From an uncultured Paenibacillaceae bacterium (GTDB lineage Bacteria > Bacillota > Bacilli > Paenibacillales > K13), in contig CAJXLT010000011.1 in assembly GCA_913056365.1 (NCBI GenBank), positions 1-64,000 of the forward strand: a stretch of 64,000 nt of DNA. The letters run 5' to 3'. The notes beneath the pieces were generated by a model. That model ran no database searches. It saw only the letters and a list, made by a program, of their open reading frames with translations, and was not told where the DNA came from. Positions 1 to 64,000 of the stretch are shown piece after piece (position 1 is the stretch's first letter; every line of letters begins with the position of its first letter). The position numbers and the translations under genes were made by a program.

Positions 1-54
1 GCAAGTTATATACTGATCGGTACAAAATAATATCAGTTTGGAGGAACGAACAGA

Positions 55-765
55 ATGAACAAGAAAATCGCATTAATTACAGGTGCTAGTAAAGGAATTG
101 GATTCGAAATCGCACGACAGTTGGGGCAACAAGAGATGATCGTGCTCGTAGGGGCGCGAAGCATAGAAAAGGCTGAACAGGCGGCAGCACAGCTACAAGC
201 TGAACAAATCCAGGCACATCCGATCGAATTGGATGTCACAGTGGAGCAACATATCCGTTCTGCTACAGACGCGATTGAGAAGGAGTACGGGAAGCTGGAT
301 GTGCTTGTGAACAATGCAGGGGTTTTTCTGGATCATGAAGGGACAGATGTTGATATGATGCGGCGAAGCTTCGAAGCCAATTTTTTCAGCGCTTATGCAC
401 TGACGGCTTCCATGCTTCATCTGATAAGGAAGAGCGCTGCAGGGCGAATTGTGAATCAATCGAGTATTCTTGGCTCGGTGGGTACTATTCTGACGAACGA
501 AATGTACGGGAAAGCTTCCGCGCCTGGATATACCGTCTCCAAAGCAGCGCTTAACGCTTGGACTGCGCAATTGTCCATCCAATTACGAGATACCCCGATC
601 AAAGTGAACGCCTGTCATCCGGGATGGGTCAAGACAGACATGGGTGGAAGCGGAGCACCTATGGAAATCAGCGAAGGGGCGGAAACGGCGGTTTATTTGG
701 CCACGCTGCCGGATGATGGACCAACGGGTGGTCTGTTTCATAAGTATGATACATTGCCTTGGTAA
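55..765 (+). CDS. SDR family NAD(P)-dependent oxidoreductase
   Basis: Short-chain dehydrogenase of 236 residues, the normal size for a classical SDR. The N-terminal Rossmann motif TGASKGIG (residues about 9-16), the NNAG motif (about 85-88), the SS pair near 140 and the catalytic YTVSK (Tyr/Lys about 160-164) are all present, so it should be an active cytosolic reductase or dehydrogenase. The ATG follows TTGGAGGAACG at a good distance. The C-terminal PGWVKTDMGG segment is typical of carbonyl-reductase-like SDRs that act on small carbonyls, but the substrate cannot be read from sequence. A strong terminator follows at 832. Confidence 0.9.
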   Translation: MNKKIALITGASKGIGFEIARQLGQQEMIVLVGARSIEKAEQAAAQLQAEQIQAHPIELDVTVEQHIRSATDAIEKEYGKLDVLVNNAGVFLDHEGTDVDMMRRSFEANFFSAYALTASMLHLIRKSAAGRIVNQSSILGSVGTILTNEMYGKASAPGYTVSKAALNAWTAQLSIQLRDTPIKVNACHPGWVKTDMGGSGAPMEISEGAETAVYLATLPDDGPTGGLFHKYDTLPW

Positions 766-831
766 ACTGGAAAGTACGATAGGCGCGGTTCATGTTAAAT
801 ACACATAATCCTAGGACTAGCCTAACAGTTC

Positions 832-875
832 AAAAACCGCAGTTCCTTCCATACAACGAAGGAACTGCGGTTTTT
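832..875. terminator. Bidirectional intrinsic terminator
   Basis: Perfect inverted repeat with 18-bp arms (AAAAACCGCAGTTCCTTC and its complement), an 8-base loop, an A run on the left and a T run on the right. It can end both the SDR on the plus strand and the CDGSH operon on the minus strand. Confidence 0.9.
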
Positions 876-955
876 CGACATAAACGTAGGAATTTGAGAA
901 ACCAGTTAACTTGACGACGTTGTTCTCCTCCGGGCATTCTGTACGCTAAGGTAGA

Positions 956-1156
956 TTAAGAAGCGGATGAGTCCTCCCGGAATCCGTATGATTTATGCGT
1001 TCCATCGCAGAATGGTTGGGTTTGCGACTGACCGCAACGACATACAGCGATCGTATCGCCTGTGCTGAATTCATCCCCTTGACCATCTATTAACTTGAAA
1101 TCACCTTCAATTACATAGGGACCCTCATCATACTTCGTGATTTTTACCTTCGACAT
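956..1156 (-). CDS. CDGSH iron-sulfur domain protein
   Basis: A 66-residue protein with one CDGSH [2Fe-2S] cluster-binding motif: CRCGQSQTQPFCDGTHK, matching C-x-C-x2-S/T-x3-P-x-C-D-G-S/A/T-H, so three Cys and one His ligand are all present. The reading frame stays open further upstream, but the ATG at 1156 is chosen because it follows AGGAGGTG and begins MSKVKI, a normal family start. It overlaps the end of the upstream DoxX gene by 29 bp, so translation is probably coupled. Members of this family are small redox or Fe-S handling proteins; the partner here is inferred to be DoxX. Confidence 0.85.
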   Translation of the reverse strand: MSKVKITKYDEGPYVIEGDFKLIDGQGDEFSTGDTIAVCRCGQSQTQPFCDGTHKSYGFREDSSAS

Positions 1157-1574
1157 GGCTATTAGCACCTCCTTTGTTAAAAACATTCCAGGAACTTCGA
1201 ACAGACGACGGAGCGGTAAGGGCAACGTGAATACTTACTAAGAGCATCAGAATATCAAATTCGTAACCTGTAGCCGTATTTGAGAGGAATCCTGCGGACA
1301 GTTTAACTTGAAATAGGGCTACTGCGAGGATAAGTATGAATAAGATACTAATATATCTTGACCATAATCCGATGACGATAAGCAACCCTCCGATGATCTC
1401 AATCCAAGGTAAAGCATAGCTGAAAAATACAGCAAGTGGGATCCCTTCAGTCGTTAGCCAATCCGCAAGATTCCCATATCCCCATTCGACCTTAAACTTC
1501 CCATGCAGTATGAAAGTGATGCCCAGCATAAGTCGCAGCATCATATGGCTAATGTGGATTGCACGCGTATTCAT
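1128..1574 (-). CDS. DoxX family membrane protein
   Basis: A 148-residue integral membrane protein with four hydrophobic segments (about residues 8-24, 50-68, 75-93 and 105-122) and the DoxX-type opening MMLRLMLGITFILHGKFK. DoxX proteins are often linked to redox enzymes or thiol-stress functions. It is the first gene of a two-gene operon with the CDGSH protein (29-bp overlap) and is divergent from a MarR regulator, with paired palindromes between them. The substrate or electron partner is unknown. Confidence 0.85.
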   Translation of the reverse strand: MNTRAIHISHMMLRLMLGITFILHGKFKVEWGYGNLADWLTTEGIPLAVFFSYALPWIEIIGGLLIVIGLWSRYISILFILILAVALFQVKLSAGFLSNTATGYEFDILMLLVSIHVALTAPSSVRSSWNVFNKGGANSHVEGKNHEV

Positions 1575-1590
1575 TGTTTCTCACCCCCTA

Positions 1591-1641
1591 TTGTTGACTA
1601 CGCAACTAAATATACGACGAAAGTAGTTGCGAAGTCAACAA
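1591..1641. promoter_or_regulatory. Paired MarR-type operators between doxX and marR
   Basis: Two copies of an 18-bp element (TTGTTGACTACGCAACTA at 1591 and, inverted, TAGTTGCGAAGTCAACAA at 1624). Each copy carries its own dyad GTTG-N6-CAAC (1593-1606 and 1626-1639). The two dyad centres are 33 bp apart, about three helical turns. Location in the divergent promoter region suggests autoregulation by the MarR protein and control of doxX-CDGSH. Which protein binds is inferred. Confidence 0.7.
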
Positions 1642-1709
1642 TAAATATTTGCGGATTCAACTATTTTCACTTAAAATTAGATAAAGTGATGAAGAGGTAG
1701 GTGTAAGGT

Positions 1710-2183
1710 GTGATGGAGAGAGTTAGTGAACATGAATTGGCCATTTGGCGTTATTTCGTTAAAACACATGCTCTGATTATTGAACAAATTGAGTTGGATC
1801 TTGCCAACCAGAAGCGCGTGCCATTAACTACATACGATGTTTTGATCGCCTTATATGAAGCTCCCGAGCAGAGGTTAAGGCTGGGAGAATTAGTGCACAA
1901 GACCGTATTAAGCAAGAGCGGTCTATCACGATTAGTAGATCGACTGGCTAGAGAAGGCCTGCTACGTAAAGAGAAGAGCCATGAGGATGGACGTGGCGCT
2001 TACGCGGTGTTAACTGATGACGGGGAACGTGAGCTGCGAAAGGCGTGGCCGATCTATGCAAAAGGCATCAAGAATTATTTCGCTGCACCCTTGTCCATCG
2101 ACCAACGCAATTCGCTTCAACAGGCGCTTTACTCTTTGTATGAGAGTATGAAACAACTCGGCCAAGAAGATGAAGCCACTTAG
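1710..2183 (+). CDS. MarR family transcriptional regulator
   Basis: 157 residues with the MarR winged-helix core: LRLGELVHKTVLSKSGLSRLVDRLAREGLLRKEKSHEDGRGAYAVLT, which covers the recognition helix and the D-x-R-G wing. No cysteine is present, so it is not a thiol-switch MarR; ligand binding is more likely. The start is GTG at 1710 or ATG at 1713. It is divergent from doxX-CDGSH across two palindromes, which marks that operon as its probable target. The next gene, a lipoprotein, starts 20 bp downstream and may be cotranscribed. Confidence 0.9.
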   Translation: MMERVSEHELAIWRYFVKTHALIIEQIELDLANQKRVPLTTYDVLIALYEAPEQRLRLGELVHKTVLSKSGLSRLVDRLAREGLLRKEKSHEDGRGAYAVLTDDGERELRKAWPIYAKGIKNYFAAPLSIDQRNSLQQALYSLYESMKQLGQEDEAT

Positions 2184-2203
2184 TAGAAGGGGGAATTAGT
2201 ACT

Positions 2204-2584
2204 ATGCAACAATTTAAGGGAATATTAGGTATTGTCATCCTATCTGTCTTATTAGTAAGCTGCCAAAATGTAAACCTCAATATTAGCGAAGCTGTTACAA
2301 GTATTGAGGTGTATGAATGGAATGGTGAAGAGCTAATTACTACCATTGATGATGAAGAGTTGATAGCACAGCTTGTACATGAATTAGACACTGCAGAAAC
2401 CTATTCAACTGCGAACATTGACTGGGCTTTGCCAGATTATAAACTGCTCATCAAACATGACAATGAAGTTCTGTATGAAATGGGTTATTGCAATGACGTA
2501 CAAAACTTTGGCGATGGGGCCGTGGGACGATATTGGGAATTCGATAAACTTTATGGCGTAAGTACACCATTACCGATCCAATAA
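2204..2584 (+). CDS. Small secreted lipoprotein, function unknown
   Basis: 126 residues with a clear lipoprotein signal: a short basic start, a hydrophobic run, and lipobox LLVSC with the acylated Cys near residue 21. The mature part is acidic, with no motif I recognise. It has a good RBS (AAGGGGGAATT) and lies 20 bp after the MarR gene, followed by a hairpin at 2618. Presumably anchored to the outer face of the membrane. Function not assigned. Confidence 0.75.
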   Translation: MQQFKGILGIVILSVLLVSCQNVNLNISEAVTSIEVYEWNGEELITTIDDEELIAQLVHELDTAETYSTANIDWALPDYKLLIKHDNEVLYEMGYCNDVQNFGDGAVGRYWEFDKLYGVSTPLPIQ

Positions 2585-2617
2585 AGGTTAGCTTTATGAA
2601 AACTATAGTAATTGGGT

Positions 2618-2645
2618 AAGCGCTCAGAATAAGTTCTGAGCGCTT
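2618..2645. terminator. Hairpin, possible terminator
   Basis: Perfect 12-bp arms (AAGCGCTCAGAA and its complement) with a 4-base loop, sitting between the ends of two convergent genes. It lacks a clear T run on either side, so termination strength is uncertain. Confidence 0.55.
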
Positions 2646-2665
2646 GGAAATGTGCTGCTGTAATC

Positions 2666-3463
2666 TTATTTGCTTGCCTGACTGCTTGGGCGCAACAAAC
2701 CGCTGACAACTTGAAGCATGACTTTCTTAGGGAAGATGCGGTTGAGCTGAGAGACGAAGTAATTCATGCGGCCATCCACTACGTATGAGCGATTCGTGCC
2801 AAGCGCACGAAGTGCCACATCGACGACATGCTTCGGCGTAGCCTTCTTGCCTACTACGGCATCGTCGGTACCTACAGCTTCGAAGAAAGCAGTTTCAGTT
2901 GAACCTGGACACAAGGTCAGAAATTGAACACCGCGGTTCCGATTTTCCGCCCACAGTGCCTGTGTGAATGAGAGTACGAACGCCTTAGTTGCCCCGTATA
3001 CAGCCATGTACGGACTCGGTTGGAAAGCAGCAGTAGAGGCTACATTAATGACTGCACCGCTCTTCTTACGCAGCATCTCCGGCAAGAACAGATGGGTAAG
3101 CTCCACGAGAGACGTTACGTTAAGCATAATTTGTTCATGATTTTTCTCTATAGACTGGTCCTCGAACGTGCCATGTGTGGCAAATCCAGCATTATTGATC
3201 AGTAGATCTACCTTCCGCCCCCGTTCTGTACATGTGCGATACAGTTCTGATGATGCCCCCGATTGAGACAGGTCAGAGACGATGACCTCTGTTTGAATGC
3301 CGTGCGTTCGGCTTAATTGTCGCGCTAGTTCCTTGAGCTTCGATTCCGAACGCGCTGTTAAGATCACATGGCAACCTCTCGCTGCCAGCTCCTGTGCAAA
3401 AACGGCGCCTATTCCTGACGATGCCCCTGTAATAAGCGCCCACTTGTTCTTCACGTGTTTCAT
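2666..3463 (-). CDS. SDR family oxidoreductase
   Basis: 265 residues from the ATG at 3463, chosen because GAGGAG lies eight bases upstream; the frame stays open another 30 codons. Motifs: TGASSGIG nucleotide-binding loop, NNAG, and YGATK with catalytic Tyr and Lys. The C-terminus with DVALRALGTNRSYVVDGRMN resembles the DltE/YqjQ-like group of SDRs with a membrane-associated tail. A second, similar enzyme lies at 24255. Divergent from a TetR regulator, which probably controls it. Confidence 0.88.
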   Translation of the reverse strand: MKHVKNKWALITGASSGIGAVFAQELAARGCHVILTARSESKLKELARQLSRTHGIQTEVIVSDLSQSGASSELYRTCTERGRKVDLLINNAGFATHGTFEDQSIEKNHEQIMLNVTSLVELTHLFLPEMLRKKSGAVINVASTAAFQPSPYMAVYGATKAFVLSFTQALWAENRNRGVQFLTLCPGSTETAFFEAVGTDDAVVGKKATPKHVVDVALRALGTNRSYVVDGRMNYFVSQLNRIFPKKVMLQVVSGLLRPSSQASK

Positions 3464-3599
3464 TGTTTGACTCCTCATTTCGTTATAGTTTGGAATGGAA
3501 ACAGTGTTTCTTAATAGAATCATTGTATCTTGATGGAATGAAACTGTCAACAAAATTGACTAGGGATCAACTCTTGGACTATAGTACAGATATGAAATT

Positions 3600-3616
3600 C
3601 ACTTCACGATGAAGTG
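3600..3616. promoter_or_regulatory. Candidate TetR operator
   Basis: Palindrome CACTTCA-CGA-TGAAGTG between the divergent SDR and TetR genes, 20 bp before the TetR ATG. Position and symmetry suggest autoregulation; not tested. Confidence 0.5.
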
Positions 3617-3636
3617 TGATGTAAGGATGAGATCAT

Positions 3637-4248
3637 ATGAAGGCTAGGACCTATCAAGAATCGAAACTGCAGCATACCGAACATTTAAGACAAATGATTG
3701 TCAGTGCTGCCGGTGTGCTCTTGCAGGAGCATGGACCTGATGCGGTCACGATACGCAAGGTAGCCGACAAGATGGAATGCTCAACCAAGATTATATATAA
3801 AGTATTCTCGAATAAGGACGGCTTGCTTCAGCTGTTGTATCTGGAAGGCTGTAAGCTTCTTGCTGAACGATTCGAATCGGTACCTCGGCATGACAAGATC
3901 GAGCAGTCCCTTCGAGAATTATGCCAGGCTTACTGGGAGTTTGGCCTTAACGATACGAGTTATTATCAGCTCATGTTCGGTGGAGCTTTCGGCGAGTTCA
4001 AACCTGAGGAAGATAGCATGTATGCGACATCCACAGCACTGCAACAGTTCACTGCGGTCATTACAGAGGCAATCGAAGCAGGAGTTATCTTAGAGAAGGA
4101 TGCGAAGCAGGTAGTCCATGTCATATGGGCATCGTTACACGGTGTGATACACCTCTACCTCGGCGGGCATATCAAATGTGCGGAAACGGCTAAATCCTTG
4201 TTTGATAATACCGTAACGAATTTGATTCACACGTATATGCAAGGGTGA
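3637..4248 (+). CDS. TetR/AcrR family transcriptional regulator
   Basis: 203 residues. The N-terminal HTH runs from about residue 18 to 60 (LLQEHGPDAVTIRKVADKME followed by CSTKIIYKVFSNKDGLLQLLY), with the usual helical ligand domain after it. The C-terminal half resembles the TetR_C_13/WHG type (HVIWASLHGVIHLYLGGH). It is divergent from the SDR at 2666 with a palindrome between them, so the SDR is its likely target. Confidence 0.88.
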   Translation: MKARTYQESKLQHTEHLRQMIVSAAGVLLQEHGPDAVTIRKVADKMECSTKIIYKVFSNKDGLLQLLYLEGCKLLAERFESVPRHDKIEQSLRELCQAYWEFGLNDTSYYQLMFGGAFGEFKPEEDSMYATSTALQQFTAVITEAIEAGVILEKDAKQVVHVIWASLHGVIHLYLGGHIKCAETAKSLFDNTVTNLIHTYMQG

Positions 4249-4307
4249 GCTTGTAGGTTGCCACTAAGGTTGCGCATTCTTGATAGATAGTAGCTGTAAA
4301 GATGTAT

Positions 4308-4337
4308 TTGACATAGGGTATGGGGGTATAGTATACT
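4308..4337 (+). promoter_or_regulatory. copZ promoter with CsoR operator
   Basis: TTGACA at 4308-4313 and TATACT at 4332-4337, 18 bp apart. The spacer holds ATAGGGTATGGGGGTAT, a CsoR-type GC-rich site, nearly identical to the one before csoR at 7035. Binding there would block RNA polymerase until Cu(I) releases CsoR. Confidence 0.75.
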
Positions 4338-4496
4338 CGCGTTATCTTAATAAGATTTAAGAAATCAGCAGCATATCGATATACTATCCCCATGTATTGT
4401 ATAGTATCAGAAGGAATGTCATCGACGCGATGCTGATGCTGATTAACTTGTTGCAGGATGGTCATGATAAGAATAATTAAATCGGAGGCGATTCGA

Positions 4497-4703
4497 ATGG
4501 AGAATGTTACATTAACCGTACAAGGGATGTCATGCGGACATTGCGTTAGTGCGATTGAGGGGAATGTTGGGAAGCTCAGTGGAGTAGAAGCTGTAAAAGT
4601 AAATTTGGAAGACGGTAAAGTGGACGTCACTTACGATGCTCAGCAAGTGGATGTTCATGCGATTACAGAGGTAATTGAAGAACAAGGCTACGATGTTGCT
4701 TAA
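4497..4703 (+). CDS. copZ: Copper chaperone CopZ
   Basis: A 68-residue heavy-metal-associated domain protein with the metal-binding motif GMSCGHC near residues 9-15 and the expected beta-alpha-beta-beta-alpha-beta length. It binds Cu(I) through the two cysteines and passes it to CopA in the cytosol. ATG at 4497 follows ATCGGAGGCG. The gene has its own CsoR-type promoter and is followed by a hairpin terminator and then copA. Confidence 0.93.
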   Translation: MENVTLTVQGMSCGHCVSAIEGNVGKLSGVEAVKVNLEDGKVDVTYDAQQVDVHAITEVIEEQGYDVA

Positions 4704-4713
4704 TAATCGGCGG

Positions 4714-4742
4714 TCGTGCTTGAGCAGCACGATCTTCTTTTT
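4714..4742 (+). terminator. Terminator after copZ
   Basis: Stem TCGTGCT/AGCACGA with a 5-base loop followed by CTTCTTTTTT. It lies between copZ and the copA operator, so it could set a higher copZ:copA transcript ratio. Confidence 0.7.
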
Positions 4743-4752
4743 AGAAATTTAT

Positions 4753-4769
4753 ATACCCCCGGTGGGTAT
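4753..4769. promoter_or_regulatory. CsoR operator before copA
   Basis: ATACCC-CCGGT-GGGTAT, an inverted repeat matching the canonical CsoR box. It lies 34 bp before the copA ATG. Confidence 0.75.
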
Positions 4770-4786
4770 GCGAAGAGGTGGAGAAG

Positions 4787-7018
4787 ATGGAAATTAGAAA
4801 GGAAGTAAGCTCGCAAACCTTTGCTATATCCGGCATGACATGTGCAGCCTGCGCGAATCGAATTGAGAAGCGGTTGAACAAAATGGAAGGTGTCTCGAAC
4901 GCTACTGTTAACTTCGCCTTAGAGAATGCGACCGTTGAACATGATGAAGGCCAAGTCACTGTCAATGACATGATCGAAGCTGTAACGAAGCTGGGATACA
5001 CGCTTGAACTTCAAAGGTCCAAAGAAGAAACGGCAATTCTTAAGGAGCAGGAAATTCGTCATCAGACGAGAAAATTCATTCTCTCTGCTATTTTGACATT
5101 GCCGCTATTGTGGACGATGATCACACACTTTTCGTTCACATCGTTCATCTATTCCCCGCAAATACTCATGAATCCTTGGGTGCAGTTAGCGTTAGCGGCA
5201 CCTGTGCAATTCATCGTTGGGGGACAATTCTATAAAGGTGCATACAATGCTATAAGAAACGGCAGTGCGAATATGGATGTGCTCGTAGCTTTGGGTACAT
5301 CTGTCGCGTTTCTCTATAGTGTGTTCCTTGGTTATGAGTGGCAAGTACAAGGTCAAGCTGGCATGCCAGAGCTCTACTTCGAAGCATCTGCTGTGATTAT
5401 TACTTTAATCGTCCTAGGGAAGTTATTCGAAGCTCGGGCCAAAGGAAGAACGGGTCAGGCTATACAGAAGTTGCTTGGCATGCAGGCCAAAACCGCCCGA
5501 GTCATCCGAGATGAGGTGGAACAAGAAATTGCAGTTGAAGAAGTCATTGTAGGCGATGTCGTTATCGTTCGACCAGGTGAGAAGATTCCTGTAGATGGCG
5601 AAATTTTGAAAGGTGAATCAGCTGTCGATGAATCGATGATTACAGGTGAAAGTATCCCTGTGGACAAGAAGGCAGGAGATGCAGCTATCGGATCGACGAT
5701 TAACAAAAACGGGATGTTAACGATAAAAGCTACTAAGGTTGGCAAAGATACTGCACTTTCTCAAATTGTTAAAGTTGTCGAAGAGGCGCAAGGGAGCAAG
5801 GCAGATATTCAGCGAGTAGCTGACCGAGTATCAGGGATATTTGTTCCGATTGTTATAGGGATAGCGATTGTGACTTCCCTCGTGTGGTATTTTATTGTCG
5901 AACCTGGTGACGTGCGGTCTGCATTGGTTCCGGCGATTGCGATATTGGTTATTGCTTGCCCATGCGCACTTGGATTGGCGACACCAACATCAGTGATGGC
6001 GGGATCTGGAAGGGCAGCAGAGCTAGGTGTGTTATTTAAGGGCGGAGAGTACTTGGAGAACACGCGAAGCTTAACCACGATTGTGCTAGATAAGACAGGT
6101 ACTGTAACGAAGGGGGAGCCTGAGCTAACGGATGTTATCCCCGAGCACGGATATGCAACGGAAGAAGTACTTGCCTTAGCAGCATCTGCGGAGAATAGTT
6201 CGGAGCACCCATTGGCAGAAGCAATTGTGAAAGGTGCGAAAGCTCAAGGGATTCAATTAAGGGAGACAGACACATTCAAAGCTGTTCCAGGATTCGGGAT
6301 TCAAGCTTCGATAGAAGGAAAGATGATCTATGTCGGCACACGGAAATGGATGCATAAGCATCATATTGACGTCTCAGCCGTGGAGCATAGCATGGCGAAG
6401 CTCGAATCGGAAGGGAAGACAGCGATGCTGATAGCTTCGGAACACCAGCTTGCAGGTGTGATCGCAGTTGCAGATACAGTGAAGGACACGTCCCAAGCTG
6501 CCATTGCCAGAATGCATAAGCTTGGCTTAGAAGTAATTATGCTGACGGGGGATAATCAACGTACCGCTCAAGCGATTGGCGAACAGGTTGGCATTAATCG
6601 TGTCATTGCAGAAGTAGTTCCAGAACAAAAAGCAGATCAAATTAAAAAGCTTCAACAAGAAGGTAAGAAAGTGGCGATGGTCGGTGATGGTGTGAATGAT
6701 GCGCCAGCCTTAGCGACAGCCGATATTGGGATGGCTATTGGTACGGGCACAGATGTAGCCATTGAAGCGGCAGACATTACATTGATACGCGGAGATCTGA
6801 ACAGTGTGGCCGACAGTGTGCAGATCAGCGCAGCAACAATGCGTAACATCAAACAAAATCTGTTCTTCGCCTTCTTCTACAACACGGCGTCCATACCCAT
6901 AGCTGCAATCGGTCTGTTAGCTCCATGGGTCGCTGGGGCCGCGATGGCATTCAGCTCGGTATCTGTTGTGCTCAATGCACTTCGATTGCAGCGATTGAAG
7001 CTCAGAGAAGACAAGTGA
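4787..7018 (+). CDS. copA: Copper-exporting P1B-type ATPase CopA
   Basis: About 743 residues. One N-terminal HMA domain (GMTCAAC, Cys about 19 and 22), then eight expected membrane segments, the actuator TGES, the metal-site CPC in IACPCALG, the phosphorylation DKTGT, the SEHP nucleotide motif and the hinge GDGVNDAP. All catalytic parts are intact, so it should pump Cu(I) out across the membrane with ATP. Only one HMA domain is present, where Bacillus subtilis CopA has two. The frame opens at GTG 4778; ATG 4787 is preferred because AGGTGG lies just upstream. It sits between copZ and csoR with its own operator. Confidence 0.95.
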
Positions 7019-7034
7019 TAAGTCCCCTTTCTTT

Positions 7035-7057
7035 ACATAGGGTGAGGGGGTATGTTA
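7035..7057 (+). promoter_or_regulatory. CsoR operator before csoR
   Basis: ACATAGGGTGAGGGGGTATG shares ACATAGGGT and GGGGGTAT with the copZ site and overlaps a TTTACA -35 at 7032. It implies autoregulation of csoR. Confidence 0.7.
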
Positions 7058-7084
7058 ATCTGAGTGCAAAGGAGTTGATTCATT

Positions 7085-7405
7085 GTGGATAATGAGGCCG
7101 CCTCGTGTGACCATACATCCCATTCCGAGAGGAAAAGTCATCATTCGGACAAAACGAAGCGCAGCTTGGTTCATCGACTGAATCGAATTGAAGGCCAAGT
7201 GCGTGGGGTGAAAGGCTTGATTGAGCGAGATACGTACTGTGATGATGTCTTGAATCAAATTGCCGCGATCCAATCCGCTCTGAATGGATTAGGCAAGCAG
7301 CTATTGGAGCACCACTTGAAGAGCTGTGTCATTGAACGAATTGAGGATGGCGAACACGAAGTGCTGGATGAGCTGTTAATCACTGTGAACAAGCTGATTA
7401 AATAA
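7085..7405 (+). CDS. csoR: Copper-sensing repressor CsoR
   Basis: 106 residues, GTG start after AAAGGAGTTG. The CsoR/RcnR fold is clear: HRLNRIEGQVRGVKGLIE helix, then Cys in RDTYCDDV, then His and Cys in LEHHLKSCV. The Cys-His-Cys set is the Cu(I) ligand set of true CsoR rather than RcnR or CstR. A His- and Lys-rich N-terminal stretch of about 28 residues precedes the core. It ends the copper module and probably represses copZ, copA and itself through three matching sites. Confidence 0.93.
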   Translation: MDNEAASCDHTSHSERKSHHSDKTKRSLVHRLNRIEGQVRGVKGLIERDTYCDDVLNQIAAIQSALNGLGKQLLEHHLKSCVIERIEDGEHEVLDELLITVNKLIK

Positions 7406-7415
7406 GGAACATTAA

Positions 7416-8009
7416 TCAAGTTACTTCAACAGGAGCAATTCCGTAGAAAAATAAGTGAAGGAGTTGCTCCACTTCCTCGTCCTGCCCCTCCACATTATTC
7501 CTTCCATCAGCATGCAACAGTTCACCAAACTCGCGGAAGAACAACTTGAAATGTCTTAGCAACACTTGATCGGATAAATTCTCAGCAATATCCCCTTCTT
7601 GCTTACCAGTATGCACCAGCTTATAGAAGAACTGTTCCAGCCTCTCTTCGACTTCGACCAGAAAATATTGAACGCGTGCTGGATCATTCCCTTGGCTCAG
7701 CTCGGCTAAAAATGTAAGGTTTCGAGCTTCCAGTGTGATAATATCTCTAATCTTCTCTTTGAAGGATTTCCCCGATTGAAGAACGGCAGTATACGCCTCT
7801 ATCTCAGTGTCAAACCAATCCTGCAACATGGCTATGTACAATTGGTCTTTTGTCCCAAAATAATTATAGATCGTTGCGGGAGATACACGTGCTTTTGCAG
7901 CGATTTCATTCACACTTACTTTGTCGAATCCGTACTGAGATACCAAGGATAAGCAAGCAGCAAATAGTTGTTTTATTTTCACATGCTTTCTTCGTTCGAA
8001 TCCATTCAT
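7416..8009 (-). CDS. TetR/AcrR family transcriptional regulator
   Basis: 197 residues with an N-terminal TetR HTH (SLVSQYGFDKVSVNEIAAKA followed by RVSPATIYNYFGTKDQLY). RBS AGAGGTGAAAT. Divergent from a small membrane protein across an AT-rich region with a 21-bp perfect palindrome at 8105. Convergent with csoR, 10 bp apart. The ligand is unknown. Confidence 0.87.
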   Translation of the reverse strand: MNGFERRKHVKIKQLFAACLSLVSQYGFDKVSVNEIAAKARVSPATIYNYFGTKDQLYIAMLQDWFDTEIEAYTAVLQSGKSFKEKIRDIITLEARNLTFLAELSQGNDPARVQYFLVEVEERLEQFFYKLVHTGKQEGDIAENLSDQVLLRHFKLFFREFGELLHADGRNNVEGQDEEVEQLLHLFFYGIAPVEVT

Positions 8010-8104
8010 GCGATTTCACCTCTGATGTAGTGTAACTCAAAATTTAGAGTGATTCAAACCATATACTATAAAATTATTGCATATTTATTTATATAGTTTT
8101 ATAC

Positions 8105-8125
8105 TATAGTAATATAATTACTATA
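8105..8125. promoter_or_regulatory. Candidate TetR operator
   Basis: Perfect palindrome TATAGTAAT-ATA-ATTACTATA with 9-bp arms, 25 bp before the ATG of the membrane protein at 8150 and divergent from the TetR gene. Related TATACTATA elements occur at about 8060 and 8100. Confidence 0.6.
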
Positions 8126-8149
8126 TAACTTTTGTGGGAGGCTATAAAA

Positions 8150-8698
8150 ATGAAAGAAGTACAAATCCCAACTTTTTTTCATGAAGTATTTGGACAGAGG
8201 CAGAGAATTGTGGACATAATCATTATTTTACTTTTTGGCGTGACCCTCACTACAGTTCTGTTCATCTTGTACCCGCACATGTATAGAGATATTGCGATGT
8301 GGCGCAGCGTGCTGGCATTTATTCTCGTGTTTGATATTTTGTCCGGCTGTATTGCCAATTTCACCGCGTCTACAAGTCACTACTATGCCAAGAGTCAGGC
8401 GAAGCGGATCGTCTTCATCAGTATCCATGTTCATCTCTTATTGGTGGCGGTACTGCTTCAACTATCCTTCATGCATGCGGTACTGGTATGGCTGTATACG
8501 ATTATGTGTGCCTTGCTCATTCAAGCGATCAACGGCAGACATCAGGTTTTTGTTGCGGGTGTATTATTGTCGCTTGGGGTGGCGTGGATTCCGATGCTAG
8601 TGACGGAAGCTTTCGTATTGATTGTCAGTTTGTTGTTTATGATTAAGGTGTTATACAGCTTTAGCGTTGATCATTATAGAGGCTACGAGAGCAGGTGA
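8150..8698 (+). CDS. Multi-pass membrane protein, function unknown
   Basis: 182 residues from the ATG at 8150 (RBS GTGGGAGGCT). It has about five hydrophobic segments (residues about 20-40, 50-68, 85-105, 110-128, 135-172) and no enzyme motif I recognise. Divergent from a TetR regulator and probably controlled by it. The stop codon overlaps the ATG of a broken GNAT gene (TGATG), so the two were translationally coupled. Confidence 0.75.
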   Translation: MKEVQIPTFFHEVFGQRQRIVDIIIILLFGVTLTTVLFILYPHMYRDIAMWRSVLAFILVFDILSGCIANFTASTSHYYAKSQAKRIVFISIHVHLLLVAVLLQLSFMHAVLVWLYTIMCALLIQAINGRHQVFVAGVLLSLGVAWIPMLVTEAFVLIVSLLFMIKVLYSFSVDHYRGYESR

Positions 8699-9080
8699 TG
8701 GCAATGTTGCGCAGGAAGTTGCAGATAAGAAGGTTGAAGGAGCAAGAGAAGTCTAGCTTCGTTGCGCTTATGGCGGAATCATTCACAGAAGATCCGTTGT
8801 TTCTGTATTTGTTTCGAGAAGCCATATGCCCGAGCTGTCCATGCATTATCTCATTATGATTGGCGTGAGACCGTCCGAGCAAGGCAAGGGAGCCGGAGGT
8901 CAGCTCGTGCAACATATTGTGAAGCAAGCCCAAGCAGATCATCATGCCCATGGCATTGCATTGGATACGGAAAATAAAAGTAATTTGGAGTACTATAAGC
9001 GGTTTGGCTTTCAGTTATATTGTGAATCGCAATTGGACAGAATCAAGATTTACAGCATGATGAAGAAGCTTGAGCTGTGA
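8698..9080 (+). pseudogene. GNAT acetyltransferase pseudogene (internal deletion and frameshift)
   Basis: The first frame starts at ATG 8698, overlapping the upstream stop, and encodes a basic start followed by MAESFTEDPLFLYLFRE, a typical GNAT N-terminus; it stops at 8859. A second frame (from about 8826) encodes the acetyl-CoA loop RPSEQGKGAGGQL and the C-terminal fold ending RFGFQLYCE. The beta-strands that should lie between these parts, roughly 60-80 residues, are missing and the frames do not match. The simplest reading is an out-of-frame deletion near 8820, leaving an inactive gene. Confidence 0.75.
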
Positions 9081-9097
9081 GAACAAGGGTGGAGCAT

Positions 9098-9976
9098 TTA
9101 TCTATACTCTGAATCGATGGGCAGCTTTTTGATCGGGGCGTAGATATGATAAGCAGAATCAAGCTGGTGAATATCGTCGAATACTTGGATTAGCTCAATA
9201 GGAGAATCTTCGGATTCCTGTCTTGAGATTTTCAGAAATCTTGCATAATCGGTTTTGAGAACGTCGCCAACGTTCAGTAAGTCTCCAGAGTATTGGAATT
9301 TGGCGCAAAAGAGTGGTGGGACATCCACGGTGAAATAAAGCGGTTCGTCGATGTGCAGTTCCTGTGGAACGCCGAACAGCACCTTGAAGCGGGTCGAATT
9401 CGGCTCACAGTTGGAATAAATAACATAACAAGCACCGTTTACAGTTTCATCTATACGATCCAACAGCTGTTGGGCTTGGGAGCGGATTAAGGCCTTATAT
9501 GCATCGTTGGCCAAATCAACTTCAAAGGCGATCCCGCTCACAAGGGTAGTTTCCAGCTCTGTCAAAGTGAAATCGATGACAATGTCGCCGTTTATATTTT
9601 TGATTGGTCTGTTCACGACGGCAGGTATGGGCTCCTGAGCGATTGCGACCGGGTTGCGGTCTGCCCTCAGGGAGCTTGGCGCAACACCGTAATGCCTCCG
9701 GAAAGCGCGAGTGAACGATGCTTGCGTACCGAAGTTTAGCTGGTAGGCAACATCAGTGAGGGACAGACTTGAATGCTGGATGTAAGATAACGAAGCATTC
9801 AATCTTCTGACGAGGATGTATTGGCTTAACGAGCATCCCATCATAGCAGAGAACAATCTGTGAAAATAAAACTTAGACATATGAAACGCGTCCGCTACCG
9901 AATCCAAAGTTAGTGACTGGTGCAGGTTGTCCTCGATATGCGTCAAAGCGCGCTCTATAACTTTATGATAATCCAT
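9098..9976 (-). CDS. AraC family regulator with GyrI-like effector domain
   Basis: 292 residues. The N-terminal 110 residues hold two AraC HTH motifs (SLTLDSVADAFHMSKFYFHR and SLTDVAYQLNFGTQASFTRA). The C-terminal 150 residues (from about DFTLTELETTLVSGIAFEV) match the GyrI-like/AraC effector-binding domain, as in Rob- or BmrR-type proteins that bind hydrophobic or cationic compounds. The domain order, HTH first, is normal for this subgroup. It ends 17 bp from the GNAT remnant, which is convergent, and is divergent from the membrane protein at 10147. Confidence 0.85.
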   Translation of the reverse strand: MDYHKVIERALTHIEDNLHQSLTLDSVADAFHMSKFYFHRLFSAMMGCSLSQYILVRRLNASLSYIQHSSLSLTDVAYQLNFGTQASFTRAFRRHYGVAPSSLRADRNPVAIAQEPIPAVVNRPIKNINGDIVIDFTLTELETTLVSGIAFEVDLANDAYKALIRSQAQQLLDRIDETVNGACYVIYSNCEPNSTRFKVLFGVPQELHIDEPLYFTVDVPPLFCAKFQYSGDLLNVGDVLKTDYARFLKISRQESEDSPIELIQVFDDIHQLDSAYHIYAPIKKLPIDSEYR

Positions 9977-10146
9977 TTCAATCCCTCTATCGCATGCACG
10001 TGATTATTGCCATCAGTATACCATATTTGCAGTTGGAGATGGGGGTGTTAGATTACAGCAAGAATGGGAAAGTGAAAGAAAAACGCTTCTGTTACATTGT
10101 TGACATGCGAGAGAATGCATACAAGAATGAAATGGAGGCAATCACA

Positions 10147-10806
10147 ATGAGCAAACAGCTAAAGAAACGGGAAATTACAGGAGCGCTACTCATCCGTTGG
10201 ACGGGTATATCCGCCATCTTGGCAGGGATTCTGTACATCGTCATTCAACTGATCCATCCGGCTGACGAGCTGACTTCTGTCACTACGAGCCGATGGTTAC
10301 TCGTCTCCTGTATGACGATGGCGATGTCCATACTCAGCCTGCTCGGACTGGCAGGGATGTATATCAGGCAAGTGAGGGAGCTGGGGTGGCTCGGTCTGAT
10401 CGGATACATCATCTTCAGCCTGTTCTGGATCATTTCTATATCGTTCAGCTTCGTTGAAGCGATTGTCCTGCCGCAGCTCACAGCAGATGCCCCGCAATAT
10501 GTGGAAGGTGTGGTCGGTATTTTCGGAGGAGCCGTCAGTGAGGCGGAACTTGGCTTTCTTCCTGCTTTGGCGCCGATCGCTGGTGTGATGTATGCGTTGG
10601 GTGGCTTATTGTTCGGCATCGCCATGTTTCGTGCTGCGGTTCTGCCGCGTCTGGCAAGTTGTCTGCTTGCCTTCGGCGCAGTAGTAACCTTCGCTGCTGC
10701 AGTCATTCCCCATCCGTTGGATCGGATGCTGGCTGTGCCAATGGGGGTAGCGCTTGTTGCTTTAGGGTATGCGCTTTGGTCGAGTGCAAGTAAGTTCCTG
10801 CGATAA
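10147..10806 (+). CDS. Six-helix membrane protein, function unknown
   Basis: 219 residues from ATG 10147, chosen because GGAGG lies nine bases upstream; the frame is open further but without a ribosome site. About six hydrophobic segments with short loops and no known motif; the overall look resembles DUF4386-type proteins but I cannot confirm it. Divergent from an AraC/GyrI-type regulator, so it may be a drug-response protein. The last codons and the stop lie inside a dispersed repeat unit that starts near 10792. Confidence 0.75.
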   Translation: MSKQLKKREITGALLIRWTGISAILAGILYIVIQLIHPADELTSVTTSRWLLVSCMTMAMSILSLLGLAGMYIRQVRELGWLGLIGYIIFSLFWIISISFSFVEAIVLPQLTADAPQYVEGVVGIFGGAVSEAELGFLPALAPIAGVMYALGGLLFGIAMFRAAVLPRLASCLLAFGAVVTFAAAVIPHPLDRMLAVPMGVALVALGYALWSSASKFLR

Positions 10807-10985
10807 TGCAGGTTTTGATACTGAGAATTCGAAAATTACACGAAATTGCTGCGAATGTGTATCTGTCATATCGTACAACAGCGCTATGGAGCCAATAGGA
10901 GAATGCAAGGATGTACTTGTGCAGGCATTACGCTGGTCGGGCGCTGATTCCAAGTGACTGTCTGTACATCTGCATCTTTTTGACA
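10792..10985. repeat. Family A dispersed repeat, copy 1
   Basis: Unit CCTGCGATAATGCAGG (10797-10812) inside an A/T-rich frame, and a second, weaker unit AAATTGCTGCGAATGTGT (from 10843), 50 bp on. Two more degenerate units follow near 10924 and 10970. The same pair recurs at 29871-29937 (inverted) and 46602-46668. Confidence 0.6.
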
Positions 10986-11004
10986 AGATAGCTTCTAGGA
11001 AGAG

Positions 11005-11370
11005 CTAATATATCTCCTTCAGAAGATCGACTACTTCTTCCAGCGTAAGTCCGAAGGATTGGTAATACGCTATGTCATTCTGCATCTGCTTGGCGATCAT
11101 TTCGTTACGCTTGTGAAGCTTCTCGCTTGGCGAGAGCTCGTTCACGAAGCACCCCTTGCCCGTTACGGTATAGATCAAGCCGAGTCGTTCGAGTTCTTCC
11201 CAGGCCTTCTTGACCGTAATGATGCTAACGCGAAGCTCCGTGGCCGCCTGTCGGATGGGCGGCAGATTATACCCGCTCTCTAATTCGCCTCGTACAATCT
11301 GTGCGCTGATTTGTTCATAGAGCTGCTGGTAGATAGGCTTTTCAGATGTGTTCGAAATCGCAATGTTCAT
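11005..11370 (-). CDS. GntR family regulator, YtrA type
   Basis: 121 residues: an N-terminal GntR winged helix (KPIYQQLYEQISAQIVRGEL, then LPPIRQAATELRVSIITVKK and a GKGCFV wing) and only a short helical tail, as in YtrA-type regulators of ABC transporters. Its ATG overlaps the permease stop (TAATG). It is the last gene of an ATPase-permease-GntR operon, whereas YtrA regulators usually come first, as in the paralogous system at 47295. Confidence 0.9.
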   Translation of the reverse strand: MNIAISNTSEKPIYQQLYEQISAQIVRGELESGYNLPPIRQAATELRVSIITVKKAWEELERLGLIYTVTGKGCFVNELSPSEKLHKRNEMIAKQMQNDIAYYQSFGLTLEEVVDLLKEIY

Positions 11371-12044
11371 TACATTTCCACTTTCAAGAACCGTTTGATG
11401 GCAATATGATAAGCGATCGTCGTCAATAATGCAAATACAGCAATGCCCGCCAGCAGAATGAGCGAATGAATCGCAAGTTGATTCATACCTTCTCCCTTGA
11501 ACAGATCGAACACATACGCGTTCTGAATGCCGATCCATTCAGCCCCGCCTGCGAACATGAGAGCAGCTGTAGTGGCAGCTATCGTTGCAGCCCCGTACTT
11601 ATACGCTGTTCTGAAATACATAGGAAGTAAGACGATATTGAAGATAGCTAGCATGACGAAGCACAGTCCCCAAAATCCGATCGTTGGCGCAAAGAATAAG
11701 TAGCTTACATCGGGATACAAGTGAACGCTAATCAGACCATACAGAACAGCAGTACCGATGTGCAGCAACTCTAGTAAGACAATGAAAGATACTTTTGCCT
11801 TGACAATATCTTGCTTGGTTACAGGCATCATGCTCGCGAACATGATATCATTCTGACTCTTATATCCCCCTAGCAGATTCGGTATGGTAATAAAACAAAA
11901 GTATAGCGTAACGAAGAAGTAGAGCCACCCGGGAATGAGCATTAAGGCGCCTGTCAGAAAGGGCAGAACATAGAAGAAAGGATGAACACCTATACGAAGT
12001 TCCTTCATCAGTAAGTTATACATAGCTATCCTCCGTTTTTGCAA
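11370..12044 (-). CDS. ABC transporter permease (YtrC-like membrane protein)
   Basis: Up to 224 residues; the more likely start is the inner ATG near 12023 (RBS GGAGGAT), giving MYNLLMKELRIGVHPFFY and 217 residues. Six hydrophobic segments, with the MKEL-R opening common in ABC-2 type permeases of YtrABC systems. It overlaps the end of the ATPase gene upstream and the GntR gene downstream, so the three are one transcription unit. Likely exports or senses a small molecule or peptide together with the ATPase. Confidence 0.82.
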   Translation of the reverse strand: MQKRRIAMYNLLMKELRIGVHPFFYVLPFLTGALMLIPGWLYFFVTLYFCFITIPNLLGGYKSQNDIMFASMMPVTKQDIVKAKVSFIVLLELLHIGTAVLYGLISVHLYPDVSYLFFAPTIGFWGLCFVMLAIFNIVLLPMYFRTAYKYGAATIAATTAALMFAGGAEWIGIQNAYVFDLFKGEGMNQLAIHSLILLAGIAVFALLTTIAYHIAIKRFLKVEM

Positions 12045-12870
12045 AATAAATCATAATTTCCTCCAGATTCGGCAAGGCGGCCTTCAAACCTAGAGACGGG
12101 TCGAAATCTGTTGTATGCATCAAGCCCGTGAAGCCGAACGAATTCGTCTTGTAAGCAATCAGCTTGTTCTTGATGCCGTCAAGCTGTTCTGCCTGCCCAT
12201 TGACCAACCGATAGGAATCAATAAATTGTTCTTTGTCGGTACTGTTGATGATGTGTCCGTTATGGATGAACGTAATATAATCGGCGCACTTTTCCAAGTC
12301 GGATGTAATGTGTGTGGAGTAGAGGATGCTGATCTCGCCGTCCATCACCAGATCCTGGAACGTATCCAATAGACTGTCTCTGGCTACTGGATCTAGCCCG
12401 CTAGTAGGTTCATCGAGAACAAGCAGCTTAGCACCGTGAGACAACGCAATGGCTAGATTATATTTCACTTTCATTCCAGTAGATAGCTCGGCGATCTTCT
12501 TGTTCTCATTCAGGTTGAATTTCTTCAAGTAATTGTAATACGCTTCTTCATCCCAATTGTGATAGAAGGGCTTGATGACGTTCGTTAACGTTCGAATTTT
12601 CGTACGTGTATAGAAGTTGACGTCTCCGAATGCGAAGCCTATGTCTTGCTTCAACGCCAGTTCATGCTCAGCTATATGCTTGCCCAATATTCGAATCTCT
12701 CCGCTATCAATATGAATCATCTGCAAGATGGATTTGATCGTCGTTGTCTTCCCCGCACCATTGGCCCCAATGAATCCCATAATATATCCCTTCTTTAGTT
12801 GAAAAGACACATCCTTAAGTTGAAAGTGTTCGTAGGATTTATTCAATCTATGAACGTCCAAAGCAAGCAT
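12016..12870 (-). CDS. ABC transporter ATP-binding protein
   Basis: 284 residues from ATG 12870, preceded by AAGGGGGATTGGGA. Walker A GANGAGKTT near residue 38, signature LSTGMKVKYNLA (variant of LSGGQ), Walker B LLVLDEPTSGLDP and the switch His in STHITSDLE. It powers the permease downstream, which overlaps it. The C-terminal part contains the SFGFTGLMHT segment also found in the paralog at 47675 (YGFEGLMST), so both belong to the same subfamily. Confidence 0.92.
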   Translation of the reverse strand: MLALDVHRLNKSYEHFQLKDVSFQLKKGYIMGFIGANGAGKTTTIKSILQMIHIDSGEIRILGKHIAEHELALKQDIGFAFGDVNFYTRTKIRTLTNVIKPFYHNWDEEAYYNYLKKFNLNENKKIAELSTGMKVKYNLAIALSHGAKLLVLDEPTSGLDPVARDSLLDTFQDLVMDGEISILYSTHITSDLEKCADYITFIHNGHIINSTDKEQFIDSYRLVNGQAEQLDGIKNKLIAYKTNSFGFTGLMHTTDFDPSLGLKAALPNLEEIMIYFAKTEDSYV

Positions 12871-12889
12871 TCCCAATCCCCCTTCAAAA

Positions 12890-12912
12890 TTGTATATTTC
12901 GTATATGCACAA
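12890..12912. promoter_or_regulatory. Candidate YtrA-type operator
   Basis: Imperfect inverted repeat TTGTATAT...ATATGCACAA upstream of the ABC operon. It shares the GTATAT/ATATAC character of the perfect palindrome before the second GntR system at 47251. Confidence 0.4.
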
Positions 12913-13021
12913 TATATCACTCCGTCGATCTTCTTGTCAAATGATCGAACAGGCAGGGAAATGGAGAATATTGTCGAATGGAACATGAATGGAAGAAGTC
13001 GAGAGTGAGGAGTGTCGCACC

Positions 13022-16000
13022 ATGAAGGATCACTATCGTATCAATTTATTGATTCCTTATTTGGACGGAGAATATTATGGGACTATCTTTACAACCCTTC
13101 AACGCGAAGCTGCAAGGAATAATGCTAACCTATTCACCATTCAAGCGTTGGCCAGTGTTGAGAATCCTGCAGCCTTCGATTATCAGATCGGCACAGAGAT
13201 TGCTGACGGCTGGCTGCTTGTTACGAATCCACATTCTGTATTGCCTTCATCGACCAGGTTTTTGGAATTAATAGAAAGATCGGGCAAGCCTATCATTACG
13301 ATTGGATATGAGGAAACTGCGATTCGTTGTCAATCTGTTGTCGTAGACAATCGATATGCGATCAAAGAAGCTGTACATCATCTCATTCGGGAACACGGTC
13401 ACCGGCGCATTGCGTTCGTTGGAGGTAAGGAGCACTTTGACCTGCATGCACGATTTATGGGCTATAAGGAAGCGTTGGCCGAGCATGGGATTCCGCACGA
13501 AGAATCCCTGTATTATCCAGTTGACAACGCACTGCGGCAAGGAGGATTAGCAGCGGTTCAAGCGATGAAGGAGCGAGGAATTGACTTCACAGCTGTCATT
13601 GCTTCGACAGATCTCAACGCTATGGGTGTCATAGAAGGGCTGCAAGCAGAAGGGTATGATGTGCCTGCTGATGTTGCTGTGATCGGCTTCGATGATCTGT
13701 CCTTCTCTGCAACGTTCCATCCTCCGCTTACTTCTGTTTATCAGCCTGTTGCGGATCTGGCTCATTCGAGTATCGATCTCCTCTTTCGCCAGTTGAGAGG
13801 AGAGGAATTAGCGCGAGGCACTACCTATATACCTACCAAGTTTAGACAGCGTTCCTCATGCGGCTGTTCCTATCATTCAGAGGATGCGTCCATTGATGTA
13901 TTGCACAAGCGACTGGACGTTGCCGAAGAGAATGTGAAGCATCTCATTAGCAGCCACAACCAATTGGCATCGAATTGGGCGTCTGCTGCAAGAGGGGAAT
14001 GGTTTGACTTCTCGAAGATGTTCAGAGGAATTAGTAACTGGGGGTGTCTGGCATTATGGGAAACAAACGAACACGACTTGAAGCACCTCATTGTGAGTCA
14101 GACCTTCGGCAGACCGGGAGACCCCGTACCTCCGATTGGACTGCGTGTTCCTATTGAACAGTTCCCTCCCGTGCAGTGGCTTCCGGAGATTGGCGAAGAC
14201 GAATTCGTGCGCGTACAATTCATTCGCAGTGACCAGGATGATCTTGGGTTCATCGTACTTGTCGGACCGATAGACAAGCTTGTCCTCGTATCGGAAGTAG
14301 ATGTGACCCGAATTAGCTGTAACATATCTGTAACTGCAGTAGTGCGCGATCAGCTGTTCAATCAGGTGCAATCCATTGCGGAACAACTTGAAATTGTGTC
14401 GAGGACGACGAACGATGGGATATGGGATTGGGACATGACCAAGGATCGTATTCAATGGAGCACCCGCACGCATGACATGATACGTTCGATCGGTGAGTCG
14501 TTAACGAGCTCACCAGATTCGTTCTTGCGCTTGATCCATCCAGAGGATTATGATCACTTCGTAGTGGAGATGAGGGGGCATCTCGAGAACGGCAAGCCAT
14601 TGAAGTTGGAATGCAGAATTCAGAGCAGTGACGCAAGGAAGCAACTGTGGGTATTTATAGCAGGGGATTCGATCGTAGATCAGCAGGGCCGTACGATTCG
14701 GATGATCGGTTCTCTGACGAATATAACAGAGAAGAAGCTGGCAGAGAAGGAGATTACACGTCTAGCTTATCACGATGTATTGACGAGTCTCCCCAACAGA
14801 CGATTGCTTAGAGAGCGCTTTGAGCAGAGCAAGGCAGTTGCGAACACTTACGGCTACAAGTTAGGCGTTATGCAAATCGACCTAGACCGTTTCAAGATCA
14901 TTAACGATACATTGGGTCATCACGTTGGCGATAGGCTGTTGCAAGAAGTAGCGCGCATGCTGGAGGAAGTTATGGCTGTGCAAGCTTCGTCTGTCCAGGC
15001 AAGTGCAAGTATAAGCAGGAATGTAGTGGCACGACTTGGCGGCGATGAATTCATCGTGCTCATTACGCATGTACATGATGCTGCCAAGTTGGAGCAGGTT
15101 GCGAATCAGCTCATTGAGAGGTTTCAACAGCCATTTCTAGTCGATGAGCTAGAGCTGTATACGACCGCGAGCCTTGGCATGAGCATGTATCCAGATGACG
15201 GTATTGACATGGATGTGTTGACACGATGTGCGGATATTGCCATGTACAAAGCGAAAGAACATGGGAAAAATCAATATATAATCTATAACCAATCGATCCA
15301 CTCCTTGACCTATGATCGATTGTCGATGGAGAATGAATTGCGGAAAGCGCTGGAACGGGAAGAATTCGAGCTATATTACCAGCCGCAATACGATCTGGAG
15401 AAGATCAATGTGTTCGGTGTGGAGGCACTGATCCGGTGGAAATCAACGGATCGGGGCATGGTCTCGCCAGGGGAATTTATTCCGCTTGCTGAGGATAGCG
15501 GCTTGATCATTCCGATCGGTCAGTGGGTTCTCCGCGAAGCCTGCAAGCAGAAGAAGCAGTGGATCGATCAAGGGATTCTGTCCGGGGTCGTATCGGTGAA
15601 TATCTCTGCAAGCCAGCTTCGGCAGAGTGACTTCGTCGATATGGTTATGACGGTTCTTGCCGAAACTGAGCTGCCGCCGGAATCTCTCTGTCTGGAAATT
15701 ACCGAAAGCACAGCGATTATGAACTGGAACAACAGCATTGACAAGCTGCAGAAGTTGCGGGAAATTGGGGTGCGCATAGCGCTTGATGACTTCGGAACGG
15801 GTTACTCCTCTTTGTCCATGCTGAAGCATCTGCCTATTACGAGTGTGAAGATCGACAGATCCTTTGTTCGAGATATGGTAGTGAACTCAGATGACGCCGC
15901 TATCGCAACGGCCATCATTACACTTGCACGCAAATTAGGGTTGACGGTCATTGCCGAAGGTGTAGAGACAGAAGCCCAGAAGCAATTACTAATGGAGGAA

Positions 16001-16105
16001 GGGTGTCATTGTATTCAAGGCTATATATACAGCAGACCGCTAACTTCTGAGGATTGCCTAACATTTATTCAGAGCGATCAAGGGATGAGGAGGGAGAGCG
16101 TATGA
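13022..16105 (+). CDS. PBP-like/PAS/GGDEF/EAL cyclic-di-GMP protein
   Basis: About 1027 residues from ATG 13022 (RBS GTGAGGAGTG). Order: a LacI/RbsB-type periplasmic-binding fold without an HTH (about 5-280, ending VIGFDDLSFSATFHPPLTS), a linker of unknown fold with predicted helices, a PAS domain (about 455-570, VSRTTNDGIWDWD), a GGDEF domain with intact RLGGDEF (about 672) and an EAL domain with EALIRW (about 800), DDFGTGYSSL and the late AEGVETEAQ. Both c-di-GMP synthesis and hydrolysis motifs look intact; an RxxD inhibitory site five residues before GGDEF is not seen. No signal peptide or membrane helix, so the sugar-binding-like sensor is cytosolic. Divergent from the ABC operon. Confidence 0.92.
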   Translation: MKDHYRINLLIPYLDGEYYGTIFTTLQREAARNNANLFTIQALASVENPAAFDYQIGTEIADGWLLVTNPHSVLPSSTRFLELIERSGKPIITIGYEETAIRCQSVVVDNRYAIKEAVHHLIREHGHRRIAFVGGKEHFDLHARFMGYKEALAEHGIPHEESLYYPVDNALRQGGLAAVQAMKERGIDFTAVIASTDLNAMGVIEGLQAEGYDVPADVAVIGFDDLSFSATFHPPLTSVYQPVADLAHSSIDLLFRQLRGEELARGTTYIPTKFRQRSSCGCSYHSEDASIDVLHKRLDVAEENVKHLISSHNQLASNWASAARGEWFDFSKMFRGISNWGCLALWETNEHDLKHLIVSQTFGRPGDPVPPIGLRVPIEQFPPVQWLPEIGEDEFVRVQFIRSDQDDLGFIVLVGPIDKLVLVSEVDVTRISCNISVTAVVRDQLFNQVQSIAEQLEIVSRTTNDGIWDWDMTKDRIQWSTRTHDMIRSIGESLTSSPDSFLRLIHPEDYDHFVVEMRGHLENGKPLKLECRIQSSDARKQLWVFIAGDSIVDQQGRTIRMIGSLTNITEKKLAEKEITRLAYHDVLTSLPNRRLLRERFEQSKAVANTYGYKLGVMQIDLDRFKIINDTLGHHVGDRLLQEVARMLEEVMAVQASSVQASASISRNVVARLGGDEFIVLITHVHDAAKLEQVANQLIERFQQPFLVDELELYTTASLGMSMYPDDGIDMDVLTRCADIAMYKAKEHGKNQYIIYNQSIHSLTYDRLSMENELRKALEREEFELYYQPQYDLEKINVFGVEALIRWKSTDRGMVSPGEFIPLAEDSGLIIPIGQWVLREACKQKKQWIDQGILSGVVSVNISASQLRQSDFVDMVMTVLAETELPPESLCLEITESTAIMNWNNSIDKLQKLREIGVRIALDDFGTGYSSLSMLKHLPITSVKIDRSFVRDMVVNSDDAAIATAIITLARKLGLTVIAEGVETEAQKQLLMEEGCHCIQGYIYSRPLTSEDCLTFIQSDQGMRRESV

Positions 16106-16167
16106 GGAGGAATACATTCCTATTAAAGCGAGAGGCATATTGACAACTGATGAAACATCGTGATATT

Positions 16168-16185
16168 ATACCAACTAGTTGGTAT
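16168..16185. promoter_or_regulatory. TetR operator, site 1
   Basis: Perfect 18-bp palindrome ATACCAACTAGTTGGTAT, 29 bp before the TetR ATG. The 16-bp core recurs at 16867. Confidence 0.8.
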
Positions 16186-16214
16186 GCTCGAAGGATGAAG
16201 GAAGGAGGTGCATA

Positions 16215-16826
16215 ATGGAACATGCAATGGAGCACTATTCGGAGAAGAAGAGGAAGCTGTTAGATGCCTCACTTCAACTTATGCTGGCGAAAGGTTACCA
16301 TGCAACTACTGTAGATGAAATATGCGAGGTGGCCAAAGTCACCAAAGGAAGCTACTTCCACTATTTCAAGAGCAAAGAAGATGCAGCCAAGGAGACGCTT
16401 ACTTACTTCGGCCGACTGCAGCAAGGAATGCTGCAGAATGCAGGTATAGAGCAGGAGCAGGATTCATGGACCCGCCTTCAGAAATTTCTGGACTTCTATG
16501 TACTGGTTTCTCGTAATCCAGATCTTCCGAAGAGCTGTCTCGCTTCTACCTTTGCTCAGGAGCTAGCAGAGGATTATCCAGAGCTGAGAATGATGTGTGA
16601 GGCCAACTTCGGAATGAACGCTCAGCCTCTGATTGCTATCATTACGGATTGCAAGCAGGATTATATGCCGCAAGCGGTGTTCGACCCCGCCACTGTGGCA
16701 GAATATTTCATCTCACTCTATCAGGGTTCGCTTATTTTGGCTAAGGCCAAGCAGGATCCGACTATTATAGCAACGAATGTGGAGCAATTTCGCGCTTACA
16801 CGCAGATGCTCTTTCATAAGTCTTAA
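16215..16826 (+). CDS. TetR/AcrR family transcriptional regulator
   Basis: 203 residues from ATG 16215 (RBS GGAGGTGCATA). HTH at about residues 20-62: LAKGYHATTVDEICEVAKVTKGSYFHYFKSK, written here as its key parts TTVDEIC and GSYFHYF. The TACCAACTAGTTGGTA palindrome stands before its own gene and before the redoxin gene, so it is very probably an autoregulated repressor of the redoxin-epimerase operon. The ligand may be an electrophile or oxidant, by analogy with its targets (inference). Confidence 0.9.
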   Translation: MEHAMEHYSEKKRKLLDASLQLMLAKGYHATTVDEICEVAKVTKGSYFHYFKSKEDAAKETLTYFGRLQQGMLQNAGIEQEQDSWTRLQKFLDFYVLVSRNPDLPKSCLASTFAQELAEDYPELRMMCEANFGMNAQPLIAIITDCKQDYMPQAVFDPATVAEYFISLYQGSLILAKAKQDPTIIATNVEQFRAYTQMLFHKS

Positions 16827-16866
16827 GGCACGGCGCACACTGCGCCTTCTATTTTACCCATGTACA

Positions 16867-16882
16867 TACCAACTAGTTGGTA
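16867..16882. promoter_or_regulatory. TetR operator, site 2
   Basis: Perfect 16-bp palindrome TACCAACTAGTTGGTA, identical in its core to site 1 and 22 bp before the redoxin ATG. Confidence 0.8.
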
Positions 16883-16904
16883 CGATAATAAAGGAGGAGA
16901 TTAT

Positions 16905-17444
16905 ATGCGACTGCGTTCAGGTCAAGCTGCACCTGACTTTCGTGTGAAGGACGTGTTCGGCCGTGACATCATTCTAGATGAATATAGGGGAAGCAAGGTT
17001 ATGCTGTCCTTCTATCGCTTCTCAGCTTGCCCATTCTGCAATCTCAGAGTGAATAAGCTCATGAACCTGACTGCAAGGTATGAAAGCCAAGGCTTGAAGA
17101 TGTTGAGCTTCTGGCAATCGCCGAAGGAGAGTGTGCTTGCGCATGCGAAGCGGAGAAATCCGCCATTCCCTATGATCGCAGACCCGACGAAGGAAATCTA
17201 CAGCTTATACAGGGTTGAGAATGACTGGAAGGGTGCGATGAAGGTTGTGCTAGAGCCTTCATTAGCAATGGATGCGATGAAGGAAGGGATTCATGTTAAG
17301 CACATAGATGGCGATAAGGATTTGATTCCTGCGGATTTTCTATTACATCCAGACTTGTCAATTCATACTGCCTTCTATGGGAAGCATATTGGCGATCATG
17401 TTCCATTCGAACGTATTGAAGATTTTATTACAATGAATGATTAG
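16905..17444 (+). CDS. AhpC/TSA-type peroxiredoxin-like protein
   Basis: 179 residues from ATG 16905 (RBS AAAGGAGGAG). Thioredoxin-fold peroxiredoxin: APDFRVKDVFG opening, FYRFSACPFCNLRV with a CPFC pair at about residues 44-47 in the peroxidatic position, and a long C-terminal loop region. A CxxC pair in place of the usual single peroxidatic Cys with T-x-x-C context points to the AhpC-TSA_2-like group. It should reduce peroxides or act as a thiol reductase in the cytosol. Followed 15 bp later by the epimerase; under TetR site 2. Confidence 0.85.
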   Translation: MRLRSGQAAPDFRVKDVFGRDIILDEYRGSKVMLSFYRFSACPFCNLRVNKLMNLTARYESQGLKMLSFWQSPKESVLAHAKRRNPPFPMIADPTKEIYSLYRVENDWKGAMKVVLEPSLAMDAMKEGIHVKHIDGDKDLIPADFLLHPDLSIHTAFYGKHIGDHVPFERIEDFITMND

Positions 17445-17459
17445 AGGAGGAATACTAGG

Positions 17460-18479
17460 ATGAAAGTATTAGTAACAGGGGCGACTGGATTCGTGGGAAG
17501 TCATATCCTGGAGGCACTGAGGGAAGCTTCGGGAGTAGAAACAATAGCTGCTTGTCGAGATGCCGGGAAATTACCCGATTGGTTCAAAGGGGAGGTTCGA
17601 CAAGGTGATTTGGTAGATAAGGCTTATCGCAAATCGGTATTGAACAATATTGATGTTGTATGCCATACAGGCAGCTTCGGCACCTTCTGGGGTCATGCGA
17701 AGCAAGAATATCGCTACTTCTATGAACCGACTAGAGATTTTATCGATCAAGCTGTGAAACAAGGGGTGCAACGGTTTATCCAAACTAGTACAGTTACGCT
17801 AGCACCACTCGCTCGCGACAAGTATGCGCCTCCAGCTGATGAGTGGTCCTTGGCCCGCAAGAAGACAGGATTCTGGCCTCATGTGGATTATCTTATGGAC
17901 TTGGATCGTTACATGAGATCGATCGCTACGAATCGTACACAGATGGTCACGATGCGGTTAGGTCACTTCGTTGGTCCGGGGAATACTTCCGGATTACTGC
18001 CGATGCTGCTACCGAGGATGCGGACACATCTGGTGCCTTGGATGGCCGGCGGACATATGCGGTTACCTTTGGTCACAGGTGAGGACATGGGCAGAGCATT
18101 CATGTTAGCTGCAACGGCTAACAGTCTAGGCTCTTATGAATCCTTCAACATAGTCGGTTCCGAATATCCTACAATACGTGAACTGTTCTCGTTCATAGCC
18201 AAGGAAACAGGATTCTCAACGCCGCATTATAGTGTGCCTTATCCGGCTGCATATGCGTTTGGCTGGCTGATGGAGAAATTAAGGCATGTCATTCCGGGAG
18301 ACCCATTCCTGATGAGATCCGTCGTGTTCGTGTGTGAGAACTGGATGCCTGTTACGGACAACGCTCGTCAGAAGCTAGGCTATATTCCTCGGGAGGAATG
18401 GCAATCCGCCGTGCGTAAGCAGATTATGGAGATCAAGCAACACAATTATCCTTGGCCGAGGTCAAGAGTGAGTAATTAA
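17460..18479 (+). CDS. NAD-dependent epimerase/dehydratase family protein
   Basis: 339 residues, an extended SDR. Rossmann motif TGATGFVGSH at residues 7-16; the FIQTSTVTLAP segment takes the place of the usual Ser-containing strand. A standard YxxxK is not obvious; the best place is around the WSLARKKTG and DYLMDLDRYM segments, so catalysis may be atypical. RBS GAGGAGGAATA. Second gene of the TetR-controlled operon after the redoxin. Substrate unknown; members act on sugars, steroids or flavonoid-like ketones. Confidence 0.82.
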   Translation: MKVLVTGATGFVGSHILEALREASGVETIAACRDAGKLPDWFKGEVRQGDLVDKAYRKSVLNNIDVVCHTGSFGTFWGHAKQEYRYFYEPTRDFIDQAVKQGVQRFIQTSTVTLAPLARDKYAPPADEWSLARKKTGFWPHVDYLMDLDRYMRSIATNRTQMVTMRLGHFVGPGNTSGLLPMLLPRMRTHLVPWMAGGHMRLPLVTGEDMGRAFMLAATANSLGSYESFNIVGSEYPTIRELFSFIAKETGFSTPHYSVPYPAAYAFGWLMEKLRHVIPGDPFLMRSVVFVCENWMPVTDNARQKLGYIPREEWQSAVRKQIMEIKQHNYPWPRSRVSN

Positions 18480-18491
18480 CATGGAACGGGG

Positions 18492-20051
18492 TTAATTCGG
18501 CGCAATGATACTCGTTATATCCTCCGCAATCTGTATCCGACCTTGCGGTGTCCAGCTTTCCACTAGCCAGTTCCCGGTCAGATGAAGCCTTCCGCCCTTA
18601 ACAGCAGGAAGGTCATTCCAAACTGGGAGCTGCTGCATGCGGTTCCACATTTGCAGAACTAGCGGATGCTCTTTGTACAGCCTCACACATATATAGTCGC
18701 TCTGAAATGGCGGTACATCCTGTGATTGCAAGTATTTCCTCATCTCCTTAATCGGTGTATGAGAACCTGGCTTCAGCTTCAGCTCTGTGTATAGCAATTC
18801 ATTCAGTGGGTGGCACACTGTTCCTTGGAGCATAATGCTGTCGTGCAGCACCTGCAGCATCGTAAGGGAGAGATTCGCATTGCGAGAGGCGATCTGCTGT
18901 GCATAACGGGTGACGCGTTCTTCCACCTGACCGATCGTCTGTTCTGCTTCTTGTCGTCGGTTAACGAGATCGGCAATCTGGAGAAAGGGTGATTCCCATT
19001 CCAAGCTATGATCTATGAATACCGTCGGCGCTATTGTCTTCATGTCATCATGGAACGCTATATGTGAGTAATCAGCAATAATCAAATCTGGATTGGCCGT
19101 TCGCAACTCGGCAAACTGGCGAAGCAATTGCGCGTTGTATATGGTGTCCGGCACTAAGGGATGCTTGTAGCAATCTACGGCAATGACGGGCTCAATGCCA
19201 AGCGCATGCAAGCTGTCCTGAAACTGCAAGCGGGAAGCGACTGCCACCTTCAGCGTATGGCGTTTGACATATAGAGTCGGTGATAGACCAGTCCATTTTT
19301 TGAACACCCTGCTCATATAAAATTCATTGCCGAAGCCCGAAGCATCAGCAGCTTGTTTCAATGGCATACCTTCCGATAGATGAGCCTTGGCTTGCTCGAC
19401 CCTGATTTGCTGTAAGTAAGCAGTAGGAGAAATACCTTTGGTTCGTTTGAAGCTGCGCCAATAAGAATTAGGGGCCAGTCCGGCGATTTGAGCTAGCAGG
19501 TCTCGGCTGATTTTCTCTTGATAATGGGTGTGCATATAGGCAATGCTTTGTTCAATCCCGCTCTGGGGAACGAAATGGATTGGTCTGTTCTTCAACTGTT
19601 CGTACAAGTCGCACAGTAGCTTCTGAAATGGCCAATCTGCTTCATCCGAATTTGCGCTTGAGATATCCTTGATATGCTTCCTGAAGCGCTCATCACCGAT
19701 GAAGGGGAGCGGGCCTGCCGCATCTATGAACGGAATGTGGTGCTGAGGTTGGGCTTTCCAGTGCTCCCCTTCCTGAGAGAGAAGCAATGCTTCGACGCAC
19801 AGTACATAACAAGCGGAGGTAATTCCGACCGAATGGATAGAGAAGGCTTCGTTCCCTGGAAAGTATATAAATTGCCCAGCATGTACTTCCCATTGCTGGG
19901 ATTCGGAATATACCGAAAACTCACCTTGATCTACATAGACTAATACAGTATGGGAGGAGCCTAATTCCAGTTGCTGCTCCGGCTTGTCGAAGGTGTGTGA
20001 TCGTACAGATTTCAACCAATATACGAATTGCTTCTGTGTACGATTGTTCAT
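18492..20051 (-). CDS. AraC regulator fused to siderophore-binding domain (Btr-like)
   Basis: 519 residues from ATG 20051 (RBS AAGGAGTTATG). Three parts: N-terminal cupin-like sensor (about 1-150), AraC double HTH (about 165-270; SRDLLAQIAGLAPNSYWRSF and PLKQAADASGFGNEFYMSRV), and a TroA/FecB-like binding domain (about 280-519) like that of ferric-siderophore SBPs. This is the architecture of Bacillus subtilis Btr, which binds ferric bacillibactin and activates uptake genes. It is divergent from a siderophore SBP operon with a Fur box in between, which fits that role. Confidence 0.9.
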   Translation of the reverse strand: MNNRTQKQFVYWLKSVRSHTFDKPEQQLELGSSHTVLVYVDQGEFSVYSESQQWEVHAGQFIYFPGNEAFSIHSVGITSACYVLCVEALLLSQEGEHWKAQPQHHIPFIDAAGPLPFIGDERFRKHIKDISSANSDEADWPFQKLLCDLYEQLKNRPIHFVPQSGIEQSIAYMHTHYQEKISRDLLAQIAGLAPNSYWRSFKRTKGISPTAYLQQIRVEQAKAHLSEGMPLKQAADASGFGNEFYMSRVFKKWTGLSPTLYVKRHTLKVAVASRLQFQDSLHALGIEPVIAVDCYKHPLVPDTIYNAQLLRQFAELRTANPDLIIADYSHIAFHDDMKTIAPTVFIDHSLEWESPFLQIADLVNRRQEAEQTIGQVEERVTRYAQQIASRNANLSLTMLQVLHDSIMLQGTVCHPLNELLYTELKLKPGSHTPIKEMRKYLQSQDVPPFQSDYICVRLYKEHPLVLQMWNRMQQLPVWNDLPAVKGGRLHLTGNWLVESWTPQGRIQIAEDITSIIAPN

Positions 20052-20188
20052 TAGATCATAACTCCTTATATGAGCAACTAGAGATTGGTTCTTGTGCTCA
20101 TTAGTCTGAGTAAGTGTGAATCGGATATGAAATCTGTTACTTTTTACTATGGAAGCAAGCACTACCATCCCTTATAGTATATTAAGAA

Positions 20189-20203
20189 CAATAATCATTA
20201 TCA
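20189..20203. promoter_or_regulatory. Fur box
   Basis: CAATAATCATTATCA, matching the 15-bp 7-1-7 Fur consensus TGATAATNATTATCA at all but two positions when read on the minus strand. It lies between the Btr-like gene and the siderophore SBP, so iron should repress this region. Confidence 0.75.
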
Positions 20204-20278
20204 ATGGGAAGATGAGTCCGACAGATAGAATTTACTTGCCGACTCGCGTTCCATGGTATAGGGGAGAGAGGAACAGAA

Positions 20279-21304
20279 ATGATAAGACACTTGAAATTTT
20301 GGTTGGTAGTAGCAGCGTTGCTCATGCTGGTAAGCGTCATTGCTGCTTGCGGCAGTGCGAATAATCCAGATCAAGGAACGAATGGCGGCAATGAGACACA
20401 AGGAACGCAGACAGAGACCGTAGCAGACGAGACTGAATCCGACGAGGCTTCGGCCTCGGATAGCTGGACAGTCAATCATGAACTCGGTGAGCAGAGCTTC
20501 AGTGCCGTTCCACAGAAAGTTGTCGTTCTGGATACATATCTGTTGGATATAGCGACAGGTCTCGGCATTGAACCTATAGGGGTTGCCTCTGAAAGTCTAG
20601 AAGTCCAAGAGGTGCCAGAGCATCTGAAGTCGTTGGTCGATTATGATTTCACTTGGGTCGGTTCTAGGAAAGAGCCTAGCCTAGAGTTGATTGCCAGTCT
20701 AGACCCGGATTTGATTGTCGCCGATTTGAATCGGCATAAGGAAGCGTACACAGAGCTGCAGAATATTGCGCCAACCTTAGTCGTAACGGGTTCCGCAGCG
20801 GAGGATTGGAAGAATATTATTACTATAATGGGCGATGCTCTGCAAATGCAGGATGAGGCGAAGGCAGCTATCGATGCTTATGATTCGAAGTTGTCGGAAG
20901 GCAAAGAAGCCTTACAAGCTGCTGGAATGAACGGGAAAAGAGTAATACCGCTCACTTTGTATCCGGACCAGCAAGTTCGGCTGTATACAGCTGATTCCTA
21001 TACCGGCAATATATTAGCCGGTCTTGGCTTCGAACTGGCCTATACTGCGGATGGGAAGCCATTCGAAGGAGTACAAGCAGAAGCGCTGTTGAATGTGGAA
21101 ACAGACGAATATATTTTGCTGCAAAGTGCGGTATATACGAAGGATATCGACGGAGCGACTTATCCGATATTCAGTGACTTGGAGCAGGTCAAGCTTGGCC
21201 ATACCCAAACGGTCCGTATGGAAGACTGGGCGTTCTACAGAGGACCTATCGCTGCGGAGCTAATTATCAATGAGACGGTTGAGTTATTCGGACAGGTGAA
21301 GTAA
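20279..21304 (+). CDS. Ferric-siderophore ABC transporter substrate-binding lipoprotein
   Basis: 341 residues. Signal peptide with lipobox SVIAAC (Cys about residue 24), a Gly/Asn/Thr/Glu-rich linker, then a FecB/TroA-like two-lobe fold joined by a long helix (SLELIASLDPDLIVADL and PVTL-type strands). RBS GGGAGAGAGGAAC. It captures ferric siderophore outside the membrane for the FecCD permeases that follow 1 bp and 1 kb downstream. Controlled by the Fur box and probably activated by the divergent Btr-like protein. Confidence 0.92.
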   Translation: MIRHLKFWLVVAALLMLVSVIAACGSANNPDQGTNGGNETQGTQTETVADETESDEASASDSWTVNHELGEQSFSAVPQKVVVLDTYLLDIATGLGIEPIGVASESLEVQEVPEHLKSLVDYDFTWVGSRKEPSLELIASLDPDLIVADLNRHKEAYTELQNIAPTLVVTGSAAEDWKNIITIMGDALQMQDEAKAAIDAYDSKLSEGKEALQAAGMNGKRVIPLTLYPDQQVRLYTADSYTGNILAGLGFELAYTADGKPFEGVQAEALLNVETDEYILLQSAVYTKDIDGATYPIFSDLEQVKLGHTQTVRMEDWAFYRGPIAAELIINETVELFGQVK

Positions 21305-21305
21305 C

Positions 21306-22325
21306 TTGCTTGCTACTATACGGACATCCATGAAGTACTTGCGAATTCCGATGATCGTACTTGGCCTGATTGCGTTGCTGGTCGGCGCCAGTCTGAGTCT
21401 ACAGATCGGAAGTGCAGAGATGGACAGAGGCATCATCTGGGATGCACTCGTTCACTATAATTCGGAAAATCTTCATCATCAGGTCATACATGATTCACGA
21501 TTGCCACGGGCACTCGCCGCTCTGTTCATCGGAGCGGCGTTGGGTGTTTCCGGTGCGTTATTGCAAGCTGTTACCCGCAATGCACTGGCTGCTCCGGATA
21601 CACTCGGTATACATGCTGGTGCAGGGCTTGCCTTGCTAGTGTCCTTAATTTACATCCCTTCCATTCCGATAGGCATGCTGCCCGTGTTCGCCTTTATTGG
21701 AGGTGTTGTTTCCATGGTGCTCGTATGGGGAATTGCTTCTGTTGGGGGACAAGGCATGACAGCAATCAAGCTTGCATTGGCCGGGGTCGTAGTATCCGCA
21801 TTGGCCAGTACGATGATAGAAGCACTGCTGCTGTCGCATTCCCGAATGGCGTTTACACTATCGTATTTACTGAAAGGCAGCCTGTCTGGAGTTCAATGGA
21901 ACGAGCTTGAAATGATCGTCCCTTGGATAGGGATTAGCTTACTGGTCTCGGTCATGCTTGCGCAGAAGCTGAACTTAATTTCCTTAGGCGAGGAGGCTGC
22001 GGCAGGGTTGGGCGCTTCGATAACATCTGTACGCATAACGGCGTCGTTGGCGGCTGTAATTCTTGCCAGTGCGTCGGTATCCGTAGCAGGCTCTGTCGTG
22101 TTCCTAGGTTTGATTGCCCCACATCTTGCCAAATTGACAGTTGGTGTAGATTGGCGTTGGAGAATTCCTGTCTCTGGCTTGATCGGCGCCTTACTGCTTG
22201 TATGGGCGGATGTGCTGACGCGTATCTGGTTCGCTCCCCAGGAAGTGACTGTATCTATCTTGCTGGCACTGGCTGGTGCGCCTGTATTTATTTATTTCGT
22301 ACGTACTAGGGGGGTTCAGTCATGA
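21306..22325 (+). CDS. FecCD family iron-siderophore permease
   Basis: 339 residues with about nine to ten membrane segments, the DSRLPRALAALFIGAALGVSG block and the GLIAPHLAK motif that contacts the ATPase. The TTG at 21306 directly follows the SBP stop; ATG 21330 is the alternative but has a weak ribosome site. Forms a heterodimer with the next permease. Confidence 0.92.
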   Translation: MLATIRTSMKYLRIPMIVLGLIALLVGASLSLQIGSAEMDRGIIWDALVHYNSENLHHQVIHDSRLPRALAALFIGAALGVSGALLQAVTRNALAAPDTLGIHAGAGLALLVSLIYIPSIPIGMLPVFAFIGGVVSMVLVWGIASVGGQGMTAIKLALAGVVVSALASTMIEALLLSHSRMAFTLSYLLKGSLSGVQWNELEMIVPWIGISLLVSVMLAQKLNLISLGEEAAAGLGASITSVRITASLAAVILASASVSVAGSVVFLGLIAPHLAKLTVGVDWRWRIPVSGLIGALLLVWADVLTRIWFAPQEVTVSILLALAGAPVFIYFVRTRGVQS

Positions 22326-23311
22326 GAACACCGAGCAACAGACTGTATACCCTCATTATCGTGTTGTTGATGTTCGGATTAGCAGCGGTGTTAGCTGGCG
22401 CGCTTGCGCTTGGGGCATTACGGATACCGTTGCATGAAGTATGGCATACCTTGCTTGGTGCGCAGGAAGCGCGAATGATCATTCTAGATATGCGTCTTCC
22501 GCGGGCACTTATAGCCGCGCTGGTTGGAGCTTGTCTTGCCATGTCTGGCGCACTGCTGCAGACGGTGACGCGCAATGGATTAGTATCACCGGATATTGTC
22601 GGTATAAGCGCTGGAGCGAGTGTAGGAGCCGTTATATTGATATTGCTGTTTCCTGCCTCCCCACCAGTTCTGACCCCGCTCTTTGCTTTTTGCGGAGGGG
22701 CGCTTGCCGCAGGTCTCATCTACGTCCTATCTTGGAAGAACGGCGTGGAGCCATTGCGGCTCGTACTGGTCGGAATCGGTATTACGGCTATATGTCTTGC
22801 ATTGCGCGATGCGATCGTCTTGAAGGCGCCAGAGGAATTTGACTCTGCACTCACATGGCTCGTAGGCTCCGTATGGGGCAAAGGTGCGGAGCGGCTCAAT
22901 CAGCTGTGGCCTTGGGCGCTGCTGCTTATGTTGGCAGCTTTCTTCAATGCTCGCAGTATCAACGTGATGCAATTTAACGATGCCGTATCCAAAAGTCTAG
23001 GTAATTCCGTTGAGAGATCGCGGTTGCTAGCGATCGCAATTGCAGTTGGCTTGGCAGCTTGTGCGGTATCGATCGCAGGCAACATTGGCTTCGTCGGACT
23101 AATTGCGCCGCACATGGCGCGACTGTTGGTCGGTGGTCATCTGATGCGTATTCTTCCTGCGACCGCACTACTTGGCGCCATCTTAACCGTGGCAGCAGAT
23201 ACGGCAGGTCGTGTCATCATTGCACCATCGGAAATTCCTGCGGGGATACTAACTTCATTAATCGGCGCCCCTTACTTCATCTGGCTGTTGAGCAGACAGC
23301 GGAGGTCTTGA
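22322..23311 (+). CDS. FecCD family iron-siderophore permease
   Basis: 329 residues, same family as the gene before it (DMRLPRALIAALVGACLAMSG and GLIAPHMAR blocks, about ten membrane segments). ATG overlaps the upstream stop (ATGA) after GGGGGTTC. It is the last gene of the operon: no ATP-binding subunit follows, so the system must use an ATPase encoded elsewhere, as several Bacillus siderophore systems share FhuC or YusV. Confidence 0.92.
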   Translation: MRTPSNRLYTLIIVLLMFGLAAVLAGALALGALRIPLHEVWHTLLGAQEARMIILDMRLPRALIAALVGACLAMSGALLQTVTRNGLVSPDIVGISAGASVGAVILILLFPASPPVLTPLFAFCGGALAAGLIYVLSWKNGVEPLRLVLVGIGITAICLALRDAIVLKAPEEFDSALTWLVGSVWGKGAERLNQLWPWALLLMLAAFFNARSINVMQFNDAVSKSLGNSVERSRLLAIAIAVGLAACAVSIAGNIGFVGLIAPHMARLLVGGHLMRILPATALLGAILTVAADTAGRVIIAPSEIPAGILTSLIGAPYFIWLLSRQRRS

Positions 23312-23320
23312 TTCCTCGGT

Positions 23321-23362
23321 CATACTAAGAGCTCCTTTCTATCGAAGGGAGCTCTTGGTATG
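23321..23362 (+). terminator. Terminator-like hairpin after the siderophore operon
   Basis: Nearly perfect 15-bp arms (CATACTAAGAGCTCC against GGAGCTCTTGGTATG, one mismatch), 12-base loop. No T run follows, so it may act with Rho or as an RNA 3' end. Confidence 0.6.
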
Positions 23363-23414
23363 TGTGGGATCTTCAGCGTCACTACTCAAATTTGAATGTT
23401 AAAAATAATGAACC

Positions 23415-23428
23415 TTAACATATGTTAA
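23415..23428. promoter_or_regulatory. Palindrome upstream of SDR
   Basis: TTAACATATGTTAA, perfect 14-bp palindrome 53 bp before the SDR ATG. Candidate operator for an unidentified regulator. Confidence 0.4.
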
Positions 23429-23480
23429 TGAAGTCCCTCTTGCCTGTAATTATACTGAGCAGAGTAAAGGGGGAATTGTT

Positions 23481-24221
23481 ATGCGGACATCTGGACACAC
23501 CGTACTGATCACGGGTGGAGCATCCGGAATCGGATTAGCTATGACGAAGCAATTCGTTCATCATGGTAACAAGGTTATAGTTATTGGACGGAATGAAAGG
23601 AAACTGAAGGAGGCCGAAGTCAGCTTACCAGGTATTACTGTATATGCTTGTGATGTAAGCAACGAGGAGCAGGTGAACGCACTAATTCGGGAATTGACCG
23701 AACTGTATCCTGACATCAATGTGCTTGTGAATAATGCGGGGATTCAATACCAGTATTCCTTCATGGACAGTGAAGCGGATGAGATGTGCGGCAAAGTGCA
23801 AGACGAGATTGATGTTAACTTAGTAGCGCCGATTCAACTGACTGCCAGATTGTTGCCGCTGCTGTCCCGTCACGATGAGGCTGCGATCATTAATATATCG
23901 TCTGGTCTAGGGCTGTCGCCCAAGAAGTCTGCTCCTGTGTATTGTGCGACGAAAGCAGGACTTCACCTATTTACGAAAGCATTGCGATATCAATTGGCGT
24001 CTACAACTATTAGCGTGTTCGAGATCATACCGCCTCTTGTGGACACCGACATGACGAAGGGAAGAGGATCAAGTAAAATTTCGACAGATAGGCTAGTTGA
24101 TGAATTCTGGCGTGCATTTCGACGCAATCAACAGGAAGTGTTGATCGGCAAGGTTAAGCTATTGAAGTGGATTAGCCGCTTCTCGCCTTCGCTTGCTGAT
24201 GCGATATTGAAAAACAGCTAA
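23481..24221 (+). CDS. SDR family oxidoreductase (DltE-like)
   Basis: 246 residues. TGGASGIG nucleotide loop, NNAG, IINISSG and YCATK catalytic motif. The PPLVDTDMTKGRG tail and the C-terminal FSPSLADAILKNS resemble DltE/YvrD-type SDRs. RBS AAAGGGGGAATTG. It stands alone between a terminator and a convergent SDR. Confidence 0.87.
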   Translation: MRTSGHTVLITGGASGIGLAMTKQFVHHGNKVIVIGRNERKLKEAEVSLPGITVYACDVSNEEQVNALIRELTELYPDINVLVNNAGIQYQYSFMDSEADEMCGKVQDEIDVNLVAPIQLTARLLPLLSRHDEAAIINISSGLGLSPKKSAPVYCATKAGLHLFTKALRYQLASTTISVFEIIPPLVDTDMTKGRGSSKISTDRLVDEFWRAFRRNQQEVLIGKVKLLKWISRFSPSLADAILKNS

Positions 24222-24254
24222 TCTGATGTTTGAATAAAAGTTCCAACTTGGTGG

Positions 24255-25034
24255 CTATAGCGTCTTTTCAAGCACACTTCGTGTGATCTTCGTCACCGTA
24301 TTTCTGGGGAATAGGCGGGGTGACTGGGCGAGCATCCAATTTTGATACCCCGGGACTACATATGTTTTGCCCTTCATGAGTGCTTGGAATCCAATCTCTG
24401 CTACCTTTGCGGGATCCATTGTGTCCTCTTTTTTTGATACTCTTTGATTGTTCATCTTAGCATGTTGGAAAAATTCCGTAGTCGTGGCCCCAGGGCACAA
24501 AGCAGTGACACTTACATGGGTTCCCTGTAGCTCTGCGGCCACGGCCTCAGTAAGATACAGGACGAAAGCCTTGGAAGCGGAATAGTTAGCACTCAACGGA
24601 CAAGGATAGAACGATGTTGTAGATCCAATGTTAAGGATACGGCCCGAATCTCGCTTAACCATATCCTTAAGGAACAGCATCATGAGATGGGATAGGGAAT
24701 GAACGTTTAATTGAATCATATCAAGCTCCGTTTGTATATCTAACTCATGAAGAGGGCCGAACGATCCTTTGCCGGCGTTATTGACTAGCACATCAACCTC
24801 CAGATTGTTTTCTTTCACATGATTATACAGAAGCTCGGGTCCGTTGCTTTTGGCCAAGTCTACAGCTACATAATGCGTTTCTACTTGATAGGTTTGCTTT
24901 AAGTGCTGAGCTGTCTTCTTCATCTTCTGTTCATTTCGCGATGCCAGAATAATACGATATTTCTCCTTAGCGAAGATTGTTGCAAATTCTTTGCCGATTC
25001 CGCTAGATGCGCCTGTGATAAGTACTGTTTTCAT
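24255..25034 (-). CDS. SDR family oxidoreductase
   Basis: 259 residues from ATG 25034, placed eight bases after GGAGG. TGASSGIG loop, NNAG, NIGSTTSFYP and YSASK. Close in length and tail to the SDR at 2666. It lies 87 bp downstream of an ArsR gene in the same direction, and the region between holds a sequence (CAAAATAACTAA) shared with the ArsR promoter, so the ArsR protein probably controls both. Confidence 0.87.
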   Translation of the reverse strand: MKTVLITGASSGIGKEFATIFAKEKYRIILASRNEQKMKKTAQHLKQTYQVETHYVAVDLAKSNGPELLYNHVKENNLEVDVLVNNAGKGSFGPLHELDIQTELDMIQLNVHSLSHLMMLFLKDMVKRDSGRILNIGSTTSFYPCPLSANYSASKAFVLYLTEAVAAELQGTHVSVTALCPGATTTEFFQHAKMNNQRVSKKEDTMDPAKVAEIGFQALMKGKTYVVPGYQNWMLAQSPRLFPRNTVTKITRSVLEKTL

Positions 25035-25056
25035 AGTGGATACCTCCATATGGTTG

Positions 25057-25081
25057 TTTTGTTTTATAACAAAATAACTAA
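25057..25081. promoter_or_regulatory. Palindrome and ArsR-like site before SDR
   Basis: TTTTGTT-TTAT-AACAAAA inverted repeat (25057-25074) overlapping CAAAATAACTAA (25070-25081), which matches CCAAATAACTAA in the ArsR promoter at 11 of 12 positions. Confidence 0.5.
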
Positions 25082-25121
25082 ACAATTAAATATTTAGATA
25101 TTTGTTGTAAAAAGAGAAGGC

Positions 25122-25469
25122 CTACTCGGCCTGCTGGGTCTTCAGAGCAATGATTTGTTCGGTTGTATCTAGAAATGCGCTGAGCTGTGTAACGGAATCT
25201 TCTATATGCAAGCTATAATAAATTTCCGTTCCCTTCTTGGTAGAAGTGACCAAGTGGGCTTGACGCAATATCTTCAAATGATGCGAAATCGCTGAGCGAG
25301 ACATCGCTGAACGTTCTAAAATTTGGGCAACGTTCAACGTATCGTGCTTCGTCAGCATCATGATGATATCTTGTCTAATGGGGTCTGCCAAGGCAAGAAA
25401 GATTTGGCTACAATCCCTTAGCTGTTGATGCACCTTGACTTCGAGCTGTGTTGTTTCCGAAGAATCCAT
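25122..25469 (-). CDS. ArsR family transcriptional regulator
   Basis: 115 residues from ATG 25469 (RBS GGAGACGATG). Winged-helix core: FLALADPIRQDIIMMLTKHD, NVAQILERS, MSRSAISHHLKILRQAHLV and GTEIYYSL wing. The metal-binding ELCVCDL motif is absent (the equivalent stretch reads TLNVAQIL), so it is a non-metal ArsR/HxlR-like repressor. First of a probable two-gene unit with the SDR. Confidence 0.88.
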   Translation of the reverse strand: MDSSETTQLEVKVHQQLRDCSQIFLALADPIRQDIIMMLTKHDTLNVAQILERSAMSRSAISHHLKILRQAHLVTSTKKGTEIYYSLHIEDSVTQLSAFLDTTEQIIALKTQQAE

Positions 25470-25489
25470 TCCACATCGTCTCCAATTAT

Positions 25490-25509
25490 CCAAATAACTA
25501 ATTGTTTGG
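25490..25509. promoter_or_regulatory. Candidate ArsR operator
   Basis: CCAAATAACTAATTGTTTGG, an imperfect 20-bp palindrome (8 of 10 positions pair) just upstream of the ArsR start and next to the AT-rich TTATAATATAA. Confidence 0.5.
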
Positions 25510-25656
25510 TTGTTATAATATAACATAATGCTAATTACATGAAAAGTCAAGGGAAGAAATCAAGGTGCAAGGCTATCTTCCTATTTAAGAATCAGGTTGA
25601 CTCTAAGTCATTTGCGACTATCGAGACAACCTCTTCGTAGCAGTGTCATATTTGTG

Positions 25657-26085
25657 TCAGAACTTTCTTGCTTGATAAGGCATTCCTTGGCCTTCCTCAA
25701 GATAACTCTTGAGACTATATAAGAGCATGGCCCAGTTGTAATTGCAGAACCGATAGAAGTTTGTGATTTCCTTCCAATTCTTATGACGCAGCGTGATGGT
25801 TGTAGTGCCGTTCGTCTCTTGCAATTCGAAGGAAACCGTCGTCCCTACCCATTCTGGATCTGATTCCGTACATAGCCATTCGACCTTCGCGGAAGGGGTT
25901 AACTCCACAATTTGCATCTTCGTCAGGTCATCTTCGCCGAAGTGGAACTCATTGACAGCTCCGACATGATCATGGACGGTCAGTTCACGGGTCCATACTT
26001 CTGCAAGTCCATTGGCCGTTGTCAACGCTTGATACACCTCTTCCGCGGGTGCATGGATCATCTGCAAGAGTTCGATATCTGCCAT
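25657..26085 (-). CDS. SRPBCC (AHSA1-like) domain protein
   Basis: 142 residues with the START/AHSA1 pattern: IHAPAEEVYQALTTANGLAEVWTREL, then KVEWLC, TTVSFELQE, TTITLRHKNW and a C-terminal helix NWAMLLYSLKSYLEEGQGMPY. It is a one-domain helix-grip fold that probably binds a hydrophobic ligand. RBS AAAAGGAGCG. About 107 bp separates it from the ArsR start, and it reads in the same direction. Confidence 0.85.
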   Translation of the reverse strand: MADIELLQMIHAPAEEVYQALTTANGLAEVWTRELTVHDHVGAVNEFHFGEDDLTKMQIVELTPSAKVEWLCTESDPEWVGTTVSFELQETNGTTTITLRHKNWKEITNFYRFCNYNWAMLLYSLKSYLEEGQGMPYQARKF

Positions 26086-26253
26086 TAGTAGCGCTCCTTT
26101 TGTCTAAGATTATATCCATGATATCACATGGGTGATGGCAGGTTTCTTCTTAATTGCTATACATATTATTCGAAATAATCGACACTTTAGTGTCTATGCA
26201 CATCTGAGAATTGTCAGTAACCTATATGTAACGACAACTAAGGATGTGGTTCT

Positions 26254-26940
26254 ATGAGTACAGTACAAGCTTCACAGAAGAAGGCGGCCAACATTGCCGG
26301 GTTCAGCTTGCTTATTATGGCAGTGTTAGGTCCCTTCGCATATCTATTTGTGTTCCAACGTTTGATTGTGTATGACAATGCAGCAACAACCGCAGCGAAT
26401 ATAGTGGCCTCCGATGGATTGTTTCGCATGGCGATCGCAAGCCTCCTCGCTGTTGTGATCCTGGATGTCATCGTAGCAGTGTCCCTTCATATCGTATTCA
26501 AGCGAGGTTACCCTATCCTCTCGCTATTAGCAGCAAGCTTTCGAATTGTTTACACAGCAATGTTCGGCGTTGCCATTTATCAGCTTTATAACGCACTGAG
26601 GATTTTGACTGATGCCGAATATATAATGGGCTGGGAACCTGCAGAGCGTTATGTTCAGGCTATGCTGAATATTCATTCGTTCAGTAACGGATGGAATACG
26701 GCCCTAATCATCTTTGGTGTCCATTTACTGCTCCTAGGCTATATGATGATTATTTCGAAAGATTTACCTAAGTATTTAGGGATTTTGCTCATGATTGCTG
26801 GGATAGGTTATGTGATAGATTCACTTGGCTTGATTCTCTTCGCAACGTATAGCTTTGAACTCTCCGTGTATACATTCATTGGTGAACTGTTACTGATTGT
26901 TTGGCTTTTCATCAGGGGCAGGAAAGGATTCTCATCTTAG
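26254..26940 (+). CDS. DUF4386 family membrane protein
   Basis: 228 residues with six hydrophobic segments and the DUF4386 pattern: KKAANIAGFSLLIMAVLGPFAY, DNAATTAANIVASDGLFRMA, and conserved Gly/Trp in the later loops. RBS AGGATGTGG. Function of the family is not known. It lies directly before a MalT-like regulator and may be linked to it. Confidence 0.85.
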   Translation: MSTVQASQKKAANIAGFSLLIMAVLGPFAYLFVFQRLIVYDNAATTAANIVASDGLFRMAIASLLAVVILDVIVAVSLHIVFKRGYPILSLLAASFRIVYTAMFGVAIYQLYNALRILTDAEYIMGWEPAERYVQAMLNIHSFSNGWNTALIIFGVHLLLLGYMMIISKDLPKYLGILLMIAGIGYVIDSLGLILFATYSFELSVYTFIGELLLIVWLFIRGRKGFSS

Positions 26941-27047
26941 ATGTAGCACAAATCAGCCTTTGCGCGAGCAGGGGCTCTTTTGGTTGCGTCTTCACCCTCC
27001 ACAGGTTACTCTTGAGTTATAGAAACTTGATAGAAAGCTGTGGTGCT

Positions 27048-29690
27048 GTGCCATTGAAGGATGATCGAATACTAACTACCAAACTCCATATCCCAAAGTT
27101 GCGCAAGCATATGGTTTCTCGTACTCGGTTGAGTGAACGGTTGAGTGAAGGGCTCCATCGCAAAGTTACGTTGATTTCGGCGCCGGCAGGGTTCGGCAAG
27201 ACGACATTGATCAGCGAATGGCTTGCAACATGCAAGCGAGAGATTGCATGGTTCTCGATGGACGAGGAAGATAATGACCTCACACGATTTTTCACTTATC
27301 TCATCTTTGCATTACAGAGTATCTCAGAGTCGATAGGGAGCAGGCTGCTGCCATTCATTCATTCTTCTCAGCCACTGCCTGCGGAAACAATCATGACCTA
27401 CGTAGTCGATGAAATATCCACTCTCTCCAAGCCGTGTATCCTTGTCTTGGATGATCTTCATGTCATTCAGGTCGAAACCGTTTACAATGCCATACATTTT
27501 TTGCTCGATTATATGCCGCCTAACGTACATCTGGTGATCTCTACTCGCGAGACTGCTGCGCTGCGTCTGTCCTCATTGCGGGTCAGGGATCAGATTACAG
27601 AGCTGAATGCCATGGATCTGCGGTTCACCGTTTCAGAAACAGAAGGATTCATGAACCGGACGATGGGTTTGACACTTGATTCTGAAGCCATACATATGCT
27701 CGAAGCCCGTACCGAGGGCTGGGTAGCAGGTCTTCAGCTAGCCGCGCTTTCTATGCAGGGCAGTACAGATCAGCATGCGTTCATTCAATCCTTTAATGGC
27801 AGGAATCATTTGGTATTAGATTATGTATTAGAGGAAGTTTTGAAGAAATACCCGGAGCCCGTACAGAACTTTTTGCTGCGGACAGCAGTACTAGATCGCA
27901 TGTGCGGCTCGCTCTGTGACGCTTTGTCTGATCAAGAAGCTGAAGGAGATTACGCCTCGGGACAGGACGTACTGGAATATTTGGAACAGGCCAATTTATT
28001 CATCATTCCCCTCGACAACTATCGATGCTGGTATAGGTATCATCATTTATTCTCAGATCTGTTGCGGTACAGACTGCAACGAAATTCCATTCACCACGTG
28101 CAGGTGCTCCATATTCGAGCAAGTGAATGGTATGAAGCGGAAGGGTCGCTTCTTGAAGCCTTCCACCATGCGACCGAGGCAGGTGATATTGACCGTGCGG
28201 CACGTTTGCTTGAAGGGGATGGCATGCCTTTGCATCTCAGAGGCGCCATGGCGCCAGTTCAGCATTGGCTGGAATCGCTTGACAGGTCAGTACTCGATGA
28301 CAGACCTGCCTTATGGGTAACATATGCATCTGCATTAACGGTTTCGGGGCATCCCATCGACGACGTAGAAGAGAAGCTGCGGATGGCGGAGACAGCCATA
28401 CAGCAGAAGGAACCGAGCAAGGATACAAGTGATCTTGCCGGTAATATCTCCGCTATACGAGCAATGTTAGCCATTCCACAGAACGATGCAGAAGCGATTG
28501 AACGCTATTCCAAGAGCGCTTTGGAACAGCTTCGTCCCGACAATTTGCCGATTCGAACATCTGCTACATGGACACTAGGGTTTGCTTATCAGCTCCAATG
28601 CGAGTATGCCTTGGCAAGTCAAGCATATTCTGAAGCCATAGCTTCGGGCAGGGCTACTGGCAATTTGCTAATCACGATAGGCGCTACTATCTGTCTCGGT
28701 CAAGTGCAGGAAGCCGAGCTTCAGTTGCACTTGGCTGCGGAGAGCTATAAGCAAGCTATGCAGCTCGCAGGCGGTTCGCCGTTGCCAGCCACTTGCGAAG
28801 CGTATTTCGGAATGGCCCGGCTTCTGCATCAGTGGGATCGCTTAGCGGAGGCTGAGGAACACGGTCATCAGGCAGTACGATTAGCCTTGCAGTTGACAAC
28901 TATCGACACTCCCGCTGCATGCTACGTGCTTCTTGCAAGGATCAAGCTTTCGCAGGGAGATGGCGATGGTGCTGCAGCACAATTAGATCAAGCGGAACAA
29001 TTCCTGCGAAGTCGTCATCCTCAACATCAGATGCAGGAGTTGACCGAAGTACAGGGGGAATTGCTGCTCCGTCGAGGGGAGATTGCCGCTGCTGATAAGC
29101 TCACAGAGAAGCAAGAATACAATCTGGCTCTCCTCCGATCACGTGTGCTATGGGCACAGGGGGAAACGGCGGAAGCATTGAAGCTGTTAGAGTCTTTGCT
29201 GCGCAATGTGAATCGGCAACGTCAGAAATATGAATGGTTGAAGCTAGCAGTAGTTCAGGCTCCCCTCTTATACGCCCATAGCGAGAAGGAATCGTCTCTG
29301 CACATGCTGGGAGAAGCCCTGGAGCTTGCTGAGTCAAGCGGTATTGTTCGGCTCTTCGCCGATGAAGGTGAACCGCTGAGACAGCTCCTAGTAGAAGTGC
29401 ATGCCAGGGGATGGATGCCGGACTTTACTAGTCAACTGCTTGCAGCTTTCCAAGCACAGCAGGACGTGTCCATACCATCCACAGCATACCTATTGGAACC
29501 GCTCACCGAGCGTGAACAGCAAGTGTTACAGCTCATCGCGCAAGGCTTATCGAACGATGAGATTGGAAAGCAGCTCCACTTGGCCCTCGATACTGTCAAA
29601 GGATACAATCGCAGAATTTACGGCAAGCTCGATGTCCGACGCCGAACAGAAGCCGTTGCTCGTGCCCGTGAACTCGGGCTGATCCAATGA
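27048..29690 (+). CDS. LuxR family regulator, MalT type
   Basis: About 880 residues; the frame opens at 26901, inside the preceding gene. GTG 27048 gives VPLKDDRILTTKLHIPK, the usual family start, but no strong ribosome site is seen. Parts: STAND-type ATPase with Walker A APAGFGKTTL (about 45) and a Walker B-like LVLDDLH, a long helical TPR-like region, and a C-terminal LuxR HTH (LTEREQQVLQLIAQGLSNDE). Such proteins bind ATP and an inducer, oligomerise, and activate transcription. The target is not visible; candidates are the DUF4386 gene or distant genes. Confidence 0.88.
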   Translation: MPLKDDRILTTKLHIPKLRKHMVSRTRLSERLSEGLHRKVTLISAPAGFGKTTLISEWLATCKREIAWFSMDEEDNDLTRFFTYLIFALQSISESIGSRLLPFIHSSQPLPAETIMTYVVDEISTLSKPCILVLDDLHVIQVETVYNAIHFLLDYMPPNVHLVISTRETAALRLSSLRVRDQITELNAMDLRFTVSETEGFMNRTMGLTLDSEAIHMLEARTEGWVAGLQLAALSMQGSTDQHAFIQSFNGRNHLVLDYVLEEVLKKYPEPVQNFLLRTAVLDRMCGSLCDALSDQEAEGDYASGQDVLEYLEQANLFIIPLDNYRCWYRYHHLFSDLLRYRLQRNSIHHVQVLHIRASEWYEAEGSLLEAFHHATEAGDIDRAARLLEGDGMPLHLRGAMAPVQHWLESLDRSVLDDRPALWVTYASALTVSGHPIDDVEEKLRMAETAIQQKEPSKDTSDLAGNISAIRAMLAIPQNDAEAIERYSKSALEQLRPDNLPIRTSATWTLGFAYQLQCEYALASQAYSEAIASGRATGNLLITIGATICLGQVQEAELQLHLAAESYKQAMQLAGGSPLPATCEAYFGMARLLHQWDRLAEAEEHGHQAVRLALQLTTIDTPAACYVLLARIKLSQGDGDGAAAQLDQAEQFLRSRHPQHQMQELTEVQGELLLRRGEIAAADKLTEKQEYNLALLRSRVLWAQGETAEALKLLESLLRNVNRQRQKYEWLKLAVVQAPLLYAHSEKESSLHMLGEALELAESSGIVRLFADEGEPLRQLLVEVHARGWMPDFTSQLLAAFQAQQDVSIPSTAYLLEPLTEREQQVLQLIAQGLSNDEIGKQLHLALDTVKGYNRRIYGKLDVRRRTEAVARARELGLIQ

Positions 29691-29758
29691 AAGGAAGGCT
29701 AAGATTAAACGAATAATGAGCTGCGTCTGATTCGGATTTTGGTGGGAAAGATGAAAAA

Positions 29759-29990
29759 CTGCAGATGTGCAGGTATTCACTCGAAAACAGCACCAAATCA
29801 GCTATAAAACTACGTAAATACATGCTTTCAACGCTCAACTGGCTAGATACAGCCACTTCACAATTTGAAAGATGCACAAACGCAGGGATTTTGAGAAATT
29901 GGCTTTGCCGCTCGACCCAAGCCTGCACATACGCAGGAAATTTTGTGCGCGTTCACATGGTATCTTCACTCGTACTGCAATATGTGGGAA
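29759..29990. repeat. Family A dispersed repeat, copy 2 (inverted)
   Basis: Units GATGCACAAACGCAGG (29871), CCTGCACATACGCAGG (29922) and TACTGCAATATGTGGG (29973), 51 bp apart in each step, and an outlying unit CTGCAGATGTGCAG at 29759. They are the reverse complement of the units at 46602 and 46653. This 400-bp gap between the LuxR and dihydroxyacetone kinase genes holds no other feature I can support. Confidence 0.6.
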
Positions 29991-30096
29991 TTTCTATGGA
30001 ATTATGGTCATAGGTTTGACTGGAGATTTTGCCATCCAGCATAATAGAACTGACACAAATTTCAGATAGCGTTAACGGCATAGGGAGGAATCACAG

Positions 30097-31854
30097 GTGA
30101 AGAAGATTATCAATACGCCGGACAGTCTTGTTAAGGAAATGTGCAGGGGGATCGAACTTGCCCATCCGGAGCTTGAGCTTCTGGAGAAGTACACAGTCAT
30201 TAAGAAGAAGGAAATCAATAGTGACAAAGTTAGCCTGATTAGCGGTGGCGGCAGCGGCCACGAGCCTGCACATGCTGGTTTTATTGGTAAAGGTATGCTA
30301 GACGCGGCAGTCTGTGGCGAAGTCTTCGCTTCACCGTCTCAGATACAGGTATATCAAGCGATCAAAGCTACGGCAAGTAAGCCGGGAACGCTTCTGATCA
30401 TCAAGAATTACAGCGGCGATGTCATGAATTTCTCGAATGCTGCTCATATGGCTTCCGAAGACGGCATCAAGGTCGAGCATATTCGGGTCAGTGACGATAT
30501 TGCTGTGGAAGATAGCCTCTATACGGTTGGCCGCCGCGGTGTTGCTGGCGTCGTACTGGTACATAAGATTGCCGGTGCCGCTGCCGAAGAAGGCAGCGAT
30601 CTGCAGCAGGTGAAAGCCATTGCGGAGAAAGCTGCGCTTCAAGTTCGCAGCATCGGAGTTGCGCTAACCTCCTGTACAGTTCCGGCAAGCGGAACCCCAA
30701 CATTCGTATTGGCTGAAGATGAGATGGAATACGGGGCGGGCATACATGGAGAGCCAGGCATTCGGCGCGAGAAGATTACTACAGCTGATGAATTGGCTGC
30801 GCGTATGACGACCGCGTTATTGAAGGATCTGGGGATTGAAGAGCAACATACAGCTGAAGTGGCCGTCTTAGTTAATGGATTCGGCGGGACACCCCAGCAA
30901 GAGCTGTATGTATTCTACCAAGCAGTCGCCCGAGAACTCGCTGCCAAGAACATCCGGATCGTCCGGCCGTTCGTTGGCAATTATATGACGAGTATTGAGA
31001 TGGCTGGCTTGTCTCTATCCGTAATGAAGCTCGATGATGAGTTGAAGACATTGCTGTCGAAGGAATGCCATGCCCCCGCATTCCGGGTTGACGGTCCTGT
31101 GCCTGAAGTGGCGTATACGCATGAGACGAAACAAGAGAATGCGGCTCCTGTATCCTATGAAGTCGAAACAGCGGAGGAGCATGCCACTATTCGGAACGGC
31201 AAGCTGACGCTGGACAATATCGTATATTTGGTTGATAAGATGAGCGAGATCGTGATTAAGAATGAAGTATACTTCTGTGATCTGGATTCACATGCCGGTG
31301 ACGGCGATTTCGGGATGAGTCTGGCCAAGGGCTTCAAGCAATTGAAGCGGGAATGGCGCAGCATATTGGAGAAGCGTGATCTGACGATAGGCATCTTCTT
31401 GGATGAGTGCTCGTTGATCCTGATGGAGCATTGCGGCGGAGCTTCCGGTCCAATCTGGGGATCAGCCTTCCGTGCTGCTGGCAAATCCGCAGGGGATCGA
31501 TTGGAATTGACAGTAGCAGAGATGTCGTCCTTGCTGTCTGCCTCCGTCCAGGGCATTCAGGATATCGGCGAGCGGTCGTTCGGACGTGGAGCCGTTGTAG
31601 GCGACAAGACCTTGATCGATGCGCTTGTTCCGTTCGCTGATGCATGGTCTGACAGCGCGGCAGCAGGTGAGGATTGGAAGACGACATTTGATAAAGCTGC
31701 AGCTGCGGCTGTAGCAGGAGCCGAGAAGACGAAGGACATGGTCGCAAGAATGGGCCGTGCCGGAACGGTCGGCGACAGAAGCCTAGGTCATCCAGATGCA
31801 GGCGCATTCGCCCTCGGCATGATATTGACTGAGTTGGCCCGCGGTGTGAAGTAA
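30097..31854 (+). CDS. dhaK: Dihydroxyacetone kinase, DhaK-DhaL fusion
   Basis: 585 residues in the ATP-dependent two-domain form. The DhaK part (about 1-330) has SGGGSGHEPAHAGFIG at about 50 and the substrate-binding His in YGAGIHGEPGIRR (about 220), which forms the hemiaminal with dihydroxyacetone. The DhaL part (about 375-585) has DSHAGDGDFGMSLAKGF (Mg-ATP Asp residues) and GDRSLGHPDAGA. It phosphorylates dihydroxyacetone to the phosphate in the cytosol. GTG start after GGGAGGAATCACAG. No PTS DhaM partner is adjacent, which fits the ATP-dependent type. A strong terminator follows. Confidence 0.93.
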   Translation: MKKIINTPDSLVKEMCRGIELAHPELELLEKYTVIKKKEINSDKVSLISGGGSGHEPAHAGFIGKGMLDAAVCGEVFASPSQIQVYQAIKATASKPGTLLIIKNYSGDVMNFSNAAHMASEDGIKVEHIRVSDDIAVEDSLYTVGRRGVAGVVLVHKIAGAAAEEGSDLQQVKAIAEKAALQVRSIGVALTSCTVPASGTPTFVLAEDEMEYGAGIHGEPGIRREKITTADELAARMTTALLKDLGIEEQHTAEVAVLVNGFGGTPQQELYVFYQAVARELAAKNIRIVRPFVGNYMTSIEMAGLSLSVMKLDDELKTLLSKECHAPAFRVDGPVPEVAYTHETKQENAAPVSYEVETAEEHATIRNGKLTLDNIVYLVDKMSEIVIKNEVYFCDLDSHAGDGDFGMSLAKGFKQLKREWRSILEKRDLTIGIFLDECSLILMEHCGGASGPIWGSAFRAAGKSAGDRLELTVAEMSSLLSASVQGIQDIGERSFGRGAVVGDKTLIDALVPFADAWSDSAAAGEDWKTTFDKAAAAAVAGAEKTKDMVARMGRAGTVGDRSLGHPDAGAFALGMILTELARGVK

Positions 31855-31866
31855 CAGACTAAGTAT

Positions 31867-31919
31867 AAAAAGGGGGTGTCCCCAAAGTGATACATTTACT
31901 TTCGGGACACCCCTTTTTC
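31867..31919. terminator. Bidirectional intrinsic terminator
   Basis: Stem AAAAAGGGGGTGTCCC against GGGACACCCCTTTTT with a 21-base loop; T run on both strands. Ends the dihydroxyacetone kinase gene and the minus-strand gene at 31939. Confidence 0.88.
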
Positions 31920-31938
31920 TCCCACCTAAGTGGAATCC

Positions 31939-32391
31939 CTACAGAGAGTTGGTGCTTGCAGCATTCAACTCCGCTGTCATTTGCTCGACTAGCTCTGGTC
32001 TTCCGTGGAACTGTGCAGGTGTATTCTGAAAAAGGTGGATGCGCCAATGATCAGCTCGTTGTACGAGGATTAGGGTTTGATGTGCGTTGGCAGAAGCGTT
32101 GATCTCTGTCTGGCCGCGAGGAACCATTCCCGCACTCGCTCGTAATACAGCAGTTTCCGAAGTCAGGAAGGTAACGTCCTTGACGATACTGACAAATTGA
32201 GCTGTTGGGTGGTCTTTGAAGATGGGATCAAGGTGTGCGAAAATTTCCTCGGGACCTATTGCCTGACTCCCATCAAATCCTATCATTTCGCCTTCTTCCG
32301 CAAACAAATCAGCCATTCCACGCGCATTCTGATCGTTCCACGTCATTAACAACTGCTGATACACGGATTGAACTACGTTCCGGTCGTCCAT
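31939..32391 (-). CDS. SgcJ/EcaC-type SnoaL-like domain protein
   Basis: 150 residues from ATG 32391 (RBS AAGGGGGGCGAGC). NTF2-like fold: VVQSVYQQLLMTWNDQNARGMADLFAEEGEMIGFDG opening (given here in pieces: WNDQNARGMADLF, GEMIGFDG), FVSIVKDVTFLTSETAVLRA and a C-terminal QTLILVQRADHWRIHLFQNTP strand pair. This matches the SgcJ/EcaC oxidoreductase group in the SnoaL-like superfamily. The biochemical role is not established for most members. Confidence 0.82.
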   Translation of the reverse strand: MDDRNVVQSVYQQLLMTWNDQNARGMADLFAEEGEMIGFDGSQAIGPEEIFAHLDPIFKDHPTAQFVSIVKDVTFLTSETAVLRASAGMVPRGQTEINASANAHQTLILVQRADHWRIHLFQNTPAQFHGRPELVEQMTAELNAASTNSL

Positions 32392-32491
32392 TCGCTCGCC
32401 CCCCTTAAAAATAGAAAAAAACAGAATATACAGCATATTTTAAAGTGTAACGTTTCGCAAACCAATAATCAATCTGTTCTTTAGTTTATAT

Positions 32492-32671
32492 CTAACGAGT
32501 CAGTTTGAGCTTACTATCGTGGATCTTCCAAGGGCCATCCCCACTCAAGATGCTGGCGTATTCGGGGATGATCCCGCTATTTATCGTGCTCTCGGTTGCA
32601 GTCACTTCCTTCGGATCAAACCCTTCGGGAAGCTCGATACTAGCGCGAGACTTGGCATAATACCTCCATGA
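32492..32671 (-). pseudogene. C-terminal remnant of an unidentified gene
   Basis: A 59-codon stop-to-stop frame on the minus strand with protein-like content (YYAKSRASIELPEGFDPKEV..., ending GPWKIHDSKLKLTR). It has no start codon, and a TGA stands just upstream at 32672-32674. It looks like the end of a larger, now degraded gene; family not recognised. An ATG with GGAGG lies out of frame at about 32660. Confidence 0.4.
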
Positions 32672-32715
32672 TCATACTTTTATTCGTTGGATAGTTCATG
32701 TGGATCAATGTAGGA

Positions 32716-32745
32716 TTGACATGCAGCTGAACGGCTGCATATAAT
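32716..32745 (+). promoter_or_regulatory. arsR-SRPBCC promoter with embedded operator
   Basis: Consensus TTGACA (32716-32721) and TATAAT (32740-32745), 18-bp spacer. The spacer is a palindrome ATGCAGC-TGAACG-GCTGCAT (32721-32740). The expected transcription start, six to seven bases after the -10, coincides with the ATG at 32752, so the message is probably leaderless. Confidence 0.75.
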
Positions 32746-32751
32746 AGAAAT

Positions 32752-33075
32752 ATGGATAACATGGAAAACATCTTTAAGGCCCTTGCCGATTCAAGCCGCA
32801 GAAAGCTGCTGGATGCGCTCTTTCACAGAAATGGACAAACGCTTAATGAATTATGTGAACATCTGGAGATGACCCGGCAATCTGTCACCAAACACCTGTT
32901 GATCTTGGAGCAAGCTGATCTTATTGTAGTTCAGTGGCAAGGGAGAAATAAGATTCATTACCTCAATGCCGCCCCAATTGGCGAGATTTATGCACGATGG
33001 GTGAAGAAGTATGAACAACAGCGAATCAATGTCTTGCAACAATTGAAACGAACTTTGGAGGAGGAGAATCATTGA
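32752..33075 (+). CDS. ArsR family transcriptional regulator
   Basis: 107 residues with FKALADSSRRKLLDALFHRN, LNELCEHLEMTRQSVTKHLL and QWQGRNKIHYLN wing. This is the group of ArsR proteins paired with SRPBCC genes. No ribosome site precedes ATG 32752, and a consensus -10 ends six bases upstream; the second ATG at 32761 also lacks one. The next gene overlaps its stop by 4 bp. The palindrome in the promoter spacer implies autorepression. Confidence 0.9.
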   Translation: MDNMENIFKALADSSRRKLLDALFHRNGQTLNELCEHLEMTRQSVTKHLLILEQADLIVVQWQGRNKIHYLNAAPIGEIYARWVKKYEQQRINVLQQLKRTLEEENH

Positions 33076-33530
33076 ACGATTCAGTCTTTGTGTATACGGC
33101 TTATATCAATACGACACCGGAAAAACTTTGGGAAGCTCTAACCAATGGGGAGTTTACGAAGAAATACTGGTTCGGAAGAACGTTACAATCCGACTGGAAA
33201 GAAGGGTCTGCCGTACAGTTTGTAGATGAGAATGCAACCGTGACGGATACAGGCATCGTCCTGATCTACGAGCCTTATCGCCTGCTTACCTACACGATGA
33301 CATGTGTACAGGATATGACTCCGTATGAACGTTATCCCACTGTCACATTTGAACTGAAGCGGATGGAATCAGCTGTTAAGCTGACGCTGAAGCATGTGGA
33401 TTTGTCGACGAACGCATTTCGGGACGAGAGTGAAGGGTTTGTCGGCATCAACAATGGTTGGCCTGCGATTATTAGTAACTTGAAAAGTGTATTAGAAACC
33501 GGGTACGCTATGCCTGACATTTCCATATAA
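33072..33530 (+). CDS. SRPBCC (AHSA1-like) domain protein
   Basis: 152 residues, TTG start at 33072 overlapping the ArsR stop (RBS GGAGGAGGAG). Helix-grip motifs: YINTTPEKLWEALTNGEFTKKYWFGRTL, PYRLLTYTM and NNGWPAIISNLKSVLETG. Paired ArsR-SRPBCC modules like this also occur at 43474/42919, and a looser case at 25122/25657. Cytosolic; ligand unknown. Confidence 0.88.
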   Translation: MNDSVFVYTAYINTTPEKLWEALTNGEFTKKYWFGRTLQSDWKEGSAVQFVDENATVTDTGIVLIYEPYRLLTYTMTCVQDMTPYERYPTVTFELKRMESAVKLTLKHVDLSTNAFRDESEGFVGINNGWPAIISNLKSVLETGYAMPDISI

Positions 33531-33570
33531 AATTGTGATCCAAATCCGAAGATGAGAGGAGAATACGACG

Positions 33571-34344
33571 ATGTATGTATGGTCTAAAGACGGAACACGT
33601 ATTGCTTATGAAAGGATAGGTGAAGGACAGCCGCTTATTTTGGTAGATGGAGCCATGTGCCATCGATCCATGAGAGAGCTAGCCTCGCTCTTGTCCAACC
33701 GCTTCATGGTATGCTCCTATGATCGGCGGGGTAGAGGAGAGAGCACTGATACGAAGCCTTATGCCGTGCAGCGGGAAATAGAAGACTTGGAAGCATTGAT
33801 TGATGCGATAGGTGGTACCGCATATGTCTATGGCATATCGTCAGGAGCAGTATTGGCAATCAAAGCGGCGAGCTTACTTGGCAGTAAGATACGCAAGCTT
33901 GCGATCTACGAAGCCCCCTTTACGTTTGGTGAAGAGGCAAGGAGGGCTGCAGAGGCATATACGCAATCGCTTGAGAAATTGTTGGCAGACGATCGCAGAG
34001 GGGATGCGGTTGAGCTATTTATGAAAAACGTTGGCATGCCGGTCGAAGCTATTCAGGGTATGCGTCAGGCTCCCGTATGGAAAGCGATGGAAGCCTTGGC
34101 ACCCACGTTGGCATATGACAACGCAGTCATGGGAGATGGCTCGATTCCAACCCAAGAAGTAGAGGCTGTTCAGGTATTAACGCTAGTCTTGGTTGGCGGT
34201 AACAGCCCGAACTTTATGAAAGAAGCAGCAGATGCAATTGTCAGAACGCTTCCGAATACCAGTCAACATCTACTAGAAAATCAAACTCATGATGTCGCTG
34301 CGGAGGCTCTTGCTCCGTATTTAGCGGAATTTTTCAAGCTGTGA
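33571..34344 (+). CDS. Alpha/beta hydrolase
   Basis: 257 residues with the alpha/beta hydrolase core: nucleophile elbow YGISSGAVLA (G-x-S-x-G, Ser about 91), DRRGRGEST after the oxyanion loop, and the catalytic His near the C-terminus in ENQTHDVAAE. RBS GAGAGGAGAAT. It lies 40 bp after the SRPBCC gene and may share its transcript. It overlaps the convergent saccharopine-dehydrogenase-like gene by 24 bp. Substrate unknown. Confidence 0.87.
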   Translation: MYVWSKDGTRIAYERIGEGQPLILVDGAMCHRSMRELASLLSNRFMVCSYDRRGRGESTDTKPYAVQREIEDLEALIDAIGGTAYVYGISSGAVLAIKAASLLGSKIRKLAIYEAPFTFGEEARRAAEAYTQSLEKLLADDRRGDAVELFMKNVGMPVEAIQGMRQAPVWKAMEALAPTLAYDNAVMGDGSIPTQEVEAVQVLTLVLVGGNSPNFMKEAADAIVRTLPNTSQHLLENQTHDVAAEALAPYLAEFFKL

Positions 34345-35403
34345 TGACATCTGGACTACCTCGCGCAAGGCTTCGTTGAAATCCTCATAGCTGCATAACT
34401 CTTCAATATGATAGACGCCAGGGGGCATATCTTGTGAATAGAGCTTCTTCGCTACAATTGCTGCAACTTTGGCAGTGACTTCGGCTTCGTGTGTCCCTTG
34501 AAGGAAGCATTCTGCCACAGCAGGCTGCTGTTGCTTCATACCGACGGCATCGATCTTGACAGCAAATAGCGGCTTTCCGACATTTACAGTGGCGAATGCC
34601 TTCATTGCTTGGCGGCGAAGCCAAGGCACACGAAGCAGCTGAAAGATGCCTAACCGTTTGAACATAGCTAGTAACCACGTTGTGATCGCACTATCGAAGC
34701 AAAGTCGTGTTGCGACATTCGGCACCTGCAGGGTGCGCGGCAAAATGTGCTGATCGGCAAAGTTAAATCGATACGCAGTTCGGGTGCCAAGCCTGTCACC
34801 GAAGCTTGTCTGTCGTCCATCGGTAAAGCTTATGTGCTGCACTTCCTCGCCATGCTCGTCAGTATGGAAGTCGTTTTGCAAGTTGTCGAGCGTCCATTCG
34901 ATTGCGGCTTTACCGTGCGTATCTCCCAAGCCAAGCATAATAGAGATGTGAACGGCATCCGTTGAATCCAGAAGCTGCTGCGCATGGCTTGCCAGAAGGT
35001 TCGTAAGCCCAGGTGCCAGACCGACACTGAGTATGGCAGTTGCATGGTTGGATACTGCTAATGGATCGAGCCGCTCGATTTGTGATAGGAAGCGATAGTT
35101 TGCCGAGATATCGACGTAATGAATCCCCTGTTGGATACATGCGCGAACGAACGTGGGTTGCTCTTGATCCAGGCACATGATGACCAGCTTGGCGCCTGTC
35201 AGCAGTTGTGTAGCAGATGCATGGTGAATATCGATTTGTAAGGGACGAACACGCCCTTGTGTCTCTCGACTGAATGCTTCTGCTCGCTTTAGATTTCTTC
35301 CTGCGGCAATCACTTTTCCTGGGAAATACCGGGCAAGTTCCTCGCAGATCATTCGTCCTACATGTCCGTACCCGCCAATGACGATAATGTTAGTGTTCTG
35401 CAT
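34321..35403 (-). CDS. Saccharopine dehydrogenase-like NAD(P)-binding protein
   Basis: 360 residues from ATG 35403 (RBS CGGAGGAATC). Rossmann motif VIGGYGHVGRMICEELA at residues 6-22 and the saccharopine-reductase-like C-terminal domain. Members of this broad family include non-lysine enzymes, so the substrate is open. It overlaps the end of the MFS gene by 14 bp and so is part of a MarR-MFS-dehydrogenase operon. Confidence 0.85.
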   Translation of the reverse strand: MQNTNIIVIGGYGHVGRMICEELARYFPGKVIAAGRNLKRAEAFSRETQGRVRPLQIDIHHASATQLLTGAKLVIMCLDQEQPTFVRACIQQGIHYVDISANYRFLSQIERLDPLAVSNHATAILSVGLAPGLTNLLASHAQQLLDSTDAVHISIMLGLGDTHGKAAIEWTLDNLQNDFHTDEHGEEVQHISFTDGRQTSFGDRLGTRTAYRFNFADQHILPRTLQVPNVATRLCFDSAITTWLLAMFKRLGIFQLLRVPWLRRQAMKAFATVNVGKPLFAVKIDAVGMKQQQPAVAECFLQGTHEAEVTAKVAAIVAKKLYSQDMPPGVYHIEELCSYEDFNEALREVVQMSSQLEKFR

Positions 35404-36814
35404 GATGATTCCTCCGATTGTAAGATAATGTTCTTCTGCGGCGGTCCAAGCGATCGCCAACTCCTAGTGCTGTCAAGCCAATGAGGCAAATGCCGATATT
35501 GATCTGGAAGACGGATGACAAATCGACATGCCCCCCATGTCCGATCATCATGCCAAGTCCCAGAGCAGCGCCAATGACCATGCCGACATTGCGTGTGAGC
35601 GCGATCATCCCACCGATTGAACCTGCATATTCCACCGGTACTGTTCGCATGATGTAGCCGTTGTTCGGCGCAGCCAAGCCTCCCATGCCGAGTCCCATCA
35701 GAGAAAGTACAACAATCAAGCCTAGTAGTGTCAGTTCATGGAGAAAGAAAGACAGGATCACCAGTGCGATCATCATACAGCCCAATGCGATACACATAAG
35801 CAGTTGGGGATTCGTATGATCAGACATACGCCCTGCGAATGGACTTGCCAGTGCAAACAGTACTGGATATGCGGTCATGATGAGTCCAATCGCAAAAGGG
35901 GAGTATGTGGTTGTGTGCGCTAAATAAAACGGCATTGTGACCAAAACCGAGTTAATCAGCACAAAGGAAACGGTGCTTATCAGTAGCCCGGTTATGATGG
36001 ATGGAATGCGTAACATGGGCATGGGCAATAAGGGAGCGGTTTGCCGTCGTTCACGCAACAGGAAAAGGAAGAGTGCAACGAATCCAATCACATAAGCGGC
36101 AATCACACTAGGGGAAAGCCAGCCTTGCGCATGCCCGCTAGATAAACTATAAATGCCAGCAGCAATAACAAGCATGAACAAGATGGAACTGATCCGATCT
36201 ACGAACGGTGATTGGTGACTAAGTCGTTGTGCAGGGATGAATCGAGAAGCGAGCACAACGGCTGCGACTGCAACGGGTAGATGTATCAGAAACAACCACT
36301 GCCAGCTTAACCAAGCTGCAATGACTCCACCGGCAGGCGGTCCGGTCATGGCTCCCAAGGCGACAACAGCACTCATGATGCCGAGTGCGCGTCCCCGCTG
36401 GTCTTTGGGATAATAACAACGGATTAATGCGATGTTCGTAGCTTGAAACATGGCAGCCCCAATCGCCTGAAGGATTCGAAAGCATATAAGGACGTACACA
36501 TGAGACGATAAGACGATCAGAACAGAGCTTAGCGTGAACAAGACATAGCCCATATTATGAATGAAACCGTGACCGTATCGGTCGCCCAGCTTACCCATGA
36601 TCGGAAGCAGGGCAGCGATCACTAGCAAATAAGCGGTCGTAATCCACTGAATGCTGTATAAATCAGTATGGAAAGCTGATCCCAAGTATGGCAGAGACAC
36701 ATTGACCACGCCTGCAGTAAAGTGGGACATAAAAGCACCGATGCACAGTGTGAAAAAAAGCCAGAATCGCTGCTTCTCCGTCAATTGAAACGTATGTGGC
36801 ACAGGCTGTTGCAT
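35390..36814 (-). CDS. MFS transporter, DHA2 drug:H+ antiporter type
   Basis: 474 residues with about 14 membrane segments. Motif A (GKLGDRYGHG), motif C (GAMTGPPAGGVIA, the antiporter motif) and the opening GAFMSHFTAGVVNVSLPYL are typical of EmrB/QacA-type exporters. It probably exports a toxic compound. RBS AAAGGAGTTG. Control by the MarR gene upstream is likely because the operator GTTTAGTTACTAAAC lies just before it. Followed, with overlap, by the dehydrogenase-like gene. Confidence 0.92.
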   Translation of the reverse strand: MQQPVPHTFQLTEKQRFWLFFTLCIGAFMSHFTAGVVNVSLPYLGSAFHTDLYSIQWITTAYLLVIAALLPIMGKLGDRYGHGFIHNMGYVLFTLSSVLIVLSSHVYVLICFRILQAIGAAMFQATNIALIRCYYPKDQRGRALGIMSAVVALGAMTGPPAGGVIAAWLSWQWLFLIHLPVAVAAVVLASRFIPAQRLSHQSPFVDRISSILFMLVIAAGIYSLSSGHAQGWLSPSVIAAYVIGFVALFLFLLRERRQTAPLLPMPMLRIPSIITGLLISTVSFVLINSVLVTMPFYLAHTTTYSPFAIGLIMTAYPVLFALASPFAGRMSDHTNPQLLMCIALGCMMIALVILSFFLHELTLLGLIVVLSLMGLGMGGLAAPNNGYIMRTVPVEYAGSIGGMIALTRNVGMVIGAALGLGMMIGHGGHVDLSSVFQINIGICLIGLTALGVGDRLDRRRRTLSYNRRNHHAEH

Positions 36815-36842
36815 GGAATCAACTCCTTTCTGAGCGGATTAC

Positions 36843-36857
36843 GTTTAGTTACTAAAC
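36843..36857. promoter_or_regulatory. MarR operator, site 2
   Basis: GTTTAGTTACTAAAC, perfect 15-bp palindrome between the marR and MFS genes. It differs by one base from the palindrome before marR at 37363. Confidence 0.75.
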
Positions 36858-36875
36858 TAAAAATGCAAAAAAAAA

Positions 36876-37355
36876 TTAATGGTTCAGCATGTCGTGCAAC
36901 ACAGTATTCAATATGTCTATACTTTTCTCGAATACCTCGATTTCCTGTTCACTTAGTTGTGTCCGCAACTGCTCGTAATAGGCGAGATGCATCGCCTCAT
37001 GTGCCACATAAGCCTCCTTTCCAAGTTCGGTAAGTGATACAATTGAGCTTCGTGAATCTTGGGGGTGGGGGGAGCGAGTTACTAACGCCTTCGCTTGTAA
37101 TTTGTCGATCAGCTGCGTGATCGCTCCCTTCGTCACACCGAGCCGAGAAGCAAGCTCACTCATGAGCATGGTACCTTCCAGCCCGATTGCGTCAATCGTA
37201 TGGATGTCGCTAGGTGTTAATTTACCAGCTTGCCCGAATGTGTGAGGCTGGCGCTCCAACCGCCGAAGCAGCATAATCAATCGACCTAAGCTATTGCTGC
37301 CACTATTCACTTTTTGGTTCGCTTCAGGTTGAGGATGTTCTGATTTCTTGTCCAT
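36876..37355 (-). CDS. MarR family transcriptional regulator
   Basis: 159 residues. Winged-helix core TPSDIHTIDAIGLEGTMLMS, LASRLGVTKGAITQLIDKLQ and the wing HPQDSRSSIVSLTELG with the D-x-R pair. A charged, unstructured N-terminus of about 20 residues precedes it. It sits at the head of the MFS operon with matching operators on both sides, so autorepression and drug-induced release are likely. Confidence 0.9.
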   Translation of the reverse strand: MDKKSEHPQPEANQKVNSGSNSLGRLIMLLRRLERQPHTFGQAGKLTPSDIHTIDAIGLEGTMLMSELASRLGVTKGAITQLIDKLQAKALVTRSPHPQDSRSSIVSLTELGKEAYVAHEAMHLAYYEQLRTQLSEQEIEVFEKSIDILNTVLHDMLNH

Positions 37356-37362
37356 GCATATA

Positions 37363-37377
37363 GTTTAGTTTCTAAAC
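37363..37377. promoter_or_regulatory. MarR operator, site 1
   Basis: GTTTAGTTTCTAAAC just upstream of the marR ATG; 14 of 15 positions match the site at 36843. Confidence 0.75.
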
Positions 37378-37474
37378 ATAATGAAGTCAAGGGCTAAAGT
37401 TAGATTGCTGTGACCACAAGACTAAGCGAACGTAAAGTTGAAATAGAACTCGCAGATGTCATCGCTCATCTCAA

Positions 37475-37542
37475 TACGGATATCCCAGTCCGTTAGGTGT
37501 AGGGGCCGAGTCGCTAGTGTTCTTACGGTTATCCGAGTCTGG
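37475..37542. repeat. Family B palindromic repeat, two-unit copy
   Basis: Units TACGGATATCCCAGTCCGTT (37475) and TTACGGTTATCCGAGTCTGG (37523) with the linker GTGTAGGGGCCGAGTCGCTA between them. The same two units and linker recur in the same orientation at 38530-38600. The second unit holds the stop codon and last residues of the minus-strand gene at 37529. Confidence 0.75.
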
Positions 37543-38191
37543 CGCCGTTGCTCAGCTGATACAGGCGATATCGTTGCTTGTTGTCGACGACGATTAGTAG
37601 CTTCAACTCAACAAGCTTGTCTGCTATACGCCGTGCCTGTCTGTCCGATCGCTGTAGGTGTGCCGCCAGTTCGCTTGATGAAAATGACCGCATGATGCCG
37701 CGTGCAAATCGCAAGGTTTCATTTTCACTCCAACTGAGCGAATATTCTAATGGGCTTGCAACGAACTTGCCAACGAAGGATAGTGCCAGCTGTTTGCATG
37801 CCTCTGGCTCATCGGTGATCGACAGATAGGCAATCGGCAAAAACATCCAGTCGTCCAACGTCAGATATGCTTGCTTCATGCACAGGTCCTTGAATCTCCA
37901 CGCTTCGATATCTCTCGCATGTGATTTGTATTCATGAATCTCTATACAGCCTTTCGCACCACTAGGCATATAAGCGAGATCCAGATATCGGTAGCGGTTG
38001 CTATAATCTCTTACTTCCCATTCCGGATACAGATGCATCAAATTACCTACAACAGGATACCATATCGTTCTTAAAAATTCCCTTGTACCATGGCCTAACC
38101 CTTTTTGCAGAAGTTCGCGTCTTCTCGGATTTTTTTCTTCGATTATTTGTTCAGTTAGCCATTCGTCCATGATTGTATCAAAGCCGTTCAT
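37529..38191 (-). CDS. Putative PD-(D/E)XK-like/winged-helix protein
   Basis: 220 residues from ATG 38191 (RBS ATAGGTGGTG). The middle part reads YRYLDLAYMPSGAKGCIEIH followed by EYKSHARD, which fits a restriction-fold D...(D/E)-x-K pattern. The C-terminal 60 residues (FSSSELAAHLQRSDRQARRI, then ADKLVELKLLIVVDNKQRYRLY) look like a winged HTH. I do not recognise a named family; function could be a regulator with a dead nuclease fold or a nuclease. The last five residues and stop come from a repeat, so the original C-terminus may have been different. Confidence 0.65.
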   Translation of the reverse strand: MNGFDTIMDEWLTEQIIEEKNPRRRELLQKGLGHGTREFLRTIWYPVVGNLMHLYPEWEVRDYSNRYRYLDLAYMPSGAKGCIEIHEYKSHARDIEAWRFKDLCMKQAYLTLDDWMFLPIAYLSITDEPEACKQLALSFVGKFVASPLEYSLSWSENETLRFARGIMRSFSSSELAAHLQRSDRQARRIADKLVELKLLIVVDNKQRYRLYQLSNGARLG

Positions 38192-38217
38192 TCTAACACC
38201 ACCTATCGAATATAGAC

Positions 38218-38285
38218 ACAAAAAAATGCCGCTCTGAGTAGGAACCGTTCACTTCCCGGTTCTCTGTATCAAAGCGACATGTGCT
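38218..38285 (-). promoter_or_regulatory. Structured leader or attenuator upstream of the nuclease-like gene
   Basis: On the minus strand, a 12-bp outer stem (38269-38280 with 38226-38237, two G-U pairs) encloses an inner 6-bp stem GAACCG/CGGTTC and is followed by seven T bases at 38220-38226, only 28 bp before the ATG at 38191. This is the layout of an intrinsic terminator. It could be an attenuator or the end of an upstream small RNA. Confidence 0.6.
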
Positions 38286-38367
38286 TCATGTCGTGTATAT
38301 ACTTCATTTTACAAGAAGGTGGAGGATAGGGCAAGCAGTAAGTAACCTTGTATGCAAAATGTAGATC

Positions 38368-38600
38368 TAGCGGACACGGATGTCCGTTAGAGAGCCAAAC
38401 TTCGATATTTCGAATTGTAACGGACGCGCATGACCGTTAGCGTTGGATTTTCCTGCTACTGTGCTACTTTTCAGACTTTAATGGACATCAGCGTCCGTTA
38501 CAGAAGGAAATCGCCCCAATCCGTGTTCTTACGGACATCCGTGTCCGTTAGGTGTAGGGACCGAGTCGCTAGTGTTCTTACGGTCATCCGTGTCTGGTAG
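38368..38600. repeat. Family B palindromic repeat, five-unit array
   Basis: Five hairpin units at about 38371, 38419, 38479, 38529 and 38578, spaced 49-60 bp, for example CGGACACGGATGTCCG, AACGGACGCGCATGACCGTT and ACGGACATCCGTGTCCGT. The core is ACGGAC-N4-6-GTCCGT. The 500-bp gap between the nuclease-like gene and the GH44 gene holds this array and no gene I can support. Confidence 0.75.
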
Positions 38601-38804
38601 TGCACGTGTCATGGCTCATCATAGTTGCTGCAAACGATTTGAAGTGCGTGACGTTGAAATCGGAACCGCACTCGAAGGATCAGATAATATTCAAGTGTAT
38701 TCCGAAAAATATTGCATTTAAATGCTTTGGAATCTAAAGGTATATTGGTAGTAGCGGCTTATCCTTAGTAAGCTGCTAAATATCGCTAACTACAAGGAGG
38801 TAGG

Positions 38805-41189
38805 ATGCTGTCTATGTTCATGCAAAAGCGGAAAGGGAGGAATTGGTTAAGTGCGCTCACTATAGGTGCGATGCTTGGGGGAATCTTGGTCCCGTCAGCA
38901 GCAGTTTCTGCGGCTGCCCCCATACCCGTGTCCATCCAAGTGAATACGAATGAGGATCGTAAGGAAATCAGTCCATATATTTATGGTACGAACGCATCTG
39001 CAAGTTTGGCAGGGAGTGAGGGAGTTGCAGCACGACGATTGGGCGGGAACCGAATGACCGGATACAATTGGGAGAACAATGCATCCAATGCAGGGTCGGA
39101 TTGGCTTCATCAAAGCGATGACTTCTTATGCTCGGAGTTTGCGCTCACCGTTTCAGAATGCGAGACACCTGCCAAGGTCCAAACAACATTCCATGAACAG
39201 TCGCTGGCACAAGATGCGTACACTGTACTGACTCTCCCAATGGCCGGGTATGTGGCGCGAGACAAGGCCGGACCGGTTGAAGAGACTGAGGCCGCTCCAT
39301 CTGCAAGGTGGGATCAATCTGAATTTGCGAAGCAAGCTCCTTTTCAATTGCAGCCGGATTTGAATGACGGTACGGTGTATAGTGATGAATTTGTGAACTA
39401 TATGGTCCATCATTACGGGGATGCTAGTACATCCACCGGCGTTGACGGATATTCCCTGGATAATGAACCTGCGCTGTGGTCGCACACGCACGCGAGAATT
39501 CATCCTGATCCCGTAGGCGCAGTGGAACTGGTGGATCGCTCAATAGCCTTATCCAAGGCTGTCAAAGCAGTCGATCCTCATGCGGATATATTCGGCGGGG
39601 TTCTCTATGGTTTCAATGCGTACCTATCCTTGCAGGATGCCCCGGATTGGGCGAATGTCCAAGGGAACTACGATTGGTATGTGGATTATTATTTGGATCG
39701 AATGAAGCAAGAGTCACAGAGTGAAGGACGACGGCTTCTTGACGTGATGGATGTTCACTGGTATCCAGAGGCGCAAGGCGGAGGTCAACGTATTACCTTC
39801 AATGGCGTAGGGAATGAACAGACCCAAATGGCCAGATTGCAGGCGCCAAGAACGCTGTGGGACCCGACGTATGTAGAAGATAGCTGGATTGCCCAATATT
39901 TCAGCGATTACTTGCCTATCTTGCCGCGTCTGCAGCAATCGATCGATCAGTATTATCCGGGAACGAAGCTAGCAATCACGGAATTCAGCTATGGCGGGGA
40001 AGGGGATATTTCCGGGGGATTGGCTATGGTCGATGCTCTTGGGATATTTGGAAAATATGGTGTGTACATGGCCAACTTCTGGAGGTTGGAATCAGATACA
40101 AGCTATGTGAGCGCAGCCTATCAGTTGTACCGTAATTATGACGGCAACAACGCGACCTTCGGAGAGACCAGTGTGCGTTCTACCACATCTGACATTGTGA
40201 ACAGCTCGGTGCATGCTGCCGTGACTGAGGAATCCGATCAGCTCCATATGATCGTCATGAACAAAAGTATGGATACGCCATTGCAAGCTGATATTTCAAT
40301 TGCCGGAGATACGTTGTACGAATCTGGCTCTGTATATGGCTTCGATTCAACCAGCTCCAATCTGTTCGAAGCTGCGTCGATTGCTACTATTACCAATAAT
40401 CAATTTACGTATACTGTGCCGCCATTGACCGCTTATCACATCGTACTGGATGCAGATACCGATGAACCAATTGAAGTTCCGGCAGCTCCCACCAATTTAA
40501 GTGCAGAAGCCGGTGACAGCACAGTAACACTGAATTGGAATGCCTCGGTCGGCGGAACCAGCTATACGGTGAAACGTTCCGTTGATGGCGGGAATACGTA
40601 TGAGCTGCTGGCTGCAGACATTGCAGGAACATCCTATACGGATACCAGTGTAACCAACGGTACGACCTATCATTACGTGGTAAGCGCAGTCAATCAAGCT
40701 GGGGCAAGCCCGGACTCGATTGAAGCTAGCGCTACACCGACAGGATCATTCGGACCTAGTGGGGAGCTAGTGTTACAATATCGAGAAGCGGATGGAGACG
40801 CATCGAACAACCAAATCAAACCGCATTTCAATATTAAAAATGAAGGCAGCGAAACAATCGACTTGGAGGATGTGAAGCTCCGCTATTACTTCACCAAAGA
40901 AGGCGGCGCTTCCATGAATTCCTGGATTGATTGGGCGCAGATCGGCGGTCAACATATCGACAGGACATTCACGAATTCGTACGTTGAATTGACATTCAAA
41001 CCTGGAGCTGGTTCACTGGATGCAGGTGAGCAATCTGGGCAGATTCAGCTCCGTATGTCGAAGGTAGACTGGTCGAACTTCGATGAGACGAATGATTACT
41101 CGTATGATGCTGCCAAAACCTCTTTTGAGGATTGGGATCAAGTGACGCTCTACCTCAACGACAACCTTGTCTGGGGAATCGAACCGTAA
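38805..41189 (+). CDS. Secreted glycoside hydrolase family 44 with FnIII and CBM3
   Basis: 794 residues. A signal peptide with a basic start and AVSA-A cleavage near residue 37 sends it outside. The GH44 domain (about 40-545) has the acid/base Glu in SLDNEPALWS (about 221) and the nucleophile Glu in LAITEFSYGG (about 392). Then a fibronectin III domain (about 555-650) and a CBM3 cellulose-binding module (about 655-794, starting ELVLQYREADGDASNNQIKP). GH44 enzymes cut beta-1,4-glucans, xyloglucan or mannan. The RBS AAGGAGGT lies close to ATG 38805; ATG 38814 is possible. Terminator at 41203. Confidence 0.92.
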   Translation: MLSMFMQKRKGRNWLSALTIGAMLGGILVPSAAVSAAAPIPVSIQVNTNEDRKEISPYIYGTNASASLAGSEGVAARRLGGNRMTGYNWENNASNAGSDWLHQSDDFLCSEFALTVSECETPAKVQTTFHEQSLAQDAYTVLTLPMAGYVARDKAGPVEETEAAPSARWDQSEFAKQAPFQLQPDLNDGTVYSDEFVNYMVHHYGDASTSTGVDGYSLDNEPALWSHTHARIHPDPVGAVELVDRSIALSKAVKAVDPHADIFGGVLYGFNAYLSLQDAPDWANVQGNYDWYVDYYLDRMKQESQSEGRRLLDVMDVHWYPEAQGGGQRITFNGVGNEQTQMARLQAPRTLWDPTYVEDSWIAQYFSDYLPILPRLQQSIDQYYPGTKLAITEFSYGGEGDISGGLAMVDALGIFGKYGVYMANFWRLESDTSYVSAAYQLYRNYDGNNATFGETSVRSTTSDIVNSSVHAAVTEESDQLHMIVMNKSMDTPLQADISIAGDTLYESGSVYGFDSTSSNLFEAASIATITNNQFTYTVPPLTAYHIVLDADTDEPIEVPAAPTNLSAEAGDSTVTLNWNASVGGTSYTVKRSVDGGNTYELLAADIAGTSYTDTSVTNGTTYHYVVSAVNQAGASPDSIEASATPTGSFGPSGELVLQYREADGDASNNQIKPHFNIKNEGSETIDLEDVKLRYYFTKEGGASMNSWIDWAQIGGQHIDRTFTNSYVELTFKPGAGSLDAGEQSGQIQLRMSKVDWSNFDETNDYSYDAAKTSFEDWDQVTLYLNDNLVWGIEP

Positions 41190-41202
41190 AGTATACTAGG
41201 TG

Positions 41203-41256
41203 AAAAAACTGGCCCGGGGTCATTCCATGGTGTGGATGACACGGGCAGTTTTTTTT
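41203..41256 (+). terminator. Intrinsic terminator after GH44 gene
   Basis: Stem AAAAAACTGGCCCGGGGTCAT with near-complete match to ATGACACGGGCAGTTTTTTTT, one bulge, T run at the end. Confidence 0.85.
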
Positions 41257-41348
41257 GTCAGCTCTGTACCGAAGTGGATTTGATGAACATATTTCGCCCC
41301 TCTATTGCTAATACTTTCTATCAGTACAGTCAAAGGGGCGATGGACGC

Positions 41349-42794
41349 ATGGACAATGCTTCGAAGAGAGGGTTATCCACTTTTCATTTGACAATGCTGG
41401 CTTTGGGAACTGTTGTGGGAGGCTCTTTTTTCCTTGGTTCGGGCGTAGCGATCAGGGCGGCTGGGCCGGGTGTGGTTGTTTCGTTTCTACTCGGCGGCGT
41501 GTTGATTTATGTTGTACTATACGCCTTGTCGGAGATGACTGTGGCTGATCCGGCAGCCGGCTCCTTCCGCATGTATGCACAGAGAAGCTTCGGGCCCGGA
41601 GCCGGGTTTGTAACAGGCTGGGTGTATTGGACAGGTCTTATCTTTGCGATGTCGAGTGAGTCCATCGCCGCATCCACGTTCATTCGCGAATGGTTCCCCC
41701 AGATCTCGGTTGCTGTGCTGGGAGTGGTGATCATTATAGCAGTGACTTCATTGAACTTGTTGGGAGCCAAGCTATTAAGTAAATTAGAAAGTGGCTTGGC
41801 TGTCTTGAAACTGCTCGCCATTGTTGGATTTATTGTTCTGGGATTATGGATCATCGCCGGATTCCTCCCGAATACGCCTGCGGTTGGTTTCGGCGAGCTG
41901 CGTAATGAACCATTGATGCCCGGCGGAATCACTGGAATTGCTGGCAGTATGCTGATCGTCATATTTACCTACGCGGGATTTGAAGTGATTGGTCTGGCTG
42001 CCTCGGAAGCGCGGAATCCGAAGAAGACGATCCCCCGAGCCATTAACTTTACCTTAATCAGCTTGGTAGGTTTGTACGTTGCCGCTGTTCTGATCCTGCT
42101 GCCGCTCTATCCTACACAGCAGATGGCGGAGGGGCAGAGTCCCATTGTGCTTGCCTTGTCCCGTTGGGGAATTATGTGGGCTAGCAGCATCATGAACATC
42201 GTGATGATCATAGCGATTCTGTCGACGATGCTTGCTGCAACGTTCGGATTGGGACGGATGATTCGTTCGTTGGCGGCAGATGGACATACGCCTTCCTGGC
42301 TGAAGGACAAGCACGACATTCCCTATAGGGGCATCCTTTTCTCGGGAGCTGCTATGCTAGGCGGATTGGGATTCGGCTTGATCTTGCCGCAGCAAGTTTA
42401 TTTGTTCCTGATCAGTTCGGGCGGATTCGCCTTATTGTTCTCCTATTTGATCATCATGGCCTCGCATTACAAATGGCGCAAGAATACCCCCTGCTCACCC
42501 ACGGCTGGATGTCAGCTTCCCGGTTATCCGTACTCGTCTTGGTTTGCTATGATCGCCATGGTTGGCATCATTGCAAGTATGCCATTCATCCCCGGTCAGG
42601 CTGCCGGTTTGATCGCAGGGCTCGTATTAGTGGCAGCCTTCATCGGCATGTATGTCGTGAAGAAGATGATAGGCAAACGCAAGAGAACCAGTGAAGACAA
42701 GCGCACTATCGCGGACGCCAACCTGTCGCAATGGCAGATGGAAGCGGCAGAAGAGCATGACATGAGGGATGTGGACACTGGATCAGAACGGTAA
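41349..42794 (+). CDS. APC family amino acid permease
   Basis: 481 residues from ATG 41349, after CAAAGGGGCGATG. About 12 membrane segments, with the TVVGGSFFLGSGVAIRAAGPG motif in the first helix that holds the amino acid backbone and the DPAAGSFRMYAQRSFGP loop. An amino acid:H+ symporter or exchanger of the APC superfamily; the substrate cannot be read. It stands between two terminators and so is monocistronic. Confidence 0.9.
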   Translation: MDNASKRGLSTFHLTMLALGTVVGGSFFLGSGVAIRAAGPGVVVSFLLGGVLIYVVLYALSEMTVADPAAGSFRMYAQRSFGPGAGFVTGWVYWTGLIFAMSSESIAASTFIREWFPQISVAVLGVVIIIAVTSLNLLGAKLLSKLESGLAVLKLLAIVGFIVLGLWIIAGFLPNTPAVGFGELRNEPLMPGGITGIAGSMLIVIFTYAGFEVIGLAASEARNPKKTIPRAINFTLISLVGLYVAAVLILLPLYPTQQMAEGQSPIVLALSRWGIMWASSIMNIVMIIAILSTMLAATFGLGRMIRSLAADGHTPSWLKDKHDIPYRGILFSGAAMLGGLGFGLILPQQVYLFLISSGGFALLFSYLIIMASHYKWRKNTPCSPTAGCQLPGYPYSSWFAMIAMVGIIASMPFIPGQAAGLIAGLVLVAAFIGMYVVKKMIGKRKRTSEDKRTIADANLSQWQMEAAEEHDMRDVDTGSER

Positions 42795-42867
42795 GCATCG
42801 TCACGAGCGGTTCGCAGCAACAGCCGTTATGACGTTTTTTATTGATCCAATGATGCGTAACACAGCA

Positions 42868-42899
42868 AAGAAAGTCCAGCCGCTTGGCCGGACTTTCTT
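42868..42899. terminator. Bidirectional intrinsic terminator
   Basis: Stem AAGAAAGTCC-GCC/GGC-GGACTTTCTT with one internal mismatch and a 4-base loop, between the convergent permease and SRPBCC genes. Confidence 0.85.
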
Positions 42900-42918
42900 G
42901 CGTAATAGATAAAGTTTC

Positions 42919-43434
42919 TTATTTGATCTCGCGAAGGCGCTGTGCCAGACGGTCCCAAGTTTGCGAGATACCCTCCAGCATGCCCATATCCATGACCGAC
43001 TTGAGTGCTTCTGCGGACACATATTCTGCACGGTTAACCAGCTTTGTTTTGCCATCCTGATCGAGGAAGGACAAGGTGACATCGGTCCCTGGCATCTCTT
43101 CGTTGATATTGCCTTCGGCATCCGAGAAGTAATCGGTGTAGAGAATCGATTCCGGCTCGTTAATTTCCTTGTAGATTGTTTTACCCCAAGATTCCATCCC
43201 GTAAAACTCCCCTTGATTCTTATCGATACACTTCATGCAGTAGTGCCATACACCACCCGGTCGGAAGTCGATGTTGCATACCGGCAGTTCCCAGCCAATC
43301 GGTCCCCACCAATGCTTGAGGTGTTCCGGTTCCTTAAACATCTTGAACACTAGTTCACGCGGCGCATCGAACACACGCTCCAGCACTAACACCCGATCAT
43401 TCTCTACTCTTGAATCGATTGCATAGTTTGACAT
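42919..43434 (-). CDS. SRPBCC (AHSA1-like) domain protein
   Basis: 171 residues from ATG 43434 (RBS CGAGGAGGAG). VLERVFDAPRELVFKMFKEP, EHLKHWWGPIGWELPVCNID, FRPGGVWHYCM and TWDRLAQRLREI are hallmark segments of the larger AHSA1/YndB-like group. It follows an ArsR gene with 39 bp between, so the pair is an operon. Function unknown. Confidence 0.9.
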   Translation of the reverse strand: MSNYAIDSRVENDRVLVLERVFDAPRELVFKMFKEPEHLKHWWGPIGWELPVCNIDFRPGGVWHYCMKCIDKNQGEFYGMESWGKTIYKEINEPESILYTDYFSDAEGNINEEMPGTDVTLSFLDQDGKTKLVNRAEYVSAEALKSVMDMGMLEGISQTWDRLAQRLREIK

Positions 43435-43473
43435 AGTAACTCCTCCTCGATTTGACGAAATTTGATTCAACTA

Positions 43474-43800
43474 CTAATTCAATGGTTTTTTGCCTTGTAA
43501 CACATCTAAGTAATCTTCCAGACGTTCCATCCTTGCTTCCCACAATCGGCGATAGGAATCGAGCCACTTGTCCAGCTCTTGAAGCGGCTCCGGTCTCAGT
43601 CTGTAAATTCGTCGATTAGCTACTGGCTGTACCTCGACTAGACCGGCTTCGTTCAATACGCGAAGATGCTTGGAAGCCTGAGGTTGGCTCAAGTCAAGTT
43701 TCCCCGCAATGTCCCCAACCGGGAGCGGACCGTCCAACAGAAGGCTGACAATATCGAGTCGGTTGGGCTCAGCCAGAGCGCTGAAGGTTTGCACGTTCAT
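43474..43800 (-). CDS. ArsR family transcriptional regulator
   Basis: 108 residues from ATG 43800 (RBS TGAGGAGATG). Core: FSALAEPNRLDIVSLLLDGP, GDIAGKLDLSQPQASKHLRV and NRRIYRLRPEPLQELDKWLD. This subgroup is commonly found before SRPBCC genes, as here. A palindrome CTTACTTGTAAG stands upstream at 43832. Confidence 0.9.
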   Translation of the reverse strand: MNVQTFSALAEPNRLDIVSLLLDGPLPVGDIAGKLDLSQPQASKHLRVLNEAGLVEVQPVANRRIYRLRPEPLQELDKWLDSYRRLWEARMERLEDYLDVLQGKKPLN

Positions 43801-43831
43801 ATAGAAGCATCTCCTCAATTAATCTTCCGAA

Positions 43832-43843
43832 CTTACTTGTAAG
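43832..43843. promoter_or_regulatory. Candidate ArsR operator
   Basis: Perfect 12-bp palindrome CTTAC-TT-GTAAG, 31 bp before the arsR ATG. Confidence 0.45.
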
Positions 43844-43907
43844 ATCACTTGTTTATGAGTTGTTAAACATAGTATGCCACGTGGGGAATATTCCTGTCAA
43901 GTTATAT

Positions 43908-45326
43908 TTATGAATCTAAGGTCTTTTGCAGAATAAATCGGTGCAGTCGTTCAATGCCAGCTTCAATGTCTTCCTTATGCACATTGCCATAGCCAAGAAC
44001 GACTTGCTGGGTGCGTTGTCCCTGCACCAAACAGTATTCTTCGACCCCATGAACGCGTACACCATATGCGACGGATTGTTGCCAATCATCGATGTTGAGG
44101 CCGTTAGCCGTCTCCATAAGCACATGCATGCCCGCCTCATCGCCCCGAATCGTAATCCGTCCGCCCAACTTCTGCTTCAATGCGGTAACCAGCAGGTTGC
44201 GCCGGGCTCGATAGATGCCTTTCATCTTATGGATATGCCGCTCCAACCGCCCCTCCTGCATGAACTGGGCAAGGGCAAGCTGCGTTACTGATGGCGTACG
44301 CATGTTCAAATTCTCCTTCAAGCTGGCGAAGCGGGTAATCAGCTGGGAAGGGACAACAAGAAAGCCGATGCGAATGCCGGGGGCTAGCGTCTTGCTGAAC
44401 GTCCCTACATAGATGACTCTCTCCGGATTCAAAGTGTGAAGGGGAGGAATGGGCACGCCCTTCAACCGGAAGTCGCCGTCATAATCGTCTTCGATCAGAT
44501 AGGCATCGGCTTGCTCGACCAGCCTGATGGCATGCTGCCTCCTGCGAATGGAGAGGATGCTGCCGGTCGGGAATTGATGCGCAGGCGTGAGCAGGATCAA
44601 CTGGCCTTCCTGCAGTCGGGGAAGCTCATGCAGCTTCATACCGGATTCATCCACAACCATCGGCATGAGGCGATAGTTGGCGTGCTTGAAGATATGCTGC
44701 GCGAATTCTATCGTGGGGTCCTCCATATAGACGGCATTGAAGCTGGAACGCAGTGCTTGAGCGACCAGTGTCATGCCTTCTGATGAACCGGATACAATGA
44801 TGATCTGCCCGGGATGGCAGCGCATGCCTCTCGTACGATGCAAGTGGCTCGCAATCGCTGTCCTTAGCGTTTCTTCGCCTCGAATATCTCCGTAGTCGTA
44901 TACTCCGATTGGTTCATGCACCGCTGCTGCCTTGACATACTTGCCCCACAATTTCTTGGGAAAGCTGTGCAAATCTGGCGTACCTATAGTGAAATCGATG
45001 ATTCCCTGCTCTTGTGACTGAACATCTATGCTTGGAAGGTCAGGAAGCGTGTCGAGATCCTGCATGCCGGCTGTGATAGGGCGGATTCCTTCTGCAACGT
45101 AAGTACCCGATCCAGCCTGTCCAATCAAGTACCCTTCTGCAATCAATTGCTCATAGGCATCTATCGCGATGTTGCGTGCAATTCCGAACTCTTGGGCCAG
45201 CTTGCGCGTCGGAGGAAGCCGTGTGCCTTCTGCCAGTTCTCCGTTTTCAATTTTTCGCCGGATTTGGCTGCATAGCTGGGAAGTAACAGGGATGCCGCAT
45301 GATGTATCCAAATAGATTCCGTACAA
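43908..45326 (-). CDS. MocR-like regulator (GntR-aminotransferase fusion)
   Basis: 472 residues. N-terminal GntR winged helix (VTSQLCSQIRRKIENGELAE, LPPTRKLAQEFGIARNIAID, GSGTYV wing) and, after a linker, a fold-type I aminotransferase domain with the PLP lysine in YVGTFSKTLAPGIRIGFL. MocR/PdxR regulators bind PLP or PLP-substrate complexes and act on a divergent promoter. The divergent gene here is an aldo-keto reductase, its likely target. Confidence 0.92.
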   Translation of the reverse strand: MYGIYLDTSCGIPVTSQLCSQIRRKIENGELAEGTRLPPTRKLAQEFGIARNIAIDAYEQLIAEGYLIGQAGSGTYVAEGIRPITAGMQDLDTLPDLPSIDVQSQEQGIIDFTIGTPDLHSFPKKLWGKYVKAAAVHEPIGVYDYGDIRGEETLRTAIASHLHRTRGMRCHPGQIIIVSGSSEGMTLVAQALRSSFNAVYMEDPTIEFAQHIFKHANYRLMPMVVDESGMKLHELPRLQEGQLILLTPAHQFPTGSILSIRRRQHAIRLVEQADAYLIEDDYDGDFRLKGVPIPPLHTLNPERVIYVGTFSKTLAPGIRIGFLVVPSQLITRFASLKENLNMRTPSVTQLALAQFMQEGRLERHIHKMKGIYRARRNLLVTALKQKLGGRITIRGDEAGMHVLMETANGLNIDDWQQSVAYGVRVHGVEEYCLVQGQRTQQVVLGYGNVHKEDIEAGIERLHRFILQKTLDS

Positions 45327-45336
45327 TGATAGACCT

Positions 45337-45376
45337 CCAATCTAAATTGGTTCCTCAAAACTAATCCTATTTGGCT
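45337..45376. promoter_or_regulatory. Candidate MocR operator region
   Basis: Palindrome CCAATCTAAATTGG (45337-45350) overlapping two direct repeats, ATTGGTTC (45345) and ATTTGGCTC (45369), about 24 bp apart. Direct repeats at this spacing are common for MocR proteins; inference only. Confidence 0.4.
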
Positions 45377-45442
45377 CTAATATAAACCGATTTACTTCAT
45401 TATAATAGACTTGATTTCATGAGGAAAGCGAGGTTGGCATGC

Positions 45443-46435
45443 ATGAGAATGAACAATTTGGGTAAATCGGAGATGGTGGTCAGCCCACTCGGATTTGGCT
45501 GTTGGGCAATCGGGGGACCTTTTTGGCTGGATGGCATACCTGATGGATGGGGCGAGGTCGATGATCGTGAATCAGTACGTGCGATTAAGCGGGCTTTGGA
45601 CTTGGGGATCAACTTTTTCGATACGGCGGATGTATACGGGACCGGGCATAGTGAGGAGATCATTGGCAGTGCATTGCAAGGGAGGCGGCATGAAGCGGTG
45701 GTTGCGACGAAGTTTGGTTTTACCTACGATGCCTCCACCCGCAACGTGTATTCGAAGATAAATATTTCCGCTCCGTATATTCGCGAAGCGTGTGAAGCGT
45801 CTTTGAAGCGGCTTAAGACTGACTACATAGATTTGTACCAGATCCATGCCGGCGACATCCCATTCTCGCAGATTGACGCCGTCATTGAAGCGCTGGAAAG
45901 TCTGAAGCAACAGGGCTTAGTCCGCGCGTACGGTTGGAGCACATCGAATACTGCGGGGGCGGAAATGTTCGCCAAACGCTCGTCTTGTGTGTCGATACAG
46001 CACCCCTTCAATGTCTTGATCGGCCATTCGGATATGATCGATTTGTGCGAGCGGAACCAGCTCAGCAGTATCGATAACGCTCCATTGGCGATGGGCTTAC
46101 TAAGCGGAAAATTTCAGAAGTCCTCCCGTCTGCCATCAGACGATGTGCGCGGCAGCAAGCATGAATGGGTATTGTATTTCAAGGATGGTCAACCGAAGGC
46201 TGAGTATTTGGAAGCACTTGAGGCTGTACGGGAAATTTTGACCTCCGACAATCGTAGTTTGGTGCAAGGAGCGCTCGCTTGGATATGGGGCAAAAGCGAC
46301 TGTACCATTCCAATTCCCGGCTTGAAGAACGTCAAGCAGGTTGAGGAAGCGGCAGCGGCGATCAGTGCCGGACCGCTTGCCCCAGAGCAAATGAAGGAGA
46401 TCGATTCGATTCTGCACACTCGCCAAGAGACATAG
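45443..46435 (+). CDS. Aldo-keto reductase
   Basis: 330 residues from ATG 45443, nine bases after GCGAGG; a longer start at 45419 lacks a ribosome site. NADPH-dependent TIM-barrel enzyme with the catalytic Asp/Tyr block NFFDTADVYGTGHSEEIIG, Lys in VVATKFGF and His in LYQIHAGD. The late PIPGLKNVKQVEEAAAA segment binds the cofactor. Divergent from a MocR regulator. It probably reduces an aldehyde or a vitamin B6 type carbonyl (the latter by analogy with MocR partners). Confidence 0.9.
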   Translation: MRMNNLGKSEMVVSPLGFGCWAIGGPFWLDGIPDGWGEVDDRESVRAIKRALDLGINFFDTADVYGTGHSEEIIGSALQGRRHEAVVATKFGFTYDASTRNVYSKINISAPYIREACEASLKRLKTDYIDLYQIHAGDIPFSQIDAVIEALESLKQQGLVRAYGWSTSNTAGAEMFAKRSSCVSIQHPFNVLIGHSDMIDLCERNQLSSIDNAPLAMGLLSGKFQKSSRLPSDDVRGSKHEWVLYFKDGQPKAEYLEALEAVREILTSDNRSLVQGALAWIWGKSDCTIPIPGLKNVKQVEEAAAAISAGPLAPEQMKEIDSILHTRQET

Positions 46436-46479
46436 ACTAGATCAATAGCTTCCATGCTCTAGATGACCGGTCCACTCTA

Positions 46480-46515
46480 GAAGACAACCGTTCCAAGAAG
46501 GGACGGTTGTCTTCG
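46480..46515 (+). terminator. Terminator-like hairpin after aldo-keto reductase
   Basis: Stem GAAGACAACCGTTCC against GGGACGGTTGTCTTC with one mismatch and a 5-base loop; only a weak T-rich tail (GTTC). Confidence 0.65.
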
Positions 46516-46597
46516 TTCAATACATATTAGGTGATAGATGTTTTCCTCGAATTATCGTGCATGGAGCATGATCAGCCGCAGACCGCTTATGTGCATA

Positions 46598-46671
46598 AAT
46601 TCCTGCGATCGTGCAGGTTTCGGTGCTGCTGTAAGGCTAATCCCTCGAAATTCCTGCGATTCTGCATCTTT
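46598..46671. repeat. Family A dispersed repeat, copy 3
   Basis: Two units: TCCTGCGATCGTGCAGGTTT (46601) with the palindrome CCTGC...GCAGG, and AATTCCTGCGATTCTGCATC (46649), 51 bp apart. It lies directly before a truncated SRPBCC fragment. Confidence 0.65.
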
Positions 46672-46695
46672 CAAATCCCGAAAGGCTTTATTTAA

Positions 46696-46956
46696 GGGCA
46701 ATTGCTGCACGTAGAACCACCAAGCAAGCTAATCATGACATGGCAGCTGCTATCTGAACTTGAAACCGCAGAGGAGCCATATTCCCGCCTGACTTGGGAG
46801 ATTACTCCACACTCTGAATTGGCTGGTGCGACCTTAGTGACGCTCGTGCATGACGAGTTCGATCGATCTCCTCATACAGCCCGTATGCTTGACAACGGAC
46901 TGCCGATTGTCCTATCTGGTATGAAAACTTTGCTGGAAACCGGCGCTCCCATGTAA
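46696..46956 (+). pseudogene. SRPBCC domain fragment, N-terminus missing
   Basis: 86 codons after a TAA at 46693. The product reads LLHVEPPSKLIMTWQLLSEL, LTWEITPHS, LVTLVHDEFD and IVLSGMKTLLETGAPM, which is the C-terminal half of an AHSA1 protein; the first 60 or so residues are gone and no proper ribosome site exists. The break lies 25 bp past repeat copy 3. Inactive or a remnant. Confidence 0.7.
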
Positions 46957-47019
46957 CGAGGAAGTTTCAATTTCTCCTTTAGCCGTGTATACAGTGTTAG
47001 CAACAATGAGGGATTAGCT

Positions 47020-47160
47020 CATTTGTTTCTTTCTTCTCCTCCTCATGATCTGCACGATGCCAATGCCGTTGGCCAGCACTAGGCCGAATAGCGTATTGCC
47101 AAAGGGACGCCCAACATTTTATTGCTTCCCACACACGTTCCCCCATCCCGACTGATTCCA
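47020..47160 (-). pseudogene. Possible membrane-protein remnant
   Basis: On the minus strand one frame ends FGLVLANGIGIVQIMRRRRK with a stop near 47017, a membrane segment followed by a basic tail, as at the end of many small membrane proteins. It carries a TAA a few codons upstream, and the neighbouring frame (VWEAIKCWASLW) looks like its continuation, so this could be a frameshifted relic. No more can be said. Confidence 0.25.
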
Positions 47161-47250
47161 GTTCCAATGATTCCGAATTCAATACTTCATTGACAGTTTT
47201 TTGTTCAATTCTACGTTCATGGGCTAGCAATCAATAAGTGATTAGTATAT

Positions 47251-47275
47251 AGTGTATATATATGATATATACACT
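47251..47275. promoter_or_regulatory. GntR (YtrA-type) operator
   Basis: Perfect palindrome with 11-bp arms AGTGTATATAT and its complement, 3-bp spacer ATG, 20 bp before the GntR ATG. Confidence 0.75.
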
Positions 47276-47294
47276 TAAACGGATGTGAAGAAGC

Positions 47295-47678
47295 ATGCAT
47301 ATTTCAATATCACTTACTTCTGGAGAACCGATTTACTTGCAAATCAGGGAACAGGTCAAGAATCATATCTTATCGGGTCAGCTACAAGAGGGTGCTTCCT
47401 TGCCGTCTATCCGGAGCTTGGCACAGCACTTGAAGATTAGTGTCATTACGACGAAGCGGGCATACGAGGAGCTTGAGCAGGAAGGATTCGTCATATCTGT
47501 AGCGGGCAAGGGGACATATGTCTCAGGCACGAGCAAGGAGAAGCTGCGCGAATGGAAGTACCGGGAAATTGAGGGAGAGTTGAAGCAATGCGTGGAGAAG
47601 GGGAAGGCCATTGGGTTGAGCAGGCAGGAGCTGGAGCAGCTGGTAGTCATTTTTTATGGGGAGGAGAAGGAAATATGA
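47295..47678 (+). CDS. GntR family regulator, YtrA type
   Basis: 127 residues: winged helix (EPIYLQIREQVKNHILSGQL, LPSIRSLAQHLKISVITTKR, GKGTYVSG) and a short helical tail. Same subgroup as the gene at 11005, and the adjacent ATPases also match. Here it is the first gene of the operon, overlapping the ATPase start (ATGA), and a perfect 25-bp palindrome precedes it. Confidence 0.92.
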   Translation: MHISISLTSGEPIYLQIREQVKNHILSGQLQEGASLPSIRSLAQHLKISVITTKRAYEELEQEGFVISVAGKGTYVSGTSKEKLREWKYREIEGELKQCVEKGKAIGLSRQELEQLVVIFYGEEKEI

Positions 47679-48532
47679 AGGTAATCGAGTTTTGCCGGTA
47701 TACGAAGCGTAATGGTGCATTTGTACTGAATCGTCTGAATTTCCATGTAGAGAAGGGCTATATTACGGGATTGATTGGTCCGAATGGATCGGGCAAAACA
47801 ACGCTCATTCGCGCAATCATGAACCTGATACATCCAGACGAGGGTGAAGTGCGTGTATTCGGACAGTCCTATCGAGAGCGAGAACGCGATATCAAGCGCA
47901 GAATCGGCTTCGTATACGATGAGGATGTGTTCTACAATCATCTGTCTGTGAAGGAAATGAAGAAAATTATTGCCTCCTTCTATCCTGATTGGCAAGAAGC
48001 GCTCTTCCAGCAGTATCTGCACGACTTCCAGTTGCCAGAGCAGCGCAAAATTCATGATTTGTCGAAAGGCATGCGGATGAAGTTCGCACTGGCTGCGGCT
48101 TTGGCACATGAGCCGGAATTGCTCATTATGGACGAACCGACGTCAGGCTTGGATTCGGTCTTTCGCAGAGAAGTGCTGGCAATATTGAGTCGTTACATCG
48201 AGGACGGCAATCGTTCTGTGCTTTTTTCCACGCACATTAGCACAGATTTGGAACGTATCGCCGATTATATCGTGCACATTCGGAACGGACAACTCATGCA
48301 TTGCGGCAGCAAGGAAGAGCTGTTGGACACTTATGTGCTTGTGAAAGGTTCGGCTGAAGATTATCCAGCATACGAGTCCGATGGCAAGCTGTTGCGTTCG
48401 CAGCAGACGCCTTACGGATTCGAAGGATTGATGTCGACGGCTGACTTTGCCAATCATCCGGTGCGTGAACGAGTGCTCTCAGAGAAGCCGTCCTTGGATG
48501 ATATTCTGTATTACACACAGGAGGGACGTTAA
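47675..48532 (+). CDS. ABC transporter ATP-binding protein
   Basis: 285 residues from ATG 47675 (RBS GGGGAGGAGAAGG). Walker A GPNGSGKTT near residue 36, signature LSKGMRMKFALA, Walker B LLIMDEPTSGLD and switch His in FSTHISTDLE. Overlaps the GntR stop and abuts the permease gene. Paralog of the ATPase at 12016 (shared GFEGLMST-type tail). Confidence 0.92.
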   Translation: MKVIEFCRYTKRNGAFVLNRLNFHVEKGYITGLIGPNGSGKTTLIRAIMNLIHPDEGEVRVFGQSYRERERDIKRRIGFVYDEDVFYNHLSVKEMKKIIASFYPDWQEALFQQYLHDFQLPEQRKIHDLSKGMRMKFALAAALAHEPELLIMDEPTSGLDSVFRREVLAILSRYIEDGNRSVLFSTHISTDLERIADYIVHIRNGQLMHCGSKEELLDTYVLVKGSAEDYPAYESDGKLLRSQQTPYGFEGLMSTADFANHPVRERVLSEKPSLDDILYYTQEGR

Positions 48533-49186
48533 ATGGTACAGTTGTTAGTAAAGGATATTCGGATTCAGCAAAGGTTCCTCGTCATCGGATTTGTTGTGAT
48601 TGGCATTTTCTTCTTTGCGCTCGGTGCCTTTGAAGGACTTTCCCTTGCTGTACCTGCAGCGATATTTAGCCATTTTCTTATCGTGGTCGCGAGCAAGACG
48701 GATGAGAAGAACAATAATGGACGTATGCTGGCGTCGTTTCCGCTGCTGCGAAGAGATATAGTGACTGCTAAATATGTAGGGATTCTTGTATTCATGATGA
48801 TCGCCTTCCTCATCACCATTGGTTGGCGAATGCTTGCAGGTATCGTATTCCCGGCTAACGAGCTGCCGTGGTGGGATGTTCCGTCGACTGTTGCGGCGCT
48901 TGTGCTCTTGCTCGTATTTTACGCTATTTACTTTCCAATCTTCTTCGCAGCAGATTCGCGGATAGTTCCCTTTCTGGATTTGATCGTCATTATGACGATC
49001 GGCGGGATTGTCTTGCTTGGCATGCGGATGCTGGAGTGGTTGGGCATGACAAGCTATATTTCACTTCAGCCAATTAGTGACATGCCTATCGGGATTGTCT
49101 CCACCGGTGCGATATGCGGAGGCTTGGCAATGCTTAGTTTGTCATGGGGAATCTCGCTATATATCTATGAACACAAGAGCTTGTGA
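48533..49186 (+). CDS. ABC-2 type permease-like membrane protein
   Basis: 217 residues with six hydrophobic segments. LVKDIRIQQRFLVIGFVVIG opening and KTDEKNNNGRMLASFPLLRRDIVTAKYV loop (the R-R-D-I-V-x-A-K-Y motif is typical of YtrC/BcrB-like permeases). ATG follows the ATPase stop directly. Pairs with that ATPase; substrate unknown. Confidence 0.87.
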   Translation: MVQLLVKDIRIQQRFLVIGFVVIGIFFFALGAFEGLSLAVPAAIFSHFLIVVASKTDEKNNNGRMLASFPLLRRDIVTAKYVGILVFMMIAFLITIGWRMLAGIVFPANELPWWDVPSTVAALVLLLVFYAIYFPIFFAADSRIVPFLDLIVIMTIGGIVLLGMRMLEWLGMTSYISLQPISDMPIGIVSTGAICGGLAMLSLSWGISLYIYEHKSL

Positions 49187-49219
49187 GCGAGTCCAAGCAA
49201 CAGAAGGAAGGGGAGGATC

Positions 49220-50053
49220 ATGCCTAGCTATGTGCCACTTCAACCGCCAATTGTGAAGCCGCAGTCTGACGCGTTGTACAGTTATCAAGAATTCACCCCG
49301 TCCAAGGAGCTTAGGCCTTATGTGGCCTGTTATTGGAGCAGTGTCACACACGCAGCTATTCCCGCAGGCGTGCATCGTGTAGTCCCGGACGGCTGTGTAG
49401 ATATCATTGTCGATTTGCAAGCATCCACTCATGCTAAGGCAGTATTCATTGCTGGATTTATGACTTCCAGCATGACGGTATCTCTTCCTGCGCATCAATC
49501 GATGTTCGGGATCCGCTTTTATCTCGATCATGCACATCGATTCATGCGCGGACCTGTCTCTACGTTCGTCAGCAAGCAGGTCTATCTGGAGGATAGCTGG
49601 GGGAGGGATGCGGCATTAATGGTCGATGCGGTGACTGCTGCAAGAGGGATGAAGGACAGACTGACACAGGTTGAACAAATATTGAAAAATTGTGTGACAG
49701 CTACCGATTCGCAGGTGAATGTGCTGCAAGCTAGTATGGCTTATATCTATGAGAGGAAGGGCGTGCTGACGGTTAGAGAATTAGCCGATCAAGCATGCTA
49801 CAGCGAGCGGCATGTGCGCAGAGCGTTCATGCAGCAATACGGCATCAGCCCGAAGGAAGTGCACAATATTGTTCGCTTCCAATTCGTGTTAAGGGATATG
49901 TATCAGCGGTCTTCTGTTTCATTCGCAGATGTAGCTGTGAAGTTCGGATACTACGATCAATCGCATTTGAATCAACATTTCAAGCGGTACTATGGCATGC
50001 CGCCTAGACAAGTTTTCGTGCTGCCCCGCGACCGTGAAGGATCGGGGGATTAA
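49220..50053 (+). CDS. AraC family transcriptional regulator
   Basis: 277 residues. The N-terminal domain (YQEFTPSKELRPYVACYWSS, VVPDGCVDIIVD) is the DUF6597-type sensor of many AraC proteins; the C-terminal HTH pair is LTVRELADQACYSERHVRRA and VSFADVAVKFGYYDQSHLNQ. RBS AAGGGGAGGATC. It lies 33 bp after the permease, so it may share the transcript, or it may control the VOC gene that follows. Confidence 0.88.
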   Translation: MPSYVPLQPPIVKPQSDALYSYQEFTPSKELRPYVACYWSSVTHAAIPAGVHRVVPDGCVDIIVDLQASTHAKAVFIAGFMTSSMTVSLPAHQSMFGIRFYLDHAHRFMRGPVSTFVSKQVYLEDSWGRDAALMVDAVTAARGMKDRLTQVEQILKNCVTATDSQVNVLQASMAYIYERKGVLTVRELADQACYSERHVRRAFMQQYGISPKEVHNIVRFQFVLRDMYQRSSVSFADVAVKFGYYDQSHLNQHFKRYYGMPPRQVFVLPRDREGSGD

Positions 50054-50133
50054 GTGATTTCGTACATGGCTATACGTTCCTGTCCGGTTTTTCCAAGCCA
50101 GATAGGCTGATGTGTGTGAAGATGAGAATGAAT

Positions 50134-50179
50134 CGATAGAACTTGATTAGGAGGATCGATTGAACTTGATTAGGAGGAT
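50134..50179 (+). repeat. Tandem duplication of the VOC gene ribosome-site region
   Basis: Two 23-bp copies in a row, CGATAGAACTTGATTAGGAG and CGATTGAACTTGATTAGGAG (first 20 bases of each), identical but for one base. The second copy supplies the ribosome binding site of the VOC gene. Confidence 0.8.
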
Positions 50180-50186
50180 GGTATGG

Positions 50187-50609
50187 ATGAAGCCGCGTAT
50201 TTCTGTTTTGACATTAGGTGTAGACGATCTGGAGAGGTCTGTGTGCTTCTATCGCGATGGGTTAGGTTGGCATACAGAAGGTATTATCGGCAAGGAATTC
50301 GAGCATGGAGCTGTGGCTTTCTTCGACTTGCAAGCGGGCTTGAAGCTGGCTCTATGGGATCGACGCGATTTGGCGCATGAGACCCATGTTGCACTTGGAC
50401 CGAAGAGTTCTACAGAGATGACGATCGGTCACAATGTAGGCAGCAAGGAAGAGGTTGATCGAATTATGGCGCTCGCAGAGCAGGCAGGGGCTGCCATTCC
50501 GGACCCGGCACACGATGCGTTCTGGGGCGGGTACTCCGGTCACTTCTTAGATCCGGACGGACATTTGTGGGAGGTTGTATGGAACCCGGCATGGGAATTA
50601 GAAGAGTAA
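50187..50609 (+). CDS. VOC family (glyoxalase-like) protein
   Basis: 140 residues from ATG 50187, nine bases after AGGAGG. The two beta-alpha-beta-beta-beta units are visible: SVLTLGVDDLERSVCFYRDG and, in the second half, EEVDRIMALAEQAGAA and GHFLDPDGHLWEVVWNP. The C-terminal metal-ligand Glu in WEVV is present; the N-terminal His (LTLGVDD) is absent, so it is not a standard glyoxalase I. Could be a resistance or isomerase-type protein. Confidence 0.85.
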   Translation: MKPRISVLTLGVDDLERSVCFYRDGLGWHTEGIIGKEFEHGAVAFFDLQAGLKLALWDRRDLAHETHVALGPKSSTEMTIGHNVGSKEEVDRIMALAEQAGAAIPDPAHDAFWGGYSGHFLDPDGHLWEVVWNPAWELEE

Positions 50610-50616
50610 CGGGAAG

Positions 50617-50655
50617 AAGCTGCTCATGGTTGAATAAACCTAGAGCAGCTTTTAT
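50617..50655. terminator. Intrinsic terminator after VOC gene
   Basis: Stem AAGCTGCTC/GAGCAGCTT with an inner GGTT/AACC pair and a T run. Confidence 0.75.
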
Positions 50656-50678
50656 TAGGATAGCGTGACTGAATCGGA

Positions 50679-51044
50679 TCAGTCATTAACTTGACTCAGC
50701 TCTGCCTGCTTCTTCTTGGTCAACGAACGGAAGACAATTGTATATGCACCGCGAATCAGCTGTTCGATCAGCTCGGAAGACACCTCTCTATCTGTATAGT
50801 AGATGGAGATCCAATGCTGCTTGTTCAGGTAGTAACCCGGTTGAATACTGTTGTATTGTTGGCGAAGAAGCTCAGCTTTTTGAACATCGCACTTGAGCGA
50901 CAGGATGGGTTGCTGAGACTTGTCCTTCCCCAGCATAGCGAACATTTTGTCGCCAATGGTATACTTATATGCCGCCCAGCTATCCATATACACTTCTTGC
51001 GCATTCGGCTGTGCCGTGCACCATTCTCTCAGTTGTTCCATCAT
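50679..51044 (-). CDS. MmcQ/YjbR family protein
   Basis: 121 residues. YjbR-type fold: LREWCTAQPNAQEVYMDSWAAYKYTIGDKMFAML (here in parts: LREWCTAQPNAQE, YKYTIGDKMFAML), SLKCDVQKAELLRQQ and PGYYLNKQHWISIYY. This small family has a CyaY-like DNA-binding fold and no settled function. Start ATG 51044 with RBS AGAGGTGAG. Convergent with the VOC gene. Confidence 0.85.
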   Translation of the reverse strand: MMEQLREWCTAQPNAQEVYMDSWAAYKYTIGDKMFAMLGKDKSQQPILSLKCDVQKAELLRQQYNSIQPGYYLNKQHWISIYYTDREVSSELIEQLIRGAYTIVFRSLTKKKQAELSQVND

Positions 51045-51187
51045 CCGACTCACCTCTTGGACTTGATCTGCTAGCTTCTCTCAGAGCATAAGGCATCTGA
51101 ACGTAACTATATAGGAAGAATCGGACATGATTCATCGAACATTTCCTTGTAAAGGAGTTAGAGTCCCCTTTTCCCGCATTGTTCACG

Positions 51188-51310
51188 CTAACGGAAGTGA
51201 GCGGCACTTCGCAGAAGGTCTAACGGAAATGAGCGACTCGGCGCATTGCTGAACGTCAAACGGAAATGGTCGGCACTTCGCGGACCGTCTAACGGAATAA
51301 CTCCGATCGT
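51188..51310. repeat. Family C tandem repeat
   Basis: Four imperfect units of 32-37 bp and a partial one, each starting with AACGGAA: AACGGAAGTGAGCGGCACTT (51189), AACGGAAATGAGCGACTCGG (51221), AACGGAAATGGTCGGCACTT (51259) and AACGGAATAACTCCG (51290). The 390-bp gap between the YjbR and SDR genes holds this and nothing else I can support. Confidence 0.65.
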
Positions 51311-51434
51311 AAAAACATGAATACGCAGCGAATCGTTGCGTTAACGGTCATCTCTGTTCGAGTCGAGTGATCATATGGTGCAGCAGTGGTGGATAGACTC
51401 TTGAAAAACAAAACCGAAGCTTGCTATCTCCGAT

Positions 51435-52205
51435 TTACAGGTGCGATCCGCCGCTCGCATCGAGGCGCTGACCAGTGATCCAACGGCTATCAGGAGAGGC
51501 GAGGAATACAGCGATGTCTGCAATATCTGCAGGCTGCCCCCATCTCCCGAAGAGCGAGTAGTCCGCACCGAACTTCGTCATTGTTTCGTCCTGCAGCATG
51601 GCCGCGTTCATGTCTGTCGCTACGAAGCCCGGCTGAATGGCGTTAACTGTAATGCCGCGCGATCCGAGCTGGCTTGACAGAGCAAGGGTCAGTGCGTCGA
51701 CCGCCCCTTTCGACATACTGTATGCTGCGACGCCTGGTAAGGATATGCGAGTTACAGCTGAGGATAAATTAATGATGCGTCCGCCATCCCGCAAGCGGGG
51801 AAGTGCCTGCTGAAGCAGGAAGAACGGCGCCTTCACGTTAATCTGCAGCAGTTCATCGAAAGCCTCCTCCCCCGTCTCTTCTATCGGTACGGCCAAGCCG
51901 ATCCCTGCATTGTTGACCAAGATATCCAACTGATGATCGCCTGCACGTTCACGTAAACGTGCATCCAGTGAATGGAACAGCACCTGAATGCTCTCTACAA
52001 ACTTAAGGTTAGCGCCAATTGCGAAGGCGTTCCCTCCAGCTTCTTCAATCTCGCGAACGACTGTTTCCGCTGCCTCCTGATTCTCGCCATAGTGAACAGC
52101 TACTGACGCTCCCTCTTCGGCGAAACGCAGAGCGATGGCACGCCCGATTCCTCTGCTTGCCCCTGTTACAAGTGCGGTCTTTCCTGCTAATTTGCTCATT
52201 TCCAT
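51435..52205 (-). CDS. SDR family oxidoreductase (FabG-like)
   Basis: 256 residues. TGASRGIG loop, NNAG, NLSSAVTR, YSMSK catalytic pair, and the C-terminal AVFLASPDSRWITGQRLDAS GG of FabG-type enzymes. Start ATG 52205 or 52199 after AAGGAGATG. It reads away from the beta-lactamase-like gene across about 180 bp. NAD(P)-dependent; substrate unknown. Confidence 0.9.
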   Translation of the reverse strand: MEMSKLAGKTALVTGASRGIGRAIALRFAEEGASVAVHYGENQEAAETVVREIEEAGGNAFAIGANLKFVESIQVLFHSLDARLRERAGDHQLDILVNNAGIGLAVPIEETGEEAFDELLQINVKAPFFLLQQALPRLRDGGRIINLSSAVTRISLPGVAAYSMSKGAVDALTLALSSQLGSRGITVNAIQPGFVATDMNAAMLQDETMTKFGADYSLFGRWGQPADIADIAVFLASPDSRWITGQRLDASGGSHL

Positions 52206-52381
52206 TCATCTCCTTGTTTTGTAATCAATCTAGTTGTAACACAGAGCTGATTTTGAAATGTTGCCTTCCCATTCAACGCGAAGCAAAGTTTAAGCTTCTA
52301 TTAAGGTTGCATACAATCTCGATTAAGTTGAAAGGAGTAAGCTAGATCTGTAACCAAAACCAATCAAGGGGAGAGAATGAT

Positions 52382-54391
52382 ATGTTACGTACAGCGCATG
52401 CGCGATTAAGGAAGCTGACAATGATTATGATGATTGTATTGGTGCTTGGCACAGGCAGTGGAGCAGTTGGACCTTGGAGTGTCGAGGCTAGTGCTGAAGG
52501 GGCTGGCAAGCTTGTGAAGAGCAAGGTGGAGCAGTTCGCTGATGATTTCTTCCATGATCCTATGATTCAAGAGATGATGGCAGGGGCAGTGTTCGTCGTG
52601 GTTCAAGGGGAGGATGTCGTGCTGAAGAAAGGGTACGGTATGGCGAATATGGAGAAGGGTGAACCGTTCGATCCCGATCATACGGTGTTCCGTGTAGCAT
52701 CGGTATCCAAGGCGATTACCGCTACAGCAGTGATGCAGCTCGTGGAACAGGGAAAGCTCGATCTGCACGAAGATATGAACACATATCTGGATTTCAACAT
52801 TCCGAACAAGACTGATACGCCGTTAACGATGCGAAACTTATTGACGAATGCAACTGGATTTGCCTTTGGGGACACATCGGATTTGGTTTCCTTCGACATG
52901 AAGCAGGATATCCCGCTTGGACAGTATATGGCGGATCATATACCGGAAGTCGTCTACACACCAGGGGAGTATTATCGCTATGATAATCATGGTTTCAACT
53001 TGCAAGGTTATGTTGTGGAGCATGTGTCTGGTGTGCCGTTCCATGATTATGTGTCATCACGAATCTTCGAGCCACTCGGCATGATGGACAGTGATTTCCT
53101 GCTTACAGAGCAACTTACAGAACGACTGGCAGCCGCTTATGATGTAGAAGGACAGCCGATCCCGACCTATACGATGATTCCGGCTGTGCATCCAGCTGGT
53201 GGTATGCTGTCGACAGGTGCAGATATGGCGAAGTTTATGATGGCGCATCTGTCCAGCGGCAAGCTCGGGGATACACGAATATTGCAGGAGGAGACGGCAA
53301 GAGAGATGCACAAGCCGCAGTTGTACGCCCATCCAGACTTGCCTAACATGGCGTATGGCTTCGAATTTTCGCAGCAGCAAGTTTATAATGGACATACGGT
53401 TGTCGAGAAGGGCGGCGATGTGAACGGCTATCATACAGGCATGTGGCTGCTGCCTGAGGAAGAAGTAGGTGTGTTCGTGTCGGTGAACAAGGACATCGAA
53501 TTCAGAAGTGAATTGTTCGGTGCGTTCATGGACCGCTTCTACCCCGGAGAAGCTTCCACTCCCGCGTATGAGCAGCCCCAACAGCCAGCTCTATCCGCAT
53601 TCGAAGGGATATACGGTGATTTGCGCAATCGGATGTGGACGTCTCGCGTTCGTGCAGTAGAAGACAAGCTGCAAGTTGAAGATCCATTCGGTGTGCATAT
53701 ACTTACTCGTATTGACGGCAATCTGTTCGAGGACGAACACGGCGTCCGAGCCGCTTTCAAGCTCGATGACAGCATGAACGTGACCGCCTATTATTATGAT
53801 TTGAAGTCAGATAGCTGGGCTAGGAAGCTGCCGGAGCCAGAACGTTATGCAGATGTGGAACAGGGGCATGCCTATGCCGATTATATATATCATCTGCGCC
53901 AGCTGGATGTCATCGGTGATCAGAATGGGGATCAACGATTCCGACCAGAGGAGCAGCTGACGCGAGGCGAGTTCATCAGTTGGTTCATTCGCTGGACCGG
54001 CATTGCGCTCTCGACGAATCCGTTCGTCTTCACAGATATAGCGGATAGCCCTTACGCTCGGGAAATTCAGACCGCTTATGAATTCGGATTGATTGCGGGC
54101 CAGCCGGACGGCACCTATCAGCCGGATAGATTGCTTACTCGTCAGGAAGCAGCAGCAATAGCAAGGAGGCTGAGTGTCCTGCATCTGTATGCGGAAGCGA
54201 TAGAAGCGCAGCCAGATGGCGAAACAGATGCATGGGCATTAGAAGGGGTTCGCTTCGTCATAGAGAAACAATTATATGGACCTGAAGTAATGAAGAGCGA
54301 GGATGGAACGGTCATGTATGAATCAAAGCGGCCGATGCTAAGACAAGAAGCCGCGGCATTATTGTCTCTCTTCGCAGATAACTTGCTATAG
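52382..54391 (+). CDS. Beta-lactamase-family serine hydrolase with SLH domains
   Basis: 669 residues. A signal peptide (about 1-36) sends it out. The class C beta-lactamase/DD-peptidase fold (about 45-390) has SVSK (Ser107, Lys110), the YDN of YxN (200-202) and an HTG in place of KTG (about 362). A beta-rich spacer (about 395-490) follows, then two or three SLH repeats (about 495-669; LDVIGDQNGDQRFRPEEQLT, LIAGQPDGTYQPDRLLTRQE) that bind pyruvylated cell-wall polymer. Probably a wall-anchored esterase or D-aminopeptidase rather than a true beta-lactamase. A two-component system follows 70 bp later. Confidence 0.9.
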   Translation: MLRTAHARLRKLTMIMMIVLVLGTGSGAVGPWSVEASAEGAGKLVKSKVEQFADDFFHDPMIQEMMAGAVFVVVQGEDVVLKKGYGMANMEKGEPFDPDHTVFRVASVSKAITATAVMQLVEQGKLDLHEDMNTYLDFNIPNKTDTPLTMRNLLTNATGFAFGDTSDLVSFDMKQDIPLGQYMADHIPEVVYTPGEYYRYDNHGFNLQGYVVEHVSGVPFHDYVSSRIFEPLGMMDSDFLLTEQLTERLAAAYDVEGQPIPTYTMIPAVHPAGGMLSTGADMAKFMMAHLSSGKLGDTRILQEETAREMHKPQLYAHPDLPNMAYGFEFSQQQVYNGHTVVEKGGDVNGYHTGMWLLPEEEVGVFVSVNKDIEFRSELFGAFMDRFYPGEASTPAYEQPQQPALSAFEGIYGDLRNRMWTSRVRAVEDKLQVEDPFGVHILTRIDGNLFEDEHGVRAAFKLDDSMNVTAYYYDLKSDSWARKLPEPERYADVEQGHAYADYIYHLRQLDVIGDQNGDQRFRPEEQLTRGEFISWFIRWTGIALSTNPFVFTDIADSPYAREIQTAYEFGLIAGQPDGTYQPDRLLTRQEAAAIARRLSVLHLYAEAIEAQPDGETDAWALEGVRFVIEKQLYGPEVMKSEDGTVMYESKRPMLRQEAAALLSLFADNLL

Positions 54392-54394
54392 AAG

Positions 54395-54440
54395 GAAGGT
54401 CCTCTTGTCAGCGCAGTCTGCACTGGCAAGAGGCTTTTGC
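54395..54440 (+). terminator. Terminator-like hairpin
   Basis: Stem CCTCTTG/CAAGAGG with an inner CAG/CTG pair and the tail CTTTTGC, between the SLH hydrolase and the response regulator. Partial readthrough is possible. Confidence 0.55.
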
Positions 54441-54464
54441 TATCCAGTGGGAGGAGCAGTATCG

Positions 54465-55163
54465 ATGAAGACGGTGCTCATTATTGATGATGAGAAGGAA
54501 ATTAGAGAGCTACTGGGCATTTACTTGCAAAATATGGGCTATACAACGTTAGAGGCAGGGAATGGAGCGGAAGCGCTCGTGATCTTCCGTCGGGTACCAG
54601 TCGATCTGGTCATTGCGGATGTGATGATGCCGGAGATGGACGGAATAGAGCTGCTGCGCGTGTTGCGGCAGGATTCTCAGGTGCCATTCCTGTTCTTAAC
54701 AGCAAGATCTGACGATATGGACAAGATCTACGGTCTGCAGTTGGGTGCGGATGATTATGTCGCCAAGCCATTCAATCCGCTGGAGGTGGCGAGCCGGGTG
54801 CAAGCGATGTTCCGCCGTGTTGATCTGTATGAGGGGAAGCAGCGCGAATCGGAGCAGGACAGCTTGGAAATCGGAGAGATTCGGCTGGATGTGCAAGGCT
54901 GTCGGTTGTATAAGGCAGGCGTGGAGAAGGAGCTAACCTCCTTTGAGTACAAAATTCTTGCCCTGTTGATGAGACAAGCGGGGCGTGTGCTGACGAAAGC
55001 GCAAATTTATGAGCAGGTGTGGGGCGAGGAGTATATGGGAGACGAGAACATCATTATGGTGTATATCAGCAAGCTTCGGGAGAAGCTTGAAGACCAGCCG
55101 CGCAAGCCTGTTCATCTGGTTACGATTAGGGGGTTGGGGTACCGATTTGAAAAGCATGAATGA
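54465..55163 (+). CDS. OmpR/PhoB-family response regulator
   Basis: 232 residues from ATG 54465 (RBS GGGAGGAGCAG). Receiver domain with acidic pair IDDE (residues 8-11), phospho-Asp in IADVMMPEMDG (about 53), switch Thr in FLTARSDD and Lys in VAKPFNPLE. Winged-helix DNA-binding domain after about residue 130 (LTSFEYKILALLMRQAGRVL, ending RGLGYRFEKHE). VanR-like. The kinase gene overlaps by 8 bp. Confidence 0.94.
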   Translation: MKTVLIIDDEKEIRELLGIYLQNMGYTTLEAGNGAEALVIFRRVPVDLVIADVMMPEMDGIELLRVLRQDSQVPFLFLTARSDDMDKIYGLQLGADDYVAKPFNPLEVASRVQAMFRRVDLYEGKQRESEQDSLEIGEIRLDVQGCRLYKAGVEKELTSFEYKILALLMRQAGRVLTKAQIYEQVWGEEYMGDENIIMVYISKLREKLEDQPRKPVHLVTIRGLGYRFEKHE

Positions 55164-56529
55164 ACATGGTCGCAGCCGGCCGTTGAAACGGTTATTTCTG
55201 CGGAATTATGCGGTTATCGTCACATTGTCTCTACTAGCTATGCTGGTTGCTTTGATTAGTGCAGACTTGATTATGGAGCGGTTCGTAGAGCAGATGCCGG
55301 ATTATAACCAGATGCAAGAGGAAGGCATAACGATGTTGACCTCTGAGAGCGAGGGTGAAGCGTTCTTGCGGGAATACGGGGGCTGGTTGGAGCTGTTGAA
55401 TGAATCTGGTGAAGTCGTGCATATTGTCGGCAGCAAGGAAGATACAGTTACGCACTATACACAAGCAGAGCTGTACGAGCTGTTCGATATTTGGCGCAAT
55501 GAATCGGGCAGCTATGTCCATGCCTTTTCGGTACAAGGGCCGAATGGGGCAGTGCATACCTTGCTGTGGAAAGTTCCGGAGGAGCTAACTGGCTTATTTA
55601 GTTTTTTTGGTATCTTCATAGGGTTGTTCGCTGTGCTTCTGCTTGTGGCATTTTATGTGTATACCCGCTACAGTGTCCGACAGCTCAAGCGGCCGTTGCA
55701 TCAAATAACCGAAGGGATCAAGGAGATGGAGGCGCTTAATTACCAGAAGCGGCTTCACTTCACTGCCGAAATGGAATTTGCCGAAATCCGGGACGCATTC
55801 AACAAGATGGCTGAGCGTCTGCAGCGTATGGCGGATGAGAATGAGGCATTGGAAGCGACCAAGCGCAATATGCTGTTGCATCTGTCTCATGATCTGAAGA
55901 CACCAGTAACCTCGTTGCTCGGCTATTCGCAGCTTCTGCAGGAAAGTCCAGACCTGGCGGCGGACAAGCGTGACAAATATGTACAGTATATCCATGACAA
56001 GTCTCGCTATATGTCACAGTTGATCCATAACTTGTTCGAGCTGGCTAAGCTGGAGGATGATCACTTCGAGCTGCAGTTGGACGAGATAAATGTGACAAGA
56101 TGGTTGCAAGAGTGTGCCGCAGCCTTCTATCCAGACATTGAGCGCAGCGGCTTTGTCTTGGAGGTGGATATTCCGGAGAGGCCGATGTACGCAAAGCTGG
56201 ACAAAGGCCAGATGCAGCGAGTCATCGCGAATTTGTTCGGCAATGCGATGAAGTACAACAGTGCGGGTACGACAATACTTGTGAGCTGTGCGCAGGAGGA
56301 TGGGAACGCTGTCCTCTGTGTCGGAGACAGCGGAGTAGGCATTCCGCCAGAGATTCGAGAACGTGTCTTCGAAGAGTTCGTCAGCGGGAGTGAGGTGCGC
56401 AATGACAGCACCGGCCTTGGACTTGCTATTTGCAAGAAAGTCGTGGCGCACCATCGGGGGGATATACGCTTATTGCATGACAGCGTATATACGACGTTGT
56501 TCCGTATTGAGCTGCCCTTGTTGAACTGA
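55156..56529 (+). CDS. Sensor histidine kinase
   Basis: 457 residues from ATG 55156, which overlaps the regulator stop. Two membrane segments (about 17-40 and 150-172) with an extracellular loop of about 110 residues, HAMP (about 172-225), HisKA with the phospho-His in LLLHLSHDLKTPVTSLLGYS (about 243), then the N box NLFGNAMKYN, G1 VGDSGVGIP and G2 STGLGLAICKK. It should sense a wall or surface signal and phosphorylate the partner regulator. Target may be the SLH hydrolase upstream (inference). Confidence 0.94.
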   Translation: MNEHGRSRPLKRLFLRNYAVIVTLSLLAMLVALISADLIMERFVEQMPDYNQMQEEGITMLTSESEGEAFLREYGGWLELLNESGEVVHIVGSKEDTVTHYTQAELYELFDIWRNESGSYVHAFSVQGPNGAVHTLLWKVPEELTGLFSFFGIFIGLFAVLLLVAFYVYTRYSVRQLKRPLHQITEGIKEMEALNYQKRLHFTAEMEFAEIRDAFNKMAERLQRMADENEALEATKRNMLLHLSHDLKTPVTSLLGYSQLLQESPDLAADKRDKYVQYIHDKSRYMSQLIHNLFELAKLEDDHFELQLDEINVTRWLQECAAAFYPDIERSGFVLEVDIPERPMYAKLDKGQMQRVIANLFGNAMKYNSAGTTILVSCAQEDGNAVLCVGDSGVGIPPEIRERVFEEFVSGSEVRNDSTGLGLAICKKVVAHHRGDIRLLHDSVYTTLFRIELPLLN

Positions 56530-56572
56530 CTACAGCCTTCGTCGCCTGAAAGTGCCCCACATTCACATATAT

Positions 56573-56611
56573 GAGTCTGGCGCGAATCGTGAAGGCGTTC
56601 CCGCCAGACTC
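56573..56611 (+). terminator. Hairpin after the histidine kinase
   Basis: Perfect 10-bp arms GAGTCTGGCG/CGCCAGACTC with a 19-base loop; no T run, so a weak terminator at most. Confidence 0.5.
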
Positions 56612-56721
56612 TTCGTATCTATGTACTTACTGATAGCATATCAAGTATATATAGGCCTCTCCATGTATACAATAGATTCATAGAGAGGAGGGATTGTTCT
56701 GCTACGGTATCCGCGTCCAGC

Positions 56722-57696
56722 TTGAGGCATATCCAAAAGTGCCTTTCCCTCGTTCCGGTTCTTGTATTGGGAAGCGGGGCGTCCGTCGCCTATGGGTTTG
56801 CCGGGATGCCACAGCTCGCCCGCCATCTGCTCGAACATGTTGTGCCGGACCCGCTGGAGAAGGTGTGCTGGGATGCGTTCCAATCGGCGCTGCGTGAAGG
56901 GCTTGGCTTGGAAAAGGTGCTGCATCAGGTGGAGCTGTCCGGCAAGCTGGAGCAGCAAATTGTGCACGCCACCAGACAGCTGCTCTTGCAGCAGGATATC
57001 CATCTGTTGCATCGCGTCCTGCGCAGGGAAGTCGTGCTGCCGCTAGGTTTGCTGCTGCAATTTCTAAGCAGAACAGCAAAGCGGAAAATCAAGATCGTCA
57101 CAACCAATTATGACCGACTGGTAGAATATGCGTCTGATCAGGCGCGGTTACGGGTAGAGCAAGGATTTCGGGGACAGTACGAGAAGGTTTTTCGAGGGTT
57201 CGCCCGGACTCATACTGCACAGATTGATCTGTTGAAGGTGCACGGCTCGCTCGATTGGTTCGCGACTGAGGATGAAGCTATTGTCAGCTTGCCGGACCAT
57301 GCAGCCGATGCATGTGGTCTGCAGCCGCTCATGGTAACGCCCGGAGTCCGGAAGTACGAGCTTACACATCAGGAACCGTTCCGGAGCATCATTGCCAGAG
57401 CGGACGAGGCGTTTGCCGGAGCTGAGGCGATCGTGTGCATCGGCTATGGCTTTAATGACAACCACATTCACTTGAAGCTGATAGAACGCATGCGGCAGGG
57501 AAAGATTCCGATCCTGATCGCGACCAAGCGATTGTCCGATTCAGCTCGACAATTTATCCGAAGTTCGTCGGCTCCAATCGTGTTGGGCCTCGAGGAGCAT
57601 GAGCGGGGCACGCGGATCGTCTATCCCGATAGAGAGGAAGTGGTAGAGGAAGCCTCCCTCTGGTCATTGGAGGAACTGATTCGACTCGCGCTGTAA
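56722..57696 (+). CDS. SIR2-family NADase-like defence protein
   Basis: 324 residues of the SIR2_2 type found in antiphage systems. The NAD-binding loop LVLGSGASVAYGF (about 14-26), TTNYDRLVE (Asn129, Asp131), KVHGSLDWF with the catalytic His (about 174) and GYGFNDNHIH (241-250) are intact. In such systems SIR2 destroys NAD+ on infection. The start is a problem: a good RBS (GAGGAGGG, 56685) has no ATG, GTG or TTG at the right distance in this frame, and TTG 56722 is 30 bases away. The true start may be non-standard, or a frameshift may exist. HerA follows after 12 bp. Confidence 0.88.
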   Translation: MRHIQKCLSLVPVLVLGSGASVAYGFAGMPQLARHLLEHVVPDPLEKVCWDAFQSALREGLGLEKVLHQVELSGKLEQQIVHATRQLLLQQDIHLLHRVLRREVVLPLGLLLQFLSRTAKRKIKIVTTNYDRLVEYASDQARLRVEQGFRGQYEKVFRGFARTHTAQIDLLKVHGSLDWFATEDEAIVSLPDHAADACGLQPLMVTPGVRKYELTHQEPFRSIIARADEAFAGAEAIVCIGYGFNDNHIHLKLIERMRQGKIPILIATKRLSDSARQFIRSSSAPIVLGLEEHERGTRIVYPDREEVVEEASLWSLEELIRLAL

Positions 57697-57708
57697 AGGA
57701 GGAACAGG

Positions 57709-59466
57709 ATGAGCATCTTTTCATACACGATTGAAGAAGGGCTCGGCAAAGTGGCTGCCGTCGATACTACACATGTCACGCTGTGGGTGGAGAATGTGCA
57801 TGTGCTGAGCAGCATGCAGGTGAATCGGCTTGTGGCGCTCAGAAGCAGCAGGGCTGGACAGCACTTTATCGGCATCATTCAGAAGATAACAAGACGGTTC
57901 ATGGAGCAGGAGGCAGCCGATACAGGCAAGGAGGCCGAAGCGGAAGCGGAAGCATACCGGGAAATCAATACAGTTCGCGTCGTGCTGATCGGGACATTTT
58001 ATGATCGCTACTTGGATCAGCCGAATATGTTCCGAAGATCACTGGAATCGGTACCGGAGATTGAAGCGGCTTGTTACCCGATTGAAGGCGAGCGGCTGTC
58101 CCGATTTATGCAAGCGATCTCTTGCCAATCGGGGGAGCAGGCTCACTCTCTGAATCTAGGACACTATGCATTGGATGAAGACGCAGCCGCGTATCTGGAT
58201 GCGAATAAGTTTTTTTCACGACATGCCGCTATAGTAGGGAGCACGGGAACGGGAAAATCGTGGGCGACAGCCCGGTTGGTCGAGCAAATCGCCGAACTGC
58301 CCAATGCGAATGCGCTGCTGTTCGATCTTCATGGCGAATACCAGCAATTGAGCGGAACAGATATTCAGCATTACAAGCTGGCCGGACCGCGGGAAATGCT
58401 CCAGGGCGGAAGCGTGGAAGCAGGGATATTGCATCTGCCCTATTGGCTGTTCGGCTACGAGGACTTGATTCAATTGTTCGTAGATCGCAGCGACCAGCAT
58501 GCGCCCAATCAAGCAATGCTGCTGTCGCGCATGGTGATCGATGCCAAACGTTTCTATCTGGAGCGGATACAGGCTGAGGAGCTGCTGGCCAGCTTCACGA
58601 TCGACAGTCCCGTTCCGTATGATTTGAGCGAAGTGCTGAAAGGCTTGCGTCGTGCTAATTCGGAAATGGTCGCTGGCGCTAGGGGAAGTAGACAAGGCGA
58701 GCATTACGGTAGACTGAACAGGCTGATAGCCCGGCTGGAGAACAAGCGCACGGATCGCAGACTGGCCTTCATGATGAACCCTCCGGCACAAGTCCATCAT
58801 CTTTCGTGGCTGGAGATGGCGGCGCAAGCCTTGCTTGGCGGCAAGGAGTATCAGTCTGCAGGCAAGGGCGGTGTGAAGGTCATTGACTTCTCCGAAGTCC
58901 CGTCGGACATGCTCCCGCTGGTTGTCGGTCGGCTGGCCAGCCTCGTCTTCTCTGTTCAGCAGTGGACGGGGGACGAAGGCAGGCATCCGATCGCCCTGCT
59001 TTGCGAGGAGGCGCACTTGTATCTCCCCCATTCAGCTAACGGGACAAGAACGTATTCTGCTGCACATCGACACTTCGAGCGAATCGCGAAGGAAGGCAGG
59101 AAATACGGCGTGGGGCTCGTGATCATCAGCCAGCGTCCATCCGAAATCCATCCCGCAATCTTGAGCCAATGCAGCAACTTTATCACGCTGCGGCTGTCGC
59201 ACTCTGCGGATCAGCAGGTCGTTCATAGATGGCTGCCCGAGTCGCTCGGCGGCTTCGCCGCATGGCTGCCGGCGCTAGATACCGGGGAGGCCTTGGTCGT
59301 GGGCGATGCCAGCTTGCTGCCGAGCCGAATTCGCTTGGCCGAGCCGAAGCAGAAGCCGAACAGCCGAACGGTAGCTTTCTGGGAAGAGTGGAGCCGTTGT
59401 GGCAAGCACAACGGCATCCGGCAAGCGGTTCGTGCCTGGCGGATGCAGAGCCTGACAAGGGATTAA
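57709..59466 (+). CDS. HerA-like ATPase, partner of SIR2
   Basis: 585 residues, ATG after AAAGGAGGAACAGG. An N-terminal HAS-barrel (about 1-150, with an Ala/Glu-rich linker near 70-82) precedes a FtsK/HerA motor: Walker A VGSTGTGKSWAT (about 177-186), the DLHGEYQQL strand, Walker B ALLCEEAHLYLP (about 429-440) and the sensor VIISQRPSEI (471-480). A hexameric ATPase that forms a complex with SIR2 in the SIR2-HerA system. It ends 4 bp into the converging ger operon, so nothing belonging to the module lies downstream. Confidence 0.9.
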   Translation: MSIFSYTIEEGLGKVAAVDTTHVTLWVENVHVLSSMQVNRLVALRSSRAGQHFIGIIQKITRRFMEQEAADTGKEAEAEAEAYREINTVRVVLIGTFYDRYLDQPNMFRRSLESVPEIEAACYPIEGERLSRFMQAISCQSGEQAHSLNLGHYALDEDAAAYLDANKFFSRHAAIVGSTGTGKSWATARLVEQIAELPNANALLFDLHGEYQQLSGTDIQHYKLAGPREMLQGGSVEAGILHLPYWLFGYEDLIQLFVDRSDQHAPNQAMLLSRMVIDAKRFYLERIQAEELLASFTIDSPVPYDLSEVLKGLRRANSEMVAGARGSRQGEHYGRLNRLIARLENKRTDRRLAFMMNPPAQVHHLSWLEMAAQALLGGKEYQSAGKGGVKVIDFSEVPSDMLPLVVGRLASLVFSVQQWTGDEGRHPIALLCEEAHLYLPHSANGTRTYSAAHRHFERIAKEGRKYGVGLVIISQRPSEIHPAILSQCSNFITLRLSHSADQQVVHRWLPESLGGFAAWLPALDTGEALVVGDASLLPSRIRLAEPKQKPNSRTVAFWEEWSRCGKHNGIRQAVRAWRMQSLTRD

Positions 59467-60554
59467 GACGGGTTTAGTTTTTTCTTGATCACTCCCACTA
59501 TGAGCATTAACAACGGCAGGCCGATCATATTGACGGGCAATACGATGGGAACCCAGTAATTAAGTAAATAATGGTTCGTGGATTCGATGACGCTGGTTGG
59601 ATACAGCGAAAACAAGAAAGCGACGGGAGCAACTAACCAGATCATGATTCGCCAATTTTTCACCTGCAAAAATTGGGCGGTTCCGTAGCATGTGATGAAC
59701 ATATAAATGGATAGTTTGATAAATACACTTGAGATCCAGATGATGACGACCAACGCATCCCAATTCTCGATAAAGCCTATCGAGATATTTCTGGTCATCT
59801 CGAAGAAGGGGTACCACATGAACCCGGCGGGTTCGGGGCCCATAGTGAGAATGACTGCGCTCATGGAAGAGAGTACGAACAGAACGGAGAAGAAAACACC
59901 CCATATGGCATATGACGCTCCTTTCTTGGCATTGACAAGAAACGGTGTCAGCATGACAAATTCAATGGCGTGTCCCAGATAGGAGGCGGGGGCAAGCATT
60001 CCCTTGCCAATGCTCATCATACCGCTGTCCGCGTAGACGGGAAGTATGTTTTTGATCGAAATATTAGGAAGACTCGTGGCCAGCACGAACAAGACCATTG
60101 CGATGACCAGAGGTCCCAGCATTTCGCTGCATCGTCCGATACCTTGAATTTTCCCAGCATAAGTCGCATAGACCATCAAGGCAATCATGATGAGGGTGAT
60201 CGGCATCTGGGGCGTAGTCTCTAGCAGTAAAGCACGAACCAGATCGGTGAATTGGCGAAGCACAATCGGGATAATCGTATACCACTGGATGAGATAGGTC
60301 ATGACAATTATACGACCTAGTGTTTTTCCCATGATCGTCTGACTGAACTGCACAAGCGTCTGTCCTGGATATAACAGCGCCAGACGAGTTGCAATCAGGG
60401 CAACGAGCAGCGCTAGGCATCCAGACAGGATGATCGATATCCAAGCGTCCTGCTTGGCCGCTTGCAAGCTCGCTGTCATCGTCATCAGCAAAGTCATACC
60501 CAACTCCATGTTCACAATTATCCAGAATATCTGAATGTGGCTGATTTTCATCAT
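59463..60554 (-). CDS. Spore germination protein, GerB/GerAB family
   Basis: 363 residues with about ten membrane helices, of the endospore germination permease family (APC-like fold) that binds the germinant. It opens with KISHIQIFWIIVNMELGMTL. It sits last in a gerA-gerC-gerB operon on the minus strand, overlapping the gerC stop (ATGA). Located in the inner spore membrane. Confidence 0.92.
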   Translation of the reverse strand: MMKISHIQIFWIIVNMELGMTLLMTMTASLQAAKQDAWISIILSGCLALLVALIATRLALLYPGQTLVQFSQTIMGKTLGRIIVMTYLIQWYTIIPIVLRQFTDLVRALLLETTPQMPITLIMIALMVYATYAGKIQGIGRCSEMLGPLVIAMVLFVLATSLPNISIKNILPVYADSGMMSIGKGMLAPASYLGHAIEFVMLTPFLVNAKKGASYAIWGVFFSVLFVLSSMSAVILTMGPEPAGFMWYPFFEMTRNISIGFIENWDALVVIIWISSVFIKLSIYMFITCYGTAQFLQVKNWRIMIWLVAPVAFLFSLYPTSVIESTNHYLLNYWVPIVLPVNMIGLPLLMLIVGVIKKKLNPS

Positions 60555-61756
60555 CCGTTCCCACCCCTATTCTGATTTTTGTGCGTATAGATATTGCCTT
60601 GGTTTCTCCCGATGCGTTCGATATTCAGCTCGATCTGATAGTTTACTGGAATCGTTGGGAAGATGTCCGTCCAGGAATCTTTTGATTTTTTCCAATAATA
60701 AGGGTGCTGGATATGGACCTCCTCGGCAAATGCAAAGAGGTCTACCTTATATTGCTCCTGAGCGACTTGTACTAGTTCCATTAACGCATGTTCGATTTTG
60801 TCAGCAAATTTTTGTTCAATCCGCCTCAGGTTTTCATCTTTACTCAGATCAAGCGAGTTCAGATTTTCGATAATCCTGGATTTGGCTTTGAATTTCAGTT
60901 CGATATGAGGCTTGTTTCCCTCAATCTTGGTATGAATGCTGGCATCTGTGCCAAAGATGTGAATGCTCGTTGTACCCGGGAGACTTTCGTTTTTGCTCTC
61001 AACTTGCATTGTCATATTGGTTTCCTTGAGCTTCCCCTGGAATAAGGAAAACATGGTGGTTTGACGTTCATTCAAAAAACCGATCAGTTTTTTGTTGCGG
61101 TATACCGCGATACGATCGATTCGAAAAAACTTTCCAGCCTCTCCCTCGTCTACAAGGCTGACTGCTCCCGTTAGTGTAGGTTTATCCGGATTGACCACAC
61201 TGTACAGAAATTCGTCCATTGTTTCAGCATATCCGCTGCCGCCCTTCATGATTTTTTTCAGCGCTATGGAGGAGATCGGTTCCAGATTATATTGGGTTGT
61301 GAGAATGTCTTTTGCTTTCATGTTGTATGCGGTCAGTACATAGGCGCTGTACCGGCTGTCAGGAGAGCGCATAAACCAATCTAGTGCTTGTTCGATTCCT
61401 GCTCTAGCATAAGCGTCTCCTATGACAAAGACGGCTCGTTGCCCGAGGAAAAACTTCTGGGATAACTGCTGCTGCAAGCGATTGATAATTTCAGGCGCGC
61501 TAAAGCCGTTATCCGAGATCGTAAGGAATGGCTGCTGCGGGGAAGGACCGGGCTGATTGTCCTTCCCGCCTGACACTCCTGCAGGTATCGCGATTTGAAC
61601 GATTCCTTCTATTTGACCATCTTCGGTCAAATCAAAACCGCTGCCCATGATGATCGCCAATTGCTCAATTTCATCACTATCCCAGCAGCCTGCTAGCAGG
61701 ATGAAGTACAGCATTAGAATTCCCGCACGCGCAAGCGGGAAGGAGCGCTTGGTCAT
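60551..61756 (-). CDS. Spore germination lipoprotein, Ger(x)C family
   Basis: 401 residues from ATG 61756 (RBS AGGGGGGATTCTGG). Lipoprotein signal with lipobox LLAGC (Cys about 24) followed by WDSDEIEQLAIIMGSGFD, the classic GerAC start. Anchored on the outer face of the inner spore membrane, where it works with the A and B subunits. Gene order here is A-C-B. Confidence 0.92.
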   Translation of the reverse strand: MTKRSFPLARAGILMLYFILLAGCWDSDEIEQLAIIMGSGFDLTEDGQIEGIVQIAIPAGVSGGKDNQPGPSPQQPFLTISDNGFSAPEIINRLQQQLSQKFFLGQRAVFVIGDAYARAGIEQALDWFMRSPDSRYSAYVLTAYNMKAKDILTTQYNLEPISSIALKKIMKGGSGYAETMDEFLYSVVNPDKPTLTGAVSLVDEGEAGKFFRIDRIAVYRNKKLIGFLNERQTTMFSLFQGKLKETNMTMQVESKNESLPGTTSIHIFGTDASIHTKIEGNKPHIELKFKAKSRIIENLNSLDLSKDENLRRIEQKFADKIEHALMELVQVAQEQYKVDLFAFAEEVHIQHPYYWKKSKDSWTDIFPTIPVNYQIELNIERIGRNQGNIYTHKNQNRGGNG

Positions 61757-63276
61757 CCAGAATCCCCCCCTGTTTGATGCGGGCGCTTGCGTAATATCCA
61801 CCACGGCGCTCTGACAAGCACATCCCATAATCCCGAAGCTTGAAAAGGAGCTATGGGAGTCAAATAAGGGACTCCGAATGAACGCAAGGTTACGAGATGA
61901 ATCAGGAGAGCCAACAAAGCTGCGCCAATGCCGAACAGACCAAACAGACCCGCCATGATGACGACAGGGAAGCGTAATAATCGCAAAGCGAGATTCATAT
62001 TTACCTTAGGAATCAGGAAAGACGAAATGCCTGTCAGGGCGACGACAATGACAATCGGAGCGGAAATAATTCCCGCTTGAACGGCCGCTTGTCCTATTAC
62101 CAGCGCGCCTACGATACTGACGGTGGGGCCGATGGGTGTTGGAAGACGAATGCCGGCTTCGCGAAGCGCTTCAAAGATGATTTCCATCATTAAGGTTTCC
62201 AGCATCGTTGGGAATGGCGCTGCCGCTCTGGCTGCGGCAATGCTGAGGGACAGCGCAGTCGGTATCATCTCCTGATGGAATGTCGTAATGGCCACATACA
62301 GTGAAGGCATTAGCAACGTCAACAGGGCGAACAAAAAACGAAGCCAGCGAAAAGCTGTAGCAAACATAAATTTGTTGTAGTAATCTTCGACTATCTGAAA
62401 TCCTTGCCAAAAAGTAGCGGGGACGATATTGACCATTGGCGTTCCGTCCACGATAATAGCGGCTTTGCCTTCGTAGATCAATGCGGCAACGGTATCCGGA
62501 CGTTCGCTCATTTGCATAAGCGGAAAGGGAGTGTAACGTACATCGCTGATGATTTCTTCAATATGACCTGATTCGAATATGACGTCAATCTTGATTTGAG
62601 TAAGACGACGCTTGACCTCTTCGATCAATTCATTGGGCGCAATCCCTTCCATGTAAGCAACGGCCACGACTGTATGCGAAACATCCCCGAGGATGAAGGT
62701 CTCCACTTTTAGACGCGGTGTCTTCAGCCTAACGCGCAACAGGGCAATATTCACGTTCAGATTTTCAATGAAACCAGAATGAGGGCCGCGAATGACCGCT
62801 TCTGTTACAGGTTCCTCCACAGCTCGATTCAAGTTCTTGTTCTGAAGCTTGATGGCGAGAGCTTTGTTGGACGATTGCATCATTAGCACGATGCTGCCAG
62901 ACGTAATGTCTCGGACAGCTTCACTCAGTTCTGTAATGGTCTTCGTATGTACAACTGAGAAGGACGCATTGTGAATCGCCTTGATGACTGGGGAAGCGCC
63001 GTCTGGCTGGCGGATTTGTTCGAGCAGCGGTTCCAGCAAGTCGAAATCTAGGCTCTGGGTATCCACAAGTCCCTGCATATAGGCGACAAGCCCAGGTTCG
63101 GATTGTTGAAAATAGACGGGATGGATATAAAAGTCGGCACATCTGTCAAACAATTCTCTTAACGCAGCTTCATTGTCTTCCAGACGGTCAGAGATTTTGG
63201 CATTTCCTTGTTCTTCGGGGATAGCCAGCTTGCGGCTGATATCTGGAAGGCGTTTGGTTCGGCTTCTTATTCGCAT
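61753..63276 (-). CDS. Spore germination protein, GerA/GerAA family
   Basis: 507 residues from ATG 63276 (a TTG at 63291 is the alternative). N-terminal soluble domain (about 25-290; CADFYIHPVYFQ, GSIVLMMQSSNKALAI), then the membrane region with about five helices (MPSLYVAITTFHQEMIPTAL, PFPTMLETLMMEIIFEALRE AGIRLP, GAALLALLIHLVTL) and a soluble tail. Subunits A, B and C together form the germinant receptor. First gene of the operon; overlaps the gerC start by 4 bp. Confidence 0.94.
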   Translation of the reverse strand: MRIRSRTKRLPDISRKLAIPEEQGNAKISDRLEDNEAALRELFDRCADFYIHPVYFQQSEPGLVAYMQGLVDTQSLDFDLLEPLLEQIRQPDGASPVIKAIHNASFSVVHTKTITELSEAVRDITSGSIVLMMQSSNKALAIKLQNKNLNRAVEEPVTEAVIRGPHSGFIENLNVNIALLRVRLKTPRLKVETFILGDVSHTVVAVAYMEGIAPNELIEEVKRRLTQIKIDVIFESGHIEEIISDVRYTPFPLMQMSERPDTVAALIYEGKAAIIVDGTPMVNIVPATFWQGFQIVEDYYNKFMFATAFRWLRFLFALLTLLMPSLYVAITTFHQEMIPTALSLSIAAARAAAPFPTMLETLMMEIIFEALREAGIRLPTPIGPTVSIVGALVIGQAAVQAGIISAPIVIVVALTGISSFLIPKVNMNLALRLLRFPVVIMAGLFGLFGIGAALLALLIHLVTLRSFGVPYLTPIAPFQASGLWDVLVRAPWWILRKRPHQTGGDSG

Positions 63277-63438
63277 AATGGCTGTACACAACCTTTTGTC
63301 AGAAATTGCTTGAGCATAGGTTGCCCTGAGGCCGGCTTGCTATTCATAATCAATTCCTGTCTCCTAGTACCGTATGATTTGCCGTTGTATTGGGAAATTT
63401 ATGAAGGTGTCTTTATGAAAATGAGGCGGTGTAAGTAG

Positions 63439-63537
63439 GTGAAGGTGAAAAAACTGTTTTGGCAGATCGTTATGTTTTTGGTGATCGTAGCTTTGTCTGG
63501 CGCAGTTTTTTATTATGCCGTCAAAGTGGATAAATAA
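63439..63537 (+). CDS. Possible small membrane peptide
   Basis: 32 codons: start GTG 63439 (or GTG 63445 after TAGGTGAAG), sequence VKVKKLFWQIVMFLVIVALS GAVFYYAVKVDK, a single transmembrane segment with basic ends. It lies in the divergent gap upstream of gerA. Small peptides of this sort sometimes go with ger operons. Weak ribosome site, so the call is uncertain. Confidence 0.4.
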   Translation: MKVKKLFWQIVMFLVIVALSGAVFYYAVKVDK

Positions 63538-63596
63538 TAGCTGAGCTCCGTTCTGCTCCCCTCATACTAGTAGAGCGCGAGGCGGAATAAATGGAA

Positions 63597-63638
63597 AGAA
63601 GGTGCCCTCGTGTCAGAAATGACGGAGAGCACCTTCTT
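63597..63638. terminator. Intrinsic terminator of the SLH gene
   Basis: Stem AAGAAGGTGCCCTC/GAGAGCACCTTCTT with one mismatch and a 14-base loop, right after the minus-strand SLH stop. Confidence 0.8.
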
Positions 63639-63642
63639 ATTG

Positions 63643-64000
63643 TTAATTGATAAATTTCATGTATTGCAGCATTTCTCTCAACATGACAGCGGATTGTGCG
63701 CGTGAGGCATAGGCTTTAGGTGCGAAGCTTGTGTCAGACATCCCTTGAATAATGCCTGCTTCCAGCAGCTGCGAAGTTGGTTCTGCCGCCCATGCTGCAA
63801 CGCTCGTGCGATCAGTGAAGCGTTGCAAGGAGGCTAGGCTTGCTTCCGGCAGTTCACTGCCGGCGAAGCTCATCGCCCGTGTGAGGATGGCCGCCATCTG
63901 CTCGCGTGTAACGGGTTCATGCGGTCTGAACGTATAATCCTCATAGCCTGAGATCACACCTGCCTCCACGGCTGTGACTAATGCACCGGCATACCAGGCG
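63643..64000 (-). CDS. SLH domain protein, C-terminal part (partial)
   Basis: The last 118 residues of a protein that begins beyond the window. Two SLH repeats are visible: AVEAGVISGYEDYTFRPHEP, VTREQMAAILTRAM, then LLEAGIIQGMSDTSFAPKAY with ASRAQSAVMLREML. The C-terminal position is usual for a surface-layer-type or wall-anchored protein. It ends at a strong terminator. Confidence 0.88.
   Translation of the reverse strand, partial: AWYAGALVTAVEAGVISGYEDYTFRPHEPVTREQMAAILTRAMSFAGSELPEASLASLQRFTDRTSVAAWAAEPTSQLLEAGIIQGMSDTSFAPKAYASRAQSAVMLREMLQYMKFIN

What the first reader, a model, noticed from the sequence alone, without database searches (positions are those of the whole stretch)
37475..38600. 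Second ~50-bp-spaced palindrome array (family B) flanking a gene
Units with core ACGGAC...GTCCGT lie at 38371, 38419, 38479, 38529 and 38578, and a two-unit copy with identical linker sequence sits at 37475-37542 in the same orientation. The two copies flank the gene at 37529-38191. That is direct-repeat flanking, as seen with insertion by recombination or with duplication.
Basis: seen in the sequence. Interest (0 to 1): 0.55.

Follow-up and report, generated by a model that had tools for sequence, protein, structure and literature searches.

The report
Nuclease gene with private four-site DNA arrays
In spore-forming bacteria a small nuclease-like protein gene sits beside its own set of four evenly spaced DNA signals, and the same signals are scattered between genes around the chromosome, which looks like an undescribed kind of repeat-spreading or repeat-reading system.

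Summary
The palindrome array is real, but it is one instance of a wider system. In the window's genome 29 of 32 loci examined carry the same 22-bp dyad units; 24 keep four units at 50/61/50 ±1 bp. The flanked gene (37529-38191, minus strand) belongs to a multicopy family with a predicted Vsr/I-Bth0305I-like nuclease domain and a MarR-like winged helix. A detector blind to unit sequence found four-unit arrays of this geometry within 1 kb of 26 of 40 homologs; leaving out one repeat-dense locus, 0.46 per kb near against 0.02 per kb further away. Five of six homologs tested outside the order have one. Unit sequence varies between genes and tracks protein similarity. A second scattered family matches the closest paralog. 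The sites behave as DNA rather than RNA. The window gene and both arrays are conserved beside the same GH44 gene in the only held congener, so recent insertion is not supported; the 68-bp copy looks like a local duplication. Best reading: a nuclease plus cognate dispersed arrays, analogous to RAYT/REP but built from unrelated parts. Binding, cutting and mobilisation are inferred.

The parts
37529..38191 (-). Gene for a 220-aa protein: Vsr/EDxHD-type nuclease-fold domain (about 1-145) plus MarR-like winged helix (about 150-220); alternative TTG start at 38221
   Evidence: no Pfam hit at E 0.001 and no NCBIfam hit for this member
38368..38389 (+). Array unit U1 (TAGCGGACACGGATGTCCGTTA)
38418..38439 (+). 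Array unit U2
38479..38500 (-). Array unit U3, inverted relative to U2
38529..38550 (-). Array unit U4, inverted relative to U1
38578..38599 (-). Extra fifth unit, decayed on its 3' side
37475..37542 (+). Two-unit 68-bp direct copy of U4-U5 (38530-38597, 91%); overlaps the gene's 3' end
38805..41189 (+). GH44/CBM3 gene, neighbour that anchors synteny with G001 (context only)
36876..37355 (-). MarR-family regulator, downstream neighbour; no tblastn match in the 20-kb G001 stretch (context only)

Best explanation
The gene and the arrays are a cognate pair. The protein (a Vsr/I-Bth0305I-fold endonuclease domain joined to a winged helix) reads a 22-bp near-palindromic site of its own. Four sites arranged forward, forward, reverse, reverse at about 50/61/50 bp form one composite nucleoprotein target next to its gene. 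The same composite target has been copied to many intergenic places, and is kept or re-copied there because the resident protein acts on it. In logic this is a REP/RAYT-like system (a resident nuclease and its dispersed cognate repeats) built from unrelated parts. SHOWN: geometry, gene-array association, unit type varying with the gene, dispersal, presence/absence between congeners, predicted fold. INFERRED: that the protein binds the units, that it cuts DNA, and that cutting or bridging drives copying (homing or gene-conversion type). One dispersed family spreads at least partly as cargo of a roughly 400-bp MITE-like element.
For: Arrays within 1 kb of 26 of 40 homologs: 62 near hits (0.775 per kb) against 17 far (0.025 per kb), with 3 hits in a shuffled copy of all 778 kb; one locus, L173, gives 26 of the 62, and without it the rates are 0.462 and 0.020 per kb, 25 of 39 loci. 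The same geometry near 28 of 36 homologs in 3-kb loci that partly overlap that set and near 5 of 6 fetched homologs outside the order. Units differ between genes, and unit similarity tracks protein similarity (Mantel r 0.68, p 0.0005). Two dispersed families in one genome each match a different resident gene. In the orthologous upstream array of G001 units are 69 of 88 identical and linkers 55 of 104 aligned columns; in the second family units average 73% and linkers 46% identity (shuffled-linker baseline 37%). Nuclease domain: Z 11.8 over 97 of 97 residues of I-Bth0305I and Z 9.5 to Vsr; D71, E84 and H91 invariant in 36 of 36. G·T and A·C mismatches about equally common overall, so a DNA rather than RNA constraint. 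28 of 29 array loci clear of predicted ORFs, the other with a 10-bp overlap. Five of six testable array sites carry no array in G001.
Against: No binding or cleavage was tested. The window gene sits at a conserved position, so it has not moved lately. 14 of 40 homologs show no array within 1 kb at the threshold, nor do 7 of the 14 in-order loci. Two of the 26 positives are doubtful: L173 is a dense field of GC-rich palindromes and L178 looks like GC-rich low complexity. Dispersal of the main family is explained at least partly by MITE-like transposition, which needs no help from this protein. N- and C-domain similarity correlate equally with the units (r 0.67 and 0.68), so shared descent alone could give that correlation, and at least three loci entered it twice. 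Units were found partly by unit patterns, which inflates their conservation. Foldseek E-values for the fold are weak (I-Bth0305I 0.18; best hit an R2 retrotransposon endonuclease at 0.0018).
Confidence: 0.5

Rival explanations
1. Regulatory or architectural system: the protein is a sequence-specific repressor or nucleoid factor (nuclease activity lost or incidental) and the four-site arrays are composite operators or looping sites between genes.
For: Winged helix resembling MarR-type repressors; intergenic arrays; units conserved over linkers; strict spacing that fits protein-protein contacts on DNA.
Against: Near the gene the array is mostly downstream, not at the promoter: the nearest one is 1-250 bp downstream at 24 of 26 loci; D71, E84 and H91 are invariant in 36 of 36, as expected of a working nuclease; arrays turn over between congeners.
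Confidence: 0.25
2. The dispersed arrays are passive passengers: ordinary MITE and other transposition plus decay, with the gene merely flanked by old copies.
For: Main-family element about 400 bp with ends GTTACTACTTA...TAAGTAGTAAC and an 8-bp target duplication in L042 (8 of 8) and L044 (7 of 8).
Against: In the second family similarity stops near the array edges (longest alignments 190-200 bp; 60-bp flank identity 0.31); arrays of many unit types sit beside homologs across the class, which passive MITE spread does not predict.
Confidence: 0.15
3. Structured RNA: the array is transcribed as a folded RNA that works with the nuclease, as in omega-RNA systems.
For: Nuclease gene with a palindromic element at its 3' end; nested pairing U1-U4 and U2-U3 beats self-hairpins, strongly in the P. 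oralis/P. macerans group; in that group alone G·T exceeds A·C, 20 to 10 of 528 cells.
Against: Overall G·T equals A·C (110 against 119 of 2,200 cells for the nested pairs, and the small P. lignilyticus group leans the other way, 6 to 13; 59 against 66 on the sense strand of 25 gene-adjacent arrays); sequence-specific covariation weak in the main group (z at most 2.6); no Rfam match in the window at gathering thresholds.
Confidence: 0.05
4. One reading: recent insertion of the gene by recombination between direct repeats at this site.
For: 68-bp direct repeats flank the gene.
Against: Gene and an array on each side are present at the orthologous site of G001.
Confidence: 0.05

Closest known systems
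REP / RAYT (TnpA_REP) systems
   Same: A resident nuclease gene flanked by palindromic repeats, several repeat classes per genome each tied to its own gene, many dispersed extragenic copies (passages of PMC3686654)
   Different: The protein is not a Y1 HUH transposase but has a predicted Vsr/EDxHD fold plus winged helix; units lack the 5' GT(A/G)G tag; the repeat is a four-site dsDNA array at 50/61/50 bp
EDxHD homing endonuclease I-Bth0305I
   Same: Catalytic-domain fold (Z 11.8 over 97 of 97 residues); a small nuclease domain tethered to DNA-binding parts, dimerising on a target of nearly 60 bp (review PMC3943268, passages)
   Different: Free-standing chromosomal gene with a winged helix and multi-site arrays; no Rfam intron match in the window; homing not shown
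Vsr mismatch endonuclease and DUF559 proteins
   Same: Fold (Z 9.5 to Vsr 1cw0, Z 10.2 to NGO0050 3hrl); 3 of 36 members hit Pfam DUF559 at E up to 0.01
   Different: Added winged helix and association with arrays
MITEs of bacteria
   Same: The main dispersed family sits in a roughly 400-bp element with inverted ends, and an 8-bp duplication in two copies
   Different: The array is a separable module: it is found beside homologs, and in the second family similarity is confined to the array

Membership tests
REP/RAYT | Y1 HUH tyrosine transposase | tested here: not met
   No transposase family among hits of the window protein or among the 20 Pfam families hit by any of 36 members at E up to 0.01; predicted fold is Vsr/EDxHD-like
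REP/RAYT | Repeat with a 5' GT(A/G)G tetranucleotide next to a palindrome | tested here: not met
   GT(A/G)G occurs in 2 of 297 ten-base windows at the inner unit edges of 50 arrays
REP/RAYT | Repeats flank the gene and cognate copies are dispersed | tested here: met
   but 20 of 26 homolog loci have the array on the 3' side only, and dispersal was tested for two unit types
EDxHD homing endonucleases | Vsr-like catalytic fold | tested here: met
   Z 11.8, rmsd 2.6, 97 of 97 residues of 3r3p; predicted model, pLDDT 92; Foldseek E for 3r3p only 0.18
EDxHD homing endonucleases | The E, D, H, D active-site residues in the right places | tested here: inconclusive
   D71, E84, H91 invariant but not superposed residue by residue
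EDxHD homing endonucleases | Cuts a gene-less allele and copies its gene there | not testable with these tools
   needs biochemistry or crosses
MITE (main dispersed family only) | Terminal inverted repeats | tested here: met
   Left end GTTACTACTTA with 0-1 mismatch in 11 of 26 copies; right end with 0-2 mismatches in 7 of 26
MITE (main dispersed family only) | Target-site duplication | tested here: inconclusive
   Of 5 copies with both ends scored: L042 8/8, L044 7/8, L035 6/8 inside a T-run, L036 2/8, L047 2/8 with poor ends
MITE (second dispersed family) | Repeat bounded by inverted ends outside the array | tested here: inconclusive
   Similarity ends near the array edges and 60-bp flanks are dissimilar; ends were not scored separately
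Structured ncRNA | Compensatory changes and G·U excess on one strand | tested here: not met
   (one group of 12 arrays does show G·T 20 to A·C 10); Rfam none

The most novel reading that the evidence does not exclude
A second, independently evolved answer to REP/RAYT: a family of Vsr/EDxHD-fold nucleases that each recognise a private 22-bp site and, through a fixed four-site forward-forward-reverse-reverse complex, copy or convert whole arrays into intergenic sites across the chromosomes of Bacilli, with several orthogonal nuclease-array pairs living in one genome.
Probability: 0.35. Interest if true: 0.85.

Novelty: categorically new. Interest (0 to 1): 0.72.

Why it matters
If the protein reads and acts on the arrays, this is a resident nuclease-repeat system of the Bacilli that shares neither protein family nor repeat design with REP/RAYT, CRISPR or known homing elements. 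It would suggest that selfish or domesticated dispersed-repeat systems arose more than once. It offers orthogonal protein-site pairs for asking how winged helices change specificity, and it makes testable why bacteria keep multi-copy extragenic palindromes.

Tried and rejected
Rejected: (1) Independent hairpins or RNA: nested U1-U4/U2-U3 complementarity exceeds self-pairing, but overall G·T equals A·C and covariation is weak; the P. oralis/P. macerans group alone has G·T 20 to A·C 10. (2) Cloverleaf pairing: weaker than nested pairing in that group. (3) Operator only at the gene's promoter: arrays are mostly 3' of the gene. (4) Phage or plasmid cargo: no match in 50,697 phage records and one 26% match, in a 2.7-Mb Paenibacillus plasmid, among 72,556 plasmid records. 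(5) Known families: scattered weak winged-helix hits and DUF559 for 3 of 36, single-member hits in NCBIfam, and in PADLOC seven members with SoFic at best E 0.00017 plus single-member hits; I take these as the shared helix-turn-helix. (6) A role tied to convergent genes in the own genome: 18 tandem, 7 divergent, 3 convergent, 1 undecided. The full-length PDB searches listed mainly winged-helix proteins, one domain filling the list, so the N-domain was modelled alone. A base-by-base comparison of the second shared array (L060/L209) gave no usable alignment.

Literature: ten searches listed no title or abstract start that describes such arrays or such a gene-array pair; some lists were capped and most listed papers were not opened. 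The library holds only open-licence PMC papers, so absence in print is not shown. Passages of PMC3943268, PMC11879112 and PMC3686654 were seen by term search; the I-Bth0305I structure paper is not held.

Full report
What is there. The window holds five 22-bp near-palindromes at 38368-38599 (spacing 50/61/50/49) and a 68-bp, two-unit direct copy at 37475-37542, 91% identical. Six matches to the core with up to 3 mismatches stand against 0.01 expected. Between them lies a minus-strand gene of 220 codons whose stop falls inside the downstream copy.

It is a genome-wide family. A consensus 22-mer with up to 3 mismatches matches 42 times forward and 44 reverse in the 4.65-Mb genome, against 3 and 1 for the reversed-pattern control. 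Of 32 loci looked at, 29 had units, 25 had four consecutive units, and 24 kept 50±1/61±1/50±1 (the three without units came from a looser pattern). The units run forward, forward, reverse, reverse: U1 is inverted against U4 and U2 against U3. In the P. oralis/P. macerans group this nested complementarity is 83%, against 45% for self-pairing (12 arrays, one of them the G000 array L060, which the script placed there). In the main group the difference is small, 73% against 67%. Of the 29 arrays, 28 touch no predicted ORF of 100 aa or more, and the other overlaps one by 10 bp. The three-unit pattern is also in G001, in P. oralis, P. macerans and P. lignilyticus, and at exact match in 4 of 392 order genomes, G000 and G001 included.

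The gene is the key. It has six paralogs in its own genome. The nearest (62% identity) is flanked on both sides by arrays of the same geometry but of another unit sequence. I therefore wrote a detector that ignores unit sequence and asks only for U1/U4 and U2/U3 inverted complementarity at 49-52/59-66/49-52 (1 hit at score 28 in 192 kb of shuffled window). In up to 20 kb around each of 40 homologs from the order, arrays at score 29 or more lie within 1 kb of the gene at 26 of 40 loci: 62 hits, 0.775 per kb, against 17 hits, 0.025 per kb, elsewhere, and 3 hits in a shuffled copy of all 778 kb. One locus, L173, gives 26 of the 62 near hits; without it the rates are 0.462 and 0.020 per kb, with 25 of 39 loci positive. 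L178 also looks like GC-rich low complexity; without L173, L178 and the tandem locus L180 the figures are 0.392 and 0.020 per kb, 23 of 37 loci. The nearest array is 1-250 bp downstream of the gene at 24 of 26 loci; 20 loci have arrays downstream only, 5 on both sides, 1 upstream only. In the 3-kb loci, 28 of 36 have a hit; that set overlaps the 40. Homologs occur in 85 of 119 order genomes and in 34 of 299 class genomes at E 1e-8, 16 of them outside the order. Of six loci fetched from outside the order, five have an array at score 29 or more; of the 14 in-order loci of that call, seven do.

Cognate pairs. Unit sequence differs between genes, and pairwise unit similarity correlates with protein similarity (42 entries, Mantel r 0.68 with the C-domain and 0.67 with the N-domain, p 0.0005). 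At least three loci entered twice under two ids, and shared descent alone could give such a correlation. In the own genome a search with the unit of the nearest paralog (TAACGGAA...CTTA) gave 55 forward and 56 reverse matches against 27 and 23 for the control at up to 2 mismatches. Of 20 regions I picked from these, 19 have the full forward-forward-reverse-reverse chain at 50-51/61-62/50-51, and the paralog's own locus L116 has it too. In this family the longest alignments between copies are 190-200 bp, about the array itself; units average 73% and linkers 46% identity (baseline 37%), and flanks are unrelated (0.31). These arrays were found by unit pattern, so the unit figure is inflated.

DNA, not RNA. 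If an RNA fold were kept, G·U-type mismatches would exceed A·C on one strand. Overall they do not: 110 against 119 of 2,200 nested cells in 50 arrays and 59 against 66 on the sense strand of 25 gene-adjacent arrays. By group the counts are 82 to 96 (main), 20 to 10 (P. oralis/P. macerans group) and 6 to 13 (P. lignilyticus group), so the second group alone leans towards RNA. Covariation within the main group is weak for every unit pair (z at most 2.6). Rfam has no match in the window at gathering thresholds.

The protein. AlphaFold2 models (full length pLDDT 88, N-domain 92) give a C-terminal winged helix close to MarR-type proteins and an N-terminal domain closest to I-Bth0305I (Z 11.8, 97 of 97 residues, rmsd 2.6), NGO0050 (10.2) and Vsr (9.5). 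Foldseek is weaker: its best N-domain hit is an R2 retrotransposon protein at E 0.0018, and I-Bth0305I has E 0.18 with a target TM-score of 0.75. DUF559 is hit by 3 of 36 members. D71, E84 and H91 are invariant in 36 of 36 aligned members, consistent with a working metal-dependent nuclease; activity is inferred.

Local history. In the congener G001 the same gene stands beside the same GH44 gene with four-unit arrays up- and downstream. In the orthologous upstream arrays, units are 69 of 88 identical and linkers 55 of 104 aligned columns.

Turnover. Comparing 29 own-genome array loci with 19 array loci of G001 (a partial list), two (L060, L061) share flanks on both sides; the window locus, compared separately, is a third shared place. 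Flank searches covered 8 loci fully; six had both sides found in G001, and five of these had no array hit between them (G001 against own distance between the matched flanks 146/648, 141/560, 71/325, 182/271, 226/467). The sixth (540/507) holds array-like hits of unrelated sequence, best score 31. Loss in G001 is not excluded. The main family sits in a roughly 400-bp element with ends GTTACTACTTA...TAAGTAGTAAC (left end with 0-1 mismatch in 11 of 26, right with 0-2 in 7 of 26) and 8-bp duplications in L042 (8/8) and L044 (7/8), against L035 6/8 in a T-run, L036 2/8 and L047 2/8. So this family moved at least partly as a MITE. The second family shows no similarity outside the array.

Reading. 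The association, the variation of unit type with the gene and the fixed four-site geometry argue that the protein acts on the array. Whether it cuts, copies or only binds is open. In logic it resembles REP/RAYT, of which it is not a member by protein or by repeat. I put 0.5 on the nuclease-array pair acting in a repeat-maintaining or homing-like way, and 0.25 on a regulator reading.

Noticed in passing
L042, L044, L035 (own genome, contig C1): MITE-like element of about 400 bp with ends GTTACTACTTA...TAAGTAGTAAC, and 8-bp target duplications in L042 and L044, carries the main array family; its transposase was not looked for.
   Followed up: partly
L096-L098, L102-L104, L107, L109 (Paenibacillus oralis and P. 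macerans contigs): Judged by eye, these array elements begin just after a T-run that follows a terminator-like hairpin, and several end with the hairpin ggacgccgtcaggcgttttt or a close variant.
   Followed up: no
L088:1447-2115 (G001:C37): Array expanded in tandem with a period of about 162 bp; L044 in the own genome shows the reverse, a deletion between U1 and U4.
   Followed up: partly
L193 and L197 (G376:C101:282270-284703): Nuclease homolog apparently split in two pieces about 1.8 kb apart, with an array whose units resemble the dispersed P. macerans arrays.
   Followed up: no
L149 (G002:C1), downstream of the gene: Three arrays at 228, 576 and 904 bp after the gene with 49-50/63/49-50 spacing.
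   Followed up: no
window 37529-37542: The downstream repeat copy supplies the last codons and the stop codon of the nuclease gene, so its C-terminus is repeat-encoded.
   Followed up: partly
L173 (G029:C1), around the gene: 30 detector hits at score 29 or more, 26 of them within 1 kb: a dense field of GC-rich short palindromes on both sides of the homolog.
   Followed up: partly
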